46,079 nucleotides of DNA from an uncultured bacterium (GTDB taxonomy: Bacteria > Bacteroidota > Bacteroidia > Bacteroidales > CAIXTV01). Under the pieces are notes generated by a model that made no database searches, was not told the DNA's origin, and worked only from the letters and a program-made list of their open reading frames with translations. Below are positions 1-46,079 of this stretch, piece after piece. Numbering within the stretch: the first letter of the stretch is position 1; each line of letters begins with the position of its first letter. The translations under genes were made by a program, and so were the position numbers. The stretch spans positions 1-46,079 of the forward strand of contig CAIXTV010000258.1 of NCBI GenBank assembly GCA_903922465.1, written 5' to 3'.

Positions 1-290
1 ACACGACCCCGCGCATAAGGGACTTGCACCCTCTGGAAAAATTATTTTCCACCCACGGTGATATCTGTTAAAATACTTGTACATTTGCATTTAAAAACAG
101 AGCTTTCGGTGGGTGTGCTCTGCTCATGCAGGGCACACACATTGTATATAAAAAATAGGCGGTGGTCGTACATAATTGAAAGTTTTGTCACCCGCACGTG
201 CATCCGTGTTGGTTGACAGGAACGAACCACGCAAATCGCCTACTTTTCATATACTTACCGTTAGCGGCAAGCATATTAAACCAAGCAATC
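1..290. other. Non-coding accessory region with palindromes
   Basis: No convincing gene lies here. The stretch holds a strong palindrome (113-138) and a short sequence at 261-274 that recurs inverted at 697-710 on the other side of the next gene. The base composition is less AT-rich than the flanking genes. Its look, a small secreted-protein gene wedged between structured non-coding DNA, suggests a mobile or cassette-like patch, but no transposase or integrase is visible. Basis: pattern seen in sequence; the cassette reading is inference. Confidence 0.4.
113..138. repeat. 11-bp-arm palindrome (hairpin)
   Basis: Left arm GTGTGCTCTGC (113-123), loop TCAT, right arm GCAGGGCACAC (128-138). The arms pair over 11 positions with one T-G wobble. 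There is no T-run after it, so it is not a classical terminator. It could be a structured recombination site or an interspersed palindromic repeat. Confidence 0.6.
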
Positions 291-710
291 ATGTTAAAAT
301 TTAAATTCATATTCCAATTAGCTATTTTACTGCTAATACCTGCATTGACAATCGGTCAAAATATACATATTAAAGTTTTCAATAAAACCGGTTACAATCT
401 TGATTCAGTATCGTTTGACCATTTTTATTTGGGAAAGATAAGTAAGGATTCTACTGTTTTTCTTTCTTGTATTGACGAAATTATTATGCAAGGAGATGTT
501 CCGCTAAACCGACCATTTGGAATTATTGAAGAAAAAAAAAGACCGTTCAATTTGAAATCATGTGCTACTAAATCAAAGAAAAAGAAAGCGGGTAGCTATG
601 CATTCGATATTTTTATTAACGAGACAGGAAATGAATACTGGCTCTATTGGAAGAAGCATGAATAGAATGATAACAGAATTACGAAACCCAGATCAGATGC
701 AAGCCGCTAA
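261..710. repeat. Imperfect 14-bp inverted repeat flanking small gene
   Basis: TTAGCGGCAAGCAT at 261-274 and ATGCAAGCCGCTAA at 697-710 are inverted copies of each other except for the central AA/TT step (12 of 14 positions). They bracket the small secreted-protein gene at 291-665 almost exactly. Such bracketing is expected of a cassette or small mobile unit, but the pair could be chance. Confidence 0.35.
291..665 (+). CDS. Small secreted hypothetical protein (124 aa)
   Basis: Not assigned to a known family. The start at 291 is chosen because the protein then begins with a clear signal peptide (MLKFKF, hydrophobic core, cleavage near the Gln at about residue 22-23); the longer frame from 198 would put unrelated residues before it. 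The mature part of about 100 residues has a beta-rich start (NIHIKVFNKTGYNLDSV), two Cys, a Lys-rich stretch and an aromatic C-terminus. It is probably periplasmic or surface exposed. It stands alone between structured non-coding sequences and an inverted repeat, so lateral acquisition is plausible. Function unknown. Confidence 0.65.
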   Translation: MLKFKFIFQLAILLLIPALTIGQNIHIKVFNKTGYNLDSVSFDHFYLGKISKDSTVFLSCIDEIIMQGDVPLNRPFGIIEEKKRPFNLKSCATKSKKKKAGSYAFDIFINETGNEYWLYWKKHE

Positions 711-790
711 TTGAGTAGACGGCTCCGCCAGTAGTTAGCTGACGGAGTGCGCCTCTCACACCATCCCGACGAGAAGTATCGGGACGGTTC
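708..790 (-). mobile_element. Possible group II intron 3' remnant (domains V-VI)
   Basis: Read on the minus strand, a GAACCGT motif opens a hairpin (arms ACCATCCCGA at 760-769 and TCGGGACGGT at 779-788 on the plus strand, one mismatch), then comes GGTGTGAGAGGCGCACTCCG, then a second hairpin (CTCCGCCAG 723-731, loop 7 nt, CTGACGGAG 739-747). The order, a domain-V-like hairpin, a GTGTGAGAGG linker and a domain-VI-like hairpin, matches what I recall from the 3' ends of bacterial group II introns. No reverse transcriptase lies upstream on the minus strand, and the opening GAGC of domain V has become GAAC, so this would be a dead fragment. Confidence 0.45.
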
Positions 791-894
791 ATTAAGATGT
801 GGAGAAAATATTTATTGTAAGTTTATAAAACTCCCCCCTAACGCTAAGTGTAATTCAAAAGTAATTTCATTATGGAAAAAAGTTATTAATCTAA

Positions 895-912
895 TAATTT
901 TGCTTATCTTTG
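895..912 (+). promoter_or_regulatory. Two overlapping Bacteroidetes -7 boxes
   Basis: TAATTTTG (895-902) and TATCTTTG (905-912) both fit TAnnTTTG and sit 30-47 bp before the ATG at 942. No clear TTTG -33 element was found at the usual distance. Confidence 0.45.
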
Positions 913-941
913 TTCTTGAATTTTTTTAAGCAAAATAAACA

Positions 942-1619
942 ATGGAAAATTTAATTATTGAATATTTATTAGGGAGAAAAAGCGCTATTAAAGAGACTGT
1001 AATTCATCCCATTATTACCATCAGCAGAAGTCATGGCTGCAATAGCAACCTTCTGACCAACATGCTAATTGAAAACCTAAACGAAAGCAAAAAGGATAAG
1101 GGCCCACATCCTTGGTCTTTTGTAAGTAAAGAAATTATTGAACATAGTGCAAAAGCACTGAAAATAAAACCTACCAAGGTGTTGGAGATTGCTAAACCAA
1201 GCAATATGAATATAATTGAGGATGTTGTTTCAGCATTTTCAAATGATATATGCACAGTGAAAACAAAAAACACCATCAAGAATGTTGTAAAATCTTTTGC
1301 TGAGAAAGGGAATCTCATTATTGTAGGACGTGCATCGTGGACCATTCTGCAGGAGCACCCCAACGCCATTCACATAAAACTTATGGCCCCAAAAGACTGG
1401 CGCATTAAAAACATTGCTAAAAAACATGAAATATCCCTCGAAAAAGCCAAGGAGAGGGTCGAACTTACCGATGCTAAACGCAACGACTTTAATGCTTATT
1501 TTTCGAGAACCAAATCAGACGAGCATGTGTTCGATTTGACTTTCAACTGCATGAAGCTGCCAAACGAAGTGATTGTAAGTACTATCTTGCATTTGATGAA
1601 ATTTAAAAAAATGCTGTAG
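942..1619 (+). CDS. Cytidylate kinase-like family protein
   Basis: 225 aa. It matches the cytidylate-kinase-like P-loop family (Cytidylate_kin_2): an early strand and loop PIITISRSHGCNSN (about residues 24-37), then a typical LIIVGRASWTIL segment (about 125-136), an IHIKLMAPKDWRI strand and helix, and a C-terminal dimer-like helix region with a YFSRTKSDEHVFDLTFN motif. Family members are thought to phosphorylate small nucleotides, but their true substrate is often unproven. The phosphate-binding loop is unusual: family members usually have SRxxGSGG, while here it reads SRSHGCNSN, so activity is uncertain. The gene is monocistronic and converges on the SpoIIE phosphatase gene. Family fairly sure, enzymatic role not. 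Confidence 0.75.
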   Translation: MENLIIEYLLGRKSAIKETVIHPIITISRSHGCNSNLLTNMLIENLNESKKDKGPHPWSFVSKEIIEHSAKALKIKPTKVLEIAKPSNMNIIEDVVSAFSNDICTVKTKNTIKNVVKSFAEKGNLIIVGRASWTILQEHPNAIHIKLMAPKDWRIKNIAKKHEISLEKAKERVELTDAKRNDFNAYFSRTKSDEHVFDLTFNCMKLPNEVIVSTILHLMKFKKML

Positions 1620-1633
1620 TGTTTTTGCTGGCT

Positions 1634-1661
1634 ACAGATTATATATCATAATTTAATCTGT
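1634..1661. terminator. Possible bidirectional hairpin between convergent genes
   Basis: ACAGATTA (1634-1641) and TAATCTGT (1654-1661) are exact inverted arms with a 12-nt AT loop in the 65-bp gap between two convergent genes. No long T-run follows, so termination is only likely from position. Confidence 0.35.
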
Positions 1662-1684
1662 GGGAATGCTTTATAAGGAAATCT

Positions 1685-2872
1685 TTACAAAAACTCTATC
1701 TTCACTTCTTTAAGGAACTTTTCTTCAAGCAAACGAGCAATTCGTTTTACGACAGTGCGGCGGATTTCGAGTTCAACAGGTACGTTAGGGTCTTGGTGAG
1801 CAATGTTGATTTTAGTTCCTACGATAAAGTCAATTTCATCGCTTTCGATAAGCAATTTCACAATTAAATCGGCAGGCCCCTTGCCCAAAAGGGTGTTATT
1901 ATTATAAAGCTTAAGCAATTCATTCACTTTGCTAAGGGTTAAAATGCCTTCAGTAACCAAATCGACACCATTCATCTCAGAAATGGGCGGCAAGTCAGGG
2001 TCGTTAAACTCGAAGTGGTCAACGACTTCCCTCTTAAGTTCACGGGCAACAAGATCGATGGTAGTAGCACCACAGATTATCTTTTTCCCTTTAAATTCAT
2101 CAATCATTAAAGCGAGTTTATGATCGTCGCGCTCCTCAAAAGGAGGTCCGGTCGAAAGTAGCAACTTGCGTGGTTCCCTGAAATAAATAACCGCACAAGA
2201 AGTATCATCCTTAGAACTATAATTATCGTGAGAGTTAGCAGCATTCACAATTTTTGTAGCTAGTTTCGATGCTGAAATAAAAGGCTGATGTTCAATCAAC
2301 TCTTCAATATACTGAATAACCTTATCCCTACCCCAGCCAAAAGGATATTCTTCGGAACCCATGCCCGATTGCATCACCCCATCGGAAAACAAGAAAATGC
2401 GATCTTCTTTCATAGGGAAAAACTCCGAATAGATTAACTCTTTGCCTTTGTTATGCTCGCTGGTCAGTAAAACATTGCTGCAAATAGGCTCAAACAATTT
2501 ACTCCCACGAAAAACCACAAACTGAGGATTGTCGTATTCCAAAATCTTCACCATCTCGTTAAGTTCAATATCGAGAATTGAAAAAGTGGAATAACTCATT
2601 TTTCTTTCACTGCAAACGGGCAGTGTATTCATAATAATATCAGCAATTCGGTTAAACTCTTTATGTTCCTTAGTGAAATTCAAAGCCATGGTAGCGGTAA
2701 GAGTTGCTAATACATTTGCTTTTACACCATGCCCCATACCATCGGAAAGTACAACAATAAAGCGGTTTTCTTCTTTAACCCTATCAGATAAAAAAACGTC
2801 GCCACATATCCTTTCATTGGTGTGATTCTTTTGCTGACATCGTATTTCGATATAAAAGCCGGAAGTGTCCAT
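1685..2872 (-). CDS. SpoIIE/PP2C-type protein phosphatase of hydrogenase island
   Basis: 395 aa, cytosolic. Residues about 1-240 form a SpoIIE-like PP2C phosphatase core: GDVFLSDR near residue 24, the metal-binding LSDGMGHG, FLFSDGVMQSGMG, and the closing DDTSCAVIYF. These acidic residues bind Mn/Mg and hydrolyse Ser/Thr phosphates. Residues about 245-395 form an extra domain I cannot name, which may bind a partner. It is the third gene of the leftward unit after the [2Fe-2S] protein and the PAS sensory hydrogenase, separated from the latter by 132 bp. Phosphatases of this type beside sensory [FeFe] hydrogenases are established (phosphatase-linked group C type). Inference: its activity is set by the hydrogenase sensor, and its target is an unidentified phosphoprotein such as an anti-sigma or anti-anti-sigma factor outside the window. 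Confidence 0.85.
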   Translation of the reverse strand: MDTSGFYIEIRCQQKNHTNERICGDVFLSDRVKEENRFIVVLSDGMGHGVKANVLATLTATMALNFTKEHKEFNRIADIIMNTLPVCSERKMSYSTFSILDIELNEMVKILEYDNPQFVVFRGSKLFEPICSNVLLTSEHNKGKELIYSEFFPMKEDRIFLFSDGVMQSGMGSEEYPFGWGRDKVIQYIEELIEHQPFISASKLATKIVNAANSHDNYSSKDDTSCAVIYFREPRKLLLSTGPPFEERDDHKLALMIDEFKGKKIICGATTIDLVARELKREVVDHFEFNDPDLPPISEMNGVDLVTEGILTLSKVNELLKLYNNNTLLGKGPADLIVKLLIESDEIDFIVGTKINIAHQDPNVPVELEIRRTVVKRIARLLEEKFLKEVKIEFL

Positions 2873-3004
2873 AGGTTGTTAATTGTTTGAATTATAATGC
2901 CAAAAAAAAAGACTTGGATTCGTCAGTTGTATATTTACAACGTGAATGCCTACAATTTGGGACTGAGGAAGGGAAGTGATTTGGATTAGCTTACGCATCA
3001 ATTA

Positions 3005-4858
3005 TTAATTCTGAATGTTCTTTTGAGTTTCGATTATTGAGTTCAGCATATGTTCAGTTTTAGTGGCGCTTTCACCTAAGAGAAAGGCGATTTTTTGAAC
3101 TAAATCAAGATTGGTGTCGATAACTTCGTTAATTCGCTTGACAATTTCTTCTTTCTGCACCTCAGGTGTATACAAATCACGAATAATGGCACCAACAATA
3201 TGAGCATCGTTGATTGAGAATACAGAGATATTCAGAAGCTTATCGTTGTATTGTAAATCACGATTGACGATTTCTTCATTGTTCTGTAGAACGTAAGAAA
3301 ACAAATTGTGTATGTGCAATGGAAGCAAGGTTTTCACGTCAGCACCTTTTAAACCGGGGATTACTTCATCAATAATTTTTGCGTCTTCACCCAAAATCGT
3401 AATAAAACTTTTATTCGACATAATGATCTTGAGTTTGTCATCGGCAATAACGATGCCTGCGGTAAGCTTCTGTAACATAGCGGAAGTAATAAATGAAGTG
3501 TTTTTTGCTAATTGTTCTTCCTGTTGTGCTTTCTTCTCCGATTCAATCAAGGTTTCGTTATTCTTTTGGAGCTTTTCGTTGCTATTTTTGAGAGTTTTAA
3601 TATACTCTTGTTTACTTTTCATAGAAAAACTGAGACACATTTCAGGCTTAGCTAAGCCATTAGCAATTGCTTTTGCGAAATCGATGCATGAATTAAATCC
3701 ACAAATATTACAATCAACCATCTGCTCTTCGTCCTTTCCAATTAGTTTCAGCAATTCTTCAATTTTGGAAGGTGAAGGCTCAGGAAATCTTTGGTCTTTT
3801 GGAATAAAACTACGCTCAAGCGAAAGATGGGCAGTTTGTTTTATATTGGCAATCCATTGCTTAATGTCAAGGGATTTCAATCTTTTGACTGCATAGTTTT
3901 TAACCAAAGTTTGCTTTAAATATTTTTGAGAATTATTAGTATTTCCAGGCCCCATAGCACAGCCTTCGCAATAAAACTGACAAATATGATTGCCCAACTG
4001 CTCACTATGTTCTTTAAATTGCTGTATAGATTTATGAAGCTTATCCTCTCCTTCAACCACTAAAATATTTCCATTAATAAGGGTTTGGTCTAAATCAGCA
4101 GCTTGATAAAACCCATTGCTAATAGGAAGTAATGATCCTAAATTCCCCTGAGGTAAAGAGAAATCATCAAACTCAAGATTACTCTCGTTAATTTTAAAAG
4201 TGCTAAACAATTCACGCAGTTCTTTAAACGTAATCATAGCATCCGTTGAATAAACTCCTTCAAATCGTTCAACTTCCATTTTCATTGCAATGCACGGGCC
4301 AACATAAACGACCTTTACGTCCTTTCCATAAAATTGTCGGGCAACTAAAGAAGAAGCAGTTAAATGAGTGACAAAGGGCGCGAGATTATCAATTAATTCT
4401 GGTTGATATTTCTCGACATAATACATCACAGGGGGACAAAGTGTCGAGATGTAATATTTCCCTTTAAAATCAGCCAATAAGTCGTGATATTTCTTTGCCA
4501 ATACATCAATAGCGAAAGTGGCTTCAATTACAAAATCAAAACCTATAGCCTTTATCATTTGAGCAAATTTCCTATAATCAGTAATATCCTCAAACTCGGA
4601 AGATATGCTGGGATCCACCACAGCTAGAACTTTATTGCTAGTATCCTTTAGCAATTCTAGCACTTTTTCTTTTGAAGAAAAATAAGTTATAGCATTGGTT
4701 TTGCATGCGGAATAACAACTTCCACAGCCTATGCATCTCTCATGCAATACCTTTAAAGTATTATGAGTACCTGTTAAAACAATTGCCTTAACAGGACAGG
4801 CTCTAATGCAAGAGAAACATTGATTGCAATCTTCGTTATGTATTTGTATAAGTTCCAT
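3005..4858 (-). CDS. Sensory [FeFe]-hydrogenase with PAS domain (HydS-like)
   Basis: 617 aa. Order of domains: two [4Fe-4S] motifs (C11/14/17/21 and C42/45/48/52), an [FeFe]-hydrogenase H-domain (about 75-345), a third Fe-S motif CNICGFNSC...C (C383-C408), a coiled coil (about 410-450), a PAS-like domain (about 455-560) and a helical tail. H-cluster motifs are STLCPP (C141), GPCIAMKME (C189) and YCEGCAMGPG (C297, C300). The catalytic enzymes have TSCCP, MPC and CxxxC, so the proton-relay Cys is Leu140 here. These are traits of low-activity sensory hydrogenases (group C). No kinase is fused; output probably passes to the phosphatase encoded next. The start codon overlaps the stop region of the preceding 81-aa gene, which implies coupled translation. 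Confidence 0.88.
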   Translation of the reverse strand: MELIQIHNEDCNQCFSCIRACPVKAIVLTGTHNTLKVLHERCIGCGSCYSACKTNAITYFSSKEKVLELLKDTSNKVLAVVDPSISSEFEDITDYRKFAQMIKAIGFDFVIEATFAIDVLAKKYHDLLADFKGKYYISTLCPPVMYYVEKYQPELIDNLAPFVTHLTASSLVARQFYGKDVKVVYVGPCIAMKMEVERFEGVYSTDAMITFKELRELFSTFKINESNLEFDDFSLPQGNLGSLLPISNGFYQAADLDQTLINGNILVVEGEDKLHKSIQQFKEHSEQLGNHICQFYCEGCAMGPGNTNNSQKYLKQTLVKNYAVKRLKSLDIKQWIANIKQTAHLSLERSFIPKDQRFPEPSPSKIEELLKLIGKDEEQMVDCNICGFNSCIDFAKAIANGLAKPEMCLSFSMKSKQEYIKTLKNSNEKLQKNNETLIESEKKAQQEEQLAKNTSFITSAMLQKLTAGIVIADDKLKIIMSNKSFITILGEDAKIIDEVIPGLKGADVKTLLPLHIHNLFSYVLQNNEEIVNRDLQYNDKLLNISVFSINDAHIVGAIIRDLYTPEVQKEEIVKRINEVIDTNLDLVQKIAFLLGESATKTEHMLNSIIETQKNIQN

Positions 4859-5103
4859 TATAATAATTCTTTATTCAGATAATCAACTATATTTTCAGCA
4901 TTTACCCCTTCTATTTGTTTATCATTGATTCTTATACAAGCACCATTTTCGCAGCTTCCAAAGCAATGTGCCCCATGATAAAACACTTTATCCATCAACA
5001 TATTTTCCTCAAGATAGCGCTTAATCACATGAACAACCTCCTTGTTTCCACGAGCGAAGCAAGAACTTCCAAGACAAATTACAATTTCTGGTTTCTTATT
5101 CAT
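4858..5103 (-). CDS. [2Fe-2S] thioredoxin-like ferredoxin (NuoE C-domain-like)
   Basis: 81 aa. Four Cys in the pattern CLGSSC (CxxxxC) and HCFGSC (CxxxC) are the ligands of a thioredoxin-fold [2Fe-2S] cluster as in the C-terminal part of NuoE/HydC. Small stand-alone versions of this fold are known beside sensory hydrogenases (for example the Thermotoga maritima hydrogenase locus, from memory). It is the first gene of the leftward unit and abuts the sensory hydrogenase gene with a one-base overlap. Likely role, by inference: to carry electrons between the bifurcating enzyme or a reductase and the sensory hydrogenase. The divergent 221-bp region upstream holds Rex-like sites. Confidence 0.85.
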   Translation of the reverse strand: MNKKPEIVICLGSSCFARGNKEVVHVIKRYLEENMLMDKVFYHGAHCFGSCENGACIRINDKQIEGVNAENIVDYLNKELL

Positions 5104-5216
5104 AATGACAAGCTATTTTAATAACATTCAACATTTTATTATGGTTAAAATTCAATTTGAAGTACATGTTTATAAAAAGCTAAATTAATTCATTTTACGA
5201 TAACAAAATACATTTT

Positions 5217-5224
5217 CAAAAATA
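5217..5224 (-). promoter_or_regulatory. Candidate -7 box for leftward sensor unit
   Basis: On the minus strand TATTTTTG fits TAnnTTTG about 115 bp before the 81-aa gene. No -33 partner was seen. The Rex-like palindrome at 5238-5253 would lie in the position of the upstream promoter element, so repression of both directions is possible. Confidence 0.3.
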
Positions 5225-5237
5225 AATTTTTCGGCTC

Positions 5238-5270
5238 TGTTATTGGCCTAACACTGTTATTTTTTTCACA
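5238..5270. promoter_or_regulatory. Two tandem Rex-type operators
   Basis: TGTTATTGGCCTAACA (5238-5253) is a perfect TGTTA-N6-TAACA inverted repeat, the core of the known Rex operator. TGTTATTTTTTTCACA (5255-5270) is a second match with the alternative half site TCACA (reverse complement of TGTGA). The two sites start 17 bp apart and lie just upstream of the hydC -7 box (5296-5303) in the divergent promoter region. A rex gene ends the same operon, which makes auto-control by NADH/NAD+ very plausible. Confidence 0.7.
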
Positions 5271-5295
5271 CTGATAATTCTATATGATAAAATAT

Positions 5296-5303
5296 TACTT
5301 TTG
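5296..5303 (+). promoter_or_regulatory. hydC -7 promoter box
   Basis: TACTTTTG fits TAnnTTTG, 22 bp before the ATG at 5325. This decides the start: the upstream TTG at 5301 would overlap the promoter and precede the transcript start. Confidence 0.55.
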
Positions 5304-5324
5304 TATAGGAAAAACAAACTTGAT

Positions 5325-5789
5325 ATGGACAATCTAATTGAACTCATTCTACTAAAATATCCCAAAAATGCTACTGAAAACATCATTGAGATTTTGCTTC
5401 AAATACAAGAAGCAGAAGGATTCATATCTGCACAATCCATAATAATGCTAAGCGAACATGTTGGCGTTCAAAGCAGTAAAATTTACTCTGTAGCTTCATT
5501 TTACGATCAGTTTGTTTTTGAAGCCAGAGCCAAATTCATTATCAGGGTATGTTCAGGAACAAGCTGCTATATTTCAGGCTCCGATACAATAATTTCATTT
5601 TTAGAAAAAGAATTCAACATACGTATAGGGGAAATCACACGAGATCATGTATTTCAGATAGAAACAAAATCCTGTTTAGGAGCATGTGCCCAGTCACCAG
5701 TTCTTGAGATTAATGGAGTTTTTTATTCGAATTTAACTCCTCAAAGAATTCGTCAAATCATTCATCAATGTAAATCGTCATTACAATGA
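5325..5789 (+). CDS. hydC: Bifurcating hydrogenase subunit HydC (NuoE-like)
   Basis: 154 aa. A helical N-terminal part is followed by a thioredoxin-like [2Fe-2S] domain with CSGTSC (CxxxxC) and CLGAC (CxxxC) ligands and the typical SVASFYDQF segment. It is the small electron-transfer subunit of the HydABC complex in the cytosol, handing electrons between HydB and HydA. The ATG at 5325 is preferred over the TTG at 5301, which lies inside the promoter. First gene of a seven-gene rightward operon; its TGA overlaps the hydB ATG by four bases (ATGA), a sign of translational coupling. Confidence 0.93.
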   Translation: MDNLIELILLKYPKNATENIIEILLQIQEAEGFISAQSIIMLSEHVGVQSSKIYSVASFYDQFVFEARAKFIIRVCSGTSCYISGSDTIISFLEKEFNIRIGEITRDHVFQIETKSCLGACAQSPVLEINGVFYSNLTPQRIRQIIHQCKSSLQ

Positions 5790-7720
5790 AAAACCTGACA
5801 CAAAACGATTCGTACGTAAAAAACATCCTTTTGGGCAAGAACGGGAAAAATTCTTTGTTAGAAGAAACCACTTCAATTCTTACTTTTCGAAAAAACTCTA
5901 AACCAATAATCTTTATTGGTTCAGCGACATGCGGAATCGTCGCTGGCTCTCTTGAGACAAAACTAACGTTAATAGAATATCTGAAAGAGAGGCAAATCGA
6001 TGCCGAAGTGGTTGAGATTGGCTGTTCCTGTCCTTGTTCTTTTGAACCTATTGTTGAAGTAAAATTACCTGGGAAAAACAGAATTTCCTTTAAAAACATT
6101 ACTTCAGATAAAGTTGAAGCGGTTCTTGACGGATTATTCAACAACGATTTACAATTCAACAATGTTATTGGTCAATATTTCGATGAATTACATCATCCAT
6201 GGGAAAATGTAATAAACATTTCAGACTTGCCGTTTTTCTCTGCTCAGAAAAGAATTCTTTTAAAGAATAGCGGACTATACACACCAGAAAACATTTTACA
6301 ATATGTTGCAACAGGTGGTTATAAATCATTTGCTAAATGTATTACTCAGTATAAACCTCAAGATATTTGTAATATTGTTGAGGAAAGCCAGTTAGAAGGA
6401 AGAGGTGGTGGTGGTTATCAAACCGGTAGAAAATGGAATGCTGCTCTTCAGATTGCTGCGGGTCAAAAATATCTCATTTGTAATGCAAACGAAAGTGATA
6501 CCGGCTCCTTTATAGTAAGAAGACTTATTGAAAATCATCCACATTTACTCATTGAAGGAATTGCCATTGCTTCATTTGCGATAGGGGCATCAAAAGCATA
6601 CGTTTTTATTCGTAACGATTATAATAAAGCTATTGAAGTATTAAGCAAGGCCTTACAGCAAGCTAAAGAATATGAATTGATAGGTTCAAATATACTAAAC
6701 AGTGGAACAAACTTCTCAATAGTATTAGTGCAAAGTGCAGGAGCATTTGTTTGTGGGGAAGAAACTGCACTAATTAACAGCATTGCAGGGAAAAGAGGCA
6801 TGCCTTCAGCAAAACCACCCTTTCCAGTTGAAAGTGGACTTTTTGATTTCCCCACAGTAGTAAACAGTGCAGAGACTTTATGCAATATTCCGTCCATTAT
6901 ATTAAATGGCCCTGATTGGTTTAAATCTTTTGGAAAGCTTAATAGCTTTGGAACAAAACTCATCTCTATTGCAGGGAAAACAAAAACAACTGGATTTGCA
7001 GAGATAGAAATGGGGGTCAGTATAACAGAAGTCTTAGAAAATATTGCTGGGTTTGAATCTCAGGAAGAAATTAAAGCCTTACAAATCGGAGGCCCCAACG
7101 GCAGTTGCATTCCTCCTTCATTATTTTCAATACCAATTGACTACCAGCTAATGAAAGACAAGGAAATCCGCATGGGCTCGGGAGGGATTGTATTATTCGA
7201 TGACACAACCTGTATGGTTGATCTGGCAAAACACTATATGAAATTTATCAAGAATGAAAGTTGTGGAAAGTGTATTCCATGCAGAGAAGGCACTCGAAAA
7301 ATGTTTGAAATACTCGAAAACATTACAATAAGTCAAAAAAACGAAGGAGGCCATGAAACTCTTGATCGATTTAAAGGAGTAATGCAAATCGAATCACTTG
7401 CCAACGTTATCAGCGATACTTCTCTTTGCGGATTAGGAAAATATTCTCCAAACCCATTTCTTTCAACACTTAAATGGTTTAGGAGTGAATATGAGGAGCA
7501 TATTTTTGACAGGAAATGTAAAGCTGGAGTTTGTCAGCATCTTAAATCATATTACATTCATGTTGAAAAATGTACAGGATGCAATGCATGTGCTGTTAGA
7601 TGCCCAGCAAATGCAATTTTAGGAAATAAGTTGCAACCTCATTTCATTTTACAGGAATTATGTACTTCTTGTGGCATCTGCTTTGAAATTTGTAAGTTCT
7701 CATCAATTTCTATTCAATAA
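5786..7720 (+). CDS. hydB: Bifurcating hydrogenase subunit HydB (NuoF-like, FMN/NADH)
   Basis: 644 aa. N-terminal thioredoxin-like [2Fe-2S] domain (ATCGIVAGS...GCSCPC, about residues 48-95), the NADH/FMN-binding NuoF core with the glycine-rich EGRGGGGYQTGRKW loop (about 204-217) and GAFVCGEETALINSI, the SLBB-like region, the NuoF [4Fe-4S] site ESCGKCIPCREGTRKM, and a C-terminal 2x[4Fe-4S] ferredoxin domain (CTGCNACAVRC, CTSCGICFEIC). It oxidises or reduces NAD(H) with its flavin and is the site linked to electron bifurcation between NADH, ferredoxin and H2 in HydABC enzymes. The N-terminal second Cys pair reads GCSCPC, more Cys-rich than the usual CxGxC. Overlaps hydC by four bases; hydA follows after 8 bp. 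Confidence 0.95.
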   Translation: MKNLTQNDSYVKNILLGKNGKNSLLEETTSILTFRKNSKPIIFIGSATCGIVAGSLETKLTLIEYLKERQIDAEVVEIGCSCPCSFEPIVEVKLPGKNRISFKNITSDKVEAVLDGLFNNDLQFNNVIGQYFDELHHPWENVINISDLPFFSAQKRILLKNSGLYTPENILQYVATGGYKSFAKCITQYKPQDICNIVEESQLEGRGGGGYQTGRKWNAALQIAAGQKYLICNANESDTGSFIVRRLIENHPHLLIEGIAIASFAIGASKAYVFIRNDYNKAIEVLSKALQQAKEYELIGSNILNSGTNFSIVLVQSAGAFVCGEETALINSIAGKRGMPSAKPPFPVESGLFDFPTVVNSAETLCNIPSIILNGPDWFKSFGKLNSFGTKLISIAGKTKTTGFAEIEMGVSITEVLENIAGFESQEEIKALQIGGPNGSCIPPSLFSIPIDYQLMKDKEIRMGSGGIVLFDDTTCMVDLAKHYMKFIKNESCGKCIPCREGTRKMFEILENITISQKNEGGHETLDRFKGVMQIESLANVISDTSLCGLGKYSPNPFLSTLKWFRSEYEEHIFDRKCKAGVCQHLKSYYIHVEKCTGCNACAVRCPANAILGNKLQPHFILQELCTSCGICFEICKFSSISIQ

Positions 7721-7728
7721 TATTGCTT

Positions 7729-9441
7729 ATGTTTCTAAACATTGAAGTTAACAATCAAATAATTAAAGCAGACAAGGGCGAAACCATACTTTCAGCTTTA
7801 AATCGCAATGGGATGAATGTTCCTACTTTATGCTTTTTGAAGGAACTAAACCCAACAGGTGCCTGCAGGATGTGTGTTGTTGAAGTTGAAGGATATGAAA
7901 ACTTAATAACAGCATGCTCTCAACCCATTGAAGGGTTTATGAAAATACAAACTCATTCGAAAAGGGTACTTAACGCAAGAAAAACCAATTTAGAACTATT
8001 ACTGGCGAACCATCCCGATGAGTGCTTATATTGCATTAGAAATGGTAGCTGTGAACTTCAAAATCTTGCTCAAAGTTTTAATATCAACGAAAGAAAGTTT
8101 AAGAATAAGAAATTCACGCTTAAAGTCGATAAATCATCTGCTGCCATAGTAAAAGAAACTGATAAGTGTATCTTATGTGGAAGATGTATTCGTATTTGTG
8201 ATGAGGTTCAAGATGTTTCTGCTTTATGTTTCATTAAAAAAGGAAGTAGTACAACAGTGGGAACCACCTTAAACAAACCTTTAAGTCATTCAAATTGCAT
8301 ACTTTGTGGCCAATGCATCATGGTGTGCCCCACAGCTGGACTTCATGAAAAGAGTCACACTCCTCAGGTACTGGAAGCCATGGGAAATCCTAAGAAGCAT
8401 ACAGTTATTTTTCATTCTTCAAGTGTTTCTGTTTCAATAGCCGAAGAGTTTGGCTTTAAAGCAGGTAAAGACGTCAGCATTTCTCTAAATTCAACGCTTA
8501 AAAAATTGGGGTTTAATAAAGTGTTTGAAGTGGGGGTTGCCTCAGATATATATTTAATTGAACTCGCAGAAGACATTATTAATCGCACTCAAAATAAGGG
8601 GCCTCTACCTCTATTTTCATCATGTTGCCCTGCTTGGATTCAATTTGCAGAGCAATATTTTCCTGGCATTTTGACTTCGATATCTCAAATAAAATCGCCA
8701 CAGCAAATCATGGGAGCGCTAATTAAAAGTAAATATGCCGATGATTTAAACCTTAACAACAAGGATATCTTCACCATTTCAGTAATGCCATGCATAGCTA
8801 AAAAACAGGAGGCTATAAAAGGAAACACTAGTATCAGTAGTTTCAGTGATGTGGATTGTGTTTTAACAACACGAGAATTAGCGAGTCTTATTAAAATAAA
8901 GGGTTTTAAATTAGATGACACTGAAACACAGTTAAGTGATGCCCCTTTTGTTAATCAAAGCTCTGCTAGTAAATTATTAGGAACTTCAGGAGGATTGACC
9001 GAATCATTAATCCGTATACTACATCACAAAGTAACAGGAAAAGACATTAATGAAATTAAGCAATCGAAACTCAGAATATCTAAAGGCATTAAAGAAATAT
9101 CTGTTATGCTTGGAGAAACCACATATAACTTTGCTGTTGTTAATGGAATTGGGAATGCCCGAAAATTGATAAATGATATAATGAGCGGAAAGAAAACTTA
9201 TCATTTTGTTGAAGTTATGGCCTGCAAGGAAGGTTGCGTTAACGGAGGTGGCCAGCCACTTCTCTCCGAAAAAGACGCATTGAAATCGCGAATTAAAGCC
9301 ATTTATGACTCTGATGAAAAAGAGTCAATAAAATTCCCATACAAAAACCCATCCATTTCTGAGTTTTATCAAGCCTTCACCAAATCTGGGAACAAAAACA
9401 TACTCATTACTAACTATAAAGAACGTACTGTTTTAAAATAA
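7729..9441 (+). CDS. hydA: Catalytic [FeFe]-hydrogenase HydA
   Basis: 570 aa. N-terminal [2Fe-2S] domain (C35, C46, C49, C63), His-ligated [4Fe-4S] (H95, C99, C102, C108), two [4Fe-4S] clusters (C147-C157 and C190-C200), then the full H-cluster domain with all three signatures: SSCCPAW (C299 proton relay, C300 ligand), MPCIAKK (C355) and EVMACKEGCVNGGGQP (C499, C503). The residue numbers happen to equal those of Clostridium CpI. It reduces protons to H2 or the reverse in the cytosol, accepting electrons from HydB/HydC. The ATG at 7729 is chosen; an in-frame TTG at 7723 adds only two residues. Maturases HydE/F/G needed for the H-cluster are not in this window. Confidence 0.97.
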   Translation: MFLNIEVNNQIIKADKGETILSALNRNGMNVPTLCFLKELNPTGACRMCVVEVEGYENLITACSQPIEGFMKIQTHSKRVLNARKTNLELLLANHPDECLYCIRNGSCELQNLAQSFNINERKFKNKKFTLKVDKSSAAIVKETDKCILCGRCIRICDEVQDVSALCFIKKGSSTTVGTTLNKPLSHSNCILCGQCIMVCPTAGLHEKSHTPQVLEAMGNPKKHTVIFHSSSVSVSIAEEFGFKAGKDVSISLNSTLKKLGFNKVFEVGVASDIYLIELAEDIINRTQNKGPLPLFSSCCPAWIQFAEQYFPGILTSISQIKSPQQIMGALIKSKYADDLNLNNKDIFTISVMPCIAKKQEAIKGNTSISSFSDVDCVLTTRELASLIKIKGFKLDDTETQLSDAPFVNQSSASKLLGTSGGLTESLIRILHHKVTGKDINEIKQSKLRISKGIKEISVMLGETTYNFAVVNGIGNARKLINDIMSGKKTYHFVEVMACKEGCVNGGGQPLLSEKDALKSRIKAIYDSDEKESIKFPYKNPSISEFYQAFTKSGNKNILITNYKERTVLK

Positions 9442-9446
9442 CACTT

Positions 9447-11435
9447 ATGCCTCACGCCCCAGTACACCAACTAGTATTTACTATAAAAGATCGCTGCAGG
9501 GTATGCTATACCTGCGTTAGGGAATGCCCCGTAAAAGCCATTAAAATTAATAACGGTCAGGCTGAAGTTATAAATGAAAGATGCATTGGTTGTGGTAATT
9601 GCATAAAAGTATGCAGCCAGGGGGCCAAAGTTTTTCTTAATTCAACCGGTGAATTAATCGAACTTCTTGCAAGTCATGATAAAGTTGCTGCTTGTATAGC
9701 TCCAAGTTTTCCTGCAGAGTTTAGTGAAATTGAAGACTACCATATTTTCATTGGAATGCTAAAAAAACTTGGTTTCAATTTTATTCTAGAAACCGGATTT
9801 GGGGCAGATTTAGTCGCATTAGAATATAAAAAAATACTTGAAGACGAAAGCTCAAAACCCATTATTTCAAGTGACTGCCCCTCTATAGTGTTTTTCATAG
9901 AGCAATATCATCCTGAGCTTACAACTTCTCTTGCAAAAATTGTTTCACCTATGGTAGCGATGAGTAGAATCACTAAAAAAAAATACGGTGAGAATTGTAA
10001 AGTTGTTTTTATAGGACCTTGCATTGCTAAAAAAGTAGAATCAAACGAAATAGATGTTGTGCTTACCTTTAAAGAAATTCGTCGCTTATTCGAACAGTAC
10101 AATATCACACCCGAAAATACAGAGCCATCAGATTTCGACCCACCTTTTGCAGGGAAAGGTTCCATCTTCCCTGTAAATCATGGCTTACTCCAAACTATTC
10201 CTTTAAAGGATGAGATTAAAGAAAATGATATCATTATAGCTGAGGGGCATATCAATTTCCGCGAAGCAGTGTTAGAATTTGAAAACGGACTTCTTAACTC
10301 ACAGCATTTGGAACTCCTTTGTTGCGACGGCTGTATACTTGGTCCCGGAATGACCGATCAGGGAAAACGTTATCTTAAGAGTAAGCTAGTTGGAAATTAC
10401 GTCAAGAATAAATTGGAGAATTTGGATGAAAAGCAATGGGAAAAGGATATTGATGATTTTTCAGAAATTGATATGACTCAAGAATTTGAAATAAAAGATC
10501 GCAGAATAAAATTACCTAGTAAAGAAGAAATAGATAAAGTGCTTATCTCAATTGGCAAATTTGAATATGCAGATTATTTGAATTGTGGTGCTTGCGGTTA
10601 CAATACTTGCGAAGAACATGCCATTGCAATTGTTCAAGGATTTGCTGAAAACGAAATGTGTTTACCCTACTCTATTGAGAAACTCCATAAGTCAGTTAAA
10701 GAACTAAATATTTCAAATGATAAATTGGCTTCTGCCCGTCAAGCATTGAAACAATCGGAAAAGCTTGCCAGTATGGGACAATTATCGGCGGGGATTGCTC
10801 ACGAGTTGAATAATCCTTTAGGCATTATTTCGATGTATAGTAATATATTAAAAGAAGAGAGTAGCCCTGAAAGCCAGGTTTACCAAGACCTTGAACTGAT
10901 TGCGGAGCAAGCTGAAAGATGTAAGAAGATAGTGGGAGGTTTATTAAACTTTGCTCGAAAAAACCAGGTGTCAGTTTCTAATGTCAATATTGAACAATTT
11001 ATTCTTTTGAGCATCGAGTCTATTATTGTACCTGAAAACATCAGAATCAATATTAAAGCTAAACTGCAGAATCCTATCGTGCAAATTGATCCTGATCAAA
11101 TGATGCAGGTGTTGGTGAATATTGAGAAAAACGCGATTGAAGCAATGCCTGAAGGCGGAGATCTTCTTATTACTCTTTATGAAGAAAAAAATGATTTTGT
11201 CATTAACCTTCAGGATACAGGAACTGGGATTTCTGAAGAGAACATGGATAAAATCTTTACTCCTTTCTTTACAACTAAACCCATTGGAAAGGGAACAGGA
11301 TTGGGCTTACCAATCATTTATGGTATCATAAAAATGCACAAAGGACGAATTGATGTTAAATCAAATAATAATCCTGAGAAAGGAGTTACTGGAACCACTT
11401 TTACAATAACAATCCCTAGAACTAGACCAGATTAA
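9447..11435 (+). CDS. Sensory [FeFe]-hydrogenase fused to histidine kinase
   Basis: 662 aa. Two N-terminal [4Fe-4S] motifs (C17-C27, C46-C56), an H-domain with SSDCPS (C144), GPCIAKKVE (C192) and LLCCDGCILGPG (C292/C293, C296), an extra Fe-S domain CGACGYNTC...C (C380-C405), a short coiled coil, then a HisKA domain with phospho-acceptor H452 in GIAHELNNPLG and a HATPase domain (N558/N562, DTGTGIS, GKGTGLGLP). The proton-relay Cys of catalytic enzymes is Asp143. This is a kinase-linked sensory hydrogenase (group C type), expected to read H2 or redox state and phosphorylate the receiver encoded 19 bp downstream. Cytosolic, no membrane segments. It lies 5 bp after hydA, so sensor and enzyme are co-expressed. 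Confidence 0.92.
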   Translation: MPHAPVHQLVFTIKDRCRVCYTCVRECPVKAIKINNGQAEVINERCIGCGNCIKVCSQGAKVFLNSTGELIELLASHDKVAACIAPSFPAEFSEIEDYHIFIGMLKKLGFNFILETGFGADLVALEYKKILEDESSKPIISSDCPSIVFFIEQYHPELTTSLAKIVSPMVAMSRITKKKYGENCKVVFIGPCIAKKVESNEIDVVLTFKEIRRLFEQYNITPENTEPSDFDPPFAGKGSIFPVNHGLLQTIPLKDEIKENDIIIAEGHINFREAVLEFENGLLNSQHLELLCCDGCILGPGMTDQGKRYLKSKLVGNYVKNKLENLDEKQWEKDIDDFSEIDMTQEFEIKDRRIKLPSKEEIDKVLISIGKFEYADYLNCGACGYNTCEEHAIAIVQGFAENEMCLPYSIEKLHKSVKELNISNDKLASARQALKQSEKLASMGQLSAGIAHELNNPLGIISMYSNILKEESSPESQVYQDLELIAEQAERCKKIVGGLLNFARKNQVSVSNVNIEQFILLSIESIIVPENIRINIKAKLQNPIVQIDPDQMMQVLVNIEKNAIEAMPEGGDLLITLYEEKNDFVINLQDTGTGISEENMDKIFTPFFTTKPIGKGTGLGLPIIYGIIKMHKGRIDVKSNNNPEKGVTGTTFTITIPRTRPD

Positions 11436-11454
11436 TAAACAAAACAAATATGTT

Positions 11455-11841
11455 ATGAAGAAAATAATTTTGATTGTTGACGATGACGTTGATTACTTGT
11501 TTCAAATGAAGCTTAAAGTTGAACACTTCGGTTTCGAAGTGGTTACGGCTGATGGTCAAGCAGAAGCCGAAGAGCTGATAAAAACACTTAAACCTGACCT
11601 TGCAATTCTCGACCTAATGATGGAAAACGAAGATAGTGGTTTCATCCTTAGCTATAAATTGAAAAACAAATATCCTGAACTCCCTGTTATTATTACAACA
11701 GCAGTAACTGCTGAAACTGGTATGATTTTCGAACACAGCAGCGAGACCGATAAAAACTGGATTAAAGCAGACCTTTTTCTTGATAAAGGAATTCGAGTTG
11801 ACTTATTAGAAAAAGAAATCAGAAAACTTTTGAATTTGTAA
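11455..11841 (+). CDS. Stand-alone response-regulator receiver
   Basis: 128 aa, one REC domain only: acidic pocket D9-D11 (VDDD), phospho-acceptor D53 in LAILDLMM, Thr in ITTAVT and the conserved Lys111 in FLDKG. An insertion of about 15 residues (EHSSETDKNWIKADLF) separates the Thr from the Lys; I recall similar receivers in other redox and hydrogenase sensor loci. No DNA-binding domain. It sits between the hydrogenase-kinase and the receiver-kinase hybrid, 3 bp before the latter, so it is probably a phosphorelay shuttle or a protein-binding output. Confidence 0.85.
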   Translation: MKKIILIVDDDVDYLFQMKLKVEHFGFEVVTADGQAEAEELIKTLKPDLAILDLMMENEDSGFILSYKLKNKYPELPVIITTAVTAETGMIFEHSSETDKNWIKADLFLDKGIRVDLLEKEIRKLLNL

Positions 11842-11844
11842 ACT

Positions 11845-12972
11845 ATGTCAATATTAAAAATACTAATAGTAGACGATGAACCTGGCATTCGCTCTGGAGC
11901 TCGCAGAATTTTAAGTAATTTCAAAGTTGATTATCCATTTATGGATGAGCCTATTGAATTTGAAATCCTAGAAGCTGCAACCGGCGAAGAAGCCATGATA
12001 ATCGTTGAAGAAAATACTCCCGACATTGTCTTGCTTGACAACAAATTGCCTGGTGCCCTTGGAATTGAGGTATTAGAATTTATTCGAAAGAAACAACTGG
12101 ATATTGTTGTTGTAATGATAACTTCTTATGCATCGCTCGAATTAGCCGTAAAAGCAACCCGAGAAGGGGCTTATGACTTCATCCCTAAGCCTTTTACTCC
12201 TCAGGAACTGCGTTCTTCTATCGAAAATATCACCAAACATATTTTCCTTAAAAGAACCACTCAAAAGCTAAATACTGCCGGAAAACAAATTCGATTTCAG
12301 TTTCTTTCCATTCTTTCGCATGAATTAAAAACTCCTCTCAATGCCATTGAAGGATATCTTAATATCATAAAAGAAAGACAATTAGGTGACGATATTAAAA
12401 ATTACGAACAAGCAATAGAACGTTCCATCGAAAGAGTTAAAGGAATGCGTGGTCTAATTCTCGACATGCTCGATTTTACTAAAATTGAATCGGGCAAATC
12501 GACCGATAAAATCGAATTCATCGACATCATCCCCATTTTACAAATTTCACTTGACACTATAAAGCCTTTTGCCATTCAAAAAGACGTAAATGTATATCTT
12601 AACACAAAAGATTCTGTTTATATTGATTTTGATAAAAGTCAATTAGAAATAATTTTCAACAATCTTTTATCTAATGCCGTAAAGTACAACGTTGAAAACG
12701 GAAGAGTAGATATATGGATAAAAAAAATAGGTGACAACATTGAAATAACCTTTAGTGACACGGGAATTGGGATGGAAGAGTCGGATATTGAAAAACTATT
12801 TGTTGACTTTTTCAGGATAAAAAATCATCAAACAAAAAACATCACTGGCAGTGGATTAGGCTTGTCAATTACAAAAAAAATCATCGATTTATATAAAGGT
12901 CACATTCAAGTTAGCAGTATATTAAAAAAAGGTAGTAACTTTGTGTTAACATTTCCAATTAAACAATCATAA
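11845..12972 (+). CDS. Receiver-histidine kinase hybrid
   Basis: 375 aa. N-terminal REC domain (D10/D11, phospho-acceptor D65 in VLLDNKLPG, K115 in FIPKPF), a helical linker, a HisKA domain with H159 in ILSHELKTPLN, and a HATPase domain (NNLLSNAVKYN, DTGIGM, GSGLGLSIT). No sensor or membrane domain: the input must arrive as phosphate on D65 or by protein contact. In this operon it would take a signal from the hydrogenase-kinase upstream and pass it to a further receiver not encoded nearby. Spacing is 3 bp to both neighbours. Confidence 0.85.
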   Translation: MSILKILIVDDEPGIRSGARRILSNFKVDYPFMDEPIEFEILEAATGEEAMIIVEENTPDIVLLDNKLPGALGIEVLEFIRKKQLDIVVVMITSYASLELAVKATREGAYDFIPKPFTPQELRSSIENITKHIFLKRTTQKLNTAGKQIRFQFLSILSHELKTPLNAIEGYLNIIKERQLGDDIKNYEQAIERSIERVKGMRGLILDMLDFTKIESGKSTDKIEFIDIIPILQISLDTIKPFAIQKDVNVYLNTKDSVYIDFDKSQLEIIFNNLLSNAVKYNVENGRVDIWIKKIGDNIEITFSDTGIGMEESDIEKLFVDFFRIKNHQTKNITGSGLGLSITKKIIDLYKGHIQVSSILKKGSNFVLTFPIKQS

Positions 12973-12975
12973 AAA

Positions 12976-13596
12976 ATGGCGAAAATTCCAGAAAAAACCA
13001 TCGAAAGACTTAGCAAATACCGTAGGGCAGTGTTGAGTTATCAAGCCGCAGGCAAACATCACATCTTTTCGCATCAACTTGCTAGTTTGTTGCACATTAC
13101 ACCGGTTCAGGTTCGTCGCGACCTAATGCTAATCGGGCATACGGGCACACTTAGAAGAGGATATGAAATCAAAGATCTGATTGATAATATCAGTGAAATT
13201 ATCGACACCGATAAAGGTCAAAGAGTTGCAGTTATTGGACTTGGAAACCTAGGAAAAGCTTTCATTAGCTATCTAAATGGTAAAAGATCGAAGCTCACAA
13301 TTGTGGCTGCTTTTGACATCAATTTCGATAAGATTGAAAGAAATTTTGCAGGAGTTCCTTGTTATCACATCGACAATTTAAACGAAATCATTAAAACCGA
13401 AAACATCACTATCGGAATTATTGCTGTTCCAACCGAACAAGCCACCGAAGTAGCTGAGAAATTGGTTTTTGCGGGCATCAAAGGGATATTAAATTATTCT
13501 CCCAAATCGCTTAATGTTCCGCCAAGTGTATTTCTCGAAGAATACGATATGATTACTTCTCTCGAAAAAGTTGCTTACTACTCGAAATTACAATAA
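12976..13596 (+). CDS. rex: Redox-sensing transcriptional repressor Rex
   Basis: 206 aa. Winged-helix DNA-binding domain (about residues 1-75; ITPVQVRRDLMLIG is the recognition helix region), a Rossmann domain with VAVIGLGNLGKA (about 83-94), a DINFDKI end of strand 2 and the C-terminal swapped helix (MITSLEKVAYYSKL). Rex dimers bind DNA when NAD+ is high and release it when NADH rises. It is the last gene of the hyd operon, 3 bp after the hybrid kinase. The two Rex-like palindromes before hydC are the obvious target, giving NADH-induced H2 production and negative auto-regulation. Confidence 0.93.
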   Translation: MAKIPEKTIERLSKYRRAVLSYQAAGKHHIFSHQLASLLHITPVQVRRDLMLIGHTGTLRRGYEIKDLIDNISEIIDTDKGQRVAVIGLGNLGKAFISYLNGKRSKLTIVAAFDINFDKIERNFAGVPCYHIDNLNEIIKTENITIGIIAVPTEQATEVAEKLVFAGIKGILNYSPKSLNVPPSVFLEEYDMITSLEKVAYYSKLQ

Positions 13597-13822
13597 AATT
13601 TGCACTCAGAAACTTCTCCTTTGAACTAAACATTAGCAACTCAAGAATTAAATTTACGGGCAAGGGCTTAATAATTATAAAAACACATTATTCATAAAGG
13701 ATTCATTTAGCGATTCGAAAGAATAATACTATTGAGCCATTGCCATTTTCATAAATCTTGTTCATGATTTATTGTTCTTTAAACTCTATTATAACTGCAC
13801 CCGCTAAGCTTAACACTCTGAA

Positions 13823-14764
13823 ATGAAATTATTCCACGATTTCGACCAACTCAATCTCATTAAAAAACCTGTTGTCACCACAGGCTCTTTCGACGGGGTG
13901 CATGTAGGGCACAAAGTCATCATCAATCATTTGAATAAAACCGCTGATGAAATAGGTGGAGAATCTACTCTTATCACCTTTCATCCGCATCCCCGCAAGG
14001 TTTTGTACCCCGAAACTGCCGGGAAAGAATTGTTTCTTATCAATTCGCAACAAGAGAAAATCGAACTGTTGCGTAAAGCCGGGCTTAACAATTTAATCAT
14101 CATCAATTTCACACTTGAGTTTTCGCAGATTAGTTCTATCGACTTTGTTAGAAAAATATTAGTCGAAAAACTGCACGCCAGCTGTGTTATTGTTGGCTTT
14201 AATCATTATTTCGGCCATAATCGCGAAGGGAACTATGAATTTCTTTCTGATATGGCAAGCTATTATGGCTTCACGGTTGAAGAAATTGCCGAACAAGATA
14301 TACAAAACGAAAGTGTTAGCTCAACAAAAATCAGAAAAGCCCTGTTCGAAGGCAATATACAGCGTGCTAATGCATATCTTGACCATCAATACATCATTAT
14401 GGGGCAACTCACAGCGGCTTTCGGCCCTTTTGCCCAGCAAAATTTCAGTACGCTTACGATTCGCATTAATGAAGAGCATAAACTCATCCCTCCTATTGGC
14501 GCTTATGCCATACATATCTCACATAAGGATGAAACTTATAAAGGGATGGCCATGATTTATAAGCACAAAAACATAGTAAATGGCTTCGATAAAAACATTG
14601 CTGTAGATATTCATCTTACTGATACTCCCATCGAAGCTCTTAATGGAAAAGAAGTTACTGTGTTTTTCCATAAGCGCATAAGCGAAACCGACTATTTGGA
14701 AATTCCGGAAGTGGGAAAGGTGTTGAATGAAGAAAAACTCCTGGTTGAAGAACTTATTTATTAG
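13823..14764 (+). CDS. ribF: RibF: FAD synthetase with degenerate riboflavin kinase domain
   Basis: 313 aa. The N-terminal nucleotidyltransferase half is classical: TTGSFDGVHVGH (about 19-30), ITFHPHPRKVL, VGFNHYFGHNREG and SSTKIRKAL, the FMN adenylyltransferase (FAD synthesis) motifs. The C-terminal half (about 190-313) keeps the riboflavin kinase fold pattern (GAYAIHI, VDIHLTD, NGKEVTVFF), but the kinase motif G-x-P-T-A-N that binds ATP and Mg is replaced by FSTLTI. The domain may have lost kinase activity. FAD is a cofactor for many redox enzymes; no functional link to the hydrogenase is implied. A 227-bp gap separates it from rex, and no FMN riboswitch was recognised there. Confidence 0.88.
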   Translation: MKLFHDFDQLNLIKKPVVTTGSFDGVHVGHKVIINHLNKTADEIGGESTLITFHPHPRKVLYPETAGKELFLINSQQEKIELLRKAGLNNLIIINFTLEFSQISSIDFVRKILVEKLHASCVIVGFNHYFGHNREGNYEFLSDMASYYGFTVEEIAEQDIQNESVSSTKIRKALFEGNIQRANAYLDHQYIIMGQLTAAFGPFAQQNFSTLTIRINEEHKLIPPIGAYAIHISHKDETYKGMAMIYKHKNIVNGFDKNIAVDIHLTDTPIEALNGKEVTVFFHKRISETDYLEIPEVGKVLNEEKLLVEELIY

Positions 14765-14774
14765 AAAGATGAAG

Positions 14775-14821
14775 AAGTCTCAAGTCCCAAATTTCAATAC
14801 CCAAATTCAAAGGAGCCTCAA
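14775..14821. repeat. Dispersed CCCAAATTTCAA-type repeat, copy 1
   Basis: The stretch around AAGTCCCAAATTTCAA between ribF and the next gene is closely similar to 45760-45801 and 45957-46000 near the end of the window. Dispersed non-coding repeats of this kind are common in Bacteroidetes intergenic DNA, in my recollection. Confidence 0.5.
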
Positions 14822-14863
14822 CCCTTCGGATTTGATTTCCACACACCACAAATCAGGAGTGAG

Positions 14864-15625
14864 ATGAAAGTAACATTTTTAGGAACCGGAACTTCGACAG
14901 GTGTGCCTGTGATTGCATGCAATTGCCCTGTGTGCATTTCACATAATCCACGCGACAAACGCTTTCGTTCGTCTATTATGATTGAAATGGAAGGTTCTAA
15001 TTTCATTATCGATTGTGGTCCCGATTTCCGTTTTCAGATGCTGAAACATCGTGTGGATAATATCGATGCCATACTTTTCACCCACGAACACCGCGACCAT
15101 ATTGCTGGCTTAGACGACATCAGGGCTTTCAATTACATTCTTAATAAAACCATCGATATTTATGGCACCGAGGATGTCATTGCAGCTATTAAGACCGAAT
15201 TCCCCTACATCTTCACCGAAACCCGTTTCTTTAGTGCTCCTCAAATCAAAATTCACAAAATCGACAGCGATACTTTAGAAATCAATGGGGTGAAAATCAT
15301 CGTAATTCATGCCATGCACAACAAAATGCCCGTAATTGGTTTTCGCATCAACGATTTCAGCTATATAACCGATGCCAACTACATCAGTCCCGAGGAAATG
15401 AAGAAACTCGAAAACTCCAAAATCATTGTCATTAATGCCTTGCGAAACTCTAAACATGTGTCGCATTTCTCGCTGGGCGAAGCCATCGAAATCATCAATG
15501 AATTGAAACCCGACACTGCCTACATCACGCATATCAGTCATTTCTTAGGCTTGCACGATGAAGTAAATGCTCGTCTGCCCGAAAACATCCGACTGGCACA
15601 TGATAACTTGGTGATTCAGGTGTAG
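14864..15625 (+). CDS. PhnP-like MBL-fold metallo-hydrolase
   Basis: 253 aa. Metallo-beta-lactamase fold with TFLGTGTSTGVP at the N-terminus, a zinc-type CNCPVC pair after it (as in PhnP-like proteins), the metal motif THEHRDH (about 74-80), ITDANYI and the late ITHISH. Proteins of this group act as phosphodiesterases on cyclic or nucleotide substrates. The substrate here cannot be told. It follows ribF by 100 bp containing a dispersed repeat and is probably transcribed with it. Confidence 0.85.
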   Translation: MKVTFLGTGTSTGVPVIACNCPVCISHNPRDKRFRSSIMIEMEGSNFIIDCGPDFRFQMLKHRVDNIDAILFTHEHRDHIAGLDDIRAFNYILNKTIDIYGTEDVIAAIKTEFPYIFTETRFFSAPQIKIHKIDSDTLEINGVKIIVIHAMHNKMPVIGFRINDFSYITDANYISPEEMKKLENSKIIVINALRNSKHVSHFSLGEAIEIINELKPDTAYITHISHFLGLHDEVNARLPENIRLAHDNLVIQV

Positions 15626-15711
15626 GAAGTGCCTAGAGTTTAGAGTACTTGGAGTTGAGTTAATGGGTTTATAAGTTATTGGGAAGTACCATACATAAGA
15701 AAACACCCCCC

Positions 15712-15743
15712 ATTGTCAACTGTCAATTGTCAATTGTCAATTT
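15712..15743. repeat. Short TGTCAATT tandem repeat
   Basis: About four copies of an 8-bp TGTCAATT-like unit between convergent genes. Simple non-coding repeat. Confidence 0.6.
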
Positions 15744-15754
15744 ACTAACGCCTA

Positions 15755-16486
15755 TCAAATAATAATTTCGTTCCATGGGTCGCTGGGCAGGCCATAGTTT
15801 CCATTTTTCCCCTTAAACACCTTACGTGCATAATACCAGGCACGTTTTCCTTCATCTGCTGAATCGAATGAACGAGGGTATAAACCCCTTCCAATAATCC
15901 CATCGAAGTCGTAATCTTTCAACGCTGGCGATATTTTGACATCTATGGTAGTGAGGATGATAAATATTTGAATTTCCTTAACCCTCTCTTCCAATCCCAC
16001 ACCAATTTTCCCGGTAACTTCTACCTTACTTTTTTGATATAGATGTTCTGATTTAACAATTTTTCCGGTCAGTTGCCCTTCAACCGGAATTGCAGGAGTT
16101 GCTTTTCCTGATTCTTTAACATGCATCCCCAATTGTTTTTTCTGCTTATCGGTTACCAATGGGTTATAACGAATGTGACGATTGATAAAAATTCTGATAC
16201 TAGTATCTTCAATGTTGTCAGGCAAGCCACTTTTATATGACTTACGAGCTATTTTCAACTCTAATTTATCAGCAGCTGTATATTCGCCCGATTTAACAAT
16301 AGCCCATACATCATCAAAACGCTTTTTCTTTTGGCCAGCAGTGGCGGTAAGTAGAGTCCATTCGGTATCGGCTGCAGCGCTCCACCCCCAGGAGCTTTTA
16401 TTGGTGTTTGCTACTTCCACTAAGTTAATTTGCCAAGGATCGAAATCTTGGTCTTTTCTTGGAATAAAATCTTTAGATACTGTCAT
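15755..16486 (-). CDS. Conserved hypothetical protein, FN3-like C-terminus (243 aa)
   Basis: Not assigned to a named function. It resembles a group of uncharacterised Bacteroidetes proteins that start with a FIPRKDxDFDPWQxNLV motif followed by WGWS, a helical region (about 50-110) with SIRIFINRHIRYNPLVTDKQKKQLG, a Pro-rich linker (about 125-140) and a beta-rich C-terminal part ending RAWYYARKVFKGKNG...DPWNEIII that looks like a fibronectin-III-type strand pattern. No signal peptide. It is isolated, on the minus strand, and preceded by an ORF with seven-residue repeats built on a 21-bp tandem array. Real gene: likely; role: unknown. Confidence 0.7.
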   Translation of the reverse strand: MTVSKDFIPRKDQDFDPWQINLVEVANTNKSSWGWSAAADTEWTLLTATAGQKKKRFDDVWAIVKSGEYTAADKLELKIARKSYKSGLPDNIEDTSIRIFINRHIRYNPLVTDKQKKQLGMHVKESGKATPAIPVEGQLTGKIVKSEHLYQKSKVEVTGKIGVGLEERVKEIQIFIILTTIDVKISPALKDYDFDGIIGRGLYPRSFDSADEGKRAWYYARKVFKGKNGNYGLPSDPWNEIII

Positions 16487-16503
16487 AATTTTATTTTTTA
16501 TAA

Positions 16504-16830
16504 TTAAATTGTTTTTATAAGTGCTTGAATATAAGAAGAAATTTGATTAACCACCCGAATGATGTTATCGTTCTCGAATGAATGAAGGTAGTTGCTCGGC
16601 TCACGAACCTCGTCGCTCAGAAATTGAACTTCGTCGCTCGCGTACTGAGCGACGTCGCTCAGAAATTGAACTTCGTCGCTCGCGTGCTGAACCTCGTCGC
16701 TCAGAAGTTGAACTTTGTCGCTCGCGCACTGAGCGACGTCGCTCAGAAGTTGAACTTCGTCGCTCGCGTACTGAGCGACGTCGCTCAGAGGTTGAACTTT
16801 GTCGCTCACTTGCCTAGCCAAACCCAACAT
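16504..16830 (-). CDS. Heptad-repeat ORF on 21-bp array (108 aa)
   Basis: Residues about 8-75 are ten seven-residue repeats of the type LSDVAQY / ASDEVQF, with a hydrophobic residue at fixed positions, which could form a coiled coil. The non-repeated ends (MLGLARQV and a C-terminal SYIQALIKTI helix) look protein-like. The frame stops 17 bp before the 243-aa gene on the same strand. However, the repeat DNA is open in other frames too, so coding is not proven. An in-frame stop lies 30 bp upstream of the ATG at 16830. Confidence 0.4.
   Translation of the reverse strand: MLGLARQVSDKVQPLSDVAQYASDEVQLLSDVAQCASDKVQLLSDEVQHASDEVQFLSDVAQYASDEVQFLSDEVREPSNYLHSFENDNIIRVVNQISSYIQALIKTI
16590..16820. repeat. 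21-bp tandem array (11 units)
   Basis: Eleven contiguous 21-bp units. Two alternating types give a 42-bp higher order: CGTCGCTCAGAAATTGAACTT and CGTCGCTCGCGTACTGAGCGA, with the CGTCGCTC head kept in nearly all. There are no spacers, so it is not CRISPR. The array is much richer in GC than its surroundings. The unit equals seven codons and two helical turns. Confidence 0.9.
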
Positions 16831-16958
16831 TTGCTCTTTATCAAACTCAGTTTTCCGAATTTACACATCCGGGTTTTAGTTTATCTCTTTTCTTCACAAT
16901 TATTGAAAGAACATTCTTTTTTTGATATATTATTTCGATTAGTTTCATTAATATAATT

Positions 16959-16966
16959 TATCTTTG
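16959..16966 (+). promoter_or_regulatory. -7 box before HTH gene
   Basis: TATCTTTG fits TAnnTTTG; the palindromic operators at 17018-17052 would lie in the transcribed leader. Confidence 0.45.
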
Positions 16967-17017
16967 CAAATGTAACACTATTAATATTAGCACAATCTAT
17001 AATAAACAATTATTTTT

Positions 17018-17052
17018 TAGCTTATAAGCTATGCCATTTAGCTTATAAGCTA
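17018..17052. promoter_or_regulatory. Two palindromic operators, 21 bp apart
   Basis: TAGCTTATAAGCTA, a perfect 14-bp palindrome, occurs at 17018-17031 and again at 17039-17052, inside two copies of a 21-bp direct repeat. Both lie 42-76 bp upstream of the HTH regulator's ATG and on the same face of the helix. Likely binding sites for that regulator (inference). Confidence 0.6.
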
Positions 17053-17093
17053 AGCCGACATCAAAAATTGTAAAAACCATAAAAATAACCATT

Positions 17094-17378
17094 ATGAAAA
17101 CAGAAAATCCGGAAATAATGCAAGCATACAAAAATGCATTTGGCACAACCTTAAAAATGTTTAGAGCAGAACATAATTTACTACAAAAACAACTTACTGG
17201 CAAATCGAAACTTCATGAGTCGGACATTTGCGACATCGAGCATGGGAGACATAACATTGAATTTGAAACCTTCGTAAATCTGGTTATTGAGAACAATATT
17301 GAACTGATAACTTTTGTTGAACGATTCAATCAAATATTACTAAAAGAACTCGCCAAAATCAACAACAAGGAAGATTGA
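17094..17378 (+). CDS. XRE-type HTH transcriptional regulator
   Basis: 94 aa. An N-terminal helix-turn-helix of the lambda-repressor/XRE type: FGTTLKMFRAEHNLLQKQLTGKSKLHESDICDIEHGRHNIEFETFVNL (about residues 16-64), followed by a short helical tail. No effector domain. The gene is monocistronic. Two palindromes in its leader suggest auto-repression. It is flanked by repeat-rich DNA on both sides. Confidence 0.75.
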   Translation: MKTENPEIMQAYKNAFGTTLKMFRAEHNLLQKQLTGKSKLHESDICDIEHGRHNIEFETFVNLVIENNIELITFVERFNQILLKELAKINNKED

Positions 17379-17594
17379 TGGGTTTTCGTTGTTTTGTTGC
17401 CCTTCTTTCGAAATAATTTCGTTTAAAAGGGTGCTTATGTGGAATAATTTGTAATTTTGGGTGATGATTATAATTTACATAACCTTTAAAACTTATGAAC
17501 TTGAATCTACCAACCTTAAATACGGGATGATTAGTTGAGCTAAAGCCCACATTATTATATCATCAAAGCCTCTTGGTTGAAACCAACGACAATG

Positions 17595-17674
17595 AAATCA
17601 GCAAATCAACCCATTAGCATATCAGCAAATCAGCACATCAGCACATCAGCATATCATCCCATCAGCACATCAAT
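17595..17674. repeat. 10-bp ATCAGCACAT-type tandem repeat
   Basis: About eight imperfect copies of ATCAGCACAT/ATCAGCAAAT directly upstream of the peptidase promoter. The period is one helical turn. Copy number could affect promoter activity; no evidence for this beyond position. Confidence 0.75.
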
Positions 17675-17684
17675 ACATTTTTAC

Positions 17685-17692
17685 TACTTTTG
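17685..17692 (+). promoter_or_regulatory. DPP11 -7 promoter box
   Basis: TACTTTTG fits TAnnTTTG and lies 24 bp before the ATG at 17717. It rules out the in-frame TTG at 17690 as start. Confidence 0.55.
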
Positions 17693-17716
17693 CACTTATA
17701 TAATAAACCTAACCTT

Positions 17717-19894
17717 ATGAAAACGACTCCTTATTATAAAAGAATAGCATTTGCGCTGCTGTTGATGCTAAGCATGATGCAGCTACAGGCAAAAGAAGGC
17801 ATGTGGCTGCCCAATATGCTAGAGCAACTGGTGTTTAGCGATATGCAACAAATGGGACTGCGCCTGACGGCCGACGACATCTACAGCATCAACCATTCGA
17901 GCCTCAAAGATGCCATAGTGTTGTTTGGCGGGGGCTGCACAGGCGAGTTGGTGTCGGCTCAGGGACTCATGCTCACCAACCACCACTGCGGCTACAGCGC
18001 CATACAGTCGCACAGCACCCTCGATGCCGACTACCTCAGCAAAGGTTTCTGGGCAGCCAATCAAGGTGAAGAACTTCCAAACGCCGGGCTCACCGCCACT
18101 TTCGTCATCCGTATCGAAGATGTCAGCAAAGAGGTGCTAATGGGGATTACAGCTAATATGTCGGAAGCTCAACGCAGTAAAATTGTGGCCACCAACTGCG
18201 AAGCTATCGAAAAAAAAACCATAGAAGGCACCCACTACAAAGCTAAAATTAAACCTTTCTATAGTGGAAACGAATATTATATGATAGTTACGGAAGTTTT
18301 CACCGACATTCGTCTTGTTGGGGCTCCCCCCTCAAACATTGGTAAATTTGGTGGCGATACCGACAACTGGATGTGGCCCCGCCACACAGGCGACTTCTCC
18401 GTTTTTCGCATCTATGCCGGAAAAGACAACGAGCCTGCCCCCTACTCAAAAGACAATCAACCCTATGTGCCCAAAAAGAGCCTTAGCATCTCCCTTAAAG
18501 GAGTGAAAAAAAATGATTTCACTTTTGTGTATGGTTTCCCCGGCACCACTCAGGAAAACTTATGCTCTCAAGCCATCAACCTCACCTCCAACATCACCAA
18601 CCCCGTCAGCATCGAACTTCGCCGCAAACGCCTCGACATCATCGACAGCTATATGAAGACTTCCGAATTCATACGCATACAGTATTCAGCCAAATATGCC
18701 AGCATTTCAAACTATTGGAAGAAAATGATTGGCGAAAACAATGGTCTGAAACGTCTCGATGCCATCAATAAAAAGAAAGAAACTGAAGCCACTTTCAATA
18801 AATGGCTGAACTCTAACCCCGACTATTCAGCACAATATAAAGATGTGCTCCCCTTCTTCGAAAACATTTATAAAAAGTATGCTCCACTAGCAGGTGCATA
18901 TTCTTACTTTACGGAAGGTGGCCTCGGAGTTGAATCGTGCAAGTTTGCATACACCTACACCAATATTATCACCCTTTCGAAACAAAAAGAAAGTAGCAAC
19001 AGCGACATCATTAAAGCTGCCGAGAAACTTACTGCTGCTGTCGGCGGATATTTCAAGAATTATAATCTTAATATTGATAAAGAAATCTGCCTTGCCCTCA
19101 TGCAAGATTACTACGAAAAAGGGAATCCAGCTTTTCAGCCAGCTATTTTTGTCAACATTCGCGAAAAATATAAAGGGGATGTGAAAAAATATATTGAAGA
19201 TGTATATGCTAACACTCTTTTCACCGACACATTGAAACTTAATAAGCTGCTGAAGAATTATAAAAGAAGTGATTATAAGAAAATCGAGAAAGACCCCCTC
19301 TATCAATTGTCGCAAAGCATCTACAACAACTATTACAACAACATCATGCAACCCAAACAGCAATGCGAAAACCAGTTAGATAGCCTCTACCGCATCTACG
19401 TGAGAGGTTTGCGTCAAATGCAGCAAGATAAAAAATGGTGGCCCGATGCTAACCTCACCCTAAGGGTTGCTTATGGCAAAGTGGACGATTTCTTTCCACG
19501 CGATGGGGTTCGATATAACTATTTCACTACCCTTCAGGGGATACTCGAAAAAGAAGACCCCGCCATCTACGACTATGTGGTTGAAAAAAAACTTAAAGAT
19601 TTACAGAAAAATAAAGATTTTGGTCGCTATGGCGATGCCGACGGAAGCATGCACGTAGCCTTTATCGCCTCAAACCAAACCACAGGCGGAAACTCAGGCA
19701 GCCCCGTAATGAATGCAAAGGGCGAACTCATCGGCATCAACTTCGACCGCAACTGGGAAGGCACCATGAGCGACTTGATGTACGACCCCGACCAATGCCG
19801 CAACATCAGCCTCGATATTCGCTATTGTTTATTCGTAATCGACAAATTTGCCGGCGCCGGCCACTTAATAAAAGAAATGAATATTGTTGAATAA
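17717..19894 (+). CDS. dpp11: S46 dipeptidyl-peptidase, DPP11 type
   Basis: 725 aa. Signal peptide (MKTTPYYKRIAFALLLML..., cleavage near LQA-KEG), then the S46 chymotrypsin-like double barrel with catalytic His90 (TNHHCG), Asp in GGDTDNWMWPRHTGDFSV and Ser660 (GGNSGSPV). The residue 18 positions after the Ser is Arg678 (NFDR), which corresponds to the Arg that gives DPP11 its preference for Asp/Glu at P1; DPP7 has Gly there. It acts in the periplasm, cutting dipeptides from peptide N-termini for use as carbon and energy source, fitting an amino-acid-fermenting anaerobe. Start chosen from promoter and signal peptide. A clear terminator follows, so the gene is monocistronic. Confidence 0.92.
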   Translation: MKTTPYYKRIAFALLLMLSMMQLQAKEGMWLPNMLEQLVFSDMQQMGLRLTADDIYSINHSSLKDAIVLFGGGCTGELVSAQGLMLTNHHCGYSAIQSHSTLDADYLSKGFWAANQGEELPNAGLTATFVIRIEDVSKEVLMGITANMSEAQRSKIVATNCEAIEKKTIEGTHYKAKIKPFYSGNEYYMIVTEVFTDIRLVGAPPSNIGKFGGDTDNWMWPRHTGDFSVFRIYAGKDNEPAPYSKDNQPYVPKKSLSISLKGVKKNDFTFVYGFPGTTQENLCSQAINLTSNITNPVSIELRRKRLDIIDSYMKTSEFIRIQYSAKYASISNYWKKMIGENNGLKRLDAINKKKETEATFNKWLNSNPDYSAQYKDVLPFFENIYKKYAPLAGAYSYFTEGGLGVESCKFAYTYTNIITLSKQKESSNSDIIKAAEKLTAAVGGYFKNYNLNIDKEICLALMQDYYEKGNPAFQPAIFVNIREKYKGDVKKYIEDVYANTLFTDTLKLNKLLKNYKRSDYKKIEKDPLYQLSQSIYNNYYNNIMQPKQQCENQLDSLYRIYVRGLRQMQQDKKWWPDANLTLRVAYGKVDDFFPRDGVRYNYFTTLQGILEKEDPAIYDYVVEKKLKDLQKNKDFGRYGDADGSMHVAFIASNQTTGGNSGSPVMNAKGELIGINFDRNWEGTMSDLMYDPDQCRNISLDIRYCLFVIDKFAGAGHLIKEMNIVE

Positions 19895-19930
19895 TGAATT
19901 ACTGTTATAAGAACAAACGGTTTAAATACA

Positions 19931-19967
19931 AAGAACCCCGACAATTTCTTGCCGGGGTTCTTTTTTT
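19931..19967 (+). terminator. Rho-independent terminator after DPP11
   Basis: AAGAACCCCG (19931-19940) pairs with CGGGGTTCTT (19953-19962), followed by a T-run to 19967. Confidence 0.85.
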
Positions 19968-20014
19968 CTACTTTCTTTGAAAGTTTATAAATAGAGTAGA
20001 CTTAATGCTTCAGA

Positions 20015-20209
20015 TTATATGGTTGAAACATTGAAAGCTACAATTCCTTTGTCGCCTTGACGAGTTTCAAATTCGACATCCTGTCCTGGTTCTAGTCCAT
20101 TGAAACTACTGTTCAGACCAGAGTTATGTACAAAAATATCAGTACCTTCTTCGCTTTGAATGAATCCGTATCCTTTTACTTCATCATACCATTTTACTTT
20201 TCCTTTCAT
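20015..20209 (-). CDS. Cold-shock protein, CspA family
   Basis: 64 aa, a single cold-shock domain with RNP1-like KGYGFIQ and RNP2-like DIFVHNS, preceded by GKVKWYDEV. It binds single-stranded RNA/DNA and melts secondary structure. It follows the RRM gene by 6 bp, so the two RNA-binding proteins form one transcription unit. Length is typical for the family. Confidence 0.93.
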   Translation of the reverse strand: MKGKVKWYDEVKGYGFIQSEEGTDIFVHNSGLNSSFNGLEPGQDVEFETRQGDKGIVAFNVSTI

Positions 20210-20215
20210 AGGAAA

Positions 20216-20497
20216 TTAGTAACGTTTTTTGTAATTACTGCGACTATTGTCTTCGGTGCGCTCACGTGCTTCGTTAACTTTCATCGCTCTGCCTTGTAAT
20301 TCGGCTTGGTTTAGTGCTTCGATTGCTTTGTTTGCGTCATCGTTTTCTGACATTTCAACAAAGCCAAAGCCTTTGCTTCTGCCTGTAAATTTGTCTGTAA
20401 TCACTGTGGCGGATGTTACTTCTCCGTACTCCTCAAAAACTCTTTTGAGGTCTTCACTGTCCACATTAAAGTGAAGGTTTCCAACGTAAATGTTCAT
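20216..20497 (-). CDS. RRM-type RNA-binding protein
   Basis: 93 aa. One RNA recognition motif: RNP2 IYVGNL at residues 3-8, RNP1 KGFGFVEM at about 42-49, then an Arg/Asn/Lys-rich tail (RERTEDNSRSNYKKRY). Such single-RRM proteins in Bacteroidetes are thought to act as general RNA-binding proteins or chaperones, as Hfq is often missing there. First gene of a two-gene unit with the CspA homologue, with a leader of about 250 nt if the promoter at 20749-20756 is right. Confidence 0.93.
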   Translation of the reverse strand: MNIYVGNLHFNVDSEDLKRVFEEYGEVTSATVITDKFTGRSKGFGFVEMSENDDANKAIEALNQAELQGRAMKVNEARERTEDNSRSNYKKRY

Positions 20498-20841
20498 GTT
20501 TGTTAAATTAATTGGTTAAAAAAAACTATCTTTTAAAGCATGTATTGGTTAATAATGCTAAGTTGTGTGTATGTTGATTTGAAAAAACAGTAATCATGTT
20601 TAATGGTAAATTTGGGATAAAGAAAAGTTTTGACTGGTAAAAGTTTTGGACCGCTGTATTGTGATTAATATGTACTTTTGAGCTTGGGTCGGGTATTGAA
20701 CAAACTTATTTTACCAAAGAGAAGCATTTATGATACTGATTTATTTTGCAAATATACATACTAATATCGGATAAATCACTATTTCTGAAAATAATAGTGA
20801 TTTTAGCAAGAAAAATTAATCATGTATTTTTTTCGAATGGC
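20498..20841. other. Long leader/intergenic region of RRM-csp unit
   Basis: No gene. Most of it is probably 5' untranslated leader of the leftward unit. No obvious terminator for the neighbouring leftward gene at 20842 was found. Confidence 0.5.
20749..20756 (-). promoter_or_regulatory. Candidate -7 box for RRM-csp unit
   Basis: TATATTTG on the minus strand fits TAnnTTTG, about 250 bp before the RRM gene start. No clear -33 element. Confidence 0.4.
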
Positions 20842-21363
20842 CTAAAATAAAGTTCTGATTTCGCTTTTTATGTATTCCTGAGCAATAGCAATGGGACTTT
20901 TCTCAATGCTTGCATTCAATTCAAGTATACGTGTAGCAAGTTCAGTATAATCCGAACCTTGAGGCAAACCCGAAGCAGCTAAATTAATAAGTTTTATAGT
21001 TTCCTCTTTAGCATTTTTCAATAAATCCCATGCAACAGAAGAAATATACACCTGCTGCGAAAGGTTGTGATCGAACTCATCGCGAATGGCTCTCACCAAT
21101 ACTATATGTAATTGTGATGCAGTAAATGAAGGATTATTCATTCTGATGATTAAATTTGAAGGCGAAATGCGTTCAAGCAACATAATCACTCTTTCGAAAG
21201 CCTGCAAACGAAGTGGGGTCACCAAATTCTTATTGTTCTGTTTGAGGTCTAATAATTTCTTATTGTAGTCGTTCGTAAGGTAGAGACGAATCAAATAATA
21301 GGCTGTGCCAAAAACAATAAGTGATGGCAAAATGTATTTTAGAATTTCAAGAACTTCAGTCAT
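20842..21363 (-). CDS. Conserved membrane-anchored hypothetical protein
   Basis: 173 aa. One N-terminal membrane segment (about residues 8-28, EILKYILPSLIVFGTAYYLI) followed by a helical cytosolic part with LRLQAFERVIMLLERISPSNLI and a late LPQGSDYTELATRIL. The pattern recalls a conserved Bacteroidetes family of unknown function. The gene is alone and divergent from the Nramp transporter gene. No catalytic motif visible. Confidence 0.7.
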   Translation of the reverse strand: MTEVLEILKYILPSLIVFGTAYYLIRLYLTNDYNKKLLDLKQNNKNLVTPLRLQAFERVIMLLERISPSNLIIRMNNPSFTASQLHIVLVRAIRDEFDHNLSQQVYISSVAWDLLKNAKEETIKLINLAASGLPQGSDYTELATRILELNASIEKSPIAIAQEYIKSEIRTLF

Positions 21364-21448
21364 GGTTTAATGGATTAAAATAAGAAAGTGCAAATATCGG
21401 TAAAAATAAATGATATTTTGGATGAAAACTAAATCTTCCGAACATCTT

Positions 21449-21481
21449 TTTGCAATTATTGAAGAAGTTCTGCTAATTTTG
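21449..21481 (+). promoter_or_regulatory. mntH promoter
   Basis: TTTG at 21449-21452, 21-nt spacer, TAATTTTG at 21474-21481: a near-complete Bacteroidetes promoter, 17 bp before the ATG at 21499. Confidence 0.6.
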
Positions 21482-21498
21482 TAGAAATTGAAAAAAAG

Positions 21499-22770
21499 AT
21501 GTTGGGATTCTTCAAAGATTTAAAGCGTAAAGACCATAAAACTGTATTTGGGGCATTAGAAATACTAAAATACATTGGCCCTGGCTTATTAGTTACCGTA
21601 GGATTTATTGATCCTGGCAACTGGGCATCAAATTTAGCAGCAGGCTCCGATTTTGGATACTCCTTATTATGGATGGTAACACTTTCAACTTTAATGTTGA
21701 TTATTTTACAACATAATGTCGCCCATTTAGGCATTGCTTCAGGGCTATGTCTTTCAGAAGCCGCCCGCATTTACCTTAAACCAAAATACTCAACGGGTCT
21801 TCTTTCAACTGCAGTAATAGCCTCCATCTCAACAGCCTTTGCCGAGATCCTTGGAGCCTCTATTGCGCTCAATTTATTGTTTCATATTCCTATAAATATA
21901 GCAGCTTTAATCTCACTTGCCATCATTTTACTGTTGGTATTCCGAAATTCATATCGCCGCATCGAAACTATTATCATTGGTTTTGTTTCCATCATTGGGC
22001 TCGCATTTATTTATGAACTCACTTTGGTTAATATTGATTGGGGTGCCGCTGCAACAGCCTGGGTAACTCCTTCTATCCCAGATGGCTCTCTTGTTATAGT
22101 CATGTGCGTATTGGGCGCAGTTGTGATGCCTCATAATTTATTTCTGCATTCCGAAATAATCCAAAGTCGTCAGTGGAATACACAAGATGACAAAATAATT
22201 AAAAGGCAATTAGATTACGAATTGTTCGACACCCTTTTCTCGATGATTATTGGTTTTGCAATAAATAGCGCCATGATACTTTTAGCAGCTTCAACTTTTC
22301 ATAAAAGCGAAATAGCCGTCACTGAACTCGAACAATCGCAACAAATGTTGAAGCCTTTGTTGGGTAATGCAGCAGCAATAGTGTTTGGCATTGCCTTATT
22401 ATTTGCTGGTATTGCCTCAACAGTAACGGCATCTATGGCTGGAGGCTCAATTTTCGCAGGATTTTTTAAAGAACCTTATAACATAAAAGATAGTCACTCC
22501 AAATTGGGAGTACTAATAACTCTGATTCCAGCCACTTTGCTCATTTTTGTTATTTCGAACCCCTATCAGGGACTTATTCTTTCACAAATGCTACTGAGTA
22601 TTCAGTTGCCATTTACTATCTTCCTTCAAATATACCTTACTTCATCTAAAAAAGTAATGGGAAAATATGTAAACAAATGGTATACAACTCTGATGCTGCT
22701 TGTTATTGGTACAATAGTCGTCTTATTAAATTTAGCACTTATACGTTACCTATTTTTATCACTTATATGA
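21499..22770 (+). CDS. mntH: Nramp-family divalent metal transporter
   Basis: 423 aa, about 11 membrane segments. The two metal-binding half-helix motifs are present: DPGN in the first segment (GFIDPGNWASN, about 37-47) and MPH in the sixth (GAVVMPHNLFLHS). The Met in the MPH motif favours Mn2+/Fe2+ over Ca2+/Mg2+ in known members. It imports Mn2+ or Fe2+ with protons across the inner membrane; iron supply would suit an Fe-S-rich anaerobe. The stop overlaps the ATG of the aspartase gene (ATGA), so the two are translationally coupled. Confidence 0.93.
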   Translation: MLGFFKDLKRKDHKTVFGALEILKYIGPGLLVTVGFIDPGNWASNLAAGSDFGYSLLWMVTLSTLMLIILQHNVAHLGIASGLCLSEAARIYLKPKYSTGLLSTAVIASISTAFAEILGASIALNLLFHIPINIAALISLAIILLLVFRNSYRRIETIIIGFVSIIGLAFIYELTLVNIDWGAAATAWVTPSIPDGSLVIVMCVLGAVVMPHNLFLHSEIIQSRQWNTQDDKIIKRQLDYELFDTLFSMIIGFAINSAMILLAASTFHKSEIAVTELEQSQQMLKPLLGNAAAIVFGIALLFAGIASTVTASMAGGSIFAGFFKEPYNIKDSHSKLGVLITLIPATLLIFVISNPYQGLILSQMLLSIQLPFTIFLQIYLTSSKKVMGKYVNKWYTTLMLLVIGTIVVLLNLALIRYLFLSLI

Positions 22771-24212
22771 AAAGAACAGAAAAAGACTTTATTGCTGAAA
22801 TTGAAATCCCTGAAGATGCTCTTTATGGAATTCACTCAGTTAGAGCAAAGAACAATTTCCCCGACACCACTCCTTTCCATAAAGAATGGTACGAGGCCAT
22901 TGGCTTAGTGAAACTTGCCTGTTATACAACTTATAGAAGTTTCAGAGAAGCAATTTTAAGTAAATATTCTGAAAAAACTATCCCTTTAAAGTTAATCGAT
23001 TTCGATATTATTCAAGCACTTGAACAAGCAGCAATTGAAGTTTCGGAAGGCAGGCATTTCGATCACTTCATAGTTCCTGCTATTTCTGGTGGAGCGGGCA
23101 CAAGCATTAATATGAATGTAAACGAAATCATTAGCAACCTTGCGTTAATTAGTTTAGGCAAACTTCCCGGAGATTACACTCATATTGACCCTATTGAAAC
23201 TGCAAATATTTATCAATCGACCAATGATGTTATCCCAACTTCATTAAAATTATCTGTAATCAAGTTACTTAATGAACTTGAAATATCTATCAACACTTTG
23301 AGGGCACAGGTGGAAGCACACGAAACAAAACACCGTAACCACCTACGAATTGCCTACACCCAAATGCAAGAGGCTGTTCCTTCTTCATTTGGAAAATTAT
23401 TCAGCACTTATAGCGATGCTCTATCGCGCGACTGGTGGCGAATTTCTAAATGCTTCGAACGAATTAAAGTAGTTAATTTAGGAGGAAGTGCCATAGGAAC
23501 CGGCATTGCTGTTCCAAGGTTTTTTATCATGGAAGTGTGTCAAGAGCTACAAAAGATTAGCAAATTACCCATTACAAGAAGCGAAAACCTTTCGGATGCT
23601 ACAAATAATTTAGATTCCTTTGTTGAAGTTCACGCTATTATTAAGTCACATGCGGTTAATTTAGAGAAAATTGTAAACGATATCCGATTATTATCTTCTG
23701 ATTTGATGAATCAAAAAGAATTGAATATATCTCAAATACAACTTGGAAGTTCAATAATGCCAGGGAAAGTGAATCCTGTAATCCCCGAGTATGTTATTAG
23801 TATTGCTCATAAGGTATATGCTAACGATCAGTTAATAAGCTCCCTTTGCGCACAAGGTTGCCTCGATTTAAATGCATATCTGCCAGTGATTGGAAATGCT
23901 ATTATAGATTCATTGAAATTATTGATAACTGCAGATAATACTTTAGTCGAAAACTTGTTTGCAGGAATGACCGTAAACTCTGAAATAGCACAAGAAAAGC
24001 TATTTAATAGCCCTGCCATTACTACTGCCCTAACACCTTATGTTGGCTATAATAAAGCCGCAGAACTTGCTAAATTAATGAAAGAGAATGGTATTGATAT
24101 TTTTGAAGCGAACGAAAAACTTCAATTTATTGAGCAGGAAAAACTCATTTCAATTTTAAAACCGGAGAATTTATTAAAGTCGGGATTTTCTATTGAAGAT
24201 ATAATTGATTAA
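22767..24212 (+). CDS. aspA: Aspartate ammonia-lyase (aspartase)
   Basis: 481 aa. Member of the fumarase/aspartase superfamily: GGAGTSINMNVNE (108-120), QSTNDVIPT (150-158), TQMQEAVPSSFG (198-209) and the signature GSSIMPGKVNPVIPE (327-341) that holds the catalytic Ser loop. It deaminates aspartate to fumarate and ammonia, feeding fumarate respiration or fermentation. The ATG at 22767 inside the mntH stop is chosen; an earlier in-frame ATG at 22677 would overlap mntH by about 94 bp. Fumarase C is the alternative, but the Ser-loop context fits aspartase better. Aspartase-like genes are also found in some hydrogenase maturation operons, as I recall; here no hydEFG is adjacent. Confidence 0.85.
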   Translation: MKRTEKDFIAEIEIPEDALYGIHSVRAKNNFPDTTPFHKEWYEAIGLVKLACYTTYRSFREAILSKYSEKTIPLKLIDFDIIQALEQAAIEVSEGRHFDHFIVPAISGGAGTSINMNVNEIISNLALISLGKLPGDYTHIDPIETANIYQSTNDVIPTSLKLSVIKLLNELEISINTLRAQVEAHETKHRNHLRIAYTQMQEAVPSSFGKLFSTYSDALSRDWWRISKCFERIKVVNLGGSAIGTGIAVPRFFIMEVCQELQKISKLPITRSENLSDATNNLDSFVEVHAIIKSHAVNLEKIVNDIRLLSSDLMNQKELNISQIQLGSSIMPGKVNPVIPEYVISIAHKVYANDQLISSLCAQGCLDLNAYLPVIGNAIIDSLKLLITADNTLVENLFAGMTVNSEIAQEKLFNSPAITTALTPYVGYNKAAELAKLMKENGIDIFEANEKLQFIEQEKLISILKPENLLKSGFSIEDIID

Positions 24213-24313
24213 TAATCATTTCAATTCCCTCCTCATTAGCTGATGAATACTTCAAAAGAGTCATAAATCAGGCATGAAAATTCAAGGGAAACAAAAATCC
24301 CTAAACGCAATTT

Positions 24314-25309
24314 TTAATGTTGATAAATATATGGAAGTGCAAACCGGAAGGCTATAACAAATAGTATTAAAACTGCGAACCAAACAGCTGAAACATATTC
24401 AAGCGGCTTTTCGCCCTTATATAAATTGATTTTTAAAACTTTTTTAGGCTTGGAAAACATCAATATAAATATACTGCCCATAACAATTAGCTCTTTTAGC
24501 GAGTCAGTTAATTCCATATTTGGAATATGCAGTAGCCAAATCACTATTATTCCTATCATCCAGGGCATAATTGCCTGAATGGCAATGAAATATTTTCTCG
24601 ATTCGGGAAGTATTATTCTTTTAGAAAAAGAAGTTCTTAAAATAAGTTTTACATTATATTTTCCAACATTTGCTAATAAAAACAAGAAAAACACAGCCAA
24701 TGCAATTTTAATTGATAATTCAATTTCAATTTTAGAAAGCAGGTTTCCAATTCCTTTGTGAGAAAACAACATAACTGCCAAAGAAGTAAAAATAAGAGAA
24801 ATGGAATGGAAGAAAATCCACATGTAAAACACTTTTCCATTGCCTGTGTTTTCATGTAATTTGTTTTTCCATTTAAGCACTTTCGGAAGTCCATTAAAAA
24901 CCAATTCATCTATTTTTGTTTTATTAATCATCCATCGCCAAATAATCCCCAAAAAAGCAACTACGACTAAAGGAATCAAATAAACTGAAAGTATTACCGC
25001 CGGAGTCCATTTAATATGTTCTTCGGGAAGAATAATCCCTCCAAAAGCCATTTTACACGGAATCCCAAAGTTAATAGCGAGTGCCCAAGTAATTAATTGA
25101 TAGAAAGCATCAACTAAAAAATAAGCAGCAATAAATATAAATATTGAATTAAGGAACACCTTTTTTAATTGAGAAGCATTTGATGTCAAAACAGAAATGC
25201 TATCAATTTCCTCAACAGGTTTTGCTATTGGCTGTGCAGGCTTATGCCTATGATGGTGGCTTGAACTATGGTGGCGGTGGTGACTAGAAGAATCAGAAGA
25301 GGAGGGCAT
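24314..25309 (-). CDS. Multi-spanning membrane protein with His-rich N-terminus
   Basis: 331 aa from the ATG at 25309; an upstream in-frame ATG at 25378 would run through the divergent promoter. The first about 35 residues are Ser/His-rich (SSSHHRHHSSSHHHRHKP), a likely metal-binding or flexible cytosolic tail. About seven membrane segments follow. It is remotely like Yip1-type membrane proteins in layout, but I cannot assign a family. It is divergent from the exosortase gene, with a 101-bp shared promoter region. Function unknown. Confidence 0.65.
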   Translation of the reverse strand: MPSSSDSSSHHRHHSSSHHHRHKPAQPIAKPVEEIDSISVLTSNASQLKKVFLNSIFIFIAAYFLVDAFYQLITWALAINFGIPCKMAFGGIILPEEHIKWTPAVILSVYLIPLVVVAFLGIIWRWMINKTKIDELVFNGLPKVLKWKNKLHENTGNGKVFYMWIFFHSISLIFTSLAVMLFSHKGIGNLLSKIEIELSIKIALAVFFLFLLANVGKYNVKLILRTSFSKRIILPESRKYFIAIQAIMPWMIGIIVIWLLHIPNMELTDSLKELIVMGSIFILMFSKPKKVLKINLYKGEKPLEYVSAVWFAVLILFVIAFRFALPYIYQH

Positions 25310-25341
25310 AGAAATAAATAGTTGGGTTTTAGAATTTGTCT

Positions 25342-25349
25342 TATATTTG
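25342..25349 (+). promoter_or_regulatory. Exosortase -7 promoter box
   Basis: TATATTTG fits TAnnTTTG, 62 bp before the ATG at 25411. It also argues against the ATG-like start at 25336. Confidence 0.5.
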
Positions 25350-25410
25350 CCGAAAATTACTTGAATTATATTTTGCAAATTTAATCAAAACATTTAAAAA
25401 AACATATATT

Positions 25411-26067
25411 ATGACCTTTTTAGAAAGAAAATATCACGTAATAGAAGAAAGATTTAAACTCAAACCCCTACGTGATGTTATTCTCTTTGCTTTAATTACC
25501 ATAAGTATTCATTTCCTTTATAGGCTATGGGCAATTACTTTTGATTATTATATTTTTGGGTTTCAGGTTTTACCACCTTCAGTACACATGTTTTTTGTTG
25601 ATATACTTTACAATTCGAGTCGTTTGGTTATGCAATTGTTATCGCTACCATTTGACTCGGATGGTTATAATTTCCTGATTCACAATCCGGAATTCCCCAC
25701 ACATGGAGATAAATATATTTTCACTATTAAAGTAGTATCAAGCTGTTCGGGCATTAAACAATTTATTCAGTTTGCTTTATTGATGATAATTTTCCCTGGT
25801 CCATGGAAACATAAGTTATGGTATATTCCTATGGGCTTAGTATTGGTTTATATTACCAATGTACTCAGGATAGTGGGCTTATCAGAATTAGTTCGTTTTT
25901 CGCCCGAATCGTTTAAGTGGGTGCACGATTATGTTTTCCGACCCATATTTTATGTCGTTATTTTTTCGCTCTGGGTAATTTGGGTGGAGTATTATAAGAA
26001 TAATAGAAAATTTCACTGGAAGGATACCTGGATTGTGAAGCAATTTTCGAAAAAGAAAGAGAATTAA
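25411..26067 (+). CDS. Exosortase/archaeosortase family protein
   Basis: 218 aa, integral membrane. The conserved catalytic triad of exosortases is visible: Cys112 in VSSCSGIKQF, Arg153 in NVLRIVGL and His172 in WVHDYVFRP, each next to a membrane segment. Exosortases cleave and re-attach C-terminally tagged proteins at the outer face of the inner membrane. Several Bacteroidetes-specific types exist (XrtF, XrtX and others); the exact type cannot be told. No PEP-CTERM-like substrate is encoded nearby, and the gene is not next to the polysaccharide cluster. Start at 25411 preferred because the longer frame overlaps the promoter. Confidence 0.85.
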   Translation: MTFLERKYHVIEERFKLKPLRDVILFALITISIHFLYRLWAITFDYYIFGFQVLPPSVHMFFVDILYNSSRLVMQLLSLPFDSDGYNFLIHNPEFPTHGDKYIFTIKVVSSCSGIKQFIQFALLMIIFPGPWKHKLWYIPMGLVLVYITNVLRIVGLSELVRFSPESFKWVHDYVFRPIFYVVIFSLWVIWVEYYKNNRKFHWKDTWIVKQFSKKKEN

Positions 26068-26449
26068 ATTATTATATTGGATAAATAGTTCAGGAAACAG
26101 GACGAATCCAATCGTGCGTGATTTTTTTATATCGATCAATTAGAAAATAATGCAGTATTTCAGCGAGTTGAAATAAATAATTTTCTTTATTTCTGCAAAA
26201 TATTACTCCGTAAAAAACTGCACATTAGTCTTTTAAATTAAGCAGTTGCTTAAGAAAAGAAAAGCGGACAAGGTTGGTTTAACATTTGTCTAAGTCGGCT
26301 TAGCATTGGTACGATTTCAGCTAAACCATGAGATTTATGTATTTTTCATTATCTACTTCATTTGGACATTAAAAAAACCCCACCAAAATTATCAACATAA
26401 TTTATGGCAGGGTATTTTATATTAAAGAAAACTTCAGATTTTCTTCTTC
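26068..26449. other. Intergenic region between convergent genes
   Basis: No gene seen. It holds the htpG terminator at 26371-26413; the rest is AT-rich without recognisable structure. Confidence 0.6.
26371..26413 (-). terminator. htpG terminator
   Basis: On the minus strand CCCTGCCATAAATTAT and ATAATTTTGGTGGGG pair with one bulged T and two wobbles, followed by seven T (26371-26377 on the plus strand as A). Confidence 0.8.
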
Positions 26450-28333
26450 TTAATGTTGTATCAACGAAACACTTCGTTTTAAAAATTCAGTAAGAGGCTC
26501 ACCCTTCAGCAAATTCTGCGAAAGAAGAGCAATATCCATGAGTTGTTTTATTAAGGTTTTTTTCTGTGCTTCGTCTTCGGTTTTCAAAAGTGAAGCAACA
26601 ATAGGATGATTGGCATTAACAACCAATTGATAAAAGTCGGGCATGTTTCCCATCATTCCACCACCACCCATAGCCGACATATCTTTCATACGGCGCATAA
26701 ACTCAGGTTGTGTAATGACCACCGGCATTTCAGTTTCACTCAGATTTTCGAATATTACCGTATATTTATCCTTAGTAGCTTCGGCTTCAAACAATGGCAT
26801 TAGCAGATTTTTTTCATCATCTGTGAGTTTTGAAGGAAGTGATTCTTCTTTTTCGATGAGCTTATCAATAATTTCAGCATCAACTCTCTTAAAACTTGTT
26901 TTTTCGAGTTTGCGTTCAATTAGGTTTATATAATGTGAATCTAAAACACTATCCATATGCAAAATATCATAACCTCTTTCACGTGCTGCTGAAATAAAGC
27001 TGTGCTGTTCTTCCAAATTCGATGAATATAAAATTACTACATTTCCGTCTTTATCTGTTTGGAGTGCCTTAACATGTTCTCTGTACTCTTCAAGAGTAAA
27101 GTATTTATTATCTGTGTTCTTCAATAAAGAAAACTTTTCGGCTCTATCGCAAAACTTATCATCAGTGAGCATTCCATACTGTATGAAAACTTTAATATCG
27201 TCCCACTTTTTCTCAAATTCCTCGCGATTTTCTTTATAAAGTTCTTCCAACTTATCGGCAACCTTTTTACTGATGTGTGTTGAAATTTTCTTCACATTCG
27301 AATCGCTTTGCAAATAACTTCTCGATACGTTCAAAGGTATATCAGGCGAGTCAATAACACCATGAAGCAAGGTTAGAAACTCAGGCACTATTCCTTCGAC
27401 AGAATCTGTAATAAATACTTGATTACAATACAATTGAATTTTATTTTTCTGAACCTCTATATTGCTCTTCACTTTTGGGAAATATAAAATCCCTGTCAAA
27501 TTGAATGGATAATCAACATTAAGATGAATATTAAACAATGGCTCATCGTAAGATGCTGGATATAATTCGTGATAGAATTTTTTATAATCTTCATCTGTTA
27601 AATCAGAAGGAGCAATTTTCCAAGCAGGGCGAGTATTGTTTATGATACGAGGTTTTTCAACTTCTTTAGTTTTAGTTTCATCTTTCTCGTCTTCCACAGG
27701 CTCGAACACCTTTTCGGTTCCAAATCTGATATCCACAGGGAGGAATTTGCAATATTTCTTTAGAATATCGAGAACTCTATATTCTTCTAAAAATTCAATT
27801 GAATCTTCTGCAATGTGCAGGATGATTTCTGTTCCCCTATCTTTTTTCTTACATTCAGTTAAGGTATAATCAGGACTTCCGTCGCATTCCCACTTTACAG
27901 CATTTGTCCCTTCTCCTTCATTAAATGTTTTGGTGAGCAATTCCACCCTTTCTGAGACCATAAATGAGGAATAAAATCCCAATCCAAAGTGACCTATTAT
28001 GGCATTAGATTCAGTTTTGTATTTATTGATGAATTCTTCAGCACCAGAAAATGCAATCTGGTTAATGAATTTTTCAACTTCTTCTGCGGACATTCCTATT
28101 CCACGATCAATAACGCTAAGCGTTTTTGCTTTTTTATTAAGTTTTACTTCTATCGTCAAATCACCTAGTTCACCCTTAAACTTCCCGAGAGATGCTAAGG
28201 TTTTCAGTTTTTGAGTTGCGTCTACAGCATTTGAAATTAATTCCCTTAGAAATATTTCATGGTCTGCATATAGGAATTTCTTGATGATTGGAAAGATGTT
28301 TTCGGTTTGAACATTTATTTTTCCGGTTTGCAT
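26450..28333 (-). CDS. htpG: Molecular chaperone HtpG (Hsp90)
   Basis: 627 aa from the ATG at 28333 (MQTGKINVQTENIFP); a longer frame to 28456 adds residues unlike Hsp90. GHKL ATPase domain motifs: FLRELISNAVDAT, DRGIGMSAEEV and GHFGLGFYSSFMV; middle-domain SRSYLQSD; C-terminal dimerisation part with a glycine/Met-rich MGGGGMMGNMP segment. ATP-dependent cytosolic chaperone. A charged stretch (DEKDETKTKEVEKP) sits between N and middle domains. Single gene with its own terminator. Confidence 0.97.
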   Translation of the reverse strand: MQTGKINVQTENIFPIIKKFLYADHEIFLRELISNAVDATQKLKTLASLGKFKGELGDLTIEVKLNKKAKTLSVIDRGIGMSAEEVEKFINQIAFSGAEEFINKYKTESNAIIGHFGLGFYSSFMVSERVELLTKTFNEGEGTNAVKWECDGSPDYTLTECKKKDRGTEIILHIAEDSIEFLEEYRVLDILKKYCKFLPVDIRFGTEKVFEPVEDEKDETKTKEVEKPRIINNTRPAWKIAPSDLTDEDYKKFYHELYPASYDEPLFNIHLNVDYPFNLTGILYFPKVKSNIEVQKNKIQLYCNQVFITDSVEGIVPEFLTLLHGVIDSPDIPLNVSRSYLQSDSNVKKISTHISKKVADKLEELYKENREEFEKKWDDIKVFIQYGMLTDDKFCDRAEKFSLLKNTDNKYFTLEEYREHVKALQTDKDGNVVILYSSNLEEQHSFISAARERGYDILHMDSVLDSHYINLIERKLEKTSFKRVDAEIIDKLIEKEESLPSKLTDDEKNLLMPLFEAEATKDKYTVIFENLSETEMPVVITQPEFMRRMKDMSAMGGGGMMGNMPDFYQLVVNANHPIVASLLKTEDEAQKKTLIKQLMDIALLSQNLLKGEPLTEFLKRSVSLIQH

Positions 28334-28558
28334 AGTATATATAGATTTAATTTTGAAGGCATGCCTTTCAAAAGCTGTGCCATATTTTAGCAACTGACAA
28401 ATTAGCAGTTTAAAGTGCCTAAACCAAAGCCACCCTCCATAATCAATTAAGCCCAAAAGGCATCAGAATATTGATAATTAAGGAAAAGAATGAATAATGC
28501 CGATTAGACACTTTGACAGTACTCATCAAATTGTAAAAACTTAAAAAAATCATTTTAC

Positions 28559-29485
28559 TTACCCTAAGATTAATCTTAAAATCACTTTAATATTCATGCT
28601 AAAGTCAGGAACTTCAATTGGAGAAATAAAATTATCCTTTGCCGAAAACTTATTTATTTGAATTAATTTATTGATGAAAATCTGAATTATTTTATCGTAA
28701 AGACTAAGTAATCGAATGGTTTTGATTTTATTTAACAGATCTAAATTAGCACTCATCACTGCTTTAAATGCCTCCTCTTGAAGGTGTTTTACGTTTTTCT
28801 TAATTAGCAGGGGATTGTTCCATATAATTGGCAAAGTCATAATGCCCTCCTTGCGGTCTCTTTCAATATCAAAAACATCATCGCAAACCTGCACCCAAGC
28901 ACCTATCTTAAAAATTGCATCGCGAAGTTCTTCATCTGCTTCAGAAACCATTAAGCTTAAAAACAAAAGTGCTCCTGCCCCACCCTTCTCATAAGTTAAA
29001 TGTGTGATTTTTTCTTCAGATAAACCTTTATTTTTTTGTTCTAAACTCATTTTTTGCGCTTCAAACATTCGGTCAATCATGATTGCGAAAAATGAGTTAG
29101 CTTCTATAAAAGGGATTAAAGGAGCTGACAATTGTAAAAACACTGCCTCAATAGAATTCACTGAGGAATTGTTTTCTGACTGCCTTATCAATGCTTTCAA
29201 ATGGTTTGGGTCGCAGTTCAAATCATCAAAAAGTCCATCAATTAATGGTGTACAAGCTCCTAGTAAAACAAAACGATTACGTAGTTCTCTTTCAAACTTA
29301 ATCCCATAAAGTGTACATAAAACCTCACCAAAATATCCAGCAACATGAACTGCGTAAGTAGGAATTCTTTTTAAAAGCAATATCTCATTTGACTTGAAAG
29401 TAGTTTCAGGATTAATTGTAACAATTTCCTGATAAACCTTTTTCTGAGTATGTAAGCTACGCGCTATGTTATAGAGAATGGACAA
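28559..29485 (-). CDS. Class 1 isoprenoid biosynthesis-type enzyme
   Basis: 308 aa, all-helical. Two Asp-rich motifs in the places expected for trans-prenyltransferase or terpene-cyclase folds: DGLFDD (about 83-88) and CDDVFDIERDRKEG (about 200-213). The first lacks the usual DDxxD spacing of chain-elongating synthases, so it may be a variant acting on another prenyl diphosphate. Start overlaps closely with the stop of the SAM hydrolase gene upstream (9 bp gap), so the two are one unit. Product unknown. Confidence 0.7.
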   Translation of the reverse strand: MSILYNIARSLHTQKKVYQEIVTINPETTFKSNEILLLKRIPTYAVHVAGYFGEVLCTLYGIKFERELRNRFVLLGACTPLIDGLFDDLNCDPNHLKALIRQSENNSSVNSIEAVFLQLSAPLIPFIEANSFFAIMIDRMFEAQKMSLEQKNKGLSEEKITHLTYEKGGAGALLFLSLMVSEADEELRDAIFKIGAWVQVCDDVFDIERDRKEGIMTLPIIWNNPLLIKKNVKHLQEEAFKAVMSANLDLLNKIKTIRLLSLYDKIIQIFINKLIQINKFSAKDNFISPIEVPDFSMNIKVILRLILG

Positions 29486-29494
29486 AATGAGAAT

Positions 29495-30268
29495 TTATTC
29501 AAATTCGATTCGCACCTGACTCCCAACACTCATTCCAATTAAAGTTGAGGCCTTGGCATTAAACAATGCTATTTCAAGCATGCCGTGTGACCCAAAGAAT
29601 GCAACAATATCAGAAGAACCTACATCAGAATAACTTTTATGAATTTCAAATATCTCGTAACTGCTAATTGAAATGCTGGGTTTTCTTGATTTCGAGACTT
29701 TTTTGTATAATTCGCTACTGATGTTAGTAACACAATTTTCAAATGAATCAACATATAAAACAGAACCATGAATTGAATTATCGGTATTCTGTGGATGAAT
29801 AATTAACCACGAATCCATTCTTTCAAGTTTTAATCCTAACTCTTCAATTGGTTTTGCTTGGGCAAGGTGAACAGCACATTTCACAAAAATATCTCTTGTT
29901 GGGAAAGTAAAATACTCAGTATCTGAATATCTATCAATTTCAATGATTGTTTCAGGTTTTTCGTCAAAAATCTTTGGGAAAATGCCATTATCGGCACCAA
30001 TAAAATATTGTTTATGATATTTTATTGCAAGATGAGGGTTATGCGTTGAAGCAATTTCATTCACTCCGATTATATGAACAGTGCCATCAGGGAAATTCGG
30101 GAATGCATTTTTCAACACAAAACCTGCTTCATCAAAATTAAAAGGCGAAATCTGATGACTAATATCTACCACTATAGCTTTTGGCAGCATTTTATAAATC
30201 AATCCTTTAACAGAGGCAACATAATGATCCTTTAACCCCCAATCGCTTAACAATGTTATTATTTGCAT
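29495..30268 (-). CDS. SAM hydroxide adenosyltransferase (DUF62 family)
   Basis: 257 aa. Family signatures: LLSDWGLKDHYVASVKG at the N-terminus, VVDISHQISPFN, FIGADNGIFPKIF, FPTRDIFVKCAVHLA and a C-terminal beta domain ending in GSQVRIEFE. Members hydrolyse S-adenosylmethionine to adenosine and methionine; a few are halogenases. This one lacks the long loop of known fluorinases as far as I can see, so hydrolase is the safer call. First gene of a two-gene unit with the isoprenoid enzyme. Confidence 0.85.
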   Translation of the reverse strand: MQIITLLSDWGLKDHYVASVKGLIYKMLPKAIVVDISHQISPFNFDEAGFVLKNAFPNFPDGTVHIIGVNEIASTHNPHLAIKYHKQYFIGADNGIFPKIFDEKPETIIEIDRYSDTEYFTFPTRDIFVKCAVHLAQAKPIEELGLKLERMDSWLIIHPQNTDNSIHGSVLYVDSFENCVTNISSELYKKVSKSRKPSISISSYEIFEIHKSYSDVGSSDIVAFFGSHGMLEIALFNAKASTLIGMSVGSQVRIEFE

Positions 30269-30307
30269 CTCTTTTTTTGATTTTTACTTTCCTAATCTTC
30301 GTTTCGT

Positions 30308-30315
30308 CAAAATTA
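30308..30315 (-). promoter_or_regulatory. -7 box for SAM hydrolase unit
   Basis: TAATTTTG on the minus strand fits TAnnTTTG, 40 bp before the start at 30268. Confidence 0.4.
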
Positions 30316-30386
30316 ATAATTTATTTGATTCTGAATAAATCGAAATTTTATTAGTCGAAAATATCTTATAAAATACAGAATAATCG

Positions 30387-30394
30387 TATATTTG
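30387..30394 (+). promoter_or_regulatory. -7 box for cold-shock-domain gene
   Basis: TATATTTG fits TAnnTTTG, giving a leader of about 90 nt before the ATG at 30491. Confidence 0.45.
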
Positions 30395-30490
30395 CATTTT
30401 CCATATGTTTTATACTGATTATTAAACATTCATAAGGAAATTTAAGGACTAATCTATCATATCAACGTAAAAAAAAACTAATCGACAGTT

Positions 30491-30949
30491 ATGGCTAAAT
30501 CGCAAGAAACATGGAATAAAAAAGAAGCAGAAAAGAAAAAAGCAAAAAACAAAAAAGACAAGGAACAAAAAAAACAAGAACGTAAAGCTAATTCGAAAAG
30601 TGGAAATAGCTTGGATGATATGATAGCATATGTTGACGAAAATGGTCAAATTTCTTCAACTCCACCCGATCCCGATAAAAAATCAAAAATTAAAGTAGAA
30701 GATATTTTAACGAGTGTTCCTAAAAAAGGTACAGTCGACCCTGCTGACTCTATCAGAAAAGGAGTAATTAGCTTTTTTAATGATCAAAAAGGCTATGGAT
30801 TTATCAGAGATTTAGAAACTCAAGAAAGTATTTTTGTGCATTTAAATGGATTGGTTGACTCAGTAAAAGAAAGCGACATGGTTACATTCAATGTCGAACA
30901 AAGTCCAAAAGGCTTAAATGCTTACGATGTAAAATTGGTTGTGAAATAA
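30491..30949 (+). CDS. Lys-rich protein with C-terminal cold-shock domain
   Basis: 152 aa. The first about 40 residues are very Lys/Glu-rich (KKEAEKKKAKNKKDKEQKK), probably an RNA-binding tail. A linker follows, and residues about 88-152 form a cold-shock domain (KGVISFFNDQKGYGFIRD, SIFVHLNGL). Likely an RNA chaperone or ribosome-associated protein. Leader of about 90 nt; the terminator at 30998-31028 makes it monocistronic. This is the second cold-shock-domain gene in the window. Confidence 0.9.
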   Translation: MAKSQETWNKKEAEKKKAKNKKDKEQKKQERKANSKSGNSLDDMIAYVDENGQISSTPPDPDKKSKIKVEDILTSVPKKGTVDPADSIRKGVISFFNDQKGYGFIRDLETQESIFVHLNGLVDSVKESDMVTFNVEQSPKGLNAYDVKLVVK

Positions 30950-30997
30950 TATTTTCTCAGCTTATACTCTAAGCAATTTCATAATTACCCCATGGAT

Positions 30998-31028
30998 TGA
31001 CTGCAAGTAATTTGCAGTCATTTTTTTT
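30998..31028 (+). terminator. Rho-independent terminator
   Basis: TGACTGCAA (30998-31006) and TTGCAGTCA (31012-31020) are perfect 9-bp arms with a 5-nt loop, followed by eight T. Confidence 0.92.
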
Positions 31029-31071
31029 AGGATTTAAATAGGTAAACATAAAAACATTAATTAATCTAGAA

Positions 31072-32241
31072 ATGATTCAAGAAGAAATTGGGCCTTTTAT
31101 TAAGGCATTAAATGAAAGTTTAACTTCGGGAAGTTTGATTCGCCTTGGCGTTATGCATAAGCGCGATAAAACTAAGGAACTCACCTCCGTTACGGCAAAA
31201 CTCATTAAAATTAAAGAAGGTATTAGACTTAGTTTCGTATATCGATATCCAACAAAAGATGTTACCAAAAATCATATAATTGAAGAATGTGGAAATATCG
31301 TAAAGCTGCTTTTGCTTAACGATTTCCAACAAGCAGAATTATATACTTCCGAATTCAATTATTTTCTTACAATTCAAAAGAATGATTTTGTTGTTATTCG
31401 TAAGAAAAAATCAGCTGTTGTTGAAGTGCCTAATTTGGCTCACGATCGTGAAAAAGAACGTTTTATTAAACCTCAGAATAACGATTACCTTTTTGAGTTA
31501 GGAATTACCAACGCGGAAGGTCAGGTAAAAACTAGCATGAACGATAAGTTCCGTCAGATAAATAAATACATAGAGATTATTGACGGAATTATGAAACAAA
31601 TCAATTTCAATAATGATGTTAAGGTAGTTGATATGGGTTCGGGGAAAGGATATTTGACATTTGCGTTGTACGATTACCTAATAAACAACTTAAAAATCAA
31701 AGCTGTTATAAACGGAATTGAGCAAAGAGAGGAACTTGTTGATCAATGCAATGCTCTTGCAGTTAAAAACAATTTCGATAAACTGAGTTTCATAAAAGGA
31801 AGCATACAAGATGTTATGTTAAAAGACATTGATGTGCTTATTGCTCTTCACGCATGCGATACGGCTACAGACGATGCCATTTCAAGAGGAATAAAATCGA
31901 ATGCTAAGCTGATAATTTGTGCTCCTTGTTGCCACAAACAGCTCAGAAAAGACATGCATCCTTCAGATGATCTCAACTACTTAAATCAATATGGGATTTT
32001 AAAAGAAAGACAAGCCGAAATGCTTACCGATGCCATCAGAGCTTTATTTTTGGAGGCATTTGGTTATCAAACTAAGGTGTTTGAATTCATCGACACCGAG
32101 CATACTCCTAAAAATGTAATGATAGTAGGAATAAAACAAGACCAAGCTATTGTTCCTAACGATAAATTCATTCAGCAAATTGCTAATCTTAAAAAAATGT
32201 ATGGAATTGAAAAACATTATCTTGAAGAATTACTTGGCTAA
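31072..32241 (+). CDS. SAM-dependent methyltransferase (Methyltransf_32-like)
   Basis: 389 aa. N-terminal about 170 residues are an uncharacterised domain with alternating strands. The C-terminal Rossmann methyltransferase shows motif I VVDMGSGKGYLTFALYD (about 185-201), NGIEQREELV, and the motif ALHACDTATDDAI followed by APCCHKQLR, a combination seen in methyltransferases related to GSTCD/METTL25-type proteins. The substrate is likely RNA or protein but unknown. Not linked to neighbours. Confidence 0.8.
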   Translation: MIQEEIGPFIKALNESLTSGSLIRLGVMHKRDKTKELTSVTAKLIKIKEGIRLSFVYRYPTKDVTKNHIIEECGNIVKLLLLNDFQQAELYTSEFNYFLTIQKNDFVVIRKKKSAVVEVPNLAHDREKERFIKPQNNDYLFELGITNAEGQVKTSMNDKFRQINKYIEIIDGIMKQINFNNDVKVVDMGSGKGYLTFALYDYLINNLKIKAVINGIEQREELVDQCNALAVKNNFDKLSFIKGSIQDVMLKDIDVLIALHACDTATDDAISRGIKSNAKLIICAPCCHKQLRKDMHPSDDLNYLNQYGILKERQAEMLTDAIRALFLEAFGYQTKVFEFIDTEHTPKNVMIVGIKQDQAIVPNDKFIQQIANLKKMYGIEKHYLEELLG

Positions 32242-32300
32242 GATAATGCCTTCTATTTTATATATTTCAAATTAAATCGTCAGAATATATTCAAAAAATA

Positions 32301-32308
32301 TACCTTTG
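32301..32308 (+). promoter_or_regulatory. rbr -7 promoter box
   Basis: TACCTTTG fits TAnnTTTG, about 73 bp before the rubrerythrin ATG. Confidence 0.45.
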
Positions 32309-32380
32309 CTTCACTAAACAACTTCCCCTGGGTTTAAAAGAAAAATATTGTAATTCAATACACTTAATAAATAATATCTT

Positions 32381-32956
32381 ATGGCATCATTAAAAGGAAC
32401 TAAAACTGAGCAAAACCTACTAAAATCGTTTGCCGGTGAATCGCAAGCACGCAACCGCTACGAATTTTTCGCATCTGTAGCCCGAAAAGAAGGCTATGAA
32501 CAAATCGCTAATTTCTTTATCGAAACTTCCTTGCAGGAAAAAGAGCACGCCAAACGCTTTTTCAAATTTCTTGAAGGCGGTGTAGTTGAAATTACTGCAG
32601 GCTTTCCTGCTGGAGTTATCGGCACCACAATCGAAAACCTGAAAGCCGCTGCCGAAGGTGAGAATGAAGAATGGACCGAGCTCTACCCCCATTTTGCTGA
32701 AGTGGCAAAAGAGGAAGGATTTATGGAAATCGCAACTGCGTTTAAAATGATTGCAAAAGTTGAAGCCGAACACGAACGTCGTTATTTGAAACTCCTACAA
32801 AACATTTCGGAGGACAAAGTATTTATGAAAGAAGGCAAAGTTTGGTGGAAATGCCTCAATTGTGGTTATGTTTATGAATCGATAAAAGCATTAGAAAATT
32901 GTCCTGCTTGCCTGCATCCCAAGGCCTTTATGCAAGTGAGAGAAGATAATTATTAA
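32381..32956 (+). CDS. rbr: Rubrerythrin
   Basis: 191 aa. N-terminal di-iron ferritin-like four-helix domain with Glu ligands in GESQARNRYEFFA, QEKEHAKRFF, EEGFMEIA and EAEHERRY; C-terminal rubredoxin domain with CLNCGYVY and CPACLHP holding a mononuclear Fe(Cys)4. It reduces H2O2 in anaerobes using NADH-derived electrons. It helps protect oxygen-sensitive enzymes such as the [FeFe]-hydrogenase. Monocistronic. Confidence 0.96.
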   Translation: MASLKGTKTEQNLLKSFAGESQARNRYEFFASVARKEGYEQIANFFIETSLQEKEHAKRFFKFLEGGVVEITAGFPAGVIGTTIENLKAAAEGENEEWTELYPHFAEVAKEEGFMEIATAFKMIAKVEAEHERRYLKLLQNISEDKVFMKEGKVWWKCLNCGYVYESIKALENCPACLHPKAFMQVREDNY

Positions 32957-33076
32957 TCGATTTCTTCTTAAAACAATTTCTTTTCAGTTGATTTACGAGC
33001 AATGATAAAAGATTTTCGATAGTTGTGTTTTTCATCAACCATCTAAAATTTTTAATCATTGCTCTTTTGTTTTATT

Positions 33077-33808
33077 TTATCGTCCTGAAATTAATCGGCA
33101 AAAGCCTTTATAATCATCACTTTTTTTACCTCCCGCAAAACTTGCCAGATAGTCTTTTATCATTCTAATTCTATCATTCATTCCATCCTTCCCGTCGTAA
33201 AGTTCTTTGCGTTCTGCAACAACTTTCGACCAAGCCATTTCGGCCGACATAATTTCTTTTGTCCATGTTTCCATTTGATTACTTAAAGCAAGCAATGCTG
33301 CAACCGTAATATTGGGGTTTGCCGGATTGTATGCATCTTCCAATCCTTCGGCAATGTTAGCCACATTTCGACCATAGCTAATCAAAGCATAATAACTTTG
33401 TTCTGACTTCGATTTTGCGGGAAGTGAAGGCAAGTTAGGCACTTTTTTGTCATATTTAGGCGCTAATTTATTAAGATAAGACTTTATCTTTTTGTAGGCG
33501 ACCGAAGTGCGTCCAATTTCGGCACCTACATATGATAAAACGTTTTGCAAACGACTTTCGAGGCAATCCTCTAGATTTTTTTTGCCCTTAAAACCATTAA
33601 TCCTCCTAAGCCCAACTTTTTCTCTATACAATGTATTTGTACTGTTTACGCTTTTGTCTTTCAAAGCTACAGTTTCAATAAACTGTGTTAAGTCTAGTTT
33701 TTTTATGAGTGCGTTGTTAGGGTTATAATTTGATTTTGCTTGAATCAGTTCGTTGCCATTCTTAAATCTGCCATAGCGTGATTCGAAAGTTCGCTGCGAT
33801 GTTGCCAT
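33077..33808 (-). CDS. Uncharacterised helical protein (243 aa)
   Basis: No known domain recognised. Mostly helical with a basic N-terminal half (about residues 60-130: LRRINGFKGKKNLEDCLESRL, AYKKIKSYLNKLAPKYDKK), a Pro-rich break (VPNLPSLPAKSK), then helices with NPANPNITVAALLALSNQMETWTKEIMSAEMAWSKVV. No signal peptide. A perfect AAGGAGGG Shine-Dalgarno with 8-nt spacing precedes the ATG, rare in this genome. It is isolated, on the minus strand, and preceded by a 21-bp-period array, exactly as for the other 243-aa gene at 15755-16486. The sequences are not obviously homologous. Confidence 0.7.
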   Translation of the reverse strand: MATSQRTFESRYGRFKNGNELIQAKSNYNPNNALIKKLDLTQFIETVALKDKSVNSTNTLYREKVGLRRINGFKGKKNLEDCLESRLQNVLSYVGAEIGRTSVAYKKIKSYLNKLAPKYDKKVPNLPSLPAKSKSEQSYYALISYGRNVANIAEGLEDAYNPANPNITVAALLALSNQMETWTKEIMSAEMAWSKVVAERKELYDGKDGMNDRIRMIKDYLASFAGGKKSDDYKGFCRLISGR

Positions 33809-33816
33809 AATTTAAT

Positions 33817-33824
33817 CCCTCCTT
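33817..33824 (-). promoter_or_regulatory. Strong Shine-Dalgarno (AAGGAGGG)
   Basis: On the minus strand AAGGAGGG lies 8 nt before the ATG at 33808. Most other starts in the window lack any such motif. Confidence 0.7.
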
Positions 33825-33895
33825 ATTTTATTTATAATCTATTATTTGAATCTTATTGGTTTCTACATGAATGATATAGATAAATCCGTTTTTTC

Positions 33896-34063
33896 TTTCC
33901 ACAATACTACTTTTACAATTGGCTATACTACTTTTGCATTACTCTATACTTCTTTTACTTTTCTCTATACTTATTTTGCTTTATCTTATACTACTTTTAC
34001 AGTTTATTGCTATACTTATACTTATCATTATTCTATATTTTCTTTATGCAATACTTCTTTTAC
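33896..34063. repeat. 21-bp-period tandem array, AT-rich
   Basis: Five exact-length 21-bp units at 33896-34000 (minus-strand consensus G-T/C-AAAAGTAGTATAG-nn-AAA), then two length-variant units (34001-34042) and one more 21-bp unit (34043-34063). The minus strand is blocked by stops in all frames; only the plus strand is open, away from the gene. This speaks for a DNA- or RNA-level role rather than coding. Confidence 0.85.
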
Positions 34064-34197
34064 ATACATCTAAATTATTTCAGTTATTATGAATGTAAAC
34101 ATAGAATAGTTAATGGTATAAATATAAATCTATATTGATATTTTTAAATTTAATCAGATATATATTCTATAGCTTCAATATTGAATACAAAGATATA

Positions 34198-34205
34198 TAA
34201 TTATT
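34198..34205 (-). promoter_or_regulatory. Candidate -7 box upstream of array
   Basis: TATCTTTG on the minus strand fits TAnnTTTG. If used, the whole 21-bp array would be part of a leader of about 380 nt. Confidence 0.35.
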
Positions 34206-34469
34206 CTGATATAATATCTACAAAATATATTTTTAGAGATTGATATAATAAAACATCCATAAATATTAGCTGTTTGAAACCAAAACACACCCTACATTAA
34301 ACATATAATCCTATAACAGTTAAAACCTACAAAAATACCACCCCAAAAGCCCTCAAATAAATCTAAAATTTTACCCCACGACATAATACCTAAACCCTCA
34401 TTAATCAGGTTAAACCTAAGCTACAAAGACATTGAATCGAAAACCGATTAATATAAAATGTAGAAATTG

Positions 34470-34500
34470 CTTGAAACTATGATAAATTCCATTACTTTTG
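34470..34500 (+). promoter_or_regulatory. efp promoter
   Basis: CTTG (34470-34473), 19-nt spacer, TACTTTTG (34493-34500): close to the full TTTG-N19-TAnnTTTG consensus, 19 bp before the ATG. Confidence 0.65.
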
Positions 34501-34519
34501 CGAAAATTTAGAAAGAGAT

Positions 34520-35086
34520 ATGGCGACTACAGCAGATTTTAGAAATGGCTTATGTTTGGAATTTAACGGCGAACTATTTACCATTGTTGAATTTCAACAT
34601 GTTAAACCAGGAAAAGGCGGCGCATTTGTCAGAACAAAACTTAAGAACTTAAAAACAGGAAAAGTTATCCCAAACACCTTCAATGCAGGGGTTAAGATAG
34701 ACATTGCCAGAGTAGAACGACGTCCATATCAATTCTTGTATAAGGATGGTGATGATTACAATTTCATGAATGTACAGAATTTCGAACAAGTGCTAATAGA
34801 AGAATCCGTAATTGCTTCTCCCGACCTTATGAAAGAAGGACAAGAAGTTGAAATTATGTTTCATGCCGACACCGAAACGCCTCTATCATGCGAATTACCC
34901 TCCTTCGTTGAATTAGAAATAGTTTATACAGAACCCGGGCTCAAGGGAGACACAGCAACTAACACCCTAAAACCTGCAACTTTAGAAACTGGAGCTATAC
35001 TAAATGTTCCCATTTTCATTAGTCAAGGCGAAAAAATCAAAGTAGACACACGCACCCGTGCCTATTCAGAACGAGTTAAAAGCTAA
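34520..35086 (+). CDS. efp: Elongation factor P
   Basis: 188 aa, three beta-barrel domains. Domain I loop [12 protein letters not shown] carries the tip Lys32 that reaches the ribosomal P-site; the C-terminal signature is near [20 protein letters not shown] rescues ribosomes stalled at Pro runs. Followed after 46 bp by an LpxD-like gene, an arrangement common in Bacteroidetes where efp sits in the lipid A gene cluster. Confidence 0.96.
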
Positions 35087-35132
35087 TTCCAACACCCAAT
35101 CAAGTAAATAAAACAATCATTTATCTATCATT

Positions 35133-36077
35133 ATGAAGTTTGACGCTCCCATCACACTACAAACAATAGCTCAATTTATTGATGCAAAATTTGAGGGTTC
35201 GCCCGAAATGCAAGTTTGCGGAATAAACGAAATCCACATGGTAGTTCCCGGTGATATTACTTTTGTTGACCATCCAAAATACTACGACAAAGCTCTAAAC
35301 TCAGCCGCTACATTTGTTATCATTAATAAAAAAGTTGAATGCCCCGCTGGCAAAGCTCTATTGTTTTCCGACGATCCTTTTAACGACTATGTTACTCTAG
35401 TAAAGAAATTCCGCTCATTCGAACCTTGCAGCAGTGCTATCAGCCCAACAGCAAAAATTGGAGAAGGAACCGTAATTCAACCCTTTGCTTTTGTTGGTAA
35501 TCACGTTACAATTGGCAAAAACTGCATCATTCATTCAAACGTAAGCATATACGACTATTCAGTTATTGGAGATAATGTAATTGTAAACTCAAACAGCGTA
35601 ATTGGAGGCGATGCATGCTACTTTAAACGCCGCCCCGATCATTATGATAAACTCGAAAGCTGCGGAAGAACTGTAATAGGAAACAATGTAGAAATTGGTA
35701 GCTTATGTACTATCGACAGAGGCGCATCAGGCGATACCGTAGTTGGTGATGGCTCTAAGCTGGATAATCACATTCAAATTGGGCACGATACAGTTATTGG
35801 GAAAAACGTTCTAATACTTTCAGGAGTTATCATTGCTGGTGTAACTACCATCGAAGACGATGTAATTCTTTGGGGTGGAGTAGCCATTCAGAAAGATTTA
35901 ACTATCGGGAAAGGAGCTATTGTGCTTGCTATGTCAGGAGTTGATAAATCACTTGAAGGTGGTAAAACATATTTCGGAATCCCTGCAATTGAATCACGAT
36001 TGAAATGGCGCGAACTAGCCGCTCTGCGAAACATGCCCGACTTTCTTGAAGAATACTACAAAACTAAAGTAGACTAA
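35133..36077 (+). CDS. LpxD-like UDP-glucosamine N-acyltransferase
   Basis: 314 aa. N-terminal uridine-binding-like domain (about 1-95), then a left-handed beta-helix with hexapeptide repeats (AKIGEGTVIQPFAFVGNHVTIG and on), and the catalytic His in DNHIQIGHDTVIG typical of LpxD. It would add a 3-hydroxyacyl chain to UDP-3-O-acyl-glucosamine in lipid A synthesis. Bacteroidetes often carry a second LpxD-like gene next to efp; whether this is the main LpxD or a paralogue with another sugar substrate is open. It converges with the O-antigen ligase gene with a 4-bp overlap. Confidence 0.85.
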   Translation: MKFDAPITLQTIAQFIDAKFEGSPEMQVCGINEIHMVVPGDITFVDHPKYYDKALNSAATFVIINKKVECPAGKALLFSDDPFNDYVTLVKKFRSFEPCSSAISPTAKIGEGTVIQPFAFVGNHVTIGKNCIIHSNVSIYDYSVIGDNVIVNSNSVIGGDACYFKRRPDHYDKLESCGRTVIGNNVEIGSLCTIDRGASGDTVVGDGSKLDNHIQIGHDTVIGKNVLILSGVIIAGVTTIEDDVILWGGVAIQKDLTIGKGAIVLAMSGVDKSLEGGKTYFGIPAIESRLKWRELAALRNMPDFLEEYYKTKVD

Positions 36078-37507
36078 ACTTCACTCTCTTTTTCTTCTTT
36101 TCTTAGATTTAAATCTATTGCAACTAATGCTGCAATAAACCCCCAAAATGGAACTGATAACTTATCAGAGTCTAGAAAGTTATTCATAAATCCATGCACA
36201 TAATAGCTTATTAAACCCACAATAAGTATAAACACTATTTGCTTGGTTTGTGGGTTCAATTTACGCTTTAATATAGAAAGCGCAGTGTAAATTACTGTAC
36301 CCAATATTCCCAACACAAAAAGCAATCCCGGAACACCTTGCTCCGACAAAGGACCAATGTATTCGCTATGAGCATTGCCTTTAACCCCAAAATCAGTGCT
36401 AATAATGGTTTTATCCTTGCTCGATTGAAATGGACCATATACAAATTGATATGTCCCAGGCCCCCAACCGGTGATAGGTTTTTGATTAAACATTTTTAAG
36501 GCCGAGTTCCAACGATTAAGTCGCTCTAAATTTGATGCATCAGAAGAAATATTCGACATCGACTGTAAATGCTTAACCAAGTCCTTTGACGAATCTTGTT
36601 TATTCCTTTCCATTTGCTGAATAATTTGAGTTCGCATCAGGAAAAATATGGATGCAAATACAACCAGACTTAGCAATATCCACTGGATTTTAATTTTTAA
36701 TTTAATGACAATTAAAACCACTGCCCCAAAGGTTAAACTTAACCATGCAGCTCTGCAATAGGAAAGATAAAACCCAACCAACAACACAACAGTCGACATA
36801 AGGGCCCAGAAGCGCCTTGTATTGGAATAAGACTTCAAAAAGATAAATCCTATGCTTGCAGGAAGCATTATCGCTAAGGCAGCCCCATAAGCTGTGTGGT
36901 CATTATAAAAAGGAGACATAATCCAATGTCCAATTTTTTCATCAAAACCAAACAAATAGTGCTGATAGGTGGTATAAATCACAACAATCACTAGCGAGAT
37001 GATATATAACCAAAAAAAGCTGAGAATATTCTTTTGATTTTTAAATATCCCAACCGCAATAAAATAAAATGGTATCACAAACCACAACCTTGATATAAAA
37101 TATTTAAGCGAAACTATCGGCAAACAGCTTGTTATGGTAGTAATAAGCATCCAAACAAGACTAAGTATTATTGCAATGCTAACCGGATGCCTGCTTATTC
37201 TAATATCGTACTTGTTTTCATAAAGTATTTTTATGATAAAAAGCAGTAATAAGCCAGCCATAAGGGGCTCAGAAGGAATTGATAAACCTAAACCGAATTG
37301 ACTATCTTTTAAAGTAAACGATAATGGAGTAATTAAAGTGATAAAGAAAAACACTTTATCATAAGCAAAAATAAAAGTTAGAATAACAAAAAGAATAAGA
37401 GGCAGAGCAAATATCCAATAAAATTCTAAAGCAATACAAATAGAGCTAATGGCCAAATAAATGGCAATAATAGCATAAAACCAACCTAATTGTTTTTGAT
37501 TGATCAC
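36074..37507 (-). CDS. O-antigen ligase/polymerase (Wzy_C/WaaL family)
   Basis: 477 aa, about 11 membrane segments with one large periplasmic loop (about residues 300-400) containing RWNSALKMFNQKPITGWGPG and HSEYIGPLSEQGVPGLL, the Wzy_C-type motifs that bind the polyprenyl-linked glycan. Polymerases and ligases cannot be told apart by sequence alone. Follows the Wzz gene on the minus strand after 15 bp, supporting a polymerase/chain-length pair. Confidence 0.82.
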   Translation of the reverse strand: MINQKQLGWFYAIIAIYLAISSICIALEFYWIFALPLILFVILTFIFAYDKVFFFITLITPLSFTLKDSQFGLGLSIPSEPLMAGLLLLFIIKILYENKYDIRISRHPVSIAIILSLVWMLITTITSCLPIVSLKYFISRLWFVIPFYFIAVGIFKNQKNILSFFWLYIISLVIVVIYTTYQHYLFGFDEKIGHWIMSPFYNDHTAYGAALAIMLPASIGFIFLKSYSNTRRFWALMSTVVLLVGFYLSYCRAAWLSLTFGAVVLIVIKLKIKIQWILLSLVVFASIFFLMRTQIIQQMERNKQDSSKDLVKHLQSMSNISSDASNLERLNRWNSALKMFNQKPITGWGPGTYQFVYGPFQSSKDKTIISTDFGVKGNAHSEYIGPLSEQGVPGLLFVLGILGTVIYTALSILKRKLNPQTKQIVFILIVGLISYYVHGFMNNFLDSDKLSVPFWGFIAALVAIDLNLRKEEKESEV

Positions 37508-37522
37508 TGATTGGATTAAAAC

Positions 37523-38572
37523 CTATGATAAATTTATCTGAGAATTGATCTTTTCATTGTTGTAACGCCGAAAAGTATCAATGATAATTAGGATTAAGAT
37601 ACAAAAAAACATCGAAGATATGGTACTTACTGCAACTATCAACCACCTGACTGGATAAGATTTCTTTTCAGCTTTAAAAGCTCTATCAACAATGAATTTT
37701 TGAGGTAAATACTCAAATGCATCCACTTTTGCTTCATCATATTTAGTCTGTATTACATTAAGCTGTTTTTTGTCATGCTCTAAGGCCGTTCGCAATGAAA
37801 CATAAGCACCACCGTACATAGCCAAAATGTCTATTTTCTTTTGAATTTCTCTAATCCCTAGCTTATTTCCTTTTGATAACGCAATAGCCATTTGTTCGTT
37901 TATACGTTCCGATTGCGATTCATAATCAAACACCCCTAAGCGATTTATCAAAGCAATAGAATCTTCTTTTATTTTAATTTCCTTTGCTAAATGCTTATAT
38001 TCTGCTTCAACAATTTGATAACCCTTTAAAGCACGCACTTTCTGCATTGCATTTTTTGTCGAGTCCATCAACTCTGCAATGTCGTTTGCAATATTTGCAG
38101 CCATTTGTGGATCTTTGTCTAACACTGAAATTTCAACAGCCATATATTCAGTCCTTCGAAAACTAATATTGCTCTCATACTCTGCAAAGAGATTCGTATT
38201 CTTATAAGGAGAAGTTGAATCGACGTCATAATGATCCATTAAATGATATTTCTGGATTATTGCCTGTCGAATTACATTTGAATTAAGAATCTGCAACATT
38301 TGTTCTGCTTGTTCATCTTCCCCAAACTCAAGAATATCAGTTTTCATAGCATAGTTATCTGACAATAATGCCTTGGAAATTGCATTAGTTGATGTAGGAA
38401 ATAAAACTACTTTTGATTTAAACTTAGGGGTAATGAATAAGGTTGAAGAAAATATTGCTGAAAGCACAATTGCAAGTATAGCAACTATAACAATAGGTTT
38501 CTTCCATTTCCAAATGAATAATATAAAATTAGTTGAATTAAAGTCAGTAACCTTGGTTCTTTGATCTGTCAT
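37523..38572 (-). CDS. Wzz-type chain-length determinant
   Basis: 349 aa. Membrane segment near residues 28-48, a large periplasmic region with coiled-coil helices (about 55-300), the Pro-containing KKSYPVRW motif before a second membrane segment (about 308-332). No cytosolic tyrosine kinase. Wzz proteins set polysaccharide chain length together with Wzy. Middle gene of the leftward polysaccharide unit. Confidence 0.87.
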   Translation of the reverse strand: MTDQRTKVTDFNSTNFILFIWKWKKPIVIVAILAIVLSAIFSSTLFITPKFKSKVVLFPTSTNAISKALLSDNYAMKTDILEFGEDEQAEQMLQILNSNVIRQAIIQKYHLMDHYDVDSTSPYKNTNLFAEYESNISFRRTEYMAVEISVLDKDPQMAANIANDIAELMDSTKNAMQKVRALKGYQIVEAEYKHLAKEIKIKEDSIALINRLGVFDYESQSERINEQMAIALSKGNKLGIREIQKKIDILAMYGGAYVSLRTALEHDKKQLNVIQTKYDEAKVDAFEYLPQKFIVDRAFKAEKKSYPVRWLIVAVSTISSMFFCILILIIIDTFRRYNNEKINSQINLS

Positions 38573-38701
38573 GAATATTTGAATTATTTAGAGCTATTAA
38601 CGGTCAAAATTAAAAAAAATTATCCTATTGGAAACATTAGGGACTTAAATCATCAAATAATCTAATATTAATGATTAATTATATTCTGATTAAAAGCAAT
38701 A

Positions 38702-40180
38702 TTATTCCTTTTTAAGGATTTTCAATAGATCTTTAATATTCAGTAATTGAAGGGTCCATGCAATTAAAACAGAAACTATTGAATAGATAACAAATTCATA
38801 AGTCCACTTTAAAGGTAAAACAGTAGAAATCCATCCTACTATCGAAATTAAAATCACAAATAAAATCAAAGTGCTTATAAATCTGTAATTCACTTTAAAT
38901 TTAAATTGATTTTGGGCATATATGATTTGAGCCAATGCAGTAATAAATTGGGTAAATAAACTCACCGCTGCCGACCCCATTGCTTTAAAATGGGGAATAA
39001 GAATCAAGTTTAGTACAATATTAATTAGCATTCCTCCTCCTGCAATAAGATTCAAAGCTTTCAAATTTCCATTAGCAGTTAATAAACTTCCGAAAATATA
39101 AGTTGTTGAAATTGCAACGAAGCACGACATTAATAAAGAAAAAATAACTTGCGATTGCACCATTCTTAGTTCAAAAACAACAAGTGATTCTCCTGGATGA
39201 ATGGGATAAAGCATCTCCATTAAATGTCGGCTATAATATACAGAACCAACAGCTACCGTGATTGCTATTGTTATGAGCAATGTATATGACAGTTTCACCA
39301 TATTTTCAACTGAATCTTTATGTTTTATCATTTTAGCAAAAATGGGTAATAAAAGACCAGCAAATAAAAATGCAATCATATTGGTTGCATCCAATAATCT
39401 ATAAGCAGAGGCATATATTCCTGACTGAACATCACCATCACCTGTCGGGAGCATACGTTCAAGCATAACAGTATCAATGCGATTGTAAAAGGTCATTAGT
39501 AAAGCTAAAATAGCATAAGGAAAACTTTGTCGAAGTATCAACAGAAAGAATGCATAATTCCACTTTAGCTTAGTGAATTTAGCTTTTCTTGCAACAACCA
39601 TTAATGCAACGATTGCCGTAATTATATAAGCTACTGTTTGTGAATAAACATACCATTCAAGTTTAAAAGGTTCTGAAGTCACATTCCCCCAAAGTAATAT
39701 TGCACAAATCAAAATCATTAGCGTCCGGTCAAGTACTGAGAGAAAACTATCAATCTTAAAGAGGTGCAATCCTGATAAATTACTTCTAAGGTATAAAACA
39801 AAAGAAATTAAAAACTGATTTATCCCTAAAATGACCAGCAATTTAATTTGCTCAGGACTATAACGTACGATAAAACCTAAGCTGACGGTTACTATAACAT
39901 ATATTATAGCAAGAAGCAGTTTAAGTATCAAAATGCTCGACAAATGTTTGTTGAGCAGTTGATTGTTCTGTGCTATATTTCGATTATTAAAATTAGTTAT
40001 TCCGAAATCAAGAATGATGTTAAATAAGAACGAGAAATTCAGAATGGCAAAATAAAAACCATAATCTTGAGTTCCTATGACATTTTGCACACTTCTATCA
40101 ATTCCTAATATCCAAAAAGGCTTTATCAATAGATTTAAAAACAGAAGAAAAAGAAGATTTCGTAGAAATTTCCGTTGCAT
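38702..40180 (-). CDS. Wzx-like oligosaccharide flippase
   Basis: 492 aa, about 12-14 membrane segments of the MOP (PST/MVF) fold: an N-terminal GTQDYGFYFAILNFSFLFNIILDFGI motif typical of polysaccharide flippases, and a conserved AGGGMLINIVLNLILIPHFKAMGSA segment in the C-half. It would flip undecaprenyl-linked repeat units to the periplasm for Wzy. Upstream by 17 bp lies the FkbM gene; 129 bp downstream begins wzz. Confidence 0.88.
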   Translation of the reverse strand: MQRKFLRNLLFLLFLNLLIKPFWILGIDRSVQNVIGTQDYGFYFAILNFSFLFNIILDFGITNFNNRNIAQNNQLLNKHLSSILILKLLLAIIYVIVTVSLGFIVRYSPEQIKLLVILGINQFLISFVLYLRSNLSGLHLFKIDSFLSVLDRTLMILICAILLWGNVTSEPFKLEWYVYSQTVAYIITAIVALMVVARKAKFTKLKWNYAFFLLILRQSFPYAILALLMTFYNRIDTVMLERMLPTGDGDVQSGIYASAYRLLDATNMIAFLFAGLLLPIFAKMIKHKDSVENMVKLSYTLLITIAITVAVGSVYYSRHLMEMLYPIHPGESLVVFELRMVQSQVIFSLLMSCFVAISTTYIFGSLLTANGNLKALNLIAGGGMLINIVLNLILIPHFKAMGSAAVSLFTQFITALAQIIYAQNQFKFKVNYRFISTLILFVILISIVGWISTVLPLKWTYEFVIYSIVSVLIAWTLQLLNIKDLLKILKKE

Positions 40181-40197
40181 TAGATTTATAAGATTAG

Positions 40198-40941
40198 CTA
40201 ATTTTTGGGTATAAAGATAAAATTTTGTGTCTTATGTTTTTCAACATCGAACACAACCAATGATTTTTTTATTACAACAAAGGCCTCAAAACCCAATTCA
40301 GAAAAAAGGTTCAAACAATTAGTACGGTTTTGGTTTTCCCACAATTCAACATATACTTTTGGTTTGTATGTAAGCAAAGTATTTCTTGCCCCATCTAAAA
40401 CTTGCCATTCATGGTTTTCAACATCGATTTTTATGGCTTTAATATCATTTTGAAGACTAATATTGCTTATACAATCATCTAAACGTTCAATTTTACAATG
40501 ATAACTCTCCCCTTCTAATGTTTTTTCTTCTGTGTTTTCTTGCTGAATGTAACTTAATCCCTGCATCTTAACTGAATTCATTACAGGCATAATCACTTCA
40601 GCACTTCCATTGTAATTACCAAGAGCAATTTCGAATACTTTTATGTTGTTGAGTTTAAAAAAAGAAACTATTTTTCTTAATATTTTTGCGTTGACGGGCA
40701 CGGGTTCATAACATAAAATAGTTGTTTGGGGTCGTTTTTTAGAGAAATGATAACTCATTACACCTATATTTGCCCCAATATCAAGAAGAGTCCCTTCATT
40801 TGGAATAAGTGAAAGAAAATGCAAGAAATCTTTTTCTCTCTTATTGAATTTCAGCGTGAATATGGTGAATACTGAAAACACAAATAAATAATTTTCGAAG
40901 CCGAATAGTCTTTGGAGTACGAATTTTATCCTTTGCTTCAT
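40198..40941 (-). CDS. FkbM-family methyltransferase
   Basis: 247 aa. Rossmann methyltransferase motif I LLDIGANIGVMSYHFSK (about 53-69), CYEPVPVNAKIL, and late AIKIDVENHEWQVLDGA, the FkbM signature. These enzymes O-methylate sugars or glycan ends. As the first gene of the leftward unit with wzx, wzz and the ligase, it probably methylates the surface glycan. Confidence 0.88.
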   Translation of the reverse strand: MKQRIKFVLQRLFGFENYLFVFSVFTIFTLKFNKREKDFLHFLSLIPNEGTLLDIGANIGVMSYHFSKKRPQTTILCYEPVPVNAKILRKIVSFFKLNNIKVFEIALGNYNGSAEVIMPVMNSVKMQGLSYIQQENTEEKTLEGESYHCKIERLDDCISNISLQNDIKAIKIDVENHEWQVLDGARNTLLTYKPKVYVELWENQNRTNCLNLFSELGFEAFVVIKKSLVVFDVEKHKTQNFIFIPKN

Positions 40942-40962
40942 GAAAAATTATGATATTTGCGG

Positions 40963-40970
40963 CAAAGATA
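40963..40970 (-). promoter_or_regulatory. -7 box for FkbM-wzx-wzz-wzy unit
   Basis: TATCTTTG on the minus strand fits TAnnTTTG, 22 bp before the start at 40941. Confidence 0.55.
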
Positions 40971-41025
40971 CAAAACTTAATTTTACGGTAAGCGTATTTT
41001 GATGTAAGAAAACACAATTAAAGTC

Positions 41026-42171
41026 TTGAAAATAGCTATTAACACCCGTCTTTTAATTAAAAATAAGCTCGATGGCATCGGATGGTTTACTTTTGAAACC
41101 CTGAATAGAATCACTAAAGCTCATCCTGAGCATACATTTTATTTTATTTTCGATCGTCCTTATCATCCCGAATTCGCTGGTTTCTCAGATAATATCATCC
41201 CCATTGTTCTTTCGCCTCAGGCTCGTCATCCTTTGCTTTTTTACATTTGGTTTGAATGGTCGATTCCTTTTCTCTTTAGAAAGATTAATCCCGACATTTT
41301 CGTTTCTCCCGATGGATATATTTCTCTTTCAACTAAAGTCCCAACATTAGCTGTTATTCACGATTTGAATTTTGAACATTACCCAAAGGATCTTCCTTGG
41401 TTGGTTCGTTGGTATTATAGACACTATTTCCCACAATTTGCTCAGAAATCTGCTCGTATTGTAACCGTTTCTGAATTTTCAAAACAAGATATTGTTGAAC
41501 AGTATCATATTAATCCTGAGAAGATAGATGTAGTTTATAATGGTGCGAGTGCACTTTTTACTCCTATTAACGAAACAGTCAAAAATGAAGTTCGGCATGA
41601 GTATTCCCAAGGAAAACCCTATTTTTTATTTGTAGGGGCACTGCATCCACGTAAAAACCTCATCAATTTGCTCAAGGCTTTTGACCTTTTCAGAGATAGG
41701 CATGACACTGATATTAAGCTTTTGGTTGTTGGAGAGAAAAAATGGTGGACACCTGAAATGCAAGCTGCCTATTCGGGAATGAAATGGACCAATGAGGTAA
41801 TTTTTATTGGACGTATGGATATCGGACAACTGCGAAAAGTGTTGGGTGCTGCCCTTGCTCAGGTGTATGTTTCTTATTTCGAAGGCTTTGGCATTCCTAT
41901 TATTGAAGCATTTAACTGTGAGGTTCCGGTTATTACTTCTAATGTAACCTCTATGCCTGAAGTTGCTGGCGATGCCGCACTTTTAGTAGACCCTTTTTCA
42001 GTAAACTCTATTGCAGATGGGTTAAGCAAGATTGCTTTCGACCCTATTTACAGAATTTCACTAATTGAAAAAGCTAAAGAAAGACGCAAAATATTTGATT
42101 GGGACCAAACTGCAAACGGTCTTTGGCAATCAATAGAAAGAACATTCCCTCATTTATCTCAGAAAAAATAA
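41026..42171 (+). CDS. GT4-family glycosyltransferase
   Basis: 381 aa, GT-B fold. The N-terminal MKIAINTRLL with LDGIGWFTFETL is typical for GT4; the C-terminal half has YFLFVGALHPRKNL, the acidic EGFGIPIIEAFNCEVPVITS motif that binds the nucleotide sugar, and GDAALLVDPF. Start codon is TTG at 41026: no ATG fits (the nearest upstream ATG is followed at once by a stop). It is divergent from the FkbM gene, so it likely adds a sugar to the same surface glycan. Confidence 0.88.
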   Translation: MKIAINTRLLIKNKLDGIGWFTFETLNRITKAHPEHTFYFIFDRPYHPEFAGFSDNIIPIVLSPQARHPLLFYIWFEWSIPFLFRKINPDIFVSPDGYISLSTKVPTLAVIHDLNFEHYPKDLPWLVRWYYRHYFPQFAQKSARIVTVSEFSKQDIVEQYHINPEKIDVVYNGASALFTPINETVKNEVRHEYSQGKPYFLFVGALHPRKNLINLLKAFDLFRDRHDTDIKLLVVGEKKWWTPEMQAAYSGMKWTNEVIFIGRMDIGQLRKVLGAALAQVYVSYFEGFGIPIIEAFNCEVPVITSNVTSMPEVAGDAALLVDPFSVNSIADGLSKIAFDPIYRISLIEKAKERRKIFDWDQTANGLWQSIERTFPHLSQKK

Positions 42172-42191
42172 ATTTATTAATTCAGTCTACT

Positions 42192-42199
42192 TATATTTG
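42192..42199 (+). promoter_or_regulatory. coaD -7 promoter box
   Basis: TATATTTG fits TAnnTTTG, 15 bp before the ATG at 42214. Confidence 0.5.
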
Positions 42200-42213
42200 T
42201 AAAAAATTACTGC

Positions 42214-42687
42214 ATGGAAAAAATTGCTGTTTTCCCAGGTTCTTTCGACCCAATAACTATTGGGCATAAAGAAATTATTCTTCGTTTTGCTCCCTTGTTT
42301 GACAAAATTATTGTTCTGATAGGGAAAAACGATACTAAAAAGACGCTTTTTAGCTTAGAGCAAAGAATTGGATGGGTCAAAGATACCTTTCAAAATTGTC
42401 CTAATATCTTTGTAGATGCATATGAGGGCCTCACCACCGACTATTGCATTGAAGTAAAGGCTAATTATATTCTCAGAGGAATCCGCAATGGGATTGACTT
42501 TGAATTTGAAAAGAATATCGATTTGATGAATAAGCAACTTCATCCAGAGGTAGAAACTTTGTTTTTAACCTCCCTTCCTAAATTTGCGCATGTCTCTTCC
42601 TCCCTTATCCGAGAAATCTACATACGTAATCGCGACATCTCAGCATTTATTCCACCTGAAGTGAAAATCCCTTTTGAAAATAAATAA
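42214..42687 (+). CDS. coaD: Phosphopantetheine adenylyltransferase
   Basis: 157 aa. Nucleotidyltransferase motif GSFDPITIGH at residues 9-18, ILRGIRNGIDFEFE in the middle and the late HVSSSLIREI, all CoaD signatures. It adds AMP to phosphopantetheine in coenzyme A synthesis (cytosol). Separated from the next gene by 37 bp, so probably co-transcribed with it. Confidence 0.96.
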   Translation: MEKIAVFPGSFDPITIGHKEIILRFAPLFDKIIVLIGKNDTKKTLFSLEQRIGWVKDTFQNCPNIFVDAYEGLTTDYCIEVKANYILRGIRNGIDFEFEKNIDLMNKQLHPEVETLFLTSLPKFAHVSSSLIREIYIRNRDISAFIPPEVKIPFENK

Positions 42688-42724
42688 ATTCGCTTTGCGT
42701 TATATTTCATAAGCTTCTATTTCC

Positions 42725-44128
42725 ATGAAAATTGCACGCATCTTTCTGTTTCTCCTTTTTATTCATTTAGGTGTTTTCTCACAAAACGTCCAGATTAAAA
42801 TTGATGCGCTTGGTGCTCACGATAAAATTGCACGTTTGGTTTGCTGGACAGACTTAATCACTTTCAGGGAGAAACAGCTTGCGCAGGCTGCGATAGATTC
42901 CACAGGGCATTGCACATTGGAATGTAAGTTGAATGATACCATTGCCGCACGAATCTATATCGAATATTATTTTCATGATGTTTTTCTTGAACCAAAGCAA
43001 ACTTATCAAATACAGTTCAAGCCTTTTGACTTTTTGAATGCTGAGGAAAAAATCAACCCTTACATCGACGATATGAGGGTGGATGCCATTGTTTCAGAAA
43101 AAATAAAACCCGGTTTGAACCAATGGATGGATAGTCTGAATGAGGTATTTAACCTTATGACGATGAAAAATTTCGACAACATTTATTACAAACGTCAGGT
43201 TAAACTTGTCGACACCCTAGAGGCGAACATGCTGCACCTGTTTGAGGATGTTCAAGATAATTACTTCATTACAAGTTTACATTACAAGTTTGCCCTATTG
43301 CGTCAACTTGCTAATTTAATGAGTGGGGCTAAGACTTTTACCCAATATTTCTTCGATCAGCCTATTTTCTACAACAATCTAGATTATATGGAGTTCTACA
43401 ATCAGTATTTTGAGAACTTCGCAATTAGTAAGAGCAAACAAATTTCTTTTTACGAAATCCGGTCTACTATTAATAAAGATGGCTCCTATGCTTCGCTAAA
43501 CGATACCCTTGGCAAGGACAGTATGCTTGTTGATGAAGTATTGCGTGAATTTGTTATGCTGAAGGGTTTGTTTGAATTATACAATCATCCCGATTTTTCG
43601 AAACAACAAATTTTAAATATTATTGAAGAAACTTCCCATGAAAGTAAGTTTCAGCAGCATCGCACCACGGCCGAAAACATGATGTTCGAGCTTCAACAGT
43701 TTGAGACAAATGCAACTGCCCCTGATTTTACCTTAAAAGACACTAAGGGAAAGAAAATTTCTCTCCAAAACTACAAAGGAAAGTATTTGTATCTCTTTTT
43801 CTTCACTACATGGAGCGATGCCTGTATGAGTCAGATGAGTGTAATTAGTAAGTATGCCGCTAAGTATGCTGATTCGGTGCAATTCCTCGGAGTTTCTTTA
43901 GACCGAAATACTATTAAACTCGACTATTTCGTTAAGGAAAACCAATATAACTGGACTTTGCTCCATTTCGGAGATAATTATAGTTTCCTGAATGCATATG
44001 GGGTGAAAACTTTCCCTTTTGCAGTAATGATTGACCCTAAAGGAAAAATATATGCTTATCCGGCTGAAAAACCAGGCGAAAAGCTCGAAAAGGCTTTATA
44101 TGAGATTTGCTTTCCCAGATTAAAATAG
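42725..44128 (+). CDS. TlpA-like envelope redoxin lacking one active-site Cys
   Basis: 467 aa. Signal peptide (MKIARIFLFLLFIHLGVFSQ), a long N-terminal part of about 310 residues as in Bacteroidetes TlpA/DUF4369-type proteins, then a thioredoxin fold (about 328-467) starting APDFTLKDTKGKKISLQNYKG. The active site reads W363-S-D-A-C367 in place of W-C-x-x-C, so the nucleophilic first Cys is Ser. Thiol-disulfide exchange is thus doubtful; a peroxiredoxin-like or binding role is possible. Periplasmic or lipid-anchored at the outer membrane. Confidence 0.8.
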   Translation: MKIARIFLFLLFIHLGVFSQNVQIKIDALGAHDKIARLVCWTDLITFREKQLAQAAIDSTGHCTLECKLNDTIAARIYIEYYFHDVFLEPKQTYQIQFKPFDFLNAEEKINPYIDDMRVDAIVSEKIKPGLNQWMDSLNEVFNLMTMKNFDNIYYKRQVKLVDTLEANMLHLFEDVQDNYFITSLHYKFALLRQLANLMSGAKTFTQYFFDQPIFYNNLDYMEFYNQYFENFAISKSKQISFYEIRSTINKDGSYASLNDTLGKDSMLVDEVLREFVMLKGLFELYNHPDFSKQQILNIIEETSHESKFQQHRTTAENMMFELQQFETNATAPDFTLKDTKGKKISLQNYKGKYLYLFFFTTWSDACMSQMSVISKYAAKYADSVQFLGVSLDRNTIKLDYFVKENQYNWTLLHFGDNYSFLNAYGVKTFPFAVMIDPKGKIYAYPAEKPGEKLEKALYEICFPRLK

Positions 44129-44403
44129 ATTTTGGGCTTAGATATTCCAATTGCTCAAAACCCTTGAACTCTCCATAATAAAGACTATCAATCAACATTT
44201 AATACGATTGCATTCTTTTACCTCTTCTAAATAAATTTCAAATGTCAAATTGAGGATTTTTCTATGTTTATATTTCCTTAAGCATCCTCCTTCTAAGGGC
44301 TTAGTATATTTCAGGAAGCTTGTTCTTTGCCGATAAAATTGAATATAACAATAAAAAAAACTGCCCATACGAGCAGTTTCTTAGTTTTATTGAAAATTAG
44401 TTC
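44129..44403. other. Intergenic region between convergent genes
   Basis: No gene. The only recognisable element is the minus-strand terminator at 44353-44379. Confidence 0.6.
44353..44379 (-). terminator. Terminator of T9SS cargo gene
   Basis: AAACTGC (44358-44364) and GCAGTTT (44373-44379) are exact arms; on the minus strand the stem is followed by a T-run (A-run 44353-44360 on the plus strand). Confidence 0.8.
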
Positions 44404-45570
44404 CTATTGAATAATAATCTTGGATGATAAATTTGTTTGTCCTGATACAATTTTAACGAAATAGCTCCCCGAAGACAGCCCTTCTTTTTGAATTTGATAA
44501 TAATTGCTCGTATTAGGAATAAATTGTTCTGAATAAACCTTTTGCCCATAGATATTATACATCGTAAATTCGATAGGATGTTTTAGTTGCTTACTTAGAT
44601 GAATTGAAAAATTGCCATTACTAGGATTTGGATATAAATTTATCTCAACATTATCACTAATTTCGTTTATTCCGCTTGCATCGAATTGTGCAGTGCCATC
44701 TGTCCAAAGAGAAGCAGCGGTAGTAAAGTTATTGGCACCGAAATTAACCATCAGCAAGGGATATCTTGCATCTGCTCTCCAAAACAAATATCGGTTCATT
44801 ATAGTAGTTTGTCCTTGAGTCAAGCCAAAAGCTGTTAAAAGAGCCGGAGGAGCCAAGGAGCCGTTCATAAAGAAACTATCCGTTGTTAAAGACATACGTT
44901 TCACCATCAATACATCATAAGCAATACTTTGACCACCCGCTGTTGCAACCCTCATTTTACCCCAAGCAACAACAGTGTCAAGTCTGTCGTTGTATGATAC
45001 TTTCTGACAAGGCACATTATTGAGTGTATAGGCCGCAATAGTTAAATTAAAATTAAAAACACTCCTCGTATTCGAATGCCACGATGAGCCCATAGTTGTT
45101 GGAAATGGCATCACGGGCTGAGCAGCAATGTATCCGAAATACTGTGCAGGAAAAACACACGAATCATTAGTTCCCCCTGTTAAATCACCTATATAATAGT
45201 GCTGACTTTTTAATACAAAGCCTAAAGAATTCACTCCTGCGGGTAAAGCTTGATTATAGACATCATAATAGAAATACCTACCAGGAATAACAGTGGATGT
45301 CATGCTGGTATCGACATAAGTAGCAGTTGGAAAATTGACATTAGCGGGCGAAAGCACCGACCAATTGGTCATTGCGCCCCAACCAAGGTTCGAATAATTC
45401 CAAACCTGATTGACTCCAATAGTAGGAAGCGTAAAATTAGTTAGAGAACCAGCAACCACACTCACGCTTCCGGGCGTAAAAGCAGTGTTTGATTGCGTTA
45501 AAGACAACTGGGCTTGCAAATGAAAACTAAACATCGAAGCCACCATTAAAAGAAATAATTGTTTTTTCAT
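44404..45570 (-). CDS. Secreted protein with type IX sorting domain
   Basis: 388 aa. Signal peptide (MKKQLFLLMVASMFSFHLQA), a beta-rich central part of about 280 residues with no family I recognise, and a C-terminal domain (about 310-388) with NLYPNPSNGNFSIHL, FTMYNIYGQKVYSEQ, LSSGSYFVKI and the final SSKIIIQ: a type-A T9SS sorting domain. It is therefore exported through the outer membrane and attached to the surface or released. Isolated gene with its own promoter and terminator. Confidence 0.9.
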   Translation of the reverse strand: MKKQLFLLMVASMFSFHLQAQLSLTQSNTAFTPGSVSVVAGSLTNFTLPTIGVNQVWNYSNLGWGAMTNWSVLSPANVNFPTATYVDTSMTSTVIPGRYFYYDVYNQALPAGVNSLGFVLKSQHYYIGDLTGGTNDSCVFPAQYFGYIAAQPVMPFPTTMGSSWHSNTRSVFNFNLTIAAYTLNNVPCQKVSYNDRLDTVVAWGKMRVATAGGQSIAYDVLMVKRMSLTTDSFFMNGSLAPPALLTAFGLTQGQTTIMNRYLFWRADARYPLLMVNFGANNFTTAASLWTDGTAQFDASGINEISDNVEINLYPNPSNGNFSIHLSKQLKHPIEFTMYNIYGQKVYSEQFIPNTSNYYQIQKEGLSSGSYFVKIVSGQTNLSSKIIIQ

Positions 45571-45605
45571 GATAAGAGAAATTTAGTTGATATTAAATAA
45601 TACCA

Positions 45606-45637
45606 CAAAATTAAAAAACATATCATTACATAGCAAA
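45606..45637 (-). promoter_or_regulatory. T9SS cargo gene promoter
   Basis: On the minus strand TTTG (45637-45634), 20-nt spacer, TAATTTTG (45613-45606): a full Bacteroidetes promoter 36 bp before the start. Confidence 0.65.
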
Positions 45638-45804
45638 TTTATTTTGTTAATAACAGCAAGACTTATCCCCCTACTATATTTATCTAAGTATGTAGAAAAG
45701 AAGTCGCAAGACACTCGAGAGGGCATAGCCTAATAGACTCTTGTCACTTTTGGAAGGAAAAGACCCAAGACCCAAATTTCAAATTCCAAGTCCCAAGGAG
45801 GCAT

Positions 45805-45840
45805 TTAGACTATTAGACTTTTAGACTATTAGACTTTTAG
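45805..45840. repeat. TTAGACTATTAGACTT direct repeat
   Basis: The 16-mer TTAGACTATTAGACTT occurs at 45805-45820 and 45821-45836 back to back. Related AATAGACT pieces lie at about 45732 and 45942. Confidence 0.8.
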
Positions 45841-45864
45841 TTTTTTGGAATTTTGTTTGATTGG

Positions 45865-45898
45865 AAAACCTAGCAGGTTTTTAAACCTGTTAGGTTTT
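45865..45898. repeat. 16-bp-arm palindrome
   Basis: AAAACCTAGCAGGTTT (45865-45880), two-base loop, AAACCTGTTAGGTTTT (45883-45898); one G-T wobble. It resembles widespread Bacteroidetes AAACCTAACAGGTTT-type palindromes, from memory. Confidence 0.75.
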
Positions 45899-46079
45899 GG
45901 TTCTAATTATGTCCTTAGTGAATATATAGGGACCTATAGATTAATAGACTTTTGGCAAGACCCAAGCCCCAAATTTCAAATTCCAAGATCCAAGAGGGGA
46001 AGCCGTATATTTGAAGCGGTATTGCAAGGAGAAGCCTTCATTTTGAAACGTCATTGCGAGGAACTGACCTGCCCAACAG

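Follow-up and report, generated by a model that had tools for sequence, protein, structure and literature searches.

The region at positions 1,685 to 13,596 of the window, the 46,079-nucleotide stretch of Bacteroidales DNA analysed here, holds a gene cluster conserved among anaerobic Bacteroidales, which is more likely to be a hydrogen/redox sensing hub than an H2-making enzyme with accessories. A probability of about one half is assigned to the best explanation as a whole, namely a two-sensor hub controlled by Rex, with HydABC serving as a redox sensor. To our knowledge, almost nothing is known of the signal outputs of sensory [FeFe]-hydrogenases, and this unit, which in 24 families locks both kinds of sensor to an NADH switch and a defined operator, offers a circuit open to testing, with its regulon already at hand. 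The following features could be distinguished:

1685..2872, minus strand: SpoIIE/PP2C-family phosphatase, 395 aa (PF07228)
3005..4858, minus strand: sensory [FeFe]-hydrogenase with a PAS-like fold (P-sensor)
4861..5103, minus strand: thioredoxin-like [2Fe-2S] ferredoxin, 81 aa, heading the leftward operon
5217..5224, minus strand: predicted -7 promoter box of the leftward operon, TATTTTTG
5237..5271, no strand: predicted tandem Rex-type operator between both arms, two TTGTTAn6TAACAA-like palindromes at a 17-bp pitch, CTGTTATTGGCCTAACACTGTTATTTTTTTCACAC
5296..5303, plus strand: predicted -7 promoter box of the hydCBA operon, TACTTTTG
5301..5789, plus strand: HydC, NuoE-like (PF01257)
5786..7720, plus strand: HydB, NuoF-like, with FMN/NADH domain, [4Fe-4S] and C-terminal 2x[4Fe-4S]
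7723..9441, plus strand: HydA, with all H-cluster ligands and an altered proton path
9447..11435, plus strand: kinase-type sensor (K-sensor), sensory [FeFe] H-domain with FeS, HisKA and HATPase, L1 motif SSDCPS
11455..11841, plus strand: single-domain receiver, REC (PF00072)
11845..12972, plus strand: REC-HisKA-HATPase hybrid kinase (REC-HK) without a DNA-binding domain
12976..13596, plus strand: Rex, NAD(H)-responsive transcriptional repressor (NF003995, 207 bits, above the curated family cut-off of 126)

The genes named in a preliminary description of this DNA (SpoIIE, both sensors, hydCBA, the receivers and Rex) all lie where it had placed them, with the ferredoxin gene having been overlooked. 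The true start of HydC is probably the ATG at about 5325.

The same layout was observed in the paired loci, with the ferredoxin, P-sensor and SpoIIE genes running leftward, and those for HydC, HydB, HydA, K-sensor, REC, REC-HK and Rex rightward. The ferredoxin gene is found at the same place in most loci with both sensors (dual loci). Among the 295 genomes of the order sampled for sensor co-occurrence, 52 encode both sensors, where 27 would be expected, and genomes with only the K-sensor or only the P-sensor are both common. Both sensors occur on one contig in 42/52 genomes, with divergent orientation in 42/42 of these pairs, which represent 24 families. Since 41 of the 42 pairs are spaced 4.3-5.0 kb apart, and all are divergent, the arrangement is far beyond chance. 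The two sensors on opposite strands around hydABC are a stronger feature than was first claimed, and the gene-neighbourhood and co-occurrence comparison proposed at that time places them together frequently and in fixed synteny. Furthermore, in two loci (L121 and L129) the P-arm has been relocated with its linkage to the K-arm retained. A complete island is also present in the isolate Perlabentimonas gracilis (L154). Both sensor types are already known (HydDB groups C1 and C3), and the fixed sensor pairing, the shared Rex operator and the broken HydA of the island were not found described in the literature searched.

The promoter boxes were called as matches to TAnnTTTG, which we take to be the Bacteroidota -7 consensus. 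The sequence between them shows 19/24 matches to the tandem operator, a value equalled by 0/500 shuffles, and its core pattern has an expectation of zero in the window and occurs only twice in the whole 5-Mb genome, the second time just upstream of a second HydCBA operon (HydC2B2A2). As a TTGTTAn6TAACAA-like palindrome upstream of an operon and co-occurring with rex, it has the properties of a predicted Rex regulon site. Across genomes, 23/25 strict operator matches are located at hydrogenase loci, and a search of 30 K-only genomes returned 0/30. The tandem site occurs in 43/62 Rex-bearing loci versus 2/27 loci without Rex in the cluster, a good site being absent from 19/62 of the former. The classic Rex consensus TTGTGAAn4TTCACAA gave weak matches only, the real signal being the tandem TTGTTAn6TAACAA form. 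The island operator matches the Thermoanaerobacterium Rex consensus, TTGTTANNNNNNTAACNN (PMC5886521). Rex bound at 5237-5271, between the divergent promoters, would repress the hydCBA-K-REC-REC/HK-rex operon along with the P-arm, and also the second HydCBA operon, which is fully equipped and lies at another place in the genome; this repression would be lifted once the NADH/NAD+ ratio rises.

A normal catalytic bifurcating hydrogenase had been placed at the centre of the island. The HydA, HydB and HydC subunits, including the H-cluster and NADH/FMN subunits of HydDB group A3, are indeed present, but the proton path of HydA is broken in 63/64 dual loci. The window HydA lacks the intact canonical path of that group, carrying the substitutions E279 to L and E282 to D (CpI numbering; CpI 279 is HydA position 281), together with F417 to L. 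In CpI itself, E279A/Q or C299A/S variants keep less than 1 % of activity (PMC6226526). Just 1/64 dual loci, against 28/31 K-only loci, have the complete E279/E282/R286/C299/S319 path. On the HydA tree its loss traces to what is essentially a single lineage event (2 changes), so that dual-locus co-occurrence counts are not independent; with five pairs, the tree offers too few independent contrasts for testing whether the broken path and the dual state are linked. The path is also complete in 13/13 other HydAs and in 21/21 from other phyla. At equal K-sensor divergence, HydA, HydB and HydC are faster-evolving in dual loci, with identities of 0.49, 0.52 and 0.42 versus 0.67, 0.68 and 0.66. By contrast with the path, the four [4Fe-4S]H ligands of HydA are kept in 64/64 dual loci and the tested HydB cluster ligands in 62/62, those of the C-terminal 2x[4Fe-4S] included, and in the island HydABC the ligands of the H-cluster and of FMN/NADH are intact, as are the HydB FeS ligands tested. 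Because the canonical path has been lost while the [4Fe-4S]H ligands persist, the supposedly catalytic core is probably slow or itself regulatory. We infer Rex binding and H2 binding at the island and, for HydABC, low activity and a regulatory role. Given the broken path and the retained H-cluster and HydB FeS ligands, HydABC is probably no longer an efficient hydrogenase and more likely serves the hub as a slow redox sensor linked to H2, NADH and ferredoxin. Bifurcation of electrons between NAD(H) and ferredoxin is putative; the C-terminal 2x[4Fe-4S] ligands of HydB are present. This natural HydA series, in which the proton path is lost and the H-cluster ligands are kept, bears directly on an open question of hydrogenase chemistry, namely why some H-cluster proteins are catalysts and others sensors.

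It is tentatively conceivable that the island contains no efficient hydrogenase, and that HydABC, the K-sensor and the P-sensor, all three with non-canonical proton paths, form with Rex a three-headed H2/NADH/ferredoxin sensor which controls separate catalytic HydABCs through the tandem operator. If true, a heterotrimeric HydABC complex would have been turned from an enzyme into a sensor. Somewhat less likely is a HydABC that still works as a bifurcating hydrogenase, by an alternative path or at a deliberately slow rate, and is merely regulated by the sensors and Rex. Its intact cofactor ligands are consistent with this, as is C299, which 32/64 dual loci keep and which the window HydA has too; indeed, some turnover by the window HydA is possible, since C299, R286, S319, M353 and K358 are retained. 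Sensory hydrogenases also show turnover by an alternative path (PMC10055695), and K-only loci harbour the same HydCBA cassette with a complete path, often as the sole hydrogenase. However, the residues at which the path is broken differ among the 63/64 dual loci, and residue 279 has changed at least 28 times. Such a pattern resembles a relaxed demand on the path more than the rise of a single new route, and complete HydAs are present besides. Each dual genome encodes at least one additional [FeFe] H-domain beyond the three of the island. There is a small chance that HydBC serves another electron transfer, such as NADH:ferredoxin oxidoreduction, with HydA mainly a structural or electron-relay remnant. 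The conserved HydB ligands would suit this, and among the solved proteins closest to HydB in sequence are a subunit named NfnB and some chains whose names do not mark them as [FeFe] partners. A remnant would nevertheless have no need of the four universally kept [4Fe-4S]H ligands, and HydG is present for maturation.

In the preferred reading, that of a Rex-controlled hub, the two H-domain sensors would read H2, or redox poise coupled to H2, through different outputs. The K output would be a His-Asp phosphorelay that does not end in a DNA-binding protein, no gene for such an output being found in the dual loci. Some K-only loci have LuxR-type regulators upstream, although not consistently. By domain content, the K-sensor H-domain is fused to a histidine kinase as in HydDB group C1; an HK-fused type is placed under C3 by PMC11406978. 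In the K-sensor, Asp (D143) takes the place of the proton-relay Cys (SSDCPS), and this Asp is near-invariant in Bacteroidales (57/60).

The P output would be a PAS-coupled SpoIIE Ser/Thr phosphatase, the sensory H-domain adjoining a Ser/Thr phosphatase gene as in HydDB group C3. The P-sensor comprises, in order, 2x[4Fe-4S], the H-domain, an FeS motif, a coiled coil, a PAS-like fold and a C-terminal coil, with the L1 motif STLCPP and Leu/Asn at the relay position in Bacteroidales (L140 in the window protein). As to its description as a PAS-type sensor, the AlphaFold model shows an alpha/beta segment resembling PAS (468-561) and flanked by coiled coils, and Pfam calls PAS in 22/41 relatives but not in the window protein at E<0.01. 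The P-sensors of L014 and L015 have lost the H-cluster ligands with the operon retained, and H2 sensing by P is therefore not universal. The AF2 model of SpoIIE matches SpoIIE/RsbX PP2C folds, its PP2C residues D25, D44, D164, D222 and D223 are invariant in 41 relatives, and its C-terminal domain (about 231-395) is conserved but without a Pfam family. STAS partner switching, as in the SpoIIE/RsbU module, was considered for this genome (97 % complete) and set aside, as no PF01740 match was found in it.

SpoIIE/PP2C enzymes remove phosphate from Ser/Thr. The earlier suggestion of opposite phosphorylation states, taken as both arms acting on one shared target, would agree with the fixed pairing of a kinase and a phosphatase arm, but is not supported and is very improbable, because the arms differ in phospho-chemistry (His/Asp versus Ser/Thr PP2C); moreover, no shared substrate is encoded at the locus, the genome has no STAS match, and K-only and P-only genomes abound. 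Equally improbable is that no joint circuit exists and the arms are separate modules whose adjacency reflects nothing but common descent, as the essentially single origin of the broken state in the dual HydA lineage might suggest, against near-exact spacing across 24 families, linkage surviving relocation and a single operator between both arms. The three-input joint unit originally proposed is retained in its co-occurrence, fixed synteny, linkage after relocation and shared Rex-type operator, but not in its normal catalytic enzyme or its opposed arms.

The K and P H-domains form separate clades with 37 % identity, which rules out the recent duplication that had been named as counting against a joint circuit. 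In the best tree the Bacteroidota P H-domains group with Bacteroidota K, favouring descent of P from K inside Bacteroidota, albeit on long branches. A clade of P with clostridial HydS has an AU p of 0.04 with the outgroup and 0.15 without, and the canonical L3 spacing of the basal P-sensors L078, L079 and L081 weighs against certainty of P-from-K descent. Asp versus Leu/Asn at the proton-relay position makes it possible that K and P differ in H2 affinity.

The HydS-SpoIIE locus of Ruminococcus albus 7 (HydDB C3) shares with the island the order [2Fe-2S] ferredoxin, PAS sensory [FeFe]-hydrogenase and SpoIIE, as well as Rex within the same cluster, and has been linked to H2-dependent hydrogenase regulation (PMC6776011). 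Identity between the SpoIIE proteins is 34 % over 96 %, a stretch that takes in the C-terminal domain, whereas HydS and the island P-sensor are only 25 % identical and HydS keeps the L1 Cys; the R. albus locus furthermore has neither a kinase-type sensor nor HydABC between divergent arms. Thermoanaerobacterium hfsABCD likewise combines a PAS sensory hydrogenase, a serine phosphatase and a Rex site sharing the island's consensus (PMC5886521, PMC11837493), but has a single sensor, another catalytic partner and no divergent dual arrangement. HydABC of T. maritima and T. kivui (HydDB A3) has the three subunits and cofactor ligands of the island complex, without the broken canonical path of dual-island HydA. 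The order HydCBA, H-domain/HisKA/HATPase, REC and REC-HK is found in many phyla and is common to the island and the HK-linked sensory cassette (HydDB C1-like; the kinase-bearing bfuABC-T subtype of Hydrogenedentota, PMC11406978). Unlike in the island, HydA has a complete path in all of these cassettes from other phyla (21/21), and the relay position of their sensors is occupied by Thr, Ser or Ala rather than the Asp of Bacteroidales.

The genes named in the preliminary description were all found where it had placed them; the leftward operon also includes a gene for an 81-aa thioredoxin-like [2Fe-2S] ferredoxin (5103-4861), which had been overlooked. A single layout prevails among the fetched loci, with the SpoIIE phosphatase, PAS-type sensory [FeFe]-hydrogenase (P-sensor) and ferredoxin (Fd) genes, together the P-arm, leftward, and HydC, HydB, HydA, the kinase-type sensory [FeFe]-hydrogenase (K-sensor), REC, REC-HK, Rex and RibF rightward. 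The P-arm is relocated downstream and co-directional, with linkage to the K-arm (K-sensor, REC and REC-HK) retained, in two MAG loci (L121 and L129), and the full island also occurs in the Bacteroidales isolate Perlabentimonas gracilis (L154). Among 295 genomes drawn evenly across the order, the K-sensor was found in 93, the P-sensor in 87 and both in 52, against 27 expected (Fisher p 6e-11, relatedness ignored). The proposed association of the two sensors in a fixed neighbourhood is thus borne out, with both on the same contig in 42/52 of these genomes, spanning twenty-four family labels, divergent in all 42 and 4.3-5.0 kb apart in 41, the exception being G185 (12.7 kb). Outside the Bacteroidota, the K cassette with HydCBA occurs in many phyla with no P-arm within the stretches fetched, while the P-type sensors found in such genomes occupy a separate Rex-HydCBA-P-SpoIIE or HydCBA-P-SpoIIE operon (L200-L202). 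Placement of the two sensors around one hydrogenase operon is thus characteristic of the Bacteroidota among the genomes sampled. The first gene of operons with the K cassette and no P-sensor (K-only; L097, L103, L109 and others) encodes an extended receiver protein of ~165 aa, which is missing from dual islands.

A candidate operator lies between the two arms:

5237-5271: tandem palindromes, 2x TTGTTAn6TAACAA-like, 17-bp pitch, 19/24 positions matching
5224 (-): predicted Bacteroidota-type -7 box, on one side of the palindromes
5296 (+): predicted Bacteroidota-type -7 box, on the other side

The 19/24 score was equalled by 0/500 shuffles. A tandem site scoring at least 18/24 is present in 43/62 Rex-bearing loci, compared to 2/27 loci with no Rex gene found in the cluster, one of which (L034) runs out near a contig edge. 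Three loci (L061, L098 and L116) carry Rex and the site, while a full P-sensor is not in the stretch examined; the site thus follows Rex and not the P-arm. A strict genome-wide search of thirty dual-island genomes gave 25 matches in 16 genomes, ten in the island, eleven upstream of other hydrogenase operons, two in the gap that separates HydA2 from another sensory-hydrogenase operon and two elsewhere, with zero matches to the reversed pattern and zero to the operator in thirty K-only genomes. The window's own genome holds exactly two copies of the core pattern, in the island and ~50 bp before a second HydCBA operon (HydC2B2A2, contig C276). A Rex consensus of this form has been reported in Thermoanaerobacterium, with a site at hfsABCD (PMC5886521), and we infer that Rex is the probable binder of the tandem palindromes.

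The hydCBA genes, previously described as catalytic, are present with intact H-cluster ligands, but the canonical HydA proton path is not retained, with E279->L and E282->D, as well as F417->L (CpI numbering). In CpI, E279A/Q reduces activity to <1% (PMC6226526). The complete E279/E282/R286/C299/S319 set occurs in 1/64 dual loci and in 1/7 loci having the K-sensor and Rex with no P-sensor visible, versus 28/31 K-only loci, 13/13 further HydAs from the order, among them the two others of the window's genome, and 21/21 HydAs of other phyla. Dual-locus HydAs keep all four [4Fe-4S]H ligands in 64/64 cases, and the HydB FeS ligands examined are retained in dual loci. At matched K-sensor divergence, HydA/B/C identities are 0.49/0.52/0.42 in dual versus 0.67/0.68/0.66 in K-only loci, while REC identity is similar (0.63 and 0.61, respectively). 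The broken path amounts to two changes on the HydA tree, and residue 279 to at least 28. Path loss is apparently one old event followed by drift, and raw association p-values are thus too strong. Each of the 42 linked-pair genomes encodes one or more H-domain proteins in addition to the island's three, while 17/41 K-only genomes have none besides HydA and the K-sensor. The window's genome, at 97% completeness, spans 5.02 Mb in 312 contigs and encodes five [FeFe] H-domain proteins, three in the island and one in each of two other HydABC loci (contigs C276 and C260), as well as HydG, so that the H-cluster can probably be made.

The K-sensor H-cluster cysteines (144, 192, 293 and 296) are kept in 60/60 sequences, and the proton-relay position is Asp in 57/60, with Thr, Ser or Ala in sixteen K-sensors of other phyla. 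CpI C299D retains 30-80% activity, and C299A/S <1% (PMC6226526). The P-sensor is more variable, with Asn at the relay position in 38/59 and Leu in the window. Recent duplication of the two H-domains is ruled out, as they fall in distinct clades. The P-sensor AlphaFold model comprises the H-domain, a coiled coil, a PAS-like fold and a C-terminal coil. In L014 and L015 the P-sensor H-cluster cysteines are lost (L1 Cys->Asp, L3 altered), though the operon is kept and its SpoIIE still looks active, which suggests sensing without H2 binding in this family. The R. albus HydS arm matches the P-arm in gene order and full-length SpoIIE. The SpoIIE model comprises a PP2C domain and an unclassified C-terminal domain (residues ~231-395; window 1685-2182), which is strongly conserved in HydS-linked SpoIIE proteins, including that of R. 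albus, and matches no Pfam family. In the window, 132 bp (2873-3004) separate the P-sensor and SpoIIE genes, which abut or overlap in several relatives, and a separate promoter or insertion may thus have been acquired there.

The sequences compared here show a fixed unit, a tandem Rex-type operator with its hydrogenase regulon, intact H-cluster ligands and a broken proton path. NADH would free Rex from both divergent promoters and from the second HydCBA operon, the K-sensor would pass its signal into a His-Asp relay, for which no DNA-binding output is encoded within the cluster, and the P-sensor would gate SpoIIE, while the island HydABC is probably slow or itself a sensor. The suggestion that the two arms set opposite phosphorylation states finds no support, since kinase and phosphatase rely on different chemistry and a search of the window's genome for STAS gave no match. 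Every individual part has a named relative, among them HydDB C1, C3 and A3 (PMC5037454) and the Hydrogenedentota bfuT (PMC11406978); the paired arrangement, shared operator and broken HydA are undescribed in the literature searched, which covered few subscription journals.

A third type of sensory [FeFe] gene (24-28% identity to the K-sensor; ~440-470 aa when complete) occurs in L185, L197, L074, L083, L084 and L188. In L185 and L197 it adjoins an RsbW-like HATPase gene, with HydA2 and a tandem Rex-type operator upstream. The setting is similar to that of group D / TamHydS, and a kinase counterpart of SpoIIE could be present here in those genomes. Degenerate tandem repeats at 16504-16956 of the window produce repetitive open frames in either direction (ASDEVQFLSDVAQ / LNFVARVLSDVAQ).
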